Shown here: positions 1 to 38,372 of the stretch, piece by piece
Numbering within the stretch: the first letter of the stretch is position 1
How the letters are laid out: each line of letters starts with the position of its first letter
Origin: a virus
Virus record (IMG/VR): IMGVR_UViG_3300037345_000085
Location: 1-38,372 of that record
Length of the DNA stretch: 38,372 nucleotides
Direction: 5' to 3' (one strand)
The notes under the pieces: model-generated
Seen by the model: only the letters and a program-made list of their open reading frames with translations
Databases searched by the model: none
Told to the model about the DNA's origin: nothing
Translations under genes and position numbers: made by a program

Positions 1-127
1 TTTGCCTTTCGGTCTCTGGTAAACTTTCATTGTCATAGAACGTCAAACATAAATATTCGGCATTCTCATCGGGTAACACTTCCTCGTGAACCCAAAACTC
101 TCTATCGGGATTGAAATCGATATAAAT
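1..127. repeat. Terminal direct repeat, left copy (circle closure)
   Basis: These 127 bases are identical to the last 127 bases of the window (38246-38372). The large terminase reading frame runs in frame from one copy into the other, so the natural molecule is circular or circularly permuted, about 38,245 bp long. A repeat of exactly 127 bases is what a de Bruijn assembler with k=127 leaves at the ends of a circular contig, so it is probably not a physical terminal repeat. Confidence 0.93.
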
Positions 128-505
128 TATTTTCGCTCTCGATGCTACTTGCTGGTAGCTTTCAAATAGAATTCCTTTGTTTGCCTCGTTGAAATAAACA
201 ATATCACGTCTAAATCCTTTTCCTATTTCGGCATCTGATAATCCAACAAACTCAATATAACTTCCATTGCGAAAGTTGTACGTTGAACTAGATGCGTTCC
301 ATTCCGACTTTACCCAGTTATCAGTTTCTTTCATTATCCGAATGAAATCCCGAATAACGGTTCGTTTCATTTTGGTTAATTCATATTGAAATATGGTAAC
401 TGCTGTATCGTTTCGTACAATACACTGGTCTATAATTATCAATAAAACTGTGAACGTTTTTGACGCACCTTGACCGCCTTGTAAAACTCGGATGCGCTTC
501 CGCAT
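1..505 (-). CDS. terL: Terminase large subunit, N-terminal ATPase part (gene continues at the window end)
   Basis: This is the motor ATPase that pumps DNA into the prohead. The ATG at 505 lies 14 bases after the stop of the small terminase. Residues 10-17 read GGQGASKT (Walker A), residues 101-109 DIVYFNEAN (Walker B with catalytic Glu107), and YIDFNP near 128-133 fits the coupling motif. The frame is open to base 1 and continues in frame at 38245, giving a protein of 392 residues when both parts are joined. That is slightly short for the family, but all motifs are present. It is part of the late leftward operon that starts at the methyltransferase gene. The identification is secure; only the split is artificial. 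Confidence 0.95.
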   Translation of the reverse strand, partial: MRKRIRVLQGGQGASKTFTVLLIIIDQCIVRNDTAVTIFQYELTKMKRTVIRDFIRIMKETDNWVKSEWNASSSTYNFRNGSYIEFVGLSDAEIGKGFRRDIVYFNEANKGILFESYQQVASRAKIIYIDFNPDREFWVHEEVLPDENAEYLCLTFYDNESLPETERQ

Positions 506-518
506 CTTTATTACTTTT

Positions 519-968
519 CTACTCGCTGTCGTCTGTTTTATCATTTTCAAAAACGCTATCTAATTCTCCAAATATTGGTCTGTAATTCAAACTTTCGCCT
601 TTGGTTGTGATGTCAATATGTTTCGGTAATTCAATACCTTCTAATTTTGCAATCTCTTTTTTTATAGTATTGACTGCTCTCAATCCTGCTGGTGTACCTT
701 TAAATTCTGGTCTCAAAGAGCGTATGTCTTGTTGCAAACCTGCAATCGCAATATCTCTTTTTCGCTCGATACTTATACCTTCAATCTTTTTATATTTTTC
801 GTAAGCTTCAACTACATATCGCTCTGCCTGTCTTATTCCAATAGGATATGTTTGTAGAATTTGCTGAACAATCAATCGGTCTTGGACTCCTTCAAGTAGC
901 CAACCATAAATTGTTAACAATCTCTTTTCTTTTTCTATCGCTGTTGATTTTGGCTTTGATATTTTCAT
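519..968 (-). CDS. terS: Probable terminase small subunit
   Basis: This 149-residue protein lies directly upstream of the large terminase, the usual place for the DNA-recognition subunit of the packaging enzyme. The N-terminal 60 residues are helical and could hold a helix-turn-helix (around LIVQQILQTYPIGIRQAERYV). The middle is a charged helical region, and the C-terminal tail (LPKHIDITTKGESL) resembles the end of other phage small terminases, which contacts the large subunit. Its ATG overlaps the stop of the preceding gene as TAATG, so translation is probably coupled. The assignment relies on position and general character, since small terminases are very divergent. Confidence 0.72.
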   Translation of the reverse strand: MKISKPKSTAIEKEKRLLTIYGWLLEGVQDRLIVQQILQTYPIGIRQAERYVVEAYEKYKKIEGISIERKRDIAIAGLQQDIRSLRPEFKGTPAGLRAVNTIKKEIAKLEGIELPKHIDITTKGESLNYRPIFGELDSVFENDKTDDSE

Positions 969-1213
969 TACTCATTAGGGTACATTCTTTTAATGACAGC
1001 AATATGTCGGTGTGCCTGACTAATTCGGTCACGTAATTTTATTGCTTCAACTTCACGCATTCGTCGAAGTTCGGGATCGGAATCCTGTATTGGCTTGTCG
1101 CTGTATGCTTCTAATGCTTTTACGTTTATTTCCGCTTCTTCAGTTAAGTATTCAATAATTGTGTTTCTCATTTCGATAAGAATTTTAATGTTTGGATTCA
1201 TTTGCAAAATCAT
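968..1213 (-). CDS. Small conserved-looking late protein, function unknown
   Basis: This 81-residue protein is helical and highly charged, with no membrane segment or recognisable catalytic motif. It starts inside the 3' end of the methyltransferase gene (29-base overlap) and its stop overlaps the start of the small terminase as TAATG, so it is firmly embedded in the packaging operon. A second ATG at 1201 would shorten the overlap and give 77 residues; neither start has a clear ribosome binding site. By position it may help packaging, but I do not recognise the family. Confidence 0.7.
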   Translation of the reverse strand: MILQMNPNIKILIEMRNTIIEYLTEEAEINVKALEAYSDKPIQDSDPELRRMREVEAIKLRDRISQAHRHIAVIKRMYPNE

Positions 1214-2639
1214 TTAAAGTTAATTCACCATTTAAATGGGTAAAGTTAACTTCAATTCCTTTGCGGTTGCAATAGTTTAAGTAACGAATAATTGCGCTTT
1301 GCACATAAATTGGTTCGATTTCGGTAAAACGTCCCTGTCTGCGAGTATGCTCACAAGCGATAAGACAAGTTCCGGAACCTAGAAACCAATCGATAACAAT
1401 ATCGTTCTCATTCGTAGTGTCGAGGATTGCATCAGCAATCATAACTACTGGTTTAGGTGTTGGATGGTTTTTTAATTCAAACCTATCAGGATTTGCCATT
1501 GAGGTGGCTGATGGATATTTCCAAACATTGGATCGGATTCTATCTTTTAAAACTAAATGTGATAAGTGCTTTGCGGCTTCACCATTTTTAAAAATAAAGC
1601 ACCATTCGTTATTGTCTTTGTAGAACTCGCCTCCTTCATCTAATAAATCTTTTTGCCACAATGCTTTGGCTTTTTCGTCTGAAAATATAAAACACATTTC
1701 GTGTTGAGCGCGATAGAATGAACCATTAGCAAACAAATCCTTTTCCCAAACACAAACCTGCTTTGGTTGAGGATTGCCGTACACTCGACGTGCGGCTTCG
1801 GTCATATGCCACGAATGTCTGAAATCCATAAAGATGTAATGAATTGCACCAGGAACTGAATTCGCAACCGAAGTAGTCATTATCAATTCAAGGAACTGAA
1901 CAAACTCCTCGTCTGTCATTTCTCCAGATGCCATTGCGAAATCCTTATGGCGTTGTTCATCTTTGTTAGTAAAGAAGTTTGCAGGTAAATTATAAGGTGG
2001 GTCGCAGTTAACTATTCTAGCTTTGTCATCTTGCATCAAAGTTTTAACATCATCTTGAGAAGTAAAACTTCCACAAATCAAACGATGTCCGTTTAATTGA
2101 AATACGTCTCCAGCATTAACGATTATGTTTTTTTCGTCCACTTCAACGTGTGACTCTTCTCCATTGTTGGTATCGAATAAATCAAACTTTTGCTCAAATC
2201 TTTCAATTGAGAAGTCAGAAATATTCATTGTTTCTTTCAGCGCTGGTAAATCTAAATTGAACTTTGAAACGAAATCAAACAATCCCTGCTGGGTAATCTT
2301 TGCATAAGTACTAGAATAAATCAAAACTAGTTCTGCAGCTGCTTCGATACTTTCACATTCGATAAAAGTTGCAGGGAGTTCTTCTGGTACAATATGCCCA
2401 AGCTCCGATACTTTAATCAAATCAAGGAATCTGTGTTTACCATCCAAACAAAATAACTTTCCTTCATGCTCCCAAACCTTAAACGCATCTACAAATTGAT
2501 ACTTTAGGATTGATTCTATTAGTTTTGTGTCGCCATCGTTAATCCACTCTTTGAAATTCTCTTGCTGGATAAAATCCAAATCACGCCATTTTATTAGCTC
2601 TGTCTTAATTATTCGAGAATTGATAGTAGTTGCTTCCAT
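1185..2639 (-). CDS. ParB-like domain fused to DNA N6-adenine (or N4-cytosine) methyltransferase
   Basis: This 484-residue protein has two domains. Residues about 10-150 form a ParB/sulfiredoxin-like domain with the motif CLDGKHRFLDL at 64-74. Residues about 165-470 form an amino-methyltransferase: DPPY (motif IV, the catalytic pocket) at 213-216 comes before FLGSG (motif I, S-adenosylmethionine binding) at 419-423. This order is that of the beta class. HPTPKP near 405 is also typical of the family. Such fusions are common in phages and are thought to protect phage DNA from restriction. It is the first gene of the packaging operon; the promoter at 2665-2672 and palindrome at 2682-2698 lie just upstream. 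Late expression would allow methylation of DNA about to be packaged. Confidence 0.92.
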   Translation of the reverse strand: MEATTINSRIIKTELIKWRDLDFIQQENFKEWINDGDTKLIESILKYQFVDAFKVWEHEGKLFCLDGKHRFLDLIKVSELGHIVPEELPATFIECESIEAAAELVLIYSSTYAKITQQGLFDFVSKFNLDLPALKETMNISDFSIERFEQKFDLFDTNNGEESHVEVDEKNIIVNAGDVFQLNGHRLICGSFTSQDDVKTLMQDDKARIVNCDPPYNLPANFFTNKDEQRHKDFAMASGEMTDEEFVQFLELIMTTSVANSVPGAIHYIFMDFRHSWHMTEAARRVYGNPQPKQVCVWEKDLFANGSFYRAQHEMCFIFSDEKAKALWQKDLLDEGGEFYKDNNEWCFIFKNGEAAKHLSHLVLKDRIRSNVWKYPSATSMANPDRFELKNHPTPKPVVMIADAILDTTNENDIVIDWFLGSGTCLIACEHTRRQGRFTEIEPIYVQSAIIRYLNYCNRKGIEVNFTHLNGELTLNDFANESKH

Positions 2640-2664
2640 TTATTTTTTACGTCTTATTTTGACA

Positions 2665-2698
2665 CAAATGTAATGAATTTAGTAATATATCATATTAC
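2665..2698 (-). promoter_or_regulatory. Late promoter with 17-bp palindromic operator (packaging operon)
   Basis: Read leftward, the -7 box TACATTTG (2672-2665) fits the Bacteroidetes consensus TAnnTTTG. No TTG -33 element lies at the usual 17-23 bp spacing. Instead a perfect palindrome with arms GTAATAT and ATATTAC around 3 bases (2682-2698) begins exactly 9 bp upstream of the -7 box. The same palindrome occurs at three other promoters, and the 9-bp spacing is identical at 2909-2925. Confidence 0.72.
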
Positions 2699-2711
2699 CA
2701 ACTAAAAACAA

Positions 2712-2741
2712 AAAAAGCTACTCATTTCTGAATAGCTTTTT
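2712..2741 (-). terminator. Intrinsic terminator after the tRNA-like gene
   Basis: A perfect 9-bp stem (AAAAAGCTA / TAGCTTTTT) with a 12-base loop is followed on the leftward strand by a run of T. It lies about 20 bases beyond the 3' end of the tRNA-like RNA, so it would end that transcript just before the promoter of the packaging operon. Confidence 0.8.
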
Positions 2742-2759
2742 AATGATTTACTTTTCTTG

Positions 2760-2880
2760 TGGATAGAGAAGGACTTGAACCTCCGACCTTTATTATGCAT
2801 AAGATTAATTGACTGCAAAAAGTTGCCTTCCGACAATCTACTTATAACTATAACGCTCTACCAGCTGAGACTACCTACCC
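2760..2880 (-). tRNA. tRNA-like RNA with a 53-base anticodon-loop expansion
   Basis: Read leftward from 2880, the sequence has a 7-bp acceptor stem (GGGTAGG with TCTATCC, two G-U pairs), a D arm with AGCTGGTA flanked by CTC and GAG (one extra T beside the stem), variable loop AAGGTC, a T arm of 5 bp with loop TTCAAGT, and discriminator A at 2760. CCA is not encoded. The anticodon stem is GTTAT (2854-2850) with ATAAT (2796-2792), but 53 bases lie between its halves instead of 7. They can fold as an extended arm: ATAAG/CTTAT, GATTG/CAATT, and a GCAA-CTTT-TTGC hairpin. No anticodon can be assigned. It could be a tRNA with a tiny intron, a tRNA mimic or a decayed tRNA. It has its own promoter (2892-2899) and terminator (2712-2741). 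Confidence 0.75.
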
Positions 2881-2891
2881 ATTTTGAATTG

Positions 2892-2925
2892 CAAATATAA
2901 ATACTTTAGTAATATAAATTATTAC
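2892..2925 (-). promoter_or_regulatory. Promoter with palindromic operator for the tRNA-like gene
   Basis: The -7 box TATATTTG (2899-2892) ends 11 bases before the first base of the tRNA-like RNA, so the transcript would start at or just before the acceptor stem. The palindrome (2909-2925, arms GTAATA and TATTAC, less perfect in its centre than the other copies) begins 9 bp upstream of the -7 box, as at 2682-2698. No -33 TTG element is present at the normal distance. Confidence 0.68.
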
Positions 2926-2935
2926 TTATACAAAT

Positions 2936-2969
2936 AAAAAAAAGGACTACCGTTTCCGATAATCCTTTT
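2936..2969 (-). terminator. Strong intrinsic terminator of the amidoligase unit
   Basis: On the leftward strand a 12-bp stem (AAAAGGATTATC with GGTAGTCCTTTT, two G-U pairs) and 6-base loop is followed by seven T. It begins 20 bases after the stop codon at 2990 and separates the amidoligase unit from the tRNA-like gene. Confidence 0.87.
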
Positions 2970-2989
2970 CACGTAATTAACTTGAGGTA

Positions 2990-3235
2990 TCAATTCAAAT
3001 TATTTTCTAAAACTTCTATGTGATTATGTTTTATCAAGTCTTCAACGAAAGAAGTTTCGTCTGTTGCTCTTATATCTTGGTTTTGAGTTATAACAGTTCT
3101 ATGAGCGTAACCAAGCATGTACTCGTGATTGTTTTTTGCCTTTACAAATGGCGCATTCATTCTCATTGAGGTCACTAAGTCTTTGTAGCTTTCAACTTCT
3201 GTAACCGAACCATCATCGTTAAATTTTATTTTCAT
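2990..3235 (-). CDS. Small protein next to the amidoligase, function unknown
   Basis: The frame extends upstream into the amidoligase gene, but the ATG at 3235 is the likely start because it removes that overlap and begins a typical sequence (MKIKFNDDGSVTEV). The resulting 81-residue acidic protein has no membrane segment or known motif. A -7-like box TATCTTTG (3247-3240) ends four bases before this ATG, so a second, nearly leaderless transcript is possible besides read-through from the amidoligase promoter. The strong terminator follows. Its constant place after the amidoligase suggests a partner or substrate, but this is inference. Confidence 0.72.
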   Translation of the reverse strand: MKIKFNDDGSVTEVESYKDLVTSMRMNAPFVKAKNNHEYMLGYAHRTVITQNQDIRATDETSFVEDLIKHNHIEVLENNLN

Positions 3236-3284
3236 TTGGCAAAGATAAGGAAGTTTCAATAACCTCCTTATCGCTCCAGTTGGT

Positions 3285-4220
3285 TTATGCAGCCAAATCC
3301 ACCGCTCTATCTGTAACATAATCTTGTAAGCTTTCATTTAAGAATGAATTAAAATTGTTAGTAACTCCGTTTTGTTTTGCGTACTCTACTAATCTTCCAC
3401 AAATCAATATCCAGTTTTTGATTTTTGAGAATGTTGTTGTTCCGCTGTGCTGTCTAAACTCTACCGTTCCGTGTCTTTGAAATGATTGAACGTTTAACTT
3501 GAAGTATCTACCTCCGTTGAAAACTGAATTTCTTAAGTCAGCTATTGAATTAGCGCTGTTTATTTTTTGAATTGCAGTAACTCTATTTCCGTTTGTGATT
3601 GAAGAAACATTTTTACAAAACGTGTTATTATTTGCTCTTCTGCTACTTGGATTGATTTCGTCAAATTTATCTTCCAAGTGAGTAAATGAAGTTAAAAGAT
3701 GTTTGAAGTTATCAAGGTTGAAATCAGTTGCTCCGAAATGAACGTGAAACCCACATGAATTATTTATTTTTGCTCCGGCCCGATTCAATCCAATACATAT
3801 TTTTTTAATTTGCTCGATGCCATCTAAACCTCTTAGAACTGGTGAAACTATTTCATTTCCATTTGATCCAGAAATTGAACTATCTGAAACGATTTTCCAT
3901 TGTGAGTTATTATTGTGATTATAACTTTGAGATTCAATATTAATTCCGGCTCTTGTAATTTCTCTAATTAAAGTTTCGCGGCTGGCTCCGTAAATTTCCA
4001 ACTCGATACCAAATGAGCGATTAAAATTATATTCAAAAGGTAAATTAGTAATTACTGGCGTTTGATTGTCTAGCCACTTTTTCCAAATGTTGTGAGCAAA
4101 ACCATAGTTTCCGTTTGTTATCAATTCAGATACTTGAGTTCTGGTGTGTCCCAGTGCATAAAGTTTGAATGCCTTTTGAGTTTTGTTTAAATCGCTGTTT
4201 AGTATTTCGTTTAGTGTCAT
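3285..4220 (-). CDS. Amidoligase-family enzyme with N-terminal HTH-like segment
   Basis: This 311-residue protein carries the hallmark blocks of Amidoligase_2 (PF12224, COOH-NH2 ligases related to gamma-glutamylcysteine and glutamine synthetases): FGIELEI at 70-76, WKIVSDSSI at 108-116, GNEIVSPVL at 121-129, CGFHVHFG at 156-163, and GTVEFRQHSGT at 251-261. Such enzymes use ATP to form amide bonds between a carboxylate and an amine on a peptide, protein or cell-wall substrate. Residues about 12-50 (KAFKLYALGHTRTQVSELI) look like a helix-turn-helix, which may guide substrate or DNA binding. It has its own promoter at 4249-4279 and forms a two-gene unit with the downstream 81-aa protein. The true substrate cannot be told from the sequence. 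Confidence 0.9.
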   Translation of the reverse strand: MTLNEILNSDLNKTQKAFKLYALGHTRTQVSELITNGNYGFAHNIWKKWLDNQTPVITNLPFEYNFNRSFGIELEIYGASRETLIREITRAGINIESQSYNHNNNSQWKIVSDSSISGSNGNEIVSPVLRGLDGIEQIKKICIGLNRAGAKINNSCGFHVHFGATDFNLDNFKHLLTSFTHLEDKFDEINPSSRRANNNTFCKNVSSITNGNRVTAIQKINSANSIADLRNSVFNGGRYFKLNVQSFQRHGTVEFRQHSGTTTFSKIKNWILICGRLVEYAKQNGVTNNFNSFLNESLQDYVTDRAVDLAA

Positions 4221-4248
4221 CGCTTTAGGTTAATTTTTTAATTATACC

Positions 4249-4279
4249 CAAAGTTAACGCTGGTCCAGAGAAGGCGCAA
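4249..4279 (-). promoter_or_regulatory. Bacteroidetes-type promoter of the amidoligase unit
   Basis: On the leftward strand TTG (4279-4277) is separated by 20 bp from TAACTTTG (4256-4249), a full match to the TTG-N17-23-TAnnTTTG consensus. The amidoligase ATG at 4220 lies 28 bases downstream. The rest of the gap to 4373 holds only a 7-bp inverted repeat (ACGCTGG near 4257, CCAGCGT near 4327) and a weak hairpin near 4298-4321 followed by T on the leftward strand, which may help end the early operon. Confidence 0.8.
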
Positions 4280-4373
4280 GGACTATTAAAAACATTAGCT
4301 TTTAATTAGCTGTTGGTGTTTTGTCTCCAGCGTGTGTAACAAGTTGACTGACCTATTGATTTTGTTGAGGTTT

Positions 4374-4682
4374 CTATTTAGCGATGTAAACTGAAGATAG
4401 TTTCACTTCTATTTTTTCAACTCCATCTGTAACGGTTATTTCAGTAGAAGTTGTTTCTGGCGGATATTCACATCGGCAAGCATAATGAATTTGACAACCA
4501 GCAACAATAACGTAATTTTGTTCAGAACCAATTTTAGCAAACCAATTAGAACTTCTAAGATTTGTTTTTATTCCTAAAATATCATCGCTTACAATTGCGA
4601 CATCTCCCCAAACTGATCTATATTGCTTTCCATCTGGAGCATAAAACCAAGAATCCGTTGTAATTAAATGTTTTCCTTTCAT
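4374..4682 (-). CDS. Hypothetical protein, last gene of the early operon
   Basis: This 102-residue protein is beta-rich, with aromatic residues in the first half (TDSWFYAPDGKQYRSVWG) and Cys residues at CQIHYACRC. I have the impression of a recurring protein of flavobacterial phages with no assigned function, but I cannot confirm this. It has no signal peptide or membrane segment. It starts 6 bases after the nuclease gene stop, so it belongs to the same transcript. The CxxxxxCxC cluster could bind a metal. Confidence 0.75.
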   Translation of the reverse strand: MKGKHLITTDSWFYAPDGKQYRSVWGDVAIVSDDILGIKTNLRSSNWFAKIGSEQNYVIVAGCQIHYACRCEYPPETTSTEITVTDGVEKIEVKLSSVYIAK

Positions 4683-4688
4683 AATTTT

Positions 4689-5123
4689 CTATTTTAATAA
4701 TTTATTCAAATCCTCTTCTAAATTTTGATAATTGAGAGCTGTATATCTTAAAACCCTCCAACCGTTGGCAATTGCTAAATTGTATTTTGTGCAATCATTC
4801 GAAAACCCGTTTAATGACGTGTGTCGGCTTTTCTCTGAAATAATGCCTTCGTATTCAATTCCAATCTTTAAATCCAAAATAGCCCAATCAAAACGAAATT
4901 TTTTTTCACTATCAAACTTGTGTTCAGTTACGAAATCAGTTATCAAACCTTTTTGCTTCAAACTCATTAAAATAAAACCGATAGTGTTTTTCTCAACTGA
5001 AATCTTTTCAATTTTCTTTTTTGGTTTAATTGTGGCGATTTCGGCAGTATTAGAGTTTTTACGATCATCAACTGAAAATCCTTTATCTTTCAATTTTTGT
5101 AAATCTGCTTCAGTCCAGGTCAT
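4689..5123 (-). CDS. PD-(D/E)XK-type nuclease, possibly a resolvase-like enzyme
   Basis: The C-terminal 75 residues of this 144-aa protein fit a small restriction-endonuclease-like fold: FRFDWAI (Asp79), IGIEYEG (Glu90/Glu92) and a conserved-looking Lys113 in CTKYNLAIANGWRVLRYT, the pattern of VRR-NUC or DUF559-like enzymes. The N-terminus (TWTEADLQKLKDKGF) is a small helical segment. Its ATG overlaps the stop of the methyltransferase as ATGA. With the recombination and replication genes upstream, a role in cutting branched or replicating DNA is plausible. A homing or restriction-like nuclease is the alternative. Confidence 0.7.
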   Translation of the reverse strand: MTWTEADLQKLKDKGFSVDDRKNSNTAEIATIKPKKKIEKISVEKNTIGFILMSLKQKGLITDFVTEHKFDSEKKFRFDWAILDLKIGIEYEGIISEKSRHTSLNGFSNDCTKYNLAIANGWRVLRYTALNYQNLEEDLNKLLK

Positions 5124-5635
5124 AATGTTTTAAATTCAGATTTTTTATTATAACCTTTCTGCAGCTGCAGCACTACGGTTTGAATTCTAGCATACTTAAA
5201 TGTTTTTCGTGGAAGCAGTGTTACTGATGCCAATCCAAACTCTTTAAATCTTCTCATTCTCACGTCGCTGTCTCCTATCGTGAACCAAGGCATTAAAGCA
5301 ATAACATTGTCGCTCATTTCCATACACTTCTCAAGTATATAATATCCAGCTCTCAATCCGCTTAAATTTATTCCTGATGGCGCATTATCTAAAACCGTTT
5401 GATTACTTGAGAAAGGTGGATTCATGATGACACAATCAAATTCGCTTTTATTCATTAAGAAAAAATCATCTGGAGAATAAACCTGATATCCTTTGTTTAA
5501 AACACAATATTTTAAATTACCTAGTCCGGGTGTTGGTTCTAAAACTGTGAGTACATTTTTCGGAATCAATCCTACCATGTACTCACAAACATCTATTGGC
5601 GTTTGAAAATTTTCGTCAATTATAATTTTACTCAT
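5120..5635 (-). CDS. Small DNA adenine methyltransferase-like protein
   Basis: The ATG at 5635 gives 171 residues and an 8-base overlap with the upstream gene; an upstream non-ATG extension is unlikely. VLEPTPGLGNL at 31-41 is the S-adenosylmethionine site and MNPPF at 71-75 the catalytic NPPF motif of gamma-type N6-adenine methyltransferases. There is little room for a separate target recognition domain. It is the second methyltransferase of the phage, here in the early operon. It may modify DNA during replication, or act on another substrate, since NPPF/Y also occurs in RNA and protein methylases. Confidence 0.83.
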   Translation of the reverse strand: MSKIIIDENFQTPIDVCEYMVGLIPKNVLTVLEPTPGLGNLKYCVLNKGYQVYSPDDFFLMNKSEFDCVIMNPPFSSNQTVLDNAPSGINLSGLRAGYYILEKCMEMSDNVIALMPWFTIGDSDVRMRRFKEFGLASVTLLPRKTFKYARIQTVVLQLQKGYNKKSEFKTL

Positions 5636-6458
5636 TTTCAATTGCTTTTTTAAATTCACAAAACTCTTTGAACTTCTTGAGATAGTTGCAAACTACAATC
5701 GCTCTACATCGGTTCTGAACAATTACATTCAATTTGCCATTCATGGAATTCTTTTGTGCTGTCTCCAGCAACTCGACATGATGAGGTCGCCTTTTTTGTT
5801 TTATAACATCGAGCTCCAATTCAAATAAGTATTTTTTATTTTGAATACGATAAAGTCTTTTCTTAACTGGAATTGATGTATTCAATTTACTTTCAACATC
5901 TGCAAATAATAACCATGCGCTACTCGAAAATCTATTACTTTGAACTTCCTCGAAAGTGGTTTTTAAGAATTCGTTCCTTAAATTATTTTTTTCCTCTTCG
6001 CTCATTTCATTTGTCTGGTTTAATAAATTTCTTTTTTTATCATCGTAAACTTTTAAACTTTCATTTCTAAAATCTACAAACGCTCGTAAAATCTCGCCAA
6101 CGACAATACAGTCTAGCATTCTAAAAACTTTTATTTCTGAAAACTCTTTAGAAACATACATTTTAAAAGCTTCTTTGATTTCTGGAACTGTTAAGCTTCC
6201 AAACTTTGTTTTAATCAAATCAAAAATTAAAATCATTTGCTTGTCAAGATGTTGCTGCTCATCATCACTGGATGACTTAATATTTAAAATTGTGATTAAG
6301 AAGTTAAGCAATTCGTTGATTTCTTGCTTTGATTCAATGTTTCTTACTTTTGGATAGTCCTCGTTAAGAATCGCCAGTGTAGGTCTCGATAACCCGATCA
6401 ACGCTAAACTCGTATGCTTTTTTTGTTGGACTTGTAAATCCATTGTTTGGTTTTCCAT
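5628..6458 (-). CDS. Putative replication partner protein (helicase-loader position)
   Basis: This 276-residue, mostly helical protein has no motif I recognise and no Walker A. It follows the initiator-like gene and overlaps it by 95 bases in another frame, which is long but still plausible; Met6 at 6443 would shorten it by only 15. In lambda-like early regions the gene behind the O-type initiator encodes the helicase loader, so this is a candidate for that role. The C-terminal third is rich in Lys, Arg and aromatic residues (YLKKFKEFCEFKKAIENE), which would fit DNA or protein contacts. The function is inferred from position only. Confidence 0.68.
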   Translation of the reverse strand: MENQTMDLQVQQKKHTSLALIGLSRPTLAILNEDYPKVRNIESKQEINELLNFLITILNIKSSSDDEQQHLDKQMILIFDLIKTKFGSLTVPEIKEAFKMYVSKEFSEIKVFRMLDCIVVGEILRAFVDFRNESLKVYDDKKRNLLNQTNEMSEEEKNNLRNEFLKTTFEEVQSNRFSSSAWLLFADVESKLNTSIPVKKRLYRIQNKKYLFELELDVIKQKRRPHHVELLETAQKNSMNGKLNVIVQNRCRAIVVCNYLKKFKEFCEFKKAIENE

Positions 6459-7110
6459 TTTGTGAATTTTGGTTTTGTAAATTAATTAACCAGGAAGCCT
6501 GAAATCCTTTCCAATCTTTTTCAATGCACATTTTTAAAATTTCATCAATTGGTTTTTTAGAAATTTGTACTTGCTTTAAAAATAAATTAAATGCAGTTTC
6601 GCTGTTAGTTGCTTTTTTTGTTTGCCGGACTTTTAAGAAATCAATTACCAAACTTTCTGAACCTCCAAACTCAATCAATTTTTTTGAAAATGAAAACTTT
6701 CCTTTTGTCTCTTTTTTTAAAAGAGAAGTTTTGTTTAGTTTAGTTTCTTTTAGTTTAGTAATGGTGTCGGTTTGTGTTCCACACTGTGTGTCGGTTTGTG
6801 TAACGGTTTGCGTTGCACTTTGTGTGTCTGTGTGAAACGCAATTAAAAAATAAATACAACTTTGATTTCCTTTTCTTTCTTTAAAATCAATTCTACCTGA
6901 TTGCTTCAATTGGTTTCTAGCTCGAATTATTGAAGACTTGCTTAATCTAGTTCTACCCTCCAAGGTTGATATAGCTACAGTAAATTCCTTTTTCCATCCT
7001 GTCTTATTATTTACAGCCATCATAGCGTGCCATAAGTTAATTGCAGAATCAGAAATAGAATTTGTTTCGAGCCAATCATAGAACGCATTTATTTCAAGTA
7101 TATAATTCAT
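6364..7110 (-). CDS. Replication initiator-like protein (O-type, winged helix) with internal tetrapeptide repeats
   Basis: This 248-residue protein has an N-terminal winged-helix-like domain (about 10-92; STLEGRTRLSKSSIIRARNQL, then GRIDFKERKGNQSCIYFLI), as in O-type or DnaD-like phage initiators. A Thr/Gln-rich linker (about 93-118) follows, built of four-residue units ending in T (QTVT, QTDT, QCGT, QTDT). A helical C-terminal domain of about 100 residues holds DEILKMCIEKDWKGFQASWLI, similar to the DnaD/O C-terminus that recruits the helicase machinery. The linker DNA is a 12-bp tandem array (6768-6839), so the origin may lie inside the gene as in lambda. Its start abuts the stop of the small upstream gene. 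Confidence 0.72.
   Translation of the reverse strand: MNYILEINAFYDWLETNSISDSAINLWHAMMAVNNKTGWKKEFTVAISTLEGRTRLSKSSIIRARNQLKQSGRIDFKERKGNQSCIYFLIAFHTDTQSATQTVTQTDTQCGTQTDTITKLKETKLNKTSLLKKETKGKFSFSKKLIEFGGSESLVIDFLKVRQTKKATNSETAFNLFLKQVQISKKPIDEILKMCIEKDWKGFQASWLINLQNQNSQNGKPNNGFTSPTKKAYEFSVDRVIETYTGDS
6768..6839. repeat. 12-bp iteron-like tandem array, candidate replication origin
   Basis: Six consecutive 12-bp units start at 6768, 6780, 6792, 6804, 6816 and 6828. The best-conserved are CGGTTTGTGTTC, CGGTTTGTGTAA and CGGTTTGCGTTG; the others are degenerate (CACACTGTGTGT, CACTTTGTGTGT, CTGTGTGAAACG). A 14-bp exact repeat GTGTCGGTTTGTGT occurs at 6764 and 6788. Next to it, 6725-6763 is a T-rich stretch of repeated TTTAG words that could be an unwinding element. 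The array lies in the linker region of the initiator-like gene, the same arrangement as lambda ori within O. Confidence 0.55.
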
Positions 7111-7287
7111 TTATTTCAAGTTATTATTTAAATATTCTACTTCTAAATCCGTCAATTCTTTGTTTGCTTTAAACTGATTGTTAAGTAATACAATTTTAAC
7201 CTCTATGCCGTTTGCTCTGAAAATGTACCATGTGTTTGATTCTGTTAATGAATCACAACAAACGACTTCTAAATTCAGAATTTTCAT
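7111..7287 (-). CDS. Small early protein of 58 residues, function unknown
   Basis: An ATG at 7287 overlaps the stop of the SNF2 helicase gene as TAATG, and the stop at 7111 touches the ATG of the initiator gene. Such tight packing on both sides supports a real gene. The protein begins MKILNLEVVCCDSLTESN, has a short beta-rich N-terminus and ends in an acidic, Asn-rich helix. No family is recognised. Confidence 0.72.
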   Translation of the reverse strand: MKILNLEVVCCDSLTESNTWYIFRANGIEVKIVLLNNQFKANKELTDLEVEYLNNNLK

Positions 7288-8966
7288 TACTTGAATAAAT
7301 CAATCACACGACTTATCATGTTGGTAGGAATGGTATCCTCAACACCAGTTATCGCATTTGCTATTACTTTTTTTTCTTGAATGATATCATACATCCACTG
7401 GTCCAAAGTATTTTCACCTAACAAGTAAGTAGCTCTCACACTATTTGGCTGTCCCATACGATGACACCGTGCCTCTGCCTGCTCACAATCTGCTTGTGTC
7501 CACGGCAATTCCATCATAAGCAATTCACTACTCGCTGTCAGTGTTAATCCAACACCAGCTGCTTTATAATTACAAATGATAATATTGATTGCTGGGTTAT
7601 TTTGAAAGCCATCTACAGCATTTTGTTTCTGTACAGCATTCTCTTGACCAGTTACACAAACTGCTTTAGGATATTCTTTTTTCAATAATTCCACAATCAC
7701 TTTATGTTTAATGAAAATCACTAGCTTTTGACCTGAACCAATAATCTCGTCAATGTATTCCTTTGCAGCTTCTATTTTACCTTGAGCAGATAGTTGAAGT
7801 AACATTGTAATTTTTACTATCACTTCATTATTAACTTTCTTTTTAATTTCGGCATCGGTTAAATCTGAATTTTTTAAGTAAGTAGAAAACTCATTTTTAA
7901 TCCTATTAAACTCTGCCATATTAGTGATGGAGCAAATCAAGTTCTCACGCACTAAGCTTGGTAAATCTTTTAACACATCTTCTTTCTTACGCATAAAGTA
8001 GCAACTCATGTTCATCAAGTAGTTTAGTTCTTTTAAATTGGCTGCTCCACGACCTCCTTCACAGTAACGAGTTTTAAAGCCGTTTGCACCACCGAAATGT
8101 TGAAGCTTGAACATTACAGCTAATTGACTAAATAAATCGATTGGCTTATTAACAACTGGCGTTCCAGTAAGCAATATGATATACTCTTTGTTCTTAGTGA
8201 TGTTAATACAGATTTTTGCTTGAATAGAATTAGGGTCTTTCAATCGGTGGCTTTCGTCAATGATTACAGATTTGAAAATATTGATTCGTGAATCCATTAT
8301 TATTTGGCTTGAGTGTGTCAAATTCTTTTTGTCCGGCATTGAAGTAACAAAATACTTTTTCATTGATTCGTAGTTCACAATGATTACATCTGCTAAATCC
8401 ATTTCAATAAATCGATTCCAATTTGTTTTAGTATCATCCGTAAGAATCATTGCTTTTTTATTGGTCCACATTTCAAACTCACGCTTCCAGTTTATTTTTA
8501 ATGCACTAGGACAAACAACTATAACTGGAAATGTAATATCTCCATTTAGTTCTCCACCAACTACTGTAGCAATTGATTGTAAAGTTTTACCAAGTCCGGG
8601 TTGGTCTCCGTTAATAAATCTTTTTAGTTCCAAACCACGAGCAACTCCTTTTTCTTGGTAGTCTCGCATAGCGCCTTTTTTTAGCGGAATATCAATTGTA
8701 AGATTAGGTAACTCAGGAATGGCATCTACCTTTTCAGGTAGATTGTCCATTATTTGAATATGTGAAGCTCTGCAAATTTTACCGATTGAATAAACCTGCT
8801 CTTTAAATGATGAAGGAACTACCCAAACTTTTTTATCGTGGTTCCAACGGTAAGCATTATTTCCATCAGCATATTGGATTGCCTTAACCATTTCTTTCTC
8901 TTTGTCTTTCCATCGTCCAAAAGAAGTAGTTATGTGGAATTCGTTTTTAAATTCAACTATCTGCAT
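7287..8966 (-). CDS. SNF2-type DEAD/DEAH-box DNA helicase
   Basis: This 559-residue protein has the complete set of superfamily 2, SNF2-like motifs: motif I DQPGLGKT at 121-128, motif II DESH at 237-240, motif III LTGTP at 266-270, and in the second RecA-like domain GLTLTAS, followed by motif VI QAEARCHRMGQ near 510. Residues 1-95 form an extra N-terminal region like that found in SMARCAL1/HARP-like annealing helicases (WNHDKKVWVVP). Such phage enzymes translocate on duplex DNA and help replication restart, recombination or protein clearance. It lies between ParB and the initiator gene in the early operon and is four bases from the ParB stop. Confidence 0.95.
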   Translation of the reverse strand: MQIVEFKNEFHITTSFGRWKDKEKEMVKAIQYADGNNAYRWNHDKKVWVVPSSFKEQVYSIGKICRASHIQIMDNLPEKVDAIPELPNLTIDIPLKKGAMRDYQEKGVARGLELKRFINGDQPGLGKTLQSIATVVGGELNGDITFPVIVVCPSALKINWKREFEMWTNKKAMILTDDTKTNWNRFIEMDLADVIIVNYESMKKYFVTSMPDKKNLTHSSQIIMDSRINIFKSVIIDESHRLKDPNSIQAKICINITKNKEYIILLTGTPVVNKPIDLFSQLAVMFKLQHFGGANGFKTRYCEGGRGAANLKELNYLMNMSCYFMRKKEDVLKDLPSLVRENLICSITNMAEFNRIKNEFSTYLKNSDLTDAEIKKKVNNEVIVKITMLLQLSAQGKIEAAKEYIDEIIGSGQKLVIFIKHKVIVELLKKEYPKAVCVTGQENAVQKQNAVDGFQNNPAINIIICNYKAAGVGLTLTASSELLMMELPWTQADCEQAEARCHRMGQPNSVRATYLLGENTLDQWMYDIIQEKKVIANAITGVEDTIPTNMISRVIDLFK

Positions 8967-8969
8967 AAC

Positions 8970-10670
8970 CTACGCTTTACGGTTCATTTTTCTTTTTGCA
9001 GTTTTTTCAACTACAACTTCCTCGCTTGACGTTTCAATTTCTGCAGCAGGAATAACTGTAGGTTTTAAATCTTCAATTTTAGCTTTGACCTCCTTAATTT
9101 TGGCATCCAATTTGTCAAGTCTTATATCTGAAATTTCTTTTTGTTTATCGATTAAGTCTTGAATTTCTTCTTCGTTATAATGAATCAAGGCCTTTGTGTA
9201 AGCGTAATTGTAAACTGAACCGTAGTAGTTTCCAAAAGCAGTTGGTAAAGATTCTAAAAAGAAAATTCTTTGAATTTGATTGTGCTCAAACTTTGTGAAG
9301 TGTCGATTTTGGATTGTTTCTAAATCAAATTTCCCTACTATTTTTTGAACTTCTACATTTCCATAATAACCAAGTTTACTAATCATTGCCAAACAAACCG
9401 CATCAATTTCTACGTCAAACAATCCACCTATGATGGTTTTGATTTCGCTGGTATCAATAGCTCTTATTGCCGCCCAAACCTTTTCGCCATCAAGTTCGAT
9501 AGAACGTGTTTGTCTAGATTCAATTTTTGAAATCTCTTCTTTTAATTCGCGTACTTCATTTGAAATTGGTGCTTTGCTTCCAGTACTTGAATAAGCTTCT
9601 GATTCGGTTTCTTCTTTGCTTTCTTCAATAGGTTTGATATAAACTTCCTCATATTTTCCACTTCTGCTTCCTGAAGCATAAAAACCAGTAACAAGGTTCC
9701 AATCCTCTCTATGGTATTCCGAAAAATCTTTATAATTTTCAAGTATTTTTATTCCGTACTCTTTACAGATTGTAATTACCATTTCATTAGGTTTCGAGTA
9801 GCCTAAAAGAATTGGAGTATTTTTACCTTCGTTGATTATTTTCGCAACTTCTTTCTCTATAAAAGCTTCGTGTTTATCATCGTAACAATTTTTATCAAAA
9901 CATCTATCTTCCTGCATGTCCGAAAACAACAAAGGATTTGCTCCTGAACGCTTTGGGCAAACATCACAAGCACAAGTGTCACTAATCAAATTAGTATCGC
10001 TTAAATCGAATTTTGCATCTGTAAGCAAATAACTATCATCTTCAATGGTTTCTTTAAGTTCGTGAATTGTGCCATAATTGATTGGCTCTTTACCATTGAA
10101 CGGCTGGGCGTTTTTATAAATATCTAATTGTTGATATTCATCACATCGAGCAATTAATATTGCGTGTCCAATTCCAAAATGACCTGCTAAGAAATCTTTT
10201 CTTACATCATCAATTAAGTCAACTAATTTTAATCTTTGAACTATAAAACTTTCAGGTTTTGCCATTTTAGCGGCTATGTCAGTAACCGTGTACTTTCCGC
10301 TATCTAACATCTTTTTGAATGCGTCCGCCTCATCTAATGGGTGTACATCTTTTCTTTCTAGGTTCTCAATGATTTGAAGCTCAAACGCTTCGTCATCTGT
10401 TAGAACTCTTATATTTACTGGAATTTCTTCAAGTCCAGCAAGTTTGGCAGCTCGATATCTTCTTTCACCACATACTAGTTCAAATTGTTCCCATGGCTCG
10501 TCTAAACTTGAATTTATCGGTCTAACCAGTACAGGTTGTAGAATACCATGTTCTTTGATGCTTTCCGATAATTCTTTTAGTGCCTTCTCGTCAAAGGACT
10601 TTCTCGGATTTGTTTTTGATACATCAATCTGACTGATTGATATAACCTCTAATGTTGCGCTTTTACTCAT
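8970..10670 (-). CDS. ParB/RepB/Spo0J-family protein with cysteine-rich insert
   Basis: Residues about 8-110 form the ParB N-terminal nucleotide-binding domain: NPRKSFDEKALKELSESI, the GILQPVLVRP strand, CGERRYRAAKLAG, and IENLERKDVHPLDEA. A helix-turn-helix follows (YTVTDIAAKMAKPESFIVQRL, about 130-155). A central Cys cluster (CACDVCPKRS, then CFDKNC) suggests zinc binding. The C-terminus is helical and ends in a Lys/Arg-rich tail. At 566 residues it is twice the size of a chromosomal ParB, and no ParA is encoded, so partition is unlikely. Such phage ParB-like proteins sit beside recombination genes and may act as CTP-dependent DNA clamps or nucleases. The gene opens with the AT-rich leader shared by other early genes. 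Confidence 0.9.
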   Translation of the reverse strand: MSKSATLEVISISQIDVSKTNPRKSFDEKALKELSESIKEHGILQPVLVRPINSSLDEPWEQFELVCGERRYRAAKLAGLEEIPVNIRVLTDDEAFELQIIENLERKDVHPLDEADAFKKMLDSGKYTVTDIAAKMAKPESFIVQRLKLVDLIDDVRKDFLAGHFGIGHAILIARCDEYQQLDIYKNAQPFNGKEPINYGTIHELKETIEDDSYLLTDAKFDLSDTNLISDTCACDVCPKRSGANPLLFSDMQEDRCFDKNCYDDKHEAFIEKEVAKIINEGKNTPILLGYSKPNEMVITICKEYGIKILENYKDFSEYHREDWNLVTGFYASGSRSGKYEEVYIKPIEESKEETESEAYSSTGSKAPISNEVRELKEEISKIESRQTRSIELDGEKVWAAIRAIDTSEIKTIIGGLFDVEIDAVCLAMISKLGYYGNVEVQKIVGKFDLETIQNRHFTKFEHNQIQRIFFLESLPTAFGNYYGSVYNYAYTKALIHYNEEEIQDLIDKQKEISDIRLDKLDAKIKEVKAKIEDLKPTVIPAAEIETSSEEVVVEKTAKRKMNRKA

Positions 10671-10688
10671 TTTTTCTCTAATTTGATT

Positions 10689-10892
10689 TTATATTATTGT
10701 GAACTGATATTTATACTCAAACTCAATTAAAAGTTTATTTGAAAACTTCCCTGAAGGAATCCCCGAAAACTCTCTCTTTCGGGGATTCAATAATTTATAA
10801 TCATCAGGTTCCACCTTTTTGACCTTCGCGTGCAAATAATATCTTCGTTTGCTACGCTTGTCTCGTTTTTGTTTTTGGCTACATTTCTGCAT
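10689..10892 (-). CDS. Small Lys/Arg-rich early protein
   Basis: The frame is open further upstream, but the ATG at 10892 is preferred because it overlaps the end of the preceding gene by only 14 bases. The 67-residue product is very basic at its N-terminus (KCSQKQKRDKRSKRRYY) and ends in a hydrophobic beta-like segment (KLLIEFEYKYQFTII). Basic small proteins of this type are common in Bacteroidota mobile elements, but no function is known. The gene contains a perfect 12-bp hairpin (10757-10788). No other gene occupies this stretch. Confidence 0.6.
   Translation of the reverse strand: MQKCSQKQKRDKRSKRRYYLHAKVKKVEPDDYKLLNPRKREFSGIPSGKFSNKLLIEFEYKYQFTII
10757..10788. repeat. Perfect 12-bp inverted repeat inside a small gene
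   Basis: GAATCCCCGAAA and TTTCGGGGATTC flank an 8-base loop. The stem is much more GC-rich than its surroundings, yet no T run follows on either strand, so it is not a standard terminator. It could be an RNA processing or stability element just upstream of ParB. Confidence 0.6.
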
Positions 10893-11442
10893 CTGCAAAG
10901 TGTTTTTTACCTTCGGAGTTTTCCTCGTCATCCGCACTCTCAAACATATCGATAGTTTGATGTTTGATTGGCGCACGTTTCCCTTCGATGTACTCATATA
11001 CTTCTGATTTTAACAAATCAACTGTTTCAATTAATTCTGCCATAAACTGATAATCAGCATCATCCCACTTAACAAATGGCGTGTTGATGTTAATTGATTT
11101 TCCACTTTCAAGGCTTTTGTTTCCTGAAATAGTAACTCCTTCAGAATCCTTTCCTAAAGTGAAACCAGTAACATCATACTTGTATAAAGGATCCATTCCT
11201 AAATCATACTCAACTCCTTTTTTCATGTCGTTGATTGCTTGACGGCAAACATTATCATTTATCTCTTCACAGATAAAAGCGAAATGAGGAATTAAGTTCT
11301 GAAAGGCTTCTTTTAAGTCATCGTGAATAGGTGCGTCACTAGATGAGTTGTGAGAAAATTTAGTACTGTTTACGAAGTGGTCGTAGCCATAAGCAAGAAA
11401 CAATACTCTTTTAATGCTTGCTTTTTTAATTGTAATTTCCAT
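10879..11442 (-). CDS. Early protein of 187 residues, function unknown
   Basis: This soluble protein shows no catalytic motif I can name. It begins with MEITIKKASIKRVLFLAYGYDHF, has a long helical middle section, a segment around residues 120-150 (KWDDADYQFMAELIETVDLLKSEVYEYIEGK) and an acidic C-terminus (MFESADDEENSEGKK). It lies between the recombination genes and ParB in the early leftward operon, so a role in DNA metabolism is likely but not shown. The acidic end resembles tails that interact with single-strand-binding partners; this is speculation. Confidence 0.75.
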   Translation of the reverse strand: MEITIKKASIKRVLFLAYGYDHFVNSTKFSHNSSSDAPIHDDLKEAFQNLIPHFAFICEEINDNVCRQAINDMKKGVEYDLGMDPLYKYDVTGFTLGKDSEGVTISGNKSLESGKSININTPFVKWDDADYQFMAELIETVDLLKSEVYEYIEGKRAPIKHQTIDMFESADDEENSEGKKHFADAEM

Positions 11443-11462
11443 TTTTAAAATTTATTTAGTTA

Positions 11463-11864
11463 TTAATTTTGATTTCCATAATTAAAGCTTGACATTTCTG
11501 CTTTTGCTTTAGATATTATAGTTCGGCACCAATCCAACTGATGTGTGCAGGATGCGTTTAATCTTGTCGCCCATGTGAGTAGATAAGTTTCATTCTCAAC
11601 TAGTGTGTCCGTATATTTTACAGCGACACTCGCTGGGAACTCTAAAAGCTTTTTATAGTCTAGAATCATCTCACTTCTTAATTTGATGTCTCTATGATTT
11701 TTGGCATCTGCTACAAGCTTACCAGTTCGGGCCATGTAAACCGCTAAATCATTTCCTCTAACAACCGCTTCGTTTGCATCCTCCGACATTGTTATCTCGA
11801 GAAAGCTTTGAATGTCTTGCAACTCGGTTGTGATTTGATCCATTGAATTAATTAAACTATTCAT
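11463..11864 (-). CDS. Helical early protein of 133 residues, function unknown
   Basis: The ATG at 11864 overlaps the stop of the preceding gene by 8 bases and is preferred over the in-frame TTG two codons earlier. The protein is almost entirely helical with heptad-like spacing (MDQITTELQDIQSFLEITM), so it may be a coiled-coil oligomer. Two Cys residues lie near the C-terminus. It is part of the early operon between the exonuclease and ParB modules. No family is recognised. Confidence 0.72.
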   Translation of the reverse strand: MNSLINSMDQITTELQDIQSFLEITMSEDANEAVVRGNDLAVYMARTGKLVADAKNHRDIKLRSEMILDYKKLLEFPASVAVKYTDTLVENETYLLTWATRLNASCTHQLDWCRTIISKAKAEMSSFNYGNQN

Positions 11865-12159
11865 TTCCAAATCTTTTACTTAAATCAATATTTGAAACCC
11901 TGTTTGATATCTCATCTCTAAACTTTTCGATATGATCAATTAACGTTGTTAATTTTTCAATCATTTCTAATTTTTCAGTTTTAGAGTTGAAGTCGTTCCA
12001 AATTCTAACAGCGTTATTGCAGTCTGAAATGCGCAATATGGCAGTTCCATCTGATTTTATTTTACAATGAATAGCACTCATTGAATTGATGCTATTAGGA
12101 GATAGAAATACTTTTCTGTTGTAAGTAGCGTGTACAAGCTTCTTTAATTCTTTAGCCAT
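11857..12159 (-). CDS. Early protein of 100 residues, function unknown
   Basis: The ATG at 12159 is chosen because it lies two bases after the exonuclease stop (TAATTATG); an earlier in-frame codon would sit inside that gene. The product starts MAKELKKLVHATYNRKVFLS, has a beta-rich first half with SAIHCKIKSDGTAILRISDC and a helical second half. It has no membrane segment. It is likely co-translated with its neighbours. No function can be given. Confidence 0.72.
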   Translation of the reverse strand: MAKELKKLVHATYNRKVFLSPNSINSMSAIHCKIKSDGTAILRISDCNNAVRIWNDFNSKTEKLEMIEKLTTLIDHIEKFRDEISNRVSNIDLSKRFGNE

Positions 12160-12161
12160 AA

Positions 12162-12806
12162 TTATTCGAATAGCGCCCACCATTTAAATGCGAGCTCGTT
12201 ATACTTTTGAAATCCACTTTTGTATAGTTCGTCATCCCTGCGGATGGGAACCTTGAACACTTTGAAGTTTACTTTTGAAACTCCGATCAAAACATCCTGA
12301 TTGCTTCCTGCAATGTCCATATACCACGCTCGCTGTCGGTCATAATCAAAATATCGTACTGCTTCCTCAAATTGCTTTTGAGTTGTGGCGGTGGTGCTTT
12401 TTAAGTCACCACCCCAACCCAAGTTCTGCATCCACAAATCCCACTTACATCGCGTTGGTAATTCAAATTCAACGTCATCATAGTTAAACTTTCTATTAAC
12501 AATCATTACCTTTTGCATGTCTGATTGTGAAAGGATGTGACTAGCAAACTTATCGGCCATGAAAGCTTTTTTCATTTGGATTCCTTTCTCAAAATCTTCG
12601 TCTGAATATTTAACTTCCTCAACCTGCTTTTTGAAATAATCAACTTTGTAAGGTTCGGTCACAATGGCATCGATGAGTGTTCCGAACTTATACGCTTTCT
12701 CTTTTACTGCCTCATCCATTTGAGGTTGCCAGTAACTTTTTAACCAACTCAAATCAGAATTACTAACTTCGTTTCTGCCAAAATAGGGATCGGGTGTTGA
12801 GGTCAT
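12162..12806 (-). CDS. PD-(D/E)XK exonuclease of the RecE/DUF3799 type
   Basis: This 214-residue protein fits the phage exodeoxyribonuclease VIII-like family (PF12684). VSNSDLSWLKSY at the N-terminus is the usual opening, FGTLIDAIV at 41-49 the conserved early helix, Asp123 in CKWDLW and DLK at 134-136 the metal-binding core, and YDRQRAWYMD at 155-164 the final QxxxY-type motif. It would degrade one strand of double-stranded ends to give 3' tails for the RecT protein encoded two genes upstream. The gene overlaps the coiled-coil protein stop as TAATG. Confidence 0.88.
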   Translation of the reverse strand: MTSTPDPYFGRNEVSNSDLSWLKSYWQPQMDEAVKEKAYKFGTLIDAIVTEPYKVDYFKKQVEEVKYSDEDFEKGIQMKKAFMADKFASHILSQSDMQKVMIVNRKFNYDDVEFELPTRCKWDLWMQNLGWGGDLKSTTATTQKQFEEAVRYFDYDRQRAWYMDIAGSNQDVLIGVSKVNFKVFKVPIRRDDELYKSGFQKYNELAFKWWALFE

Positions 12807-14002
12807 TATTTACGATTTACAGCCTTGTAAACTGGTTCATATTTCAAGTTTTCGCTCACAATCATATCGCCTGATTTATGCCCAACTTTCTCGCAATAAG
12901 CTTTCATTTGTGCTATTGTTTTTTTCTCCAACTCTTCTATAGTCAAAGTCAATCCCTCACGCTGAAACCAAAATGTAAATATTTCAGCGATGGCAGTTTT
13001 AGTAAGTAGTATGATTTTGAATCCGTCTCTGGTTTCCGGTGCAACCGAATCAACAATAGCCAAGTTATCCATCATAGCGTTGGTTTTATCTGCTGCTTTT
13101 TTAATTTCAGCAGCATGGGCGTCTGCTTTTACTTTTGCTTCTGCATCCGCTTTTATTTTTGCTTCGGCATCGGCTTCGCGTTTTGCTTTTTCTGCCGATA
13201 AACGCTTTTTTTCTTCCTCTCCAGCTTTTGCCATTTCCTCAAGTGAGGTTTTTAACGATGGTAATTTTTCAATAAGTTCATTTACAAACTTTTTTAGATC
13301 ATCCGATATTACCATTCCAATAAGTGAGAAATCCTTTGATGTCATAAAAACATCGAGCATTGTAGCAGTTTCTTCTTGATTCACAAACTTCCGATTGTAA
13401 TTAGGTGAAAAATGTTTCCAGTTTAAATTATGAACTGGCACAAGTGCTTTTAATGCTTTAGATTTTTCTTCAAAATTCTCAAGTGTAATTCCATTAAAAG
13501 AATTTTGAAGTTTTTGTTTACGTTCTGAAATATGATTTTGAACATACTCCGAAAGTTGAGTTTCGAATGAACTTTTGATTTCAATAACCTCATTTTCTTT
13601 GTCGATTTTACCTTGTGCAATTTTTTGCTTTTCGGCCTCTTCATCTCTCAACTTCTTAACATAAGCATCCCGATGCGCTTGTATCATTGCTGGAACTGCA
13701 TCTGCTTTTTTCGGGTCCAATTTCCCTTCAGTTTCTGTAAATTGTTTTCTGATTTGGTCAAAGAAAGCCGTGATTGGCTTTCTTTGAGTTTCAATATCAT
13801 TTTTAGCATTTCTACAGTTCACTAAAAACTTATTGCATCGCTCATCCAAATCGGCATTCATTCCATTCTCTTGGATTTCAGCTAATATGTTCTTCCCAAC
13901 GCTCAATGCTTTAGCTACTCTAACTTCGCTAGTTTGTAAAATTTCTGAACCACTTATAATTACTTCTTGTAATTGATTTTGTGTTGCTAATTCTGTACTC
14001 AT
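12806..14002 (-). CDS. Coiled-coil protein between RecT and exonuclease
   Basis: This 398-residue, highly charged protein is mainly helical. Residues about 50-160 form a first coiled coil (NDIETQRKPITAFFDQIRKQF, as in DUF1351-like phage proteins) and residues about 255-310 a second one made of Ala/Asp/Lys repeats (ADAEAKIKADAEAKVKADAHA, shown here as its core only). The C-terminal 90 residues look globular. Its place between the annealing protein and the exonuclease suggests a recombination accessory or scaffold. The gene shares an almost identical AT-rich leader with recT. Confidence 0.78.
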   Translation of the reverse strand: MSTELATQNQLQEVIISGSEILQTSEVRVAKALSVGKNILAEIQENGMNADLDERCNKFLVNCRNAKNDIETQRKPITAFFDQIRKQFTETEGKLDPKKADAVPAMIQAHRDAYVKKLRDEEAEKQKIAQGKIDKENEVIEIKSSFETQLSEYVQNHISERKQKLQNSFNGITLENFEEKSKALKALVPVHNLNWKHFSPNYNRKFVNQEETATMLDVFMTSKDFSLIGMVISDDLKKFVNELIEKLPSLKTSLEEMAKAGEEEKKRLSAEKAKREADAEAKIKADAEAKVKADAHAAEIKKAADKTNAMMDNLAIVDSVAPETRDGFKIILLTKTAIAEIFTFWFQREGLTLTIEELEKKTIAQMKAYCEKVGHKSGDMIVSENLKYEPVYKAVNRK

Positions 14003-14027
14003 TTCTCTAAATTTTGATTGTTATTAA

Positions 14028-14885
14028 TTAAAATGCTTCTTCGTCAATGTCTTGTTTACTTTCCGGTACGTCCTCGAAACTTGCATATTCTTTTGGTGGC
14101 TCTGGAGCTGGTTCTGCGCTTGCTGGCGTTTCCTCTTCCGCTTCAACTTCTACATTGAATTGTTCAAGTTCGATAGGAGTAGAGCCAGTAAACCAGCATT
14201 TCTCTTTGGCAGCGTGTAGAATGATTTTTGTTCTTAAGAAATTAGGTTCAGGATTTTCTCCCCCTACAATTCCATTATCCCAAAGTGATTCCGATAACCA
14301 TGTTGGCGATTTTTGAACTGTCGCTGGATTAGATGATTTTTTTCTCCAAGACTCGAAGTCTGATTTTCTATAGATAAAGTATCTAAAAGAATTACCAGCA
14401 GTATTGAATTTCACATAGCCACCAATAATAGTTTCTGTTTCAAACTTCTCGATATGCTTCTTAACTAAACCGTCTTCAACCTCAAATACATCACCTTTAT
14501 AAACTAGTTTCGCCTGACCACATTCAATTGCTTGTCCTGTTTGGATTAATCGACGTACATAAGCTCCTGCCTGTAATTGCATACACGCTTTTCCTGCTCT
14601 TGGAATTAAATAGATTTCATTATCTAAAGGATCAAATGAATATCCTTTTACTGCAGCAGTAATAAAACACGCATACAGCGAAAATTTATCTGCTTGTTGA
14701 AGTTGTGTACTAGCGGAAATATTTTGGTTAAAATATACCAACTGTCTGTGGTACATTAAATCTCCGTTTTCGGACCTGTTGGCAAGGTTGTAGTTTTTAA
14801 TAAACTTCTCTTTTACCATTTCTAATTCTGCAATCTTTCCAGGCGCAGTGTTTTGGATTAACTCCAATGTTACATTTTTACTCAT
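14028..14885 (-). CDS. recT: RecT-family single-strand annealing protein
   Basis: This 285-residue protein matches RecT: SLYACFITAAVKGYSFDP (about 70-87), EIYLIPRAGKACMQLQAGAYVRRLI near 90-115 (written in part), TIIGGYVKF, the AYxxR-like region, and ESWRKKSSNPA with SPTWLSESLWDNGIVGG. The usual catalytic-like Lys/Thr segment FLRTKIILHAAKEKCW follows. The C-terminus after residue 240 is an acidic Pro/Ala/Glu-rich tail ending in DIDEEAF, similar to tails that contact host SSB. Together with the exonuclease it forms the phage recombination pair. It is translated from a leader with TTAGAGA just before the ATG. Confidence 0.92.
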   Translation of the reverse strand: MSKNVTLELIQNTAPGKIAELEMVKEKFIKNYNLANRSENGDLMYHRQLVYFNQNISASTQLQQADKFSLYACFITAAVKGYSFDPLDNEIYLIPRAGKACMQLQAGAYVRRLIQTGQAIECGQAKLVYKGDVFEVEDGLVKKHIEKFETETIIGGYVKFNTAGNSFRYFIYRKSDFESWRKKSSNPATVQKSPTWLSESLWDNGIVGGENPEPNFLRTKIILHAAKEKCWFTGSTPIELEQFNVEVEAEEETPASAEPAPEPPKEYASFEDVPESKQDIDEEAF

Positions 14886-14903
14886 TGTCTCTAATTTTGA
14901 TTG

Positions 14904-15089
14904 TTATAATTTTTCTCCGATATAATTTTCAGCTACTACTAATTCTCTTTTTGATTTTTCAAAATGATAATTCAATCTCATTGCTACTAAAAACTCTTCA
15001 AAGAATAACTTTTCTTTACCTTCAAGTGTGCTGTAAGATTTGCCGTTTACTTCCCACTTTCCGTTTACTTTTTTAATTTGAATTCTCAT
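14904..15089 (-). CDS. Small basic early protein of 61 residues
   Basis: The product starts MRIQIKKVNGKWEVNGKSYS, a compact beta-hairpin-like opening, followed by an amphipathic helix. It overlaps the preceding 59-residue gene as ATGA, and its stop lies 18 bases before the recT ATG. No family is recognised. Confidence 0.72.
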   Translation of the reverse strand: MRIQIKKVNGKWEVNGKSYSTLEGKEKLFFEEFLVAMRLNYHFEKSKRELVVAENYIGEKL

Positions 15090-15265
15090 GATATTTTGCT
15101 TTTAATTCTATGCTCGATTTTTAAATATGCTTTTGTCATTGAAACCTCATCTATTTCCTGAGTACCTAACTTTAAATACCACAAACGGAATTTTTGGCAC
15201 TCTTCAATCCAACTCTCTAAATTAGATTTGATATTTTCACTGTCTAAAATTTCTATTAAACTCAT
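15086..15265 (-). CDS. Small early protein of 59 residues
   Basis: The ATG at 15265 overlaps the preceding stop as ATGA, and its own stop overlaps the next ATG in the same way. Coupled starts on both sides strongly support a gene. The product begins MSLIEILDSENIKSNLESW and is helical and acidic in its first half, basic in its second. Function unknown. Confidence 0.75.
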   Translation of the reverse strand: MSLIEILDSENIKSNLESWIEECQKFRLWYLKLGTQEIDEVSMTKAYLKIEHRIKSKIS

Positions 15266-15510
15266 AATACTGGTGATGTTAAATTGAAAATATCCTCCTT
15301 TGTAATGATTGTTGGTTTTTGCTTTTCATCGTTAAAAATAAATTGAAACGGAATTGCTCTGTGAGTTCTGTACAAGTCTGAAGCCTCATTGACTGCGGAC
15401 TGTAAGTCTGTTGCTAGGATGTAGTGGATATCATATTCCTTTTCTTGCTCTCCAGCAACCACAAATCGATACCATACTGTAATCTCAAAAATTTGTTTTA
15501 ACTTTGTCAT
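15262..15510 (-). CDS. Early protein of 82 residues, function unknown
   Basis: This small protein begins MTKLKQIFEITVWYRFVVAG and appears to be an alpha/beta fold with a DLQSAVNEASDLYR helix, resembling small phage proteins that follow the Cro gene. It is the first gene after the hairpin region at 15520-15590. Its leader contains TTTTAGAG directly before the ATG, the same motif as other early genes. No function can be assigned. Confidence 0.75.
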   Translation of the reverse strand: MTKLKQIFEITVWYRFVVAGEQEKEYDIHYILATDLQSAVNEASDLYRTHRAIPFQFIFNDEKQKPTIITKEDIFNLTSPVL

Positions 15511-15557
15511 CTCTAAAATTTGTTAGTGGAGTTTACTCACTCCGTTAATTTGATTGT

Positions 15558-15590
15558 AAAACCACTTTTTGCGAAGTGGTTTTTTTATTT
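15558..15590. terminator. Terminator or attenuator hairpin in the early operon
   Basis: A perfect 10-bp stem (AAAACCACTT / AAGTGGTTTT) with loop TTTGCG is followed by seven T on the + strand and only four on the leftward strand. It lies directly behind the 66-aa gene, between the three immunity-proximal genes and the rest of the early operon. A second small hairpin (GGAGT/ACTCC) follows near 15527-15542. It may attenuate early transcription or stop rightward antisense transcription. Confidence 0.65.
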
Positions 15591-15785
15591 TATACCTAAT
15601 CGGCTTTTTTCTCTTCTCATTAATAATTTTGAAGTTTCCGCTTCTGATAATCCTTTCCCCTTTCGGGTGGAGTTATCGGACACCACACCCGATAACTCCT
15701 GCTTCAGCATTGTAGCTTCTTTGATAACTAGACCAGCTAATATTTCAAGTTGGTTTAAACGATTTAATATTTTTGGATTGTTCAT
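15585..15785 (-). CDS. Small charged early protein of 66 residues
   Basis: The product MNNPKILNRLNQLEILAGLV and onward is an amphipathic helix followed by a basic tail (STRKGKGLSEAETSKLLMRREKSRLGIK). It starts two bases after the stop of the 44-residue membrane protein. Small proteins with this helical, Lys/Arg-rich pattern are often regulators or inhibitors, but no function is shown. Confidence 0.68.
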   Translation of the reverse strand: MNNPKILNRLNQLEILAGLVIKEATMLKQELSGVVSDNSTRKGKGLSEAETSKLLMRREKSRLGIK

Positions 15786-15787
15786 TA

Positions 15788-15922
15788 TTATGAATAATTT
15801 AGATTTATCAACTCACACAAAAGACCAAAAGCAACGATTAAACTGGCAACTGAAACAATCAAGAGTATTGCTTGAGTAATCTCAAATAACCTCATCGTTC
15901 TTTTGTATTTCTCCAAATCCAT
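15788..15922 (-). CDS. 44-residue single-pass membrane protein
   Basis: The ATG at 15922 lies four bases after the stop of the Cro-like gene, and the stop at 15788 lies just before the next ATG. The protein has a short charged N-terminus (MDLEKYKRTMRLFE) and one hydrophobic span (AILLIVSVASLIVAFGLL). It would be expressed very early, so superinfection exclusion or membrane signalling is conceivable. Function unknown. Confidence 0.66.
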   Translation of the reverse strand: MDLEKYKRTMRLFEITQAILLIVSVASLIVAFGLLCELINLNYS

Positions 15923-15926
15923 TTTA

Positions 15927-16160
15927 CTAATTGTTTGAAATGGATTTGTAAGCCACTGGTTCTACTTCAAATATTTCTTCATCTGTAAAACCCGCTTCTT
16001 TCAAAACATTAATAACTCTAATGTCATTAAACAATGTTTCGCTGTTTCGTTCTATTCTTCTGAATAATGCAGCTTGATGAATGTCAAGCTTTAGAGCTAC
16101 TTTAAGAGATAACTGATTGTCATTTCTTAATTTCTTTTTGATTTTAGCTTTTACTTTCAT
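15927..16160 (-). CDS. Cro-like small DNA-binding protein
   Basis: This 77-residue protein is basic at its N-terminus (MKVKAKIKKKLRNDNQ) and holds a helix-turn-helix at about 15-40 (LSLKVALKLDIHQAALFRRI). It is divergent from the CI-like repressor and first in the leftward early operon, the standard place of Cro. Its promoter (16206-16234) overlaps the repeated operator sequence, so repressor binding would shut it off. It could itself bind the same sites to favour lytic growth. The HTH match is by eye. Confidence 0.75.
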   Translation of the reverse strand: MKVKAKIKKKLRNDNQLSLKVALKLDIHQAALFRRIERNSETLFNDIRVINVLKEAGFTDEEIFEVEPVAYKSISNN

Positions 16161-16205
16161 TTTTTAACTATTTTTGTTTTCTTATTTGTTACTGTAATTG
16201 TTTGA

Positions 16206-16234
16206 CAAATTTACAACTTTTTTACAACCAACAA
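16206..16234 (-). promoter_or_regulatory. Early leftward promoter
   Basis: TTG (16234-16232) and TAAATTTG (16213-16206) are separated by 18 bp and match the Bacteroidetes consensus. The Cro-like ATG lies 45 bases downstream. The operator repeat at 16211-16227 covers part of the -7 box and the spacer. Confidence 0.8.
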
Positions 16235-16258
16235 AATATAATTACAACTTTTTTACAA
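16211..16258. promoter_or_regulatory. Pair of 17-bp operator repeats between repressor and Cro genes
   Basis: The sequence TTACAACTTTTTTACAA occurs exactly at 16211-16227 and 16242-16258, 31 bp apart, about three helical turns, so both copies face the same side of the DNA. Each holds two TTACAA/TACAA words. They are the most likely binding sites of the CI-like repressor, covering the early promoter and the region upstream of the repressor gene. No consensus promoter is visible for the repressor itself. Confidence 0.7.
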
Positions 16259-16291
16259 TTGTCTGTGATTATTTTTCAAACAATTATTTAA

Positions 16292-16993
16292 ATGACTGAA
16301 ATACAAAGAAATAGAAACAATAAAAAATTAATCAAAATGGTTAATTTTTTACAACTTGAATTCCCTGTTGCGGAAATATCAGAGAGATTGAAAGTTGATA
16401 AAGGGAATTTGTCTTCTTATTTGAACAACAAAAAATCGGTTTCAAACAACTTTATACAAAAGTTTACAACCGAGTTTAATTTGAATATCGAAGAATTTAA
16501 CGATGATGAGGAAACGGATCATATAAGGACCAGTCAAGCGATCAGGATACCCTTTTACGAGGATTCAATTATGATGGGAGGTAATTCAGACACGGCAGAA
16601 ATGGCAGGTATTTCTGTACATAATGAAATGATTGATGCTGGCGATTGGTTCCGTGATGCAACAGGAGCTATGAGGGTTCATGGTAATAGCATGTATCCAA
16701 ATTATCCAAGCGGTTGCATTGTAGCCTTCAAACAAGTCAATGATATTGTATTGCTTTTGTATGGTCAAGATTATATGATTGAAACTTCGGAGTATCGAGT
16801 TATTAAAAGAATTCAAAAATCTTTGATTGCTGATAATTTATTGTTGTGCAGTTATAATGATGAGAAAGATAGTAGAGAGTTTTATGTGCATGAGAATTTT
16901 GACGTGCCACTTGACAAAATAACTAGAATTTTTAGAATACTGGGTAAAGTTGAACGCACGGAAAGTAGCAGAATTGTTTATAATAAAGTTTAG
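16292..16993 (+). CDS. CI-like repressor with S24 (LexA-type) self-cleavage domain
   Basis: Residues about 10-65 form an XRE-type HTH (ISERLKVDKGNLSSYLNNKK). Residues about 85-215 are an S24 peptidase domain: catalytic Ser133 in GNSMYPNY and Lys172 in YRVIKRI, with Ala105-Gly106 as probable cleavage site. This is the maintenance repressor of lysogeny, inactivated when RecA-DNA filaments form during DNA damage. It is the first gene of the rightward lysogeny operon and is divergent from the Cro-like gene. The spacing from cleavage site to Ser is shorter than in LexA, so the exact site is uncertain. Confidence 0.92.
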   Translation: MTEIQRNRNNKKLIKMVNFLQLEFPVAEISERLKVDKGNLSSYLNNKKSVSNNFIQKFTTEFNLNIEEFNDDEETDHIRTSQAIRIPFYEDSIMMGGNSDTAEMAGISVHNEMIDAGDWFRDATGAMRVHGNSMYPNYPSGCIVAFKQVNDIVLLLYGQDYMIETSEYRVIKRIQKSLIADNLLLCSYNDEKDSREFYVHENFDVPLDKITRIFRILGKVERTESSRIVYNKV

Positions 16994-16997
16994 AATT

Positions 16998-17540
16998 ATG
17001 AGAAAATTTACATTAGTATTTGTAGTGTTATTTACTACTTTGGGATTCAGTCAAGAAACTGAATTTAAGTTTACAAAAGATGGTTTTACTGATTATGTTG
17101 TTACTGACTGTAAAGATAAATCGGCAGCCGAACTATACAAAAAAACAATTGATTGGATTTCTACAAACTATAATAATCCAAAAGAAGTATTGAAAGCTCA
17201 AATTGAAAATGATTATTTGAGATTTGAAGCTATTGAGAAAAATTTATTTTGCCTAAAACCTACTATGTGTTCTGATATGAAATATCAAATAGAGGTTTCT
17301 TTTAAAGATGGTAAATACAAATTTGACTTACTCGCTTTGGATCAAGATATGCCTGATATTGGATGGGTTCATTTCGGAGGATTGGAAGATGGTAAATACT
17401 ACTTTATTGAAAACGGAGAAGCTAAATCTAAATTTAAAATAATAGCTGACGAAATCCCTAAATATTTCAATTCACTAAATAAGAGTCTAAACGATTTCAT
17501 TACAAATGGAGTTTCCACTAAAAAGAAAAATGATTGGTAA
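16998..17540 (+). CDS. Secreted DUF4468-like protein in the lysogeny operon
   Basis: The ATG at 16998, four bases after the repressor stop, gives 180 residues starting with a signal peptide (MRKFTLVFVVLFTTLGFSQ, cleavage likely after Gln19). An upstream start inside the repressor gene would hide the signal peptide. The mature part shows the pattern of DUF4468 (TBP-like fold, Bacteroidota): KDGFTDYVV, AAELYKKTIDWI, a long helix with NPKEVLKAQIE, and VSFKDGKYKFDL. These proteins are exported, function unknown. Linked to the repressor, it should be made in lysogens and change the host surface or periplasm, so it is a lysogenic conversion candidate. Confidence 0.82.
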   Translation: MRKFTLVFVVLFTTLGFSQETEFKFTKDGFTDYVVTDCKDKSAAELYKKTIDWISTNYNNPKEVLKAQIENDYLRFEAIEKNLFCLKPTMCSDMKYQIEVSFKDGKYKFDLLALDQDMPDIGWVHFGGLEDGKYYFIENGEAKSKFKIIADEIPKYFNSLNKSLNDFITNGVSTKKKNDW

Positions 17541-17797
17541 TGAACGAAATTGATAAAAAAATAATTGAACAACTAATTCCGGTACTTGTTTCTGTACATA
17601 GTGTTGAATTTGAAAGTGATTTTTGTAAAGACATAGGTTTGTTGAAACAAAATCTTCAACGCATTAAAAACGGAATCGCTCACTTCACTCCAAAACACAT
17701 TCAATCAATATGTGAAAAGTACAACATTAATTCTAACTGGATTTTCGGATTAGAAACTAATGTTTATAGATTGAAAACAATCCCATTTCACAGGTAA
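17540..17797 (+). CDS. Small XRE-like DNA-binding protein
   Basis: The ATG at 17540 overlaps the stop of the secreted protein gene as TAATG; an earlier start is less likely. The 85 residues contain an HTH-like region (DIGLLKQNLQRIKNGIAHF followed by TPKHIQSICEKYNINSNWIFG), with the NxxWIFG ending typical of XRE repressors. It lies between the repressor and attP, so it may regulate integrase or excision. No S24 domain is present. Confidence 0.78.
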   Translation: MNEIDKKIIEQLIPVLVSVHSVEFESDFCKDIGLLKQNLQRIKNGIAHFTPKHIQSICEKYNINSNWIFGLETNVYRLKTIPFHR

Positions 17798-17813
17798 TCA
17801 CAAAGAAATCCAA

Positions 17814-17824
17814 CGTTAATAAAA
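17814..17824 (+). repeat. Left arm-type integrase site (candidate)
   Basis: CGTTAATAAAA matches exactly the two tandem copies at 18043-18053 and 18055-18065 on the other side of the attP core. Repeats flanking a core at a distance of 80-110 bp are the signature of arm-type sites bound by the N-terminal domain of tyrosine integrases. Confidence 0.55.
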
Positions 17825-17925
17825 AAATAAATAGAGTTAATAATCATTACGCATAAACAACACACAACGGACTTTTAAAACGCTATAAATCAACGGTTTT
17901 AATTTTAAAGGGGTTTAGGAAGTTG

Positions 17926-17969
17926 CTTCATAACCCTGAGGTCGGGAGTTCAAATCTCCCTCTCGCTAC
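17926..17969 (+). other. attP core: 3' half of a Met-type tRNA
   Basis: From the anticodon loop TTCATAA (17927-17933; anticodon CAT at 17929-17931) onward, the sequence is an intact tRNA 3' half: stem strand CCCTG, variable loop AGGTC, T arm GGGAG-TTCAAAT-CTCCC, acceptor strand TCTCGCT and discriminator A at 17968. The 5' half is missing, and the sequence before 17926 does not pair with the stem. This is how attP sites restore a host tRNA gene after integration. An imperfect inverted repeat (GGGTT..GAAG-TTG-CTTC..AACCC, 17911-17936) is centred at its left edge and may mark the crossover. The host target should be a Met tRNA (CAT) gene. Confidence 0.85.
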
Positions 17970-18010
17970 AAAGTCCGAACCCACACCACTAAAGGGTTCG
18001 GACTTTTTTA
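17970..18010 (+). terminator. Intrinsic terminator next to the attP core
   Basis: A perfect 13-bp stem (AAAGTCCGAACCC / GGGTTCGGACTTT) with an 11-base loop is followed by T and A. It begins one or two bases after the tRNA end, so it is probably the terminator of the host tRNA gene carried in the attachment region. It also ends the phage lysogeny operon before the integrase. Confidence 0.88.
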
Positions 18011-18030
18011 AAAATTAAAAATTCAGCATT

Positions 18031-18070
18031 GTAGCTTTTAACCGTTAATAAAAACGTTAATAAAAGCTAC
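18031..18070 (+). promoter_or_regulatory. Inverted repeat containing two arm-type sites, before the integrase
   Basis: GTAGCTTTTA (18031-18040) and TAAAAGCTAC (18061-18070) form a perfect 10-bp inverted repeat that ends four bases before the integrase ATG. Inside it lie two tandem CGTTAATAAAA copies (18043-18053, 18055-18065). Integrase binding here, or a hairpin in the mRNA, could limit integrase synthesis. Confidence 0.6.
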
Positions 18071-18074
18071 TAAT

Positions 18075-19310
18075 ATGAAAAGAAACAAACTTCTTTTACC
18101 AAGCGGTTGCTCCTGCAGCACACCATCGGTTAATCCGTCAAACTGGAAATCTTGTAACAAGTCTGCATTAAAAAAAGATTGGTACATCTGTTATTATTTC
18201 TATGATTCTGAATTCCCAAAGCCAAAACAAGTCATTGTTAAAGGAATGAATGAGTATAAAGAACTCGATGACCGCAGAAACGCAACGAAAGTTCTTTTAG
18301 AAAATGAACTGCATTCTCTAAAAGTGAAAGGTTACAACCCATTCACTAAAAAATATTTCATACCTCAACAGATACCCAAAGGGGAACTACATCCTGATTT
18401 GTTCTTTATTGAAGCTCTCGAAATTGTTTATCCAAAATTATCAATAAAAGATAGTACCAGGAGCGATATACGTCAAGTCGTTAATGGTGTTAAAAAATCT
18501 GCCAAACAATTGAGGTTTGATTACAAAATCAAAGAAATACATAGCGGCCATGTTCGCGATCTATTAGATAATTTGAAACTTACAAATAATCGTTTTAATA
18601 AATTCCTTACCTATTTATCAATTGTCTTTTCTGAACTTTCGGAATTAAGAGTGGTTACTCACAATCCTATTCGAGATATTCGTAAAAGAAAAGTAACCAA
18701 AAAAATTAGAGAAATTCTCACTACCGAAAAATTCAAAATGATTTTAGAACACTTAAGAGTTAATAATTACACATTTTACCGATACGCTAATATTTTCTTT
18801 TTCTCTGGAGCTCGAAGTACAGAACTATTTTCCATCAAACGTAAAGATGTGAATTTAGAGAAACAAGAGTATAAAATCACAATTGAGAAAGGTAGAGAGT
18901 ACAAAGAAGTTATTAAAATTATACTTCCGAACTCATTACCCTTTTGGACTGAAGTCGTCCAAGAGTGCGAAAACGAGAATGATTATTTATTTACAGTAAA
19001 TCTGTCTCCAGGATCAACCGCAACACAATCCTATCAAATAACTAAAAGATGGAAACGTTTAATAAAAGATAAAATGGTATTTAAAGATGGCAAATTGATT
19101 GCTAAATATAATCTTGAAATCGGTGATATTGAATTTGAAGCAATCACTGAAGACTTCTATTCTTTGAAACATTCCTTTTTGGATAGTTTACCTATTGAAC
19201 AAGCTCAAAGAATGGCATCACATACCAGCTTTAGAACTACAGAAATTTACCAAGTAGGTAAACAACGAAGAGACCGTGAAGAGTTGAAGCTAATGAAGGT
19301 AACTTTCTAA
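18075..19310 (+). CDS. int: Tyrosine-type site-specific integrase
   Basis: This 411-residue protein has an N-terminal arm-binding region (residues 1-95; WYICYYFYD strand), a SAM-like core-binding domain (about 105-200) and a catalytic domain (about 210-400). Arg247 lies in FFSGARSTELF, Lys272 in the beta hairpin, box II reads YSLKHS at 362-367, His383 lies in ASHTS and the nucleophile Tyr392 in TEIYQVG. In box II the second catalytic Arg is replaced by Lys365, as I recall from other Bacteroidota mobile-element integrases. It recombines attP (17926-17969) with a host tRNA gene. A terminator follows. No excisionase is obvious nearby. Confidence 0.95.
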   Translation: MKRNKLLLPSGCSCSTPSVNPSNWKSCNKSALKKDWYICYYFYDSEFPKPKQVIVKGMNEYKELDDRRNATKVLLENELHSLKVKGYNPFTKKYFIPQQIPKGELHPDLFFIEALEIVYPKLSIKDSTRSDIRQVVNGVKKSAKQLRFDYKIKEIHSGHVRDLLDNLKLTNNRFNKFLTYLSIVFSELSELRVVTHNPIRDIRKRKVTKKIREILTTEKFKMILEHLRVNNYTFYRYANIFFFSGARSTELFSIKRKDVNLEKQEYKITIEKGREYKEVIKIILPNSLPFWTEVVQECENENDYLFTVNLSPGSTATQSYQITKRWKRLIKDKMVFKDGKLIAKYNLEIGDIEFEAITEDFYSLKHSFLDSLPIEQAQRMASHTSFRTTEIYQVGKQRRDREELKLMKVTF

Positions 19311-19316
19311 AAAAGC

Positions 19317-19342
19317 AAAACCCCTCGATTAAGAGGGGTTTT
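19317..19342. terminator. Bidirectional terminator between int and hicB
   Basis: A perfect stem of 10 bp (AAAACCCCTC / GAGGGGTTTT) with a six-base loop has A on one side and T on the other, so it can stop transcription from both convergent genes. Confidence 0.92.
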
Positions 19343-19376
19343 CTGTAGAACAAAATTAAAAATGTCAATCAATAAC

Positions 19377-19772
19377 TTACAATTCTACAGCCAAAAGTTC
19401 GCGTCCTAAATTATGTAATGCGGTTTCAATTTTTTTACTTGTTACTTCTTTTGGTTTTCTATGACCCGAAGCGTAGTGTTGTATTTGTTTTCTGTTGATT
19501 CCAGTCATTTTTTCAAATGCTGAATTCGTAAAAACTCCTTTGTAGTAACTCAAAAAACTTTCAGCATCAAACTTATAAACCAAATCAAAAGCATCATCTA
19601 AAAATGCTGGTTTGTTTTTATCATCTAACATTTTTAAAGTTTCGATACAATCTAATATATCTTGTTTACATTCTTGCACCGTGTCGCCACCTCCAGTAAT
19701 TCCTTTTTCAGTTTCTGAATGACCCCAAAAACCATCCTCGTTTCTTTCAATAATAATTCTAATTGTTTTCAT
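19377..19772 (-). CDS. hicB: HicB-type antitoxin
   Basis: This 131-residue protein opens with the partial RNase H-like HicB fold: RIIIERNEDGFWGHSETEKG and TGGGDTVQECKQDILDCIETL. A second domain carries a helix-turn-helix (GINRKQIQHYASGHRKPKEV, about 92-112). HicB neutralises the HicA mRNA interferase and represses its own promoter. HicA is encoded 31 bases upstream. The inverted repeat GATAGTC-AAAA-GACTATC at 20015-20032 is the likely HicB operator. The length is normal for the HTH-bearing type. Confidence 0.92.
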   Translation of the reverse strand: MKTIRIIIERNEDGFWGHSETEKGITGGGDTVQECKQDILDCIETLKMLDDKNKPAFLDDAFDLVYKFDAESFLSYYKGVFTNSAFEKMTGINRKQIQHYASGHRKPKEVTSKKIETALHNLGRELLAVEL

Positions 19773-19803
19773 AATTTTATGTTTGTTAAAGAAAAGAGTG
19801 GGG

Positions 19804-19983
19804 TTAAATCCCCATCTCTTTTCGTAATTTCTTTTCTAACCCTTTTCCTATTTCTTTTGCTCCGTGGTTGGGGATTACTACTTGTTTGCCATCTTTTTCG
19901 TAAATCTCGTGGCTTCCTTTCCCTTGCCTTGCGAAAATCCAACCATTCCGTTTGGCTTCTCTAATAAATTCTTTTGACTTCAT
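19804..19983 (-). CDS. hicA: HicA-type mRNA interferase toxin
   Basis: The ATG at 19983 starts a 59-residue protein, MKSKEFIREAKRNGWIFAR, with the HicA double-stranded-RNA-binding-like pattern: KRNGW, GKGSHEIY (catalytic His23) and VVIPNHGAKEIGKG. HicA cleaves mRNAs when the antitoxin is lost. It precedes hicB in the same transcript, the usual order. In a prophage this module can stabilise the element or block other phages. All conserved positions look intact. Confidence 0.92.
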   Translation of the reverse strand: MKSKEFIREAKRNGWIFARQGKGSHEIYEKDGKQVVIPNHGAKEIGKGLEKKLRKEMGI

Positions 19984-20010
19984 AAATTTTGTTGTTATTA
20001 ATTGACTCTA

Positions 20011-20040
20011 CAAAGATAGTCAAAAGACTATCAAAAGCAA
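20011..20040 (-). promoter_or_regulatory. hicAB promoter with operator palindrome
   Basis: TTG (20040-20038), a 19-bp spacer and TATCTTTG (20018-20011) form a full Bacteroidetes promoter 28 bases before hicA. The perfect inverted repeat GATAGTC-AAAA-GACTATC (20015-20032) overlaps the -7 box and spacer, well placed for autorepression by HicB. Confidence 0.85.
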
Positions 20041-20090
20041 ATAAAAAAGAATTTATTTTTAAAAAAATTAAAAACTTTAACATTTCGCAT

Positions 20091-20117
20091 AAAAAAACCG
20101 TGCTATTTCTAACACGG
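20091..20117 (-). terminator. Terminator of the capsid-lysis operon
   Basis: Read leftward, a stem CCGTG/CACGG with a 10-base loop is followed by seven T. It lies 35 bases after the stop of the last lysis gene and insulates hicAB from late transcription. Confidence 0.88.
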
Positions 20118-20151
20118 CTTCCCCCCAATCTAAAATAACCAACCAAATTAT

Positions 20152-20769
20152 TTACTTTTTCTTTTCGATTTTCATTGTTTGAATTTCTCCACAATCACTG
20201 TAACTCTTTGCTGTGAATTGCTTTTTACCTAAAAATCTTGTCTTTATACCTAACAAACTCCATTGCCTTCGCTCCCAATAAGCCACTGCATCTGTTTTAT
20301 TGTTAAACGTTTTTTCAGTAAACACAACTTTCAAACTATCATTCTTGTACTCAACATAACCTTTATTAGTTTGGCACTTTGTCGTATCTATGAATGGTGT
20401 TTTTGCAGGAACTTTATTTTTAATCGCTTCTAATATTTGTGATACATCGACTTTGTTTTTAGTCGTATCTCGATACTTCAAAGTTTGAGAAACTATACTT
20501 TCAATTCTATTATAATTGATATCGTCAGTCTTTAGTTTCTTTGCCAAATCAGGATTAGAATATTGTAAGTAATCTTGAATTTCTTGACTTGTCAAATTTT
20601 GACTTGCAAAACGCAAACTATCCGATTTCCTCAACTGACTTGTATTTTCAGTTTGTCGGATATTTTCTGACCGCTGATGTTCCCAGTCTTTGTAGAACCA
20701 AATGGCAAAGATTATTCCAATGACAACTAAAATAGTCTTTATATTGTTAAGAGTGAAAAAATATCTCAT
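20152..20769 (-). CDS. Membrane-anchored lysis-cassette protein (spanin-like candidate)
   Basis: This 205-residue protein has one N-terminal hydrophobic span (TILVVIGIIFAIWFY, about 13-27), then a long polar helical region that should lie in the periplasm, and a C-terminal part with two Cys (KCQTNKG, YSDCGEI). It overlaps the secreted nuclease gene as ATGA and is the last gene of the late operon behind holin and lysin. The topology resembles inner-membrane spanins (Rz), which disrupt the outer membrane. It also resembles uncharacterised proteins of Bacteroidota phage lysis cassettes. The spanin role is inferred. Confidence 0.68.
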   Translation of the reverse strand: MRYFFTLNNIKTILVVIGIIFAIWFYKDWEHQRSENIRQTENTSQLRKSDSLRFASQNLTSQEIQDYLQYSNPDLAKKLKTDDINYNRIESIVSQTLKYRDTTKNKVDVSQILEAIKNKVPAKTPFIDTTKCQTNKGYVEYKNDSLKVVFTEKTFNNKTDAVAYWERRQWSLLGIKTRFLGKKQFTAKSYSDCGEIQTMKIEKKK

Positions 20770-21242
20770 CGTCTTGTTTTAGCTTTTCGATATTCACTTG
20801 GATAAACAGGATTTGGCAAACTCCACAAACCAACTTTTTCAGCACGAGCTTTGTCTTCTAATTCTTGAAGCAACTTACTTTTATCGTACTCCTTATAGTG
20901 CCAAGCTAAACCAGCTTTTAAAAGCTCTTTTGATAAATTTAACTCGTTATCGTAAGTTATCCACCCAACACTTCTACCATAGCGATCCTTTGCAATAATT
21001 TTCACGATCACTTTGTTTTCGAAAATGTACTTACTTACAAATTCCTTTGCTGCATATCCAAAATCTTGTCTTTTCTCTGGAGCATCTACTCCAGCTAAAC
21101 GAATCGTGTGTTGAACTTTTAGACTATCCAATACAACAACGGTATCTCCGTCTTTAACTCCTACGACCTTTCCTGTAAAAGTAACTTGAGCAGTTCCGAT
21201 AACTGCAAATAATAATACAAATGCTAATAATAATTTTTTCAT
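20766..21242 (-). CDS. Secreted staphylococcal-nuclease-like (thermonuclease) protein
   Basis: This 158-residue protein has a clear signal peptide (MKKLLLAFVLLFAVIGTAQ) and an SNase domain: VKDGDTVVV (metal-binding Asp), IRLAGVDAPE (catalytic Arg and Glu), KDRYGRSVGWI (second catalytic Arg) and LLKAGLAWHY. SNases cleave DNA and RNA with calcium. Export is unusual for a phage nuclease, as it would act in the periplasm or outside. It lies between the lysin and the last lysis gene and is translated together with the latter (ATGA overlap). It may degrade released host DNA at lysis or incoming DNA of rivals. Confidence 0.92.
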   Translation of the reverse strand: MKKLLLAFVLLFAVIGTAQVTFTGKVVGVKDGDTVVVLDSLKVQHTIRLAGVDAPEKRQDFGYAAKEFVSKYIFENKVIVKIIAKDRYGRSVGWITYDNELNLSKELLKAGLAWHYKEYDKSKLLQELEDKARAEKVGLWSLPNPVYPSEYRKAKTRR

Positions 21243-21269
21243 TTTGTTTTTGTTTTAATGTTAATTTGT

Positions 21270-21797
21270 CTATGCTTCATTTTTACTTATAAATCCTGTT
21301 GAGGTTAATTTTACAACCCTTACGTTTTCTGGTTGCGAAATTTTCCAAGCTGTCCTTCTAATCTGCGAAAGTCTTGTTTTTTCAATTCTGGTAATACTTA
21401 CCATATTCGACTGATTGCCTCCAAGGACATGATAGCAAGTATTGTCTTCGCCTACATAAATACCTACATGACCTCCACCATTTCTGCTGAAAGTTAAAAC
21501 ATCACCAAGCATCGCTATTTTTTGTCTAGTTCCGAACTTATTCCAGTTCAACGCCCAAAGACTTTCTTTTGCAGTCATGTTTATTTCTAAACCAGCTTTG
21601 TGAGCACAATAGCATACAAACAATCCACACCAAGCTATCTCATCAGCGGTATAGACTTTCTCTAATCCTAATTCTTTAGCCCATTTCATTATAACATCGC
21701 TATGGATGTTCCCGATAATTTCTTTTGTACCAATCAAAGCTCTCGCTTGTAACAAAAGTTGAGGTGCTTTTTCGTTTTTTAAATAGTCGTAATTCAT
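21270..21797 (-). CDS. Endolysin of the TIGR02594 / CHAP-NlpC-like cysteine peptidase type
   Basis: This 175-residue protein fits the TIGR02594 family of phage lysins: KEIIGNIHSDVIMKW, the catalytic Cys57 in AWCGLFV, His110 in GGGHVGIYVG and Asn128 in LGGNQSN. It has no signal peptide or membrane segment, so it needs the holin encoded two genes upstream to reach the cell wall. It cuts peptide bonds in peptidoglycan. The C-terminal 30 residues have no recognised cell-wall-binding domain. Confidence 0.92.
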   Translation of the reverse strand: MNYDYLKNEKAPQLLLQARALIGTKEIIGNIHSDVIMKWAKELGLEKVYTADEIAWCGLFVCYCAHKAGLEINMTAKESLWALNWNKFGTRQKIAMLGDVLTFSRNGGGHVGIYVGEDNTCYHVLGGNQSNMVSITRIEKTRLSQIRRTAWKISQPENVRVVKLTSTGFISKNEA

Positions 21798-21807
21798 AAT
21801 ATTAGAA

Positions 21808-21924
21808 TTAAATTTTATCTTCTTTTATAAAACTATATTGTTTTTCTTTTACCAATGTATAAGTACCCCGGACGTAACGCCAGAGTCTTCTTTTTTTATC
21901 AATAAAATAGATTCCGTCTTTCAT
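21808..21924 (-). CDS. 38-residue protein between holin and lysin
   Basis: The ATG at 21924 lies two bases behind the holin stop (TAG-ta-ATG), and the frame encodes MKDGIYFIDKKRRLWRYVRG followed by a short basic tail. It fills the otherwise empty gap before the lysin, which supports translation. It has no membrane span. A role in lysis timing is possible but unproven. Confidence 0.62.
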   Translation of the reverse strand: MKDGIYFIDKKRRLWRYVRGTYTLVKEKQYSFIKEDKI

Positions 21925-21926
21925 TA

Positions 21927-22472
21927 CTAGATTTCATTTTTTACTTCCTTATAAAATCCAATCATTTTTTTAATTCGTTCCCAAAGGTTGAAACCGCATT
22001 CAGGTAAGTTTTCGTGAAATATTGAAAATCCCTCGTTTAGACAAAAAACAATAATCAAAACCGTTGCAATGCTGAATTCTGCATCTGAAATTGTTTCATA
22101 TTTTAAGTTATGTAACCTAAAAGTTTCTTGAAATTTTTGAACGATGTAAGGAGTTCCTAAATAAATCATCATTTTAACAAACATCTTTTTAAATTTGTCT
22201 GAACTAAATCCTTCTCCTTTTCCAAAAAACCATCTTTCCTTTCTGTCTAGTTTCTTTTTCCATATAAAATATGATGCTGATAGTCCCGTAATTAAATCTC
22301 CTATAAAAAGTAATCCTAGAATGTATACTGCACTCCAAAAATCGACAACTGGGACAACTACTACAACTGGAGTTAATGCTAACAATCCTACTAATGGCTT
22401 ATTAATTAATTCAATCATTAGCGAGAATTTTGGCATTGTGATTGAAGCTATTTCTTGTATAAAATTTCTCAT
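21927..22472 (-). CDS. Phage holin
   Basis: This 181-residue membrane protein has hydrophobic segments at about 27-45 (GLLALTPVVVVVPVV), 47-70 (AVYILGLLFIGDLITGLSAS) and 130-148 (FSIATVLIIVFCLNEGF), plus a charged loop with KKLDRKERWFFGKGEGFSSDKFKKM. IGDLITG and the SSDKF loop are hallmarks of the phage_holin_4 type found in Bacteroidota and Firmicutes phages. It forms the membrane lesion that lets the endolysin through. It overlaps the upstream gene as ATGA. Confidence 0.9.
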   Translation of the reverse strand: MRNFIQEIASITMPKFSLMIELINKPLVGLLALTPVVVVVPVVDFWSAVYILGLLFIGDLITGLSASYFIWKKKLDRKERWFFGKGEGFSSDKFKKMFVKMMIYLGTPYIVQKFQETFRLHNLKYETISDAEFSIATVLIIVFCLNEGFSIFHENLPECGFNLWERIKKMIGFYKEVKNEI

Positions 22473-22990
22473 TGAATTATTGATGTTTTAAATGTTCTTG
22501 TATTTGTGCTTCCGCAATTATCTAGTTGGTCACTCCAGCTTGGATAATCAACTATATTTCTTTCAACAAAACTTTTTAAATCATTGAATAGAAGTCCTGC
22601 TTCAGCTTTCTTTTTATAGTAGTAGTTTTTTCGCTCTTCTAACCCTAGAGGTTGGCTGTTTGGATTTGTTTTTATCACCATTCCAAATGATGTGGAAACT
22701 GCACCGCTACCCATTACAAATCGTGCGTAAGAGAAATATGCTAAAATGGTTGCAACTCCCTCAAATTGGTATGTTCTGCCTTTAAATTCATATTCCCCAC
22801 CGTCGATTAATAACTTCCACTTTGGATCATCTTTGTTTGCCAGTACATCCATAAAGAATTCCTCTCTTACGATTGCCTTAAAGTCGAATAATTGCGCTTC
22901 ACGAACGTAGGTTTTGAAGTTCTCAGCATCAAAACCAATCGCTACCTGCAATTTACTTGCTACAAATTCTTTATCAATTAATAGTATCAT
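22469..22990 (-). CDS. Head-tail connector-like protein (DUF6712-like)
   Basis: This 173-residue protein follows the portal gene (TAATG overlap). It has the pattern of Bacteroidota connector proteins: YVREAQLFDFKAIVREEFF near the N-terminus, a helix with GVATILAYFSYARFVMGSG, the conserved TSFGMVIKTNP and a helical YYYKKKAEAGLLFNDLKSF. Such proteins form the ring below the portal. The name rests on remembered family features and position. Confidence 0.75.
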   Translation of the reverse strand: MILLIDKEFVASKLQVAIGFDAENFKTYVREAQLFDFKAIVREEFFMDVLANKDDPKWKLLIDGGEYEFKGRTYQFEGVATILAYFSYARFVMGSGAVSTSFGMVIKTNPNSQPLGLEERKNYYYKKKAEAGLLFNDLKSFVERNIVDYPSWSDQLDNCGSTNTRTFKTSIIQ

Positions 22991-24399
22991 TATGCTGTTG
23001 GATTAGGTGGATTAATTGGTGCTGGATTTAATTCTGGATTCCCTAAAATTCTTCTTGCAACTTCATCTGAATAACCAAAAATGTTAATAAGCATTGCAAC
23101 ACCGCTGTCGAAAGTTGTTGTTTTCATTGATACCGATGTTTGTATCGCTAAAATTGAAGTTACGCCTCCAACGGAACCTCTTAAAGTTGCTTGTGCTGTT
23201 CTGATAGCTTCGGCATCTAAGTCCTGATTTGTTTTCTCAATAGGATTTGTACCGCTATAATCTACTGTACCGTCATCTAATAATGAATATTGTTTTATAG
23301 TCCAGTCATTAGTTGGATTGATAGGAGTTTTATAATCACGAAACAATTCAGAAAATAATATTTCTACTTTCTCCTGGTCTTTTGATATTTTACTGTTGTA
23401 AATAGCTTGTGCCATTTTCATATCATCCCCATTTGAGTTTCCAAGTTTACCAGCGATACTATCAACTAACAATGCAGGAATATCTTTGAATGCTTTACGG
23501 ATATAATTGGATGATGAGGTTTCAAAATGGCTATACTTTTCAGCATCAACATTATTTTTCAAAGTATCAAATTTGAAATTTCCTGTTTCCTTTTGCTCAT
23601 CATTCCAATCATCTTCGATTACCATTTTTGAACTTGCGTTTTCAAGTCCCGACAAACTTCTTATGTTATTTTCAAATTGTTCCTGGTCCTGTTTGTTTCC
23701 AAATGCTCGATGACGAATAAATGTAATGTCTTCAAATCCTCTTTTTGTAGTTCCGTTATAGAACAATCCTAATTGATTTTCAACGTCAGCAAACGTGTAA
23801 GCAGTTTCGATCAAGCTTCTTGGATAAGTATGCTTTTTTGATAATTTAAAAAACATTATTTGACCTTTGTAATATTCCCAACCTCCAGCATCATCGACTT
23901 GCGCCTGAATAACTTCTGGACGTGGATTATAAACATTTAAGACTTCGATTTCGTCTCTCTTTAAATGTTTGCCCCAACCTTTACGACTGATTGCTATTTT
24001 ACCAGTAAAATAATCACTGTCTTTTTTACCAAGTCTACAAAGTGAAAACGGTATAACGGCATAACTATCTTTCTCATAGTTCAGGTTATAATTTACATGA
24101 ACGAAAACACCTTGATGTCTTGAAATAGATTCCGAAACATCAAACAATAAATCGTTAGGATTTGTAAATTCAAAATCATCGTCTGAAAGATTTACTTTTG
24201 CTAAATCAACCTCAAATCCACCACCACCTAAAAACGTTTCATAAATCCAAGCGCATTGAAAAGCCGTTGGCGAACTATCGATGAGGTTTTCAATGATAGT
24301 AGGCTTCATGTTGTCTTCACCATTGAAGATAACACCAAGACGTTTATTGTAAACTTCTTGGTGTTCTTCTTTGTATGCCTCTATGAGTTTCGATTTCAT
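22990..24399 (-). CDS. Portal protein
   Basis: This 469-residue protein fits a siphophage portal in size and layout: a mixed N-terminal domain (ENLIDSSPTAFQCAWIYETFL), a beta-rich wing region with VIPFSLCRLGKKDS, a long stem helix (YIRKAFKDIPALLVDSIAGKL), and a C-terminal crown (TLRGSVGGVTSILAIQTSVS with FGYSDEVARRILG), which I associate with portals of Bacteroidota phages. The portal dodecamer is the DNA gate of the capsid. Its place downstream of the capsid gene rather than between terminase and protease is unusual. The end is Pro/Asn rich. Confidence 0.8.
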   Translation of the reverse strand: MKSKLIEAYKEEHQEVYNKRLGVIFNGEDNMKPTIIENLIDSSPTAFQCAWIYETFLGGGGFEVDLAKVNLSDDDFEFTNPNDLLFDVSESISRHQGVFVHVNYNLNYEKDSYAVIPFSLCRLGKKDSDYFTGKIAISRKGWGKHLKRDEIEVLNVYNPRPEVIQAQVDDAGGWEYYKGQIMFFKLSKKHTYPRSLIETAYTFADVENQLGLFYNGTTKRGFEDITFIRHRAFGNKQDQEQFENNIRSLSGLENASSKMVIEDDWNDEQKETGNFKFDTLKNNVDAEKYSHFETSSSNYIRKAFKDIPALLVDSIAGKLGNSNGDDMKMAQAIYNSKISKDQEKVEILFSELFRDYKTPINPTNDWTIKQYSLLDDGTVDYSGTNPIEKTNQDLDAEAIRTAQATLRGSVGGVTSILAIQTSVSMKTTTFDSGVAMLINIFGYSDEVARRILGNPELNPAPINPPNPTA

Positions 24400-24402
24400 A
24401 AA

Positions 24403-24876
24403 TTATTTTGCTTTTATCACACCATTACCTAACCATTCCATTGCTAATTGCTTGAATTTCCCAAAAACGTTTGCGTTTAAAGACTTCAAATATTGTTGAA
24501 TGATAGCTTTTGAATACGGAGTTTTAATATCCGCATCACAATAGTTTGTCAATATTTCAACTGCTGTTTTGATTGGAATTTTATCGTACAATCCATAGAC
24601 AAAAATGTCAGTATCGTTTGAATCATCAATATCAATCGGCTCAAAGTCTTTAGTTTCCCTGTACTTTCGGACGTAATCATTTAGGTTTTCAATTTCCTCA
24701 AACAATTCGTATCTCAAAACATTTTTAGCAATGAATAGTATAGCAATGCTTTCTGGAACACCTCCAGTAACTTTTGAATATTCTACACCTTCAATTTTAA
24801 CAACAACATTTTTCTTTAATGGAAATATTGTTTGTTCAACTTCAATCGGAGGAAATATAAGTTGTGCTATTGCCAT
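24403..24876 (-). CDS. Virion-operon protein of 157 residues, function unknown
   Basis: This acidic protein begins MAIAQLIFPPIEVEQTIFPL, with beta strands in the first third and helices later (IAILFIAKNVLRYELFEEI; FGKFKQLAMEWLGNG). It lies three bases before the portal gene in the capsid operon. The beta-then-helix layout and place between tail tube candidate and portal could suit a tail assembly chaperone or head completion protein. No firm match. Confidence 0.72.
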   Translation of the reverse strand: MAIAQLIFPPIEVEQTIFPLKKNVVVKIEGVEYSKVTGGVPESIAILFIAKNVLRYELFEEIENLNDYVRKYRETKDFEPIDIDDSNDTDIFVYGLYDKIPIKTAVEILTNYCDADIKTPYSKAIIQQYLKSLNANVFGKFKQLAMEWLGNGVIKAK

Positions 24877-24883
24877 TTTTTAA

Positions 24884-25519
24884 TTACTTTTTAACTGGTT
24901 CTTGTTTTGTGTTTTCGACCGGAGCAACTGGAGCTTTCACTTCCTCTTTTGCTTTTGCTTCTACTACCTTGGCAGTTACAACCTCTTCTTTTTTTACATC
25001 GATATTGTCAACCGCAGCAGTAGCTTCTATCTTTTCAGTTGCAGGAACTAATGGAATAACCGGAGCAACTGGAGCTTTCACTTCCTCTTTTGCTTTTGCT
25101 TCTACTTTTAAATGTGCTTCAACCAATTTTTCTAAATTGTCAGGCACTTTACTGAAAAGCGATTTTCTGTTTGGGTTTTTTGCCAAATATTCTACAGCCA
25201 CTTCGTCTGTAATATTGTGCATTGAATACGACCGTGAAGTTCCAGCAAACACCAATAATGTATCTGGAGCTAATGCAAATTTTGCATCTTTGTCTTTTAC
25301 TTTTTTCATTGTATTTGAATTATAAGTTTTTAATTTTTGAATGTATCCACCTATTCTCGATGGGCAACTTGAACAAGTCTCACCGAAAATTTTTCGATGT
25401 AATACGAAAATGTGGTTTAAAAAAGGGATTCCGTTTTTATCCTTTCCAGTAAGCAAGGTTTTATTGTCGGAATCCCTAATTTGTTTTAATGTTTCTTTTT
25501 CTTCTTTAAGGAGCAACAT
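24884..25519 (-). CDS. Late protein with duplicated Lys/Glu/Ala tail
   Basis: This 211-residue protein has a compact N-terminal domain of about 125 residues (GKDKNGIPFLNHIFVLHRKIF, CSSCPSRIGGYIQKLK) and a low-complexity tail in which KVEAKAKEEVKAPVAP occurs twice. The duplication is exact in the DNA: 48 bp at 24918-24965 and 25059-25106. The gene starts inside the end of the tail tube candidate (14-base overlap), which suggests coupled translation. The CxxC pair may bind a metal. Function unknown; virion part or assembly factor by position. Confidence 0.75.
   Translation of the reverse strand: MLLLKEEKETLKQIRDSDNKTLLTGKDKNGIPFLNHIFVLHRKIFGETCSSCPSRIGGYIQKLKTYNSNTMKKVKDKDAKFALAPDTLLVFAGTSRSYSMHNITDEVAVEYLAKNPNRKSLFSKVPDNLEKLVEAHLKVEAKAKEEVKAPVAPVIPLVPATEKIEATAAVDNIDVKKEEVVTAKVVEAKAKEEVKAPVAPVENTKQEPVKK
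24918..25106. repeat. 48-bp exact direct repeat (24918-24965 and 25059-25106)
   Basis: Two identical 48-bp copies, 141 bp apart and both in frame, encode the duplicated Ala/Lys/Glu/Pro segment of the late protein. The lack of any base difference suggests a recent duplication; recombination between the copies would delete 47 codons in frame. Confidence 0.9.
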
Positions 25520-26099
25520 AAGTATTTGCTTCTATCCATTGCTCAGTAGCAGAAACTCCACCAGCCAATAAGAATAATTTTTTACCTGTGCTTTCTTCTT
25601 CTCCTTTTTGAGTTGCAACTGCAATAGAAGTAGCACCTGAATTCGCACTTGAATCGTAATTATCCTCTGTGATAGTCATTCCGCTTTCATAGCCGAACAC
25701 TTCAAAAGTTAATTCACCATTTAAACCAGTATCCAATTTCTCAACGATAGAACCGATACGGCCACCTTGTACAAGCTCTTGAATTCTTTGTCTTTCGTCT
25801 TCACCGTTGTATAAAACAACCAAGTTGTCAGTATGAACATATCCGTTGCCGAAATCCAAAACCGATAAAGCGTGTTTTGCTTTCAAAGCTTTAGCCACGC
25901 CTTCAGCTTTGTACAATACGGCTCCAACTTTTAAAATCAATTGCGTGATTTTAGTTCCTTTGTTTACAACTTGAGTAGCTTCTCTATCTACATCTTCCCA
26001 GTTGAAATACCACTTTCTGGTAAGTCCTTGCTTTGGTTTGTACCCGCATCTTTTTACGAATTCACCAGTTAATTTATCATCGCACGTTTGTTGTGGCAT
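25506..26099 (-). CDS. Candidate major tail tube protein
   Basis: This 197-residue protein starts MPQQTCDDKLTGEFVKRCGY and is beta-rich, with KQGLTRKWYFNWEDVDREAT, a central SVLDFGNGYVHTDNLVVLY and ELTFEVFGYESGM, a pattern like tail tube proteins whose edge strand ends in FxVxGxxxG. It follows the capsid gene after a weak terminator. A capsid decoration protein is the main alternative. The C-terminal 30 residues (LLAGGVSATEQWIEANTYVAP) look like a surface loop. Confidence 0.6.
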   Translation of the reverse strand: MPQQTCDDKLTGEFVKRCGYKPKQGLTRKWYFNWEDVDREATQVVNKGTKITQLILKVGAVLYKAEGVAKALKAKHALSVLDFGNGYVHTDNLVVLYNGEDERQRIQELVQGGRIGSIVEKLDTGLNGELTFEVFGYESGMTITEDNYDSSANSGATSIAVATQKGEEESTGKKLFLLAGGVSATEQWIEANTYVAP

Positions 26100-26110
26100 A
26101 ATTTCTTATT

Positions 26111-26138
26111 TTAAAAAGGGAGTTGTTACACCCCCTTT
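26111..26138 (-). terminator. Partial terminator (attenuator) behind the capsid gene
   Basis: Read leftward, AAAGGG and CCCTTT enclose a 12-base loop, followed by TTTTTA. It lies in the 51-base gap after the major capsid gene. Leaky termination here would make more capsid mRNA than mRNA for the following genes. Confidence 0.6.
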
Positions 26139-26150
26139 GATTAACAATTA

Positions 26151-27218
26151 TTAAAGTGAAGCTTTGAAAGCATAAGGATTAATCATTTTGAAATCCACCA
26201 TGTAATTGGCTTTAATCCAAAACGTTTCTTCTTTACCACCGATGTACTCTAAAGTAATATTCTCTAAAGAAGCGGCGTCATCGATACCTACTTGCAAGAA
26301 CTCTTTACGAGTGAATAATGCAAAGTGTGGTTGGTGTACTGTATTACCTCCAACTGCTGGAATAGTAAAGTCATTCTTTCTCCAACGATCATAGTTTACA
26401 ATAGGTGTGATATCTACTCCGTCAATTTTTGAAGACTTAACTCCATTAACTGTAGCATCGATATTACCCTGAATATTGTATCCGTTGTTTCTTCTCAAGA
26501 AAGCTTCGTAGTTTTTGAAAAGCTTGTTAGAACTCAACAAAATATCTCCGTCGAATTCGTAAGTTTCCAACAATAACTGCTCGTAAGTTTTAACCGCGTA
26601 ATCATTAGCCATAGCCATTTGAGCCGCTACTAAACCTGTGTTGTTAGCTAACGTGAAAAATGAATCAGTAAACTCTGGAAGCGTTTTTAAGTACGCCAAC
26701 GTTGGTAACAATCCTTTGTCAATGATGTCGTAGAATTGTGCTTTAGTCGCTTCTTCAGTTAAGATGTCTTGCTGTGCAATATCTTTGTCCGACAATAAAA
26801 CGATTCTTTGTAAATCCAAAGCCATTGCTTTAGAAATCAAATCTTGAATGAAAACTGCTAATTCAGTTCCTGTCAAGTCTTTTCTTTGGTAGCCATTAGC
26901 TAATCCCCATTGTAAAAATGAGTTTTCAAAATCTGAATAGCAATATTCGATTTTTACTTCTGCTAATTTTGGATTCCATTTTTGAGAGAAAGCTGGGAAC
27001 GTTGGAGAGATACCACTACCTCCACATCCTGCAGATGCTTTAGTAACATATTCAAAACCACGCATTGCCGCTACTTGCTGTCCGCCTTTAATTCCTGGAA
27101 CTATGGTAAACATAGTTTCATTAGGCTGATAAAATAATTCGTTAAGAACTATCTCTTTTGTGTCTTTAATAAAAATGTCGCTAGTCGCTAAATTTTTAAA
27201 GTCTTGGATTAATGCCAT
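26151..27218 (-). CDS. Major capsid protein
   Basis: This 355-residue protein lies behind the protease/scaffold gene and has the size and composition of an HK97-fold capsid subunit. It starts MALIQDFKNLATSDIFIKDT; the middle carries long helical and beta segments (QDLISKAMALDLQRIVLLSDK; KTYEQLLLETYEFDGDILLS), and the end shows VHQPHFALFTRKEFLQVG and TFWIKANYMVDFKMINP, typical of the A-domain and P-domain of Bacteroidota phage capsids. It has no N-terminal delta domain, so scaffolding probably comes from the upstream protein. Confidence 0.85.
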   Translation of the reverse strand: MALIQDFKNLATSDIFIKDTKEIVLNELFYQPNETMFTIVPGIKGGQQVAAMRGFEYVTKASAGCGGSGISPTFPAFSQKWNPKLAEVKIEYCYSDFENSFLQWGLANGYQRKDLTGTELAVFIQDLISKAMALDLQRIVLLSDKDIAQQDILTEEATKAQFYDIIDKGLLPTLAYLKTLPEFTDSFFTLANNTGLVAAQMAMANDYAVKTYEQLLLETYEFDGDILLSSNKLFKNYEAFLRRNNGYNIQGNIDATVNGVKSSKIDGVDITPIVNYDRWRKNDFTIPAVGGNTVHQPHFALFTRKEFLQVGIDDAASLENITLEYIGGKEETFWIKANYMVDFKMINPYAFKASL

Positions 27219-27227
27219 TTCGTGTTA

Positions 27228-28442
27228 TTATTTATTTCGTTTTTCTCTAATTTCTCTAGCTTTATCAGCATCGTAACCTGACGCATCAGGTTTTTTACCA
27301 CCTTTTGGCGGTGCATCTTCACCAGCTGGTACATCAAATTTGCTTTTGATGTTTTTACCCAAAACATTTAATTTGTTTGATACTAAATCAAATGCTTCTT
27401 CATTATCTCCTTGAGTTTTTTGATATACTTTTAAGAAAGCATCAAATTTTTTGTCAAGTTTTGAAACAGAATTCATAACCTCTTGCAACATTGGTGCTGG
27501 GTCTTCTGTTCCTGGTTCTTTTGGTTCTTCTGTTGCAGTAATCTCATCGATAACTCCAGCAAGAACTACAATAGTTCCACCATCAGGTAAAACATATGTA
27601 TCATCTGCAAGTGGCGCACCAGTATCATCTGTTACTGCATCACCAACTTGTGGCTCTGTTGCATCGGTAACAACGGTTATGATGCTTCCATCACCTAAAG
27701 TGATATTCACATCAAAAGCATCGTCTTTCTTTCCTTGCAACTTTTTTTTCATTTTGTCTAAAAAGCTCATATTAAAATTAATTACGGATTTACGGTTTGA
27801 ATAATTTGTGTATCGTTCAAAGAAGTCTTGAATGATATCAGGTTGCTTTTCGATTGTTGCAAAAAGCTGTGGATTGTTGTCTAGGAATTGAGTAACTAAT
27901 ACACCAAGGTCTTTACTATCTGAAAACAACGTATCAGTTGCAGCTGGTTCATCAACTAAATCACACGCTTTGAATTTGTCAAGTATGTGAAGTACTCTGT
28001 TTTTACCATCAACTTCTTTTTCGTATAATTCAGAAAAAATGTGAATTGAATTCCCAAACATATCAGGATTGCTTTCGGCCATATCCATGATGTAATCAAA
28101 CATCATAATTCCTTTACCTTCTACGCTCGTTTTTTTTGTGATTGGATCTAAATATAAATCTGCATAAACATCTTTATTTTGAATATTGAAGTTTTTGTAA
28201 CGTCCAATGAAAGTACCAAAGGAAGTACCACACATATTGGGATGTCCGAAACGAGATTTGATACCGTCGGCTTGGTTTCCAAACTTTACTATATCTGCCA
28301 AAAATAATTCATCAAAAAAACTGTCGTTTTTGTTTTCTCCGTATTGAGCGATGCAGGTATTTTTTAAGATGCCGTTTTCTCTATCAACATTTAAGTTTTT
28401 AGAGTTGAAGTTTGGTAGTGCGTTAAAGAATTTCTTTGACAT
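27228..28442 (-). CDS. Prohead protease with C-terminal scaffold region
   Basis: The ATG at 28442 gives 404 residues; the frame is open further upstream but would run through the promoter palindrome. Residues 1-170 resemble capsid maturation proteases: RFGHPNMCGTSFG (His67), YADLYLDP, MFGNSIHIFSE (Ser132 as possible nucleophile) and CDLVDEPAATDTLF, a hallmark of gpO/assemblin-like proteases. The rest is acidic and Gly/Asp/Pro-rich with a helical segment (MLQEVMNSVSKLDKKFDAFL), suiting a scaffold removed during maturation. It heads the capsid-lysis operon. The catalytic residues are proposed by motif only. Confidence 0.8.
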   Translation of the reverse strand: MSKKFFNALPNFNSKNLNVDRENGILKNTCIAQYGENKNDSFFDELFLADIVKFGNQADGIKSRFGHPNMCGTSFGTFIGRYKNFNIQNKDVYADLYLDPITKKTSVEGKGIMMFDYIMDMAESNPDMFGNSIHIFSELYEKEVDGKNRVLHILDKFKACDLVDEPAATDTLFSDSKDLGVLVTQFLDNNPQLFATIEKQPDIIQDFFERYTNYSNRKSVINFNMSFLDKMKKKLQGKKDDAFDVNITLGDGSIITVVTDATEPQVGDAVTDDTGAPLADDTYVLPDGGTIVVLAGVIDEITATEEPKEPGTEDPAPMLQEVMNSVSKLDKKFDAFLKVYQKTQGDNEEAFDLVSNKLNVLGKNIKSKFDVPAGEDAPPKGGKKPDASGYDADKAREIREKRNK

Positions 28443-28448
28443 TTTTTT

Positions 28449-28475
28449 GTAATATATTATATTACTACAAAAGTA
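28449..28475 (-). promoter_or_regulatory. Capsid operon promoter with palindromic operator
   Basis: The -7 box TACTTTTG (28475-28468) is followed downstream by the perfect palindrome GTAATATATTATATTAC (28449-28465), which ends six bases before the protease ATG. Here the palindrome covers the probable transcription start rather than the -33 region. A TTG lies 24 bp upstream of the -7 box (28502-28500), slightly beyond the usual range. Confidence 0.7.
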
Positions 28476-28523
28476 TTTTAATATCAAAAAAAATATAGTC
28501 AATGAGTTTTGACTATATTGTGT

Positions 28524-28531
28524 TATATTTG
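28524..28531 (+). promoter_or_regulatory. Rightward -7 box for the antisense-oriented membrane gene
   Basis: TATATTTG matches TAnnTTTG and ends four bases before the ATG at 28536, so the transcript would be leaderless or almost so. A TTG lies only 12 bp upstream, too near for a regular -33 element. Confidence 0.55.
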
Positions 28532-28535
28532 CTTT

Positions 28536-28814
28536 ATGGTTATTCTACTTTTAATTATTGGTATAGCAATCTTAATTTACGCATCTATTATGTGGATAAA
28601 ATTTGTGTGGTTTGTTTTTACTCCAAAAAAGAAACCCACCAATCCTTATATCGAAGCTCAAAAAACAATAATGGATAACGATAAGAACTATGAGGAATAC
28701 ATAGAATGGATGTCTAAAAATGGTTCTGGAGTTCCTGTTGATAAAATAAAACACAAAGAGGAACAGGATATTGAAAAAGGTGTTAACCAAAGTGTTTTTA
28801 GAATTTTCAAATAA
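28536..28814 (+). CDS. Small membrane protein, the only rightward gene in the late region
   Basis: The ATG at 28536 follows a -7 box by four bases and gives 92 residues; an upstream in-frame start would lie within the promoter. Residues 2-33 form one or two hydrophobic spans (MVILLLIIGIAILIYASIM, WIKFVWFVF), followed by a charged cytoplasmic tail (KKKPTNPYIEAQ and onward). It converges with, and overlaps by 8 bases, the small HTH gene at 28807-29037. Opposite orientation and its own promoter mark it as a moron-type gene that could be expressed in lysogens, for instance in superinfection exclusion. This is inference. Confidence 0.75.
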   Translation: MVILLLIIGIAILIYASIMWIKFVWFVFTPKKKPTNPYIEAQKTIMDNDKNYEEYIEWMSKNGSGVPVDKIKHKEEQDIEKGVNQSVFRIFK

Positions 28815-29037
28815 TTCGTTCTGAAAATTTCTTTACAATTTGTTTGACTGAGCTCCAACTCAAACCTTCCTCTTCTGCAATGAATTCATAAGCGCAATAG
28901 TTACAAACTTTCTGCCCTTTTAATTCGTGATACCTTTCAAAGATTAAAATGTTACGTGACCAAACAGGATCAACAACTCCTAGCTTTGTGAGTTCTTTAA
29001 TTTCTTTTTGAAAATGTTTTACATCTGTGTATAGCAT
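28807..29037 (-). CDS. Small HTH protein, candidate late-gene regulator
   Basis: The ATG at 29037 is chosen because the -7 box TATATTTG ends three bases before it. The 76-residue protein has an N-terminal helix (MLYTDVKHFQKEIKELTKLG) and a C-terminal helix-turn-helix (KVCNYCAYEFIAEEEGLSWS followed by SVKQIVKKF), similar in layout to small Mor/C-like or sigma-like HTH proteins. Two Cys form CNYC. The 17-bp palindrome shared by all late promoters abuts its -7 box. This suggests autoregulation and control of the late regulon, but no direct evidence exists. Confidence 0.75.
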   Translation of the reverse strand: MLYTDVKHFQKEIKELTKLGVVDPVWSRNILIFERYHELKGQKVCNYCAYEFIAEEEGLSWSSVKQIVKKFSERII

Positions 29038-29040
29038 ACG

Positions 29041-29065
29041 CAAATATAGTAATATAATATATTAC
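29041..29065 (-). promoter_or_regulatory. Promoter with palindromic operator for the small HTH gene
   Basis: The -7 box TATATTTG (29048-29041) is directly preceded by the perfect palindrome GTAATATAATATATTAC (29049-29065). The palindrome overlaps the stop codon of the upstream gene (29062). The start codon at 29037 follows the -7 box by three bases, so the mRNA may be leaderless. Confidence 0.72.
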
Positions 29066-29328
29066 CATTTACCTTTTATACATTGATAATCTTTACTTCG
29101 AACTGCTGGCGATAACGGACAACCGCAGCCGCCTTTTTCGGCACTGCAATACATACCTTGGATTTCATTTATAGTAAAATCGGGAAGTATTGCAGTATGT
29201 ATTCCGAAAGTAGCTATTGGACACTCGGTACAAATAGCAGCTCTACGTTTTGCTTCGTCAATTGTAGTTTGGTCTGCTCCAATAAAATAATTTGACCAGC
29301 CGTTTATAATATCATTAATTTTACTCAT
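29062..29328 (-). CDS. Small cysteine-rich late protein
   Basis: This 88-residue protein carries CTECP near residue 33, MYC, GGCGCPL and YQC; together these five to six Cys could bind zinc or iron-sulfur. It follows the tape measure gene after two bases and is the last gene of the packaging-tail operon. Such small Cys-rich proteins recur near tail genes of Bacteroidota phages without a known role. It might be a tail tip component or chaperone. Confidence 0.75.
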   Translation of the reverse strand: MSKINDIINGWSNYFIGADQTTIDEAKRRAAICTECPIATFGIHTAILPDFTINEIQGMYCSAEKGGCGCPLSPAVRSKDYQCIKGKW

Positions 29329-29330
29329 AG

Positions 29331-32186
29331 TTATCCGTGATTGGCACCAGCTAATAGATTTGTATATCCAGCATTTTCTCTATGGAAATAATCTAAAGAT
29401 AAATTTGGCGCTGGGAGTTTACTGTTTGCGCTTGCAATCTTGTTTGCTAATAAATCATAGTCCAATCCGCCTCCACTTCCAGCAGTCGATGTCCCAACAA
29501 AACCACTTGGAACCGCATAACCGTTTTCGTTGTACGACACATCGTTTCCGCTGTGAATTGCTTTTAACAAAGGTTTGAAAATAGATGTTTTATCAGCAGG
29601 AATAACGCTCTCACCTTTAGATAACATCGCAGGAATACTATCTGACGTTCCGGAACCTTCTCCGTACAAATCAACAACTCCTTCCGCTAATCCTAATATT
29701 TTAGCTGTCTGTGCTACACCAGTCGCAATAATAATTCCACCTTGAATTGTGGCGTTCACTCCTAAAGCAGCTGTTGCAGGATTTGAATAAAATGTAGCCG
29801 CCTGTGTGAATGCTTTTGTTGCGCCTTGAATAGTTGTCATAGCTATATCTGCTATCGCTAATGCTTTTCCTAAAACCGTTTGCTCTCCAACTAAACCACG
29901 TAATCCACGAACCAGTCCAATCTCTTGAGACATTTTATAATCAGCAACGTCTTTGTCAATATGCTTTTTTAGAGTGGCATATTTCCTGTTTATAATATCT
30001 ACATCCGCTCCGGTCTTTTTTGCTGTTGCAATTTCTTTTTGTTGCTCACGCTCTAAGTTGAAAATCCTATCCGCAAATTGATTATCTGCATCTTGCTGGT
30101 TTGCTATTCTCAAATTTTCCGCATCAACAATTGCTTTTGCAGTATCCTCTTCGAGTTTTAAATCTTCTAATGCTTTTTTATTGGTCGCATATTCTTCATC
30201 AATTCCTTTGATAGCTTCTTTGTACTCACGCTCATTTATCAATCCAAGTTCTAAACGTTTGGTTTGGTATTCCGCTTCGGCTTCCGATACACGATTGAAT
30301 CGGTCGAGCTCGTTGGTAACCATCTCGTCGGTCAAATACTTATCAGCATCTAATTTCGATTGGTTATTCTCCAGGAACGCTTTCATTTCATCTTCCGCAT
30401 TGGCAGATAACATTTCCGCTAACTTCAATCCGTACTCGTTTGTCAAGTTTAGGTTTTCGGTTTTGTATTCCAGTTCAGTAATTCGTTTGTTATCTAACTG
30501 CTGTTTTAGTAACGCTTGTTTTTCTTCAACTAATTGCTTTTCAAAAATCAATTCTTCTGCTAATGATTTTTTACGGAAGCCTTGTTCAGCTACAAATAAA
30601 TCAATGCCTTGTTTTGTTTTTTCAATGGCTTTGTCTATTTCTTTTTGTTGTCTGTCTAGTTCGGCTTTGTGTGCATCTTCGCGTTGCTTTCTTTCTTCTT
30701 TAGCAAGTCCAGAGAAAACTCTTGTTTGCTCCAAACGAGCTTCTTTGCCACGATCCTCCGCATCATCAATTTGAGTTAATAAATCAATTGTTTTTTGTTT
30801 GTCCTCGTTGGTTAGATTTTTCTCACCTTTCAATGATTGTTCCACCTGAAGCTGTTGTAGTTTCAATTGTAATATTTTTGCTTCCTGTTTTCCGTTTTCT
30901 TCTGTGATTTTAATTATTTCTTGTGATGCTTTTTGACGTTCGGCAAATGATTTAGACGTGTCTTTTGAAATTAGAAGTTGTTCATCTAATCTGTCATTAA
31001 CAGCTATTTGATTAGCATTATATCGCAACTGACTTTCTTCTACTTCTTTACTAATCCTTGCTATTTCTGCACCTTTCTTTGCGTTGTCATCAAGGAACTT
31101 GCTCGCTTTTTGCGCACCGTCTACAATTTTACCCGTCAATCCTTCTACACCAGTACCAGCTTGTAAAACTCCGTCTGTAACTTTTTTAAAGTCTAAATTT
31201 ATAATTCCTTCCAGTATTTCTCCGAATGCTTTAAACCTATTTATCAAATTCGTTTTCACAAATTCGTATAAATCATTCATTGCTTTTTTTGGATTTGAGA
31301 ATGTATCAACCAAAGTTCCACCAAGTGAAAGCACGGCACCATACAACGCACTGAAAATTGCTTTTAGCGGTTGTAATACGGAATTCAGTTTGTCAATACC
31401 CGACTGCGTTTGCGTGAAGTAACCAATCAAAGAAGCTAAAGCCAATACTAATAAACCGATACCAGTTGAAGCCAATGCAACTTTAAAAATATTCATTGCA
31501 CCGGAACCTACATTGGTTGCAATTGTAGATGCTTTTTGTGCTGTGGTCATTCCTTCCGTTCCTTTGGTAAATTCCTTAATGGTTTCAGCGTATTTTTTTA
31601 ATTCTTCTTTTGCTCCTGCAATAGTGTTTTTTAATCCATCGTTTATAGATTTTAATTGCGATAAATTGTTTCCCCAAAGCGATGTTCCGACCGCTGAATT
31701 ATTTATTGCATCGGTATAATTACCAATGTTCATTTTTTGTTTCTCCAGGTCCGAAACATTTTCTTTTATGAATTGGGAATTCTGGTCTATCTTTTCGTTT
31801 AGCTTCTGAACTGCAATTACTCCTTCGGGAGTTTTTACATTTATCTCGTTACGGATTTTTAAAAGTTCACTATTTTGTAACCTTGCCTCGTTTACACTTC
31901 TAGCTTCTATTCCTAAAATTGCATTTGCTTTTTCGGATGCTGTCAACAAACTTCCGCTGGCCGAAACTAAATTTGTAAGCTGCTTTTGGTTTAAATTATA
32001 CTCTGTTGATAATTTTGCCATCTGCGCACTCTGAGTAATGAATGTTTCAGAAGAGGTATCTCCTGCTTTTTTCAAATCATTAACGGAATTACGAACTTCG
32101 TCAAGGTCTTTTTTTAGTTGAACTGACTTTGCTATGATGCTAGCAGTATCAATGTCTAATTCGAGTAATTTAATTTTATCTGCCAT
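29331..32186 (-). CDS. Tail tape measure protein
   Basis: With 951 residues this is the longest protein of the genome and sets tail length. The N-terminal 200 residues are coiled coil. A hydrophobic segment at about 233-257 (VALASTGIGLLVLALASLIG) fits the membrane-insertion part. Residues about 370-720 form long Lys/Glu/Gln-rich coiled coils. The C-terminal part has small-residue-rich helices (IADIAMTTIQGATKAFTQAA) and ends in a globular tip region with a Gly-rich stretch. By the usual rule of about 0.15 nm per residue, the tail would be about 140 nm long. No transglycosylase or peptidase domain is visible. Confidence 0.92.
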   Translation of the reverse strand: MADKIKLLELDIDTASIIAKSVQLKKDLDEVRNSVNDLKKAGDTSSETFITQSAQMAKLSTEYNLNQKQLTNLVSASGSLLTASEKANAILGIEARSVNEARLQNSELLKIRNEINVKTPEGVIAVQKLNEKIDQNSQFIKENVSDLEKQKMNIGNYTDAINNSAVGTSLWGNNLSQLKSINDGLKNTIAGAKEELKKYAETIKEFTKGTEGMTTAQKASTIATNVGSGAMNIFKVALASTGIGLLVLALASLIGYFTQTQSGIDKLNSVLQPLKAIFSALYGAVLSLGGTLVDTFSNPKKAMNDLYEFVKTNLINRFKAFGEILEGIINLDFKKVTDGVLQAGTGVEGLTGKIVDGAQKASKFLDDNAKKGAEIARISKEVEESQLRYNANQIAVNDRLDEQLLISKDTSKSFAERQKASQEIIKITEENGKQEAKILQLKLQQLQVEQSLKGEKNLTNEDKQKTIDLLTQIDDAEDRGKEARLEQTRVFSGLAKEERKQREDAHKAELDRQQKEIDKAIEKTKQGIDLFVAEQGFRKKSLAEELIFEKQLVEEKQALLKQQLDNKRITELEYKTENLNLTNEYGLKLAEMLSANAEDEMKAFLENNQSKLDADKYLTDEMVTNELDRFNRVSEAEAEYQTKRLELGLINEREYKEAIKGIDEEYATNKKALEDLKLEEDTAKAIVDAENLRIANQQDADNQFADRIFNLEREQQKEIATAKKTGADVDIINRKYATLKKHIDKDVADYKMSQEIGLVRGLRGLVGEQTVLGKALAIADIAMTTIQGATKAFTQAATFYSNPATAALGVNATIQGGIIIATGVAQTAKILGLAEGVVDLYGEGSGTSDSIPAMLSKGESVIPADKTSIFKPLLKAIHSGNDVSYNENGYAVPSGFVGTSTAGSGGGLDYDLLANKIASANSKLPAPNLSLDYFHRENAGYTNLLAGANHG

Positions 32187-32188
32187 AA

Positions 32189-34777
32189 CTATATTGTGAA
32201 AATATTTGATTCTTTACTTCCTATTTTTATTTGAATTTGCAACGGGTCTCCGAATATTCGGCTTATTGAATGATTTATTGAATTGGTTGTGGCTGTTCCG
32301 TTATCGGTGTAACCGCTCCAACCACCAAAGGAACCGGCATAAGGATTATTTGGGTCTATAGGAATTGGAGTTTTGTAATTTTGAACGTGAATATTTCTTG
32401 GCAGCACAGCATTTGTTGTGAAATCAATCTTGAATGTTTGACTTAACGCATCACTTGAAAGCAATGTTACTGCTGTAATTATTAATGATGTTGGAGATAC
32501 TATTACGCAACCTGCTGTGTTCTCAAAATAAACAATATTTGATGGAATATTGGCTGTTCCTACTCCTTGAATAGTCATTGCCATTTGATAAAATGCTCCA
32601 GCTTCCAATGTGAATGAAACAGTATTTGTTACTGCGGTGTTATGCACAACTTCTGAATGTCCGTATAATAGATCAGGTGGTGTGAAAATGGGAAGTCCGA
32701 AATTGTTTAAAATACAATCTAAATTAATTGGTGTGTTCAATGTTGCATCGGTTAAATATGTCAAAGTAACCACGCATCCTACAACCACAAAACTATTGAT
32801 TGTTATGTATGTTGCTGTGTTTAGTGGTGGACCAATAATTGTAATCGCTTTTTTATAATCAACTTCTATAAGTTCGCACTTCGTTACTTTTCCTTTAGTG
32901 AAATTTAAAATCTTATTAACTAAATAGTATGATGCTAATTGCTCTACATAGATAAGTCCTTTGAAATTGTATCTTTCAATGTCGATTGGTTTCAAATAGA
33001 AGTAAGCATCAATTGCTTTTGCTTTATCCAAAATGCTTTCTATAGATGCGTAATTATCAATTAGAATTTCATTGAAATTCAATCTTGAGTAGCTCGACAT
33101 TGCAACCGAAGTAACCGCCTGTTGTTGGTTTAATGATTCAGATGCTAAAGTTGTACTTACATTAATCATTTCGAAACGCATAAAATAGTATCTTCCTGAT
33201 AAGTCTTTATATTCAACGGTGCTGTCGTCCCGAAGTTCTTTATCCCAAATCTTGAACACATTTACTTGACGACCTGCCATTACAACAATGCTTTTTTCCG
33301 GACTGTATATTTTTGAAACCAAAACATCGTAATCATCTTGCAGATTTTCATCATTGATTGTTATGTAACCATCATTGTGAGCTTCATTTTCAGTATTGTA
33401 TCGATACTTAAAATTATTTCGTTTGGCATATTGACCTATTCTATACTTTTCAATGTCTTTATATTGAAATTTATCACTCCAGTCTTCAATATTGTTTGAT
33501 TGCAATATTTCACTCATAGTTAAATATTCGATATGGTCTCTATATTTATCTTTGAAAGCTGTTAAACCTGCTCTTTGGATTATCTCTTTTATAAAATCGG
33601 TCGCGTTGAAGTCAACCAAAGCTTCTTCAAAGTTTGCTTCAAAACCGTCTACTAAATTTAACTCCCAATTGAATGTTAATCCCGCCAATACAGTTTCCTG
33701 TTCGTTTATCAAAAATGCTATTGTATCTCCTGCAAGGCAATTGAATAAATGTGTTTTGAAAGTTCCTAATGAATTAACATCTGTAACCACTCCACTACTA
33801 ATTAATACATCTGCACTATTCCTATGATAATAGTTAAAATTTATATTAGGAGCAAAAGCATCAATAGTATAAGTTCCATTTTGTAAAATATTTATTCTAT
33901 TGTGATTGTAAACATAACCCATTGAACCATTACCATTTTGTCCTAATCCTGTTTGTGAAAGGTTATTCGTAACGGAAGCTTGTGGAGTTAAAAAGTTTTC
34001 TCTTGGTAATGTTAAAAGATAGCTTTCTCTATTTAACAATGCATTGCCATCATAATACAAAACGGTTGAATGCCTTGGATAACAAATTCCTGTGTGTATT
34101 AATACTCTGTGTGGTACTAAAGTTGGCACAGGCTTCGGAAAACTCATAAATAAGTTTTTGAAGTTCTGAGTATTAAAGAAAGAACCTGAATATGTAAATC
34201 CAGCAAAAGTGAAAATTCTATCCCAAATGTAACTGACCCTTGCACTTGGAACTTGATAATCTGTATTGATTTCAATATTCACGCCTCCAGTGGTTATAAA
34301 CTTATTTTTTCCGTTGTAATCAGCTATTGCATAGAAGTAGGGTAACGTATTGTTCCAACTCGCAACGATATTAGTGATACTCTTTGCGTGATTAAGTCCA
34401 GAAATATCTACATCCGTCAAAGTTTTATTTTCAATTCTTCTGTAAAAATCAATGAGGCCATCATAAATAAAAATGTCATATCCTTTACGTGATGACTGCA
34501 TTACGTTCGCCCAACCTTTATAAATCAAACACACGCCACTATCAGCATCGTAAAGACTAGATACATTCTTTTGATATGGCACGTTACTTTGATTTCCTGC
34601 CATGTAAACGTATTCCATTGCTTTCACGTTTTTTGGAGTGAAGGCAGCTGTGAATTTATTGGTAACACTCGATTGACGATTGTCTAATTTAGCTAAATCG
34701 TTTACCTGCCTTGTTTGTGAAATTGCTTTTGAATCAACTTCTATCTCGTGCCCATTTATGTAAAGAATGTACGCCAT
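32189..34777 (-). CDS. Large tail tip / baseplate protein
   Basis: This 862-residue beta-rich protein starts MAYILYINGHEIEVDSKAIS; SSVTNKFTAAFTPKNVKAMEY near residue 40 is reminiscent of tail hub proteins of Bacteroidota phages. The C-terminal 200 residues have fibronectin-like beta repeats (TYITINSFVVVGCVVTLTYL; SPTSLIITAVTLLSSDALSQ), which fit a receptor-binding or surface-exposed part. It lies two bases upstream of the tape measure gene. Host recognition is probable but not shown. Confidence 0.75.
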   Translation of the reverse strand: MAYILYINGHEIEVDSKAISQTRQVNDLAKLDNRQSSVTNKFTAAFTPKNVKAMEYVYMAGNQSNVPYQKNVSSLYDADSGVCLIYKGWANVMQSSRKGYDIFIYDGLIDFYRRIENKTLTDVDISGLNHAKSITNIVASWNNTLPYFYAIADYNGKNKFITTGGVNIEINTDYQVPSARVSYIWDRIFTFAGFTYSGSFFNTQNFKNLFMSFPKPVPTLVPHRVLIHTGICYPRHSTVLYYDGNALLNRESYLLTLPRENFLTPQASVTNNLSQTGLGQNGNGSMGYVYNHNRINILQNGTYTIDAFAPNINFNYYHRNSADVLISSGVVTDVNSLGTFKTHLFNCLAGDTIAFLINEQETVLAGLTFNWELNLVDGFEANFEEALVDFNATDFIKEIIQRAGLTAFKDKYRDHIEYLTMSEILQSNNIEDWSDKFQYKDIEKYRIGQYAKRNNFKYRYNTENEAHNDGYITINDENLQDDYDVLVSKIYSPEKSIVVMAGRQVNVFKIWDKELRDDSTVEYKDLSGRYYFMRFEMINVSTTLASESLNQQQAVTSVAMSSYSRLNFNEILIDNYASIESILDKAKAIDAYFYLKPIDIERYNFKGLIYVEQLASYYLVNKILNFTKGKVTKCELIEVDYKKAITIIGPPLNTATYITINSFVVVGCVVTLTYLTDATLNTPINLDCILNNFGLPIFTPPDLLYGHSEVVHNTAVTNTVSFTLEAGAFYQMAMTIQGVGTANIPSNIVYFENTAGCVIVSPTSLIITAVTLLSSDALSQTFKIDFTTNAVLPRNIHVQNYKTPIPIDPNNPYAGSFGGWSGYTDNGTATTNSINHSISRIFGDPLQIQIKIGSKESNIFTI

Positions 34778-34779
34778 TA

Positions 34780-35886
34780 CTAAAGTGTTTGAGTGTATCT
34801 ATTCGGTAAATCGAATTCGATATTATAATTGTAGGTTTTCTTTTTTGGAGTTAGCGTAACGAATGATGTTGTTTTTAATGAAACCTCCAGCCAGTCCTTT
34901 TGCGTTGGAATTGTATTTGGTTGACCAATGAAGTAATATATTTTTGGGCTGTCGATTATTTCCTCTAGGATCAACTTATCTTTCTCTTGAAGTCTTTCTC
35001 CTTTCACTTTTATAACGCTGTCGGCAACTCTACCCATTTGCACTGCAGGTGAAATAGTATCAACAACATCATTAAAATTATTATTTAGTTCGCCTAAAGT
35101 TTTCGAGCTTCTTGTATTGAAATTACCACTTTCAAAAAGCCAATAGTTCCAACGTCCGTACTTGTTTCTGAATTTCATATAAACACCGCATCCGCCATCC
35201 TTTTGTTCTACAACTACATTTCCAAAATTCAAGTATTGTTGTGTTGTAGGTAGCAGATAATTTACACCATCCGATAAATAAATAGCGTTAATTCTATTTG
35301 CATTTTGAAATGTGATATTTGTTCCAGCAACTACCGTTACAAACTGCGTTCCAGTCGCAAAATCAAAACCTAAAAATGTTGAGAAGTCAAACGGATAACC
35401 TCTCCAAAATTTAAGGTACGCTATTCCATTATTTGACAATGGAGATAGAATATTCATTGAATTGTTGTTTTGAAATTTTTCTGTAAATCTGTCAGTAATT
35501 TGTTCAACTCCTAAAATGAAGTTCAAAGGAATGGTTATCACATCATCAGTCAAAACCGTTTCTTGAAAGTGGATTTTGATTTCTAAATTATCGGCCATAA
35601 ATAAACCAGCATCAACTCCCTTCTGAAAAGTGGAACCAGGCGCAGAAAAATTAGCATCAAACTCGCCAGCAAAATTGTTCTGATTTATTTCTGCTGAAAT
35701 GTAATCTTTTAAATTGAAATAGAAACTTCCGTTAGGATGTGGGTACAATACACTCACAAAACCAAAACCAGTAAGTGTGGCTTTGGTTGGAGTTCCGACT
35801 ATATCGCTATGGAAACGGATAATATTATTATTGAACGCTTGCAATAGTTTGTTCGGCGCTAAAGCTTTTGTGAATTGAATTGCCAT
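34780..35886 (-). CDS. Tail-associated structural protein of 368 residues
   Basis: The ATG at 35886 (MAIQFTKALAPNKLLQAFNN) is preferred because the earlier in-frame start overlaps the preceding membrane gene. The protein is beta-rich (GFGFVSVLYPHPNGSFYFNL; GVYMKFRNKYGRWNYWLFES) with many Asn and aromatic residues, as in distal tail or tip proteins. It lies directly before the large tip protein. A Dit-like hub or a fibre-attachment role is possible. Confidence 0.72.
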   Translation of the reverse strand: MAIQFTKALAPNKLLQAFNNNIIRFHSDIVGTPTKATLTGFGFVSVLYPHPNGSFYFNLKDYISAEINQNNFAGEFDANFSAPGSTFQKGVDAGLFMADNLEIKIHFQETVLTDDVITIPLNFILGVEQITDRFTEKFQNNNSMNILSPLSNNGIAYLKFWRGYPFDFSTFLGFDFATGTQFVTVVAGTNITFQNANRINAIYLSDGVNYLLPTTQQYLNFGNVVVEQKDGGCGVYMKFRNKYGRWNYWLFESGNFNTRSSKTLGELNNNFNDVVDTISPAVQMGRVADSVIKVKGERLQEKDKLILEEIIDSPKIYYFIGQPNTIPTQKDWLEVSLKTTSFVTLTPKKKTYNYNIEFDLPNRYTQTL

Positions 35887-35890
35887 TGTG

Positions 35891-36079
35891 TTATTGTTTT
35901 TTTGAGTAAGTTGCTCCGTAGGCTGCAACTGCTGGAATTATTAAACAATACCAAAACAACCATTTGAATTTCCAAGTTATCAATACCATAACTATTGGGA
36001 ATCCCAAAAGTGATATGACCAATCCCAAAACGGATAATACCACAATAACCATTACTAAATTTTTAAATACATTTTTCAT
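35891..36079 (-). CDS. 62-residue two-span membrane protein
   Basis: This protein has two hydrophobic segments (about 8-33, VMVIVVLSVLGLVISLLGF; about 40-57, LFWYCLIIPAVAAYGATY) and a short basic end. Its start overlaps the preceding stop as TAATG, and its stop lies four bases before the next start. In size and topology it resembles small holins, but a separate holin is encoded next to the lysin. It may be a second holin, an antiholin or a tail-associated membrane protein. Confidence 0.7.
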   Translation of the reverse strand: MKNVFKNLVMVIVVLSVLGLVISLLGFPIVMVLITWKFKWLFWYCLIIPAVAAYGATYSKKQ

Positions 36080-36552
36080 TATGCTGCTTGTTTAAATATT
36101 GCTATTATATCACTTTGGATTCTTGGTATCCAAAGCGTTCCTAATTCTTCAATCATTTCGTGAATGTCGTCTCCGAGAAAATCCTCAACCACTGCACTAA
36201 CTACTTTGCCTATGTTTCTACTATTTGGTACTTGAATTCCCTCTCTTGCTATTTTACGAGCAATTAAAAATGCAAATTGTTTTTTCTTTTCTAAAAAGAT
36301 GCTTGGTAAACCTCGTTTTGTTTCAATCCAGTTTTCAATGGCACTTCTTGGCGGCCAACCTCCAGCGGAACGTCCGTGCTCCATAAATTGAGAATGAAAC
36401 GCTCCAAGCATTATCATTTTCTTTGAAGTCGCCTGTGCTTCTAACTCACTTGCATAATCACCTGATGCACGTAGTCCTAACTCATCATACTTGATAATCA
36501 GTTTTGTTTTTAGTTTAGCCAAATACTTCAAATAGATTGCTTCGTCTGTCAT
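36079..36552 (-). CDS. HK97 gp10-like tail completion protein (candidate)
   Basis: This 157-residue protein contains FMEHGRSAGGWPPRSAIENW (about 56-75), FLIARKIAREGIQVPN and a C-terminal long helix (GDDIHEMIEELGTLWIPRIQ). The GRxxGxxPP...W...K...FLIAxKIxxxG pattern is like that of tail completion (gp10-type) proteins of many Bacteroidota phages. These proteins close the tail tube at the head side. It overlaps neighbours on both sides by single bases. Confidence 0.72.
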   Translation of the reverse strand: MTDEAIYLKYLAKLKTKLIIKYDELGLRASGDYASELEAQATSKKMIMLGAFHSQFMEHGRSAGGWPPRSAIENWIETKRGLPSIFLEKKKQFAFLIARKIAREGIQVPNSRNIGKVVSAVVEDFLGDDIHEMIEELGTLWIPRIQSDIIAIFKQAA

Positions 36553-37013
36553 TAGTAAGTGAATTCAATTGTAAATGATATTTTCAGTCCATCCATATTG
36601 GTGTCGAATGTGTCAATTACTTCACTTTCTTTCCAACGTTTGATGACAAAGCCATCGCAATCAGAAAACATATTCAATAATCTTTCGCTTACTGAATAAA
36701 GATTTTTGATATGGGTTTCATATTTGTAATTGTAAGTTGGATCACTCAACTTTGAGCGTAAACTTAAAATCATATCGCCTGTGAAAGTCCAACCTTGTAC
36801 CGAACCAAGTTCTGACAAAATGTGTTCGCGGTCTTTCCAAAGCAAAAGCAAATACTTTTTACGTTTGGAAAATTCCAAACCTGCATCGTCTGGATAGTCT
36901 CCCAAATTTTGCCATTCATTATTACCATCTACAAAGTTCCAAATATCTCGGAATCCTTGTGGTTCGTTTTGGTTAAGTTCCGCTGTTATTTCGGTTAGCT
37001 TTTCGGTTAGCAT
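36552..37013 (-). CDS. Virion morphogenesis protein of 153 residues, function unknown
   Basis: This protein has an acidic, aromatic N-terminal half (ALNQNEPQGF-like region at 11-22; EWQNLGDYPDDAGLEFSKRKK) and a beta-rich C-terminal part ending in GLKISFTIEFTY. A compact beta fold following the 207-aa protein in the packaging operon would suit a tail terminator or head completion protein. It overlaps the upstream gene by 41 bases. No sure family. Confidence 0.72.
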   Translation of the reverse strand: MLTEKLTEITAELNQNEPQGFRDIWNFVDGNNEWQNLGDYPDDAGLEFSKRKKYLLLLWKDREHILSELGSVQGWTFTGDMILSLRSKLSDPTYNYKYETHIKNLYSVSERLLNMFSDCDGFVIKRWKESEVIDTFDTNMDGLKISFTIEFTY

Positions 37014-37596
37014 TTTCTCGCATTGTTAAATTAATATCATATCGCATTTTATCAAGGCACATCTTTCTGAATATTTTTGAGTATGGTAATTTCAACCATT
37101 CGTCTTGAATTAAAATATTTCCATTCGTAAATGAGTCTAAAGAATTATAATAACTGAACTGTTGAAGTTCTTCCACTCCCGCTTCTTTTTCTTCTTCTGT
37201 TGGTTCACTATGCAGCTCATTCATTTCAGATTTTACAATCAACTTCAATTCTTCTAAAATCCATTTATGTACAGCAAACGCATTATACAATTCCAGTCTA
37301 ACAAATTGCTTTTCATTGATGCCGTAGATTATTTTTAGTATCTCGAAAATATCGTTTTCTTCGACTGCCATACCTAACTCTATTCTTTCACTCCACGAAA
37401 TAAACCAAAGATTTGTCTTAGTTGGTTTTAGGTATTTTGTTCTTAATCCCCGAACTCGCAAAACACTATTACATTTCAAACTTTCTTTTATCGTGTAGTC
37501 AACCAGTTGTTTTGCTTCGTTGGATAGAGTAGGGTAATCATTCAACATTAATGTTTTACTGAATAAATCTTTTATACCAAACTTGAACCTCCCCAT
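36973..37596 (-). CDS. Late protein of 207 residues following the large terminase, function unknown
   Basis: This helical, charged protein starts MGRFKFGIKDLFSKTLMLND and ends with a basic tail (LTMRENANRKANRNNSGT). Glu-rich segments in the middle (EPTEEEKEAGVEELQQFSYY) separate two helical halves. The start overlaps the large terminase stop by 25 bases, so it is translated with it. In most phages the portal lies here; this protein is too small for that. A packaging or connector role is likely by position only. Confidence 0.7.
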   Translation of the reverse strand: MGRFKFGIKDLFSKTLMLNDYPTLSNEAKQLVDYTIKESLKCNSVLRVRGLRTKYLKPTKTNLWFISWSERIELGMAVEENDIFEILKIIYGINEKQFVRLELYNAFAVHKWILEELKLIVKSEMNELHSEPTEEEKEAGVEELQQFSYYNSLDSFTNGNILIQDEWLKLPYSKIFRKMCLDKMRYDINLTMRENANRKANRNNSGT

Positions 37597-38372
37597 GTTG
37601 TACTTCGTTTTACAATTCTTATTACTACTTTGTCGGCGGAATAAAGCGATGCATCCATCGAGTGGTCATCCGTTTCAATCGGAACGTCTTTGTTGCTTCC
37701 GTCACTTGCTTTTTTCCAAGTGTAATTATTTTTCTCTAGAATTATATTTACTGAACTTCGTGTAACTGAAATGTTCTCTGAACTCAATAATAAAATCCTA
37801 TCGTTCTTTTGTGCTTTGTCAACTCCTTCAATTAATAGCCTTGCATCTTTAAGCATTTTAATTAACTCCGGACGTGAACCATCGGCACGAATTGTAATCT
37901 TCTTATTCAGATTTAAAGATAACATCTCACGTTTTAATTCTTCGGGACCAAGTTTGCTTTTGTACAATCTCTCATTTAAAATATAACCAAGTCCGTACTT
38001 GTATAATTCAACTAAAACAGTTGGGTCGTTAAACCCAAAATCTAAACCGTAACTTATCAGTTCGGCTTCTATTGGTATTTCTGAAATTACTTTCCAGTTA
38101 TAAATCTGACCTTCCAATGTTCCGGTCTGACCTAATCCGTATACTCTCCATTTGTTCGCCCAGTATTCCGATTTGATGTTGGCTTTAAAATCGTAAACTC
38201 CTAAATCGGGATTTATGAATCCTTTCTTTTTATAGTCGAGTATGCTTTGCCTTTCGGTCTCTGGTAAACTTTCATTGTCATAGAACGTCAAACATAAATA
38301 TTCGGCATTCTCATCGGGTAACACTTCCTCGTGAACCCAAAACTCTCTATCGGGATTGAAATCGATATAAAT
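37572..38372 (-). CDS. terL: Terminase large subunit, C-terminal nuclease part (joined to 1-505)
   Basis: The frame is in phase with the gene part at 1-505 across the 127-base overlap; in the joined protein this segment begins near residue 127 and ends at 392. It carries the RNase H-like headful or cos nuclease: Asp237 in YGLDFGFNDPT, Asp290 in IRADGSRPEL, and Asp361/Asp362 with Asp366 in TDDHSMDAS. These acidic residues bind the two metal ions that cut the concatemer. The stop at 37572 lies within the next gene. The only interruption is the artificial window break. Confidence 0.95.
   Translation of the reverse strand: MYIDFNPDREFWVHEEVLPDENAEYLCLTFYDNESLPETERQSILDYKKKGFINPDLGVYDFKANIKSEYWANKWRVYGLGQTGTLEGQIYNWKVISEIPIEAELISYGLDFGFNDPTVLVELYKYGLGYILNERLYKSKLGPEELKREMLSLNLNKKITIRADGSRPELIKMLKDARLLIEGVDKAQKNDRILLLSSENISVTRSSVNIILEKNNYTWKKASDGSNKDVPIETDDHSMDASLYSADKVVIRIVKRSTTWGGSSLV
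38246..38372. repeat. Terminal direct repeat, right copy (circle closure)
   Basis: Identical to bases 1-127. See the left copy for interpretation; it lets the large terminase gene be read continuously from 505 down to 1 and on from 38245 to 37572. Confidence 0.93.

Follow-up and report, generated by a model that had tools for sequence, protein, structure and literature searches.

In described phages, all late operons can depend on very small late regulators, as with P2 Ogr and P4 Delta, of which Ogr is a zinc finger that acts at sites centred near -55. In phage Mu, which encodes the late activator C and the middle activator Mor, one small, dimeric helix-turn-helix (HTH) phage protein serves several late promoters through dyad-symmetric sites. 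The Mu promoters lys, I, P and mom all need C, which activates transcription and whose sites are placed upstream of or overlapping the -35 region (PMC4461284). In mycobacteriophages of the L5 type, one repressor recognizes a single type of site that is repeated as many as about 30 times in a genome, oriented with transcription, both at promoters and inside transcribed regions, and the site words drift among phages together with the repressor (PMC6550527).

The window analysed here, a phage sequence of 38,372 bases, is complete, as judged from its identical first and last 127 bases and from terL running across the junction, and carries four copies of a 17-bp palindrome at late promoters. These sites are like those of Mu C and Mor (PF08765) in that they are symmetric and in that one small HTH protein, here a candidate, would serve several late promoters. 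However, unlike the sites of Mu C, they occur at four offsets, which include the -7 box and the start site. The candidate regulator is very small, as are Ogr and Delta, whereas the sites lie between -38 and +15 and not near the Ogr position, and a CxxC motif is not conserved, being found in some members of the protein family only and absent in L022, L030, L008 and the distant members. In contrast to the L5 arrangement, there are three to six symmetric palindromes per phage, nearly all of them at late promoters, and L5 Rep also acts at an early lytic promoter, unlike the palindrome set here. The phage's own CI-like repressor region (16211-16258) also contains putative operators in multiple copies; these are direct repeats (TTACAACTTTTTTACAA, twice), which differ from the 17-bp palindrome in word, as the initial annotation had maintained, and serve different promoters.

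An exact scan of the whole genome recovered GTAATA-N5-TATTAC exactly four times, all four sites fitting without mismatch and no further copy being found, and thereby confirmed the coordinates first proposed for the palindromes. Against the longer form GTAATAT-N3-ATATTAC, there are no mismatches at 2682-2698, 28449-28465 and 29049-29065 and one at 2909-2925; only when three mismatches were allowed did extra matches appear (at 191, 5504, 7807 and 21789), which is the chance level, and the scan revealed no abundance of matches within coding regions. In a first-order Markov simulation of the genome, the palindrome appeared in 0 of 200 trials, as against the 4 copies observed. Further, when palindromes were counted without bias, for every 6-bp arm and spacers of 0-10, GTAATA-N5 was the most repeated palindrome in the genome; it also ranked top in the relatives G003, G015 and G019, while GTAACA-N5, with three copies, tied for first rank in G001. 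No copy was present at the cI/cro or hicAB promoters, in keeping with the earlier report that early, lysogeny and hicAB promoters lack the palindrome. The sites are thus common to late promoters and absent from early ones, late and early being judged by gene content; the broader statement that every late unit is marked stands for this genome by its sequence-inferred promoters, with the lateness of the units taken from gene content only.

All four copies, the -7 boxes beside them and the units that they serve are on the minus strand. Flavobacterium sigma-A promoters have the consensus TAnnTTTG at -12 to -5 (PMC9723704), by which the -7 boxes were assigned. Copy 1 (2682..2698; GTAATATGATATATTAC, an exact match) lies 9 bp upstream of the -7 box TACATTTG (2665..2672) of the packaging operon, in which a ParB/methyltransferase gene (1185-2639) is followed by a terS-like gene, terL and the tail genes. 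Copy 2 (2909..2925; GTAATAATTTATATTAC, one mismatch to the longer form) is likewise 9 bp upstream of the -7 box TATATTTG (2892..2899) of a tRNA-like RNA unit (2760..2880; Rfam tRNA, 32.7 bits). Copy 3 (28449..28465; GTAATATAATATATTAC) begins 2 bp downstream of the -7 box TACTTTTG (28468..28475) of the protease-capsid-lysis operon and lies over the predicted start site; the first gene of this operon (27228..28442) has a weak PHROG match to head maturation proteases and adjoins the capsid protein gene in relatives too. Copy 4 (29049..29065; GTAATATATTATATTAC) includes the stop codon of the preceding gene (29062-29328) and abuts the -7 box, again TATATTTG (29041..29048), of a gene for a small HTH protein (28807..29037). 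On the minus strand, therefore, the geometry originally described, with two copies at 9 bp, one abutting and one over the start site, is found as claimed.

Additional features were observed around these promoters. The acceptor, D and T arms of the tRNA-like RNA (2760-2880) match Rfam tRNA and the anticodon arm has a long insert that forms a separate hairpin; ARAGORN made no tRNA call for this RNA. In several packaging promoters (2640-2672 in this phage; L166 1266, L132 356, L174 10656, L182 14136), mostly before ParB-type genes, the -7 box is directly succeeded by TTTGTGTC and then, after a gap of about 8 bp, by GAC or GTC; this element is perhaps a second operator. A second, different palindrome (TAGTCAA-N6-TTGACTA, 28496-28515) is located 8 bp upstream of a -7 box (28524-28531) that serves a divergent gene for a small membrane protein (28536-28814). 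In most relatives the promoter of this gene has a variable palindrome of 18-22 bp, often TAG...CTA, also in some phages without the 17-bp site, and the palindrome at 28496-28515 may be the operator of another regulator.

Relatives were gathered through the capsid protein and gene 29062, which yielded about 20 phages and prophages, several of them in named Flavobacterium genomes, with structural proteins mostly 35-75% identical. F. sedimenticola YZ-48 and F. hungaricum Kb82 are among the strains that harbour prophages of this kind. A nucleotide search of GenBank phages gave no match, and among the GenBank phage records searched none was closer than about 23% in the capsid protein. The late regulon, that is, the 17-bp palindrome at late promoters, is real and conserved: the palindrome is found at packaging, capsid and small regulator promoters of this phage and of at least 10 related Flavobacterium-type phages, and thus recurs at the same genes. 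The conserved placements are the start of the protease-capsid operon, the interval between gene 29062 and the HTH gene, the packaging promoter and a small accessory unit. The packaging promoters of G002, G003, G010 and G019 have the geometry of copy 1; the placement of copy 3 is repeated in G008, G009, G010, G015, L036 and L307, and that of copy 4 in G003, G008, G009, G010, G014, G015, L307 and the distant L114, L118 and L188. The tRNA-like unit was seen in this phage only, and the equivalent site in relatives serves a small protein with a signal-peptide-like start (119-147 aa in G008, G015, G002 and G003), by which a secreted late product may be co-regulated with the structural genes. Extra copies occur in the subgroup formed by G008, G009, G014 and G015, where one lies within the transcribed 3' part of terL, a location without a copy in this phage and reminiscent of the L5 stoperators; G008, G009 and G015 have a further copy after a vsr-like gene. 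The terL-internal copy (e.g., L054 2060-2076) is about 160 bp before gene 36973, has a word similar to that of the phage's other copies and no -7 box, and is possibly a roadblock or an auxiliary site.

The search was extended in two directions. Variable-spacing scans of viral contigs, in which the matches listed were mostly due to chance, were the source of L114, L118 and L188, and when 299 genomes of the host genus were searched for homologues of the HTH protein, a further site-bearing member (L307) and a distant, site-less family came to light. Two Flavobacterium genomes (L314 and L316) have the distant homologue behind a sigma-factor-like gene, a neighbourhood that hints at a wider family of transcription regulators. 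L008, L035, L041, L042, L043 and L046, some of which are fragments, have the same structural genes and no 17-bp site, and in L035, L041, L042 and L046 no alternative repeated palindromic word was found.

The sites of a given phage change in concert. G015 has the word GTAATAA...TTATTAC at each of its six sites, G010 (F. hungaricum) has GTAACA-N5-TGTTAC at each of its three, and the two sites of L307 are an identical 17-mer. The 17-mer GTAACAATTATTGTTAC exemplifies the word of G010, as GTAATATAATATATTAC does that of this phage. The mean distance is 1.21 bases among the sites of one phage versus 2.32 bases among sites in equivalent positions of different phages (p=0.0002 by label permutation; p=0.0016 once G010 and G015 were left out), the outcome to be expected where a single protein in each phage recognizes every copy. 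In host chromosomes, prophages apart, the density of the palindrome is about that of a control pattern, which argues that the regulator is phage-encoded. A distance of 11 bp, close to one helical turn, separates the centres of the two GTAATA half-sites, in accord with the expectation for an HTH dimer. Very probably, then, one phage-encoded protein controls these late genes via the palindrome, and the initial proposal of one regulator for all late units gains support both from the recurrence of sites at the same genes and from their co-variation within each phage.

The position of the palindrome relative to the promoter varies among sites. At 37 of 52 unique sites, TAnnTTTG was found at an offset of -29, -27, -24, -3, 0, 9 or 10 from the end of the palindrome, where 1.5 would be expected, and the offsets are discrete rather than scattered. 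With reference to the start site, the main classes extend from -38 to -22 (offset +9), from -29 to -13 (offset 0), from -26 to -10 (offset -3, overlapping the -7 box) and from -2 to +15 (offset -27, covering the start site); only the +9 class comes near the -35 placement of the Mu C sites, whereas the other three do not. Among phages, the offset is +9 or -3 at the packaging promoter, 0 or +9 at the promoter of the HTH gene, and 0, +8, +9 or +10 at the accessory unit. A -33 TTG at 17-23 bp was found in 4 of 37 palindrome promoters, which is about chance (10% expected), as opposed to 9 of 18 other intergenic TAnnTTTG promoters in the same phages (Fisher p=0.0025). Only in the +9 class does the palindrome coincide with the -33 place. 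As -33 elements are missing, the late promoters are probably intrinsically weak.

The protein that binds these sites is likely to be the small HTH product of 28807-29037, the best candidate by virtue of its presence in relatives and of its own promoter with a site. No other DNA-binding candidate was found throughout the palindrome-bearing phages examined, which have either this protein or, at the same location, a remote homologue; the gene has its own promoter with a site in about 12 phages, and in the distant L114, L118 and L188 the remote homologue follows gene 29062 and the site abuts its -7 box. An AF2 model consists of four helices with a C-terminal HTH (mean pLDDT 82); its fold matches are generic HTH folds, and a search of solved structures by sequence gave no match. 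The region of the recognition helix reads HWEMIKK in G010, whose sites have GTAACA, versus SWQSVRK in its near relative G002, which has the ordinary GTAATA, a correlation that draws on the one clear operator change available. However, the protein is also encoded by L035, L041, L042, L043, L046 and L008, which have no palindromes, and in L044, L048 and L049, which do have palindromes, the HTH gene overlaps the preceding gene and is without its own promoter. Of the two proteins that the initial annotation had named for binding assays, this one was retrieved from relatives, and the other (15927-16160) was dropped, as it gave no tblastn match in any palindrome-bearing relative.

Other sources for the pattern carry less weight. 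It is improbable that the sites belong instead to another protein of the phage, be it the XRE-like product of 17534-17797 in the lysogeny module, the CI-like S24 protein (16292-16993) or a ParB-family protein. The XRE-like protein is promising by presence, as it was detected in the majority of those close-group genomes that bear palindromes but not in G004, G012, G016 or G017; however, G019 has three palindromes and no detected homologue, and contig C4 of G011 has a homologue and no palindrome, and this candidate was set aside. A ParB protein acting on a KorB-like model was rejected, since palindromes are absent from G004, which encodes a 70% identical ParB-methyltransferase, and present in G002 and G003, which gave no ParB match, and the CI-like protein is at odds with the different word of the repeats in its region. 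That a host transcription factor binds the sites is very improbable: the promoters are indeed of the host -7 type, but the palindrome is close to control density in host chromosomes, and the word that a prophage has at all of its sites differs from one Flavobacterium host to another. Finally, the sequence is AT-rich (34% GC), which could favour chance palindromes or a functionless repeat, yet with no copy expected and four observed, and with sites that keep their places and change in concert although the genomes have diverged strongly, we give this explanation practically no credence.

As to the sign of control, we lean towards autoregulated repression by the palindrome-binding protein. A repressor would suit the freedom of offset and the location of sites over the start site or the -7 box, and the four offset classes, the switching of offset at orthologous promoters, and the box-less copies in terL and after the vsr-like gene count in the same direction. 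However, the offsets are discrete and the promoters are without -33 elements, which would better suit an activator or another helper. It is possible, at a lower probability, that the protein is an activator or has a dual role: from sites centred near -30 or -21 it would stand in for the -33 contact that these promoters lack, and repression would be limited to the protease promoter or to high concentrations of the protein. The lack of -33 elements at palindrome promoters and the recurrence of the discrete offsets 0 and +9 at non-orthologous promoters would agree with this, as would a weak resemblance to the Mor family, in which 3 of 20 family members matched PF08765 below the Pfam gathering score (best E 0.016) and the 28807-29037 protein itself did not match, and structural matches to Mu C (9l0x, Z 5.3) and Mor (1rr7, Z 5.2). 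These Z values, however, are equalled or bettered by many unrelated HTH folds, the Mor match is below the cut-off, one activating geometry could hardly serve centres near -30, -21, -18 and +7, and the -3 class overlaps the -7 box while the protease class covers the start site.

Taken with autoregulated repression as the favoured mode, the observed sites, their conservation, geometry and concerted variation allow a model in which we infer the identity of the regulator, the sign of its control and its timing. This model proposes that a single dimeric protein encoded by the phage binds the four palindromes as its operators, that it is most likely the 76-78-aa HTH product of 28807-29037, whose own promoter would be controlled as well, and that late genes would be governed in this way in a group of temperate phages of the Flavobacterium type that is as yet undescribed. 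In the prophage state, or in the early phase of infection, the bound protein would keep RNA polymerase from the TAnnTTTG promoters that serve packaging, capsid and accessory genes until late genes are needed, whereupon release may occur by titration on replicating genomes, by an antirepressor or by loss of the protein. A more ambitious proposal, which we regard as rather doubtful, is that the 28807-29037 protein founds a new family of late regulators that reads GTAAYA palindromes at -33-less promoters of Bacteroidetes, acts in both directions according to position, and forms a late-gene switch of temperate Flavobacterium phages with a specificity that has been re-set between close relatives. 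In the open-access literature, which was the scope of the search, no published description of the palindrome or of late-gene control in temperate Flavobacterium phages was found. A short conserved operator, a named candidate protein and natural operator variants make the late switch of these phages directly testable, and the operator words could help to assign prophage fragments to this phage group.
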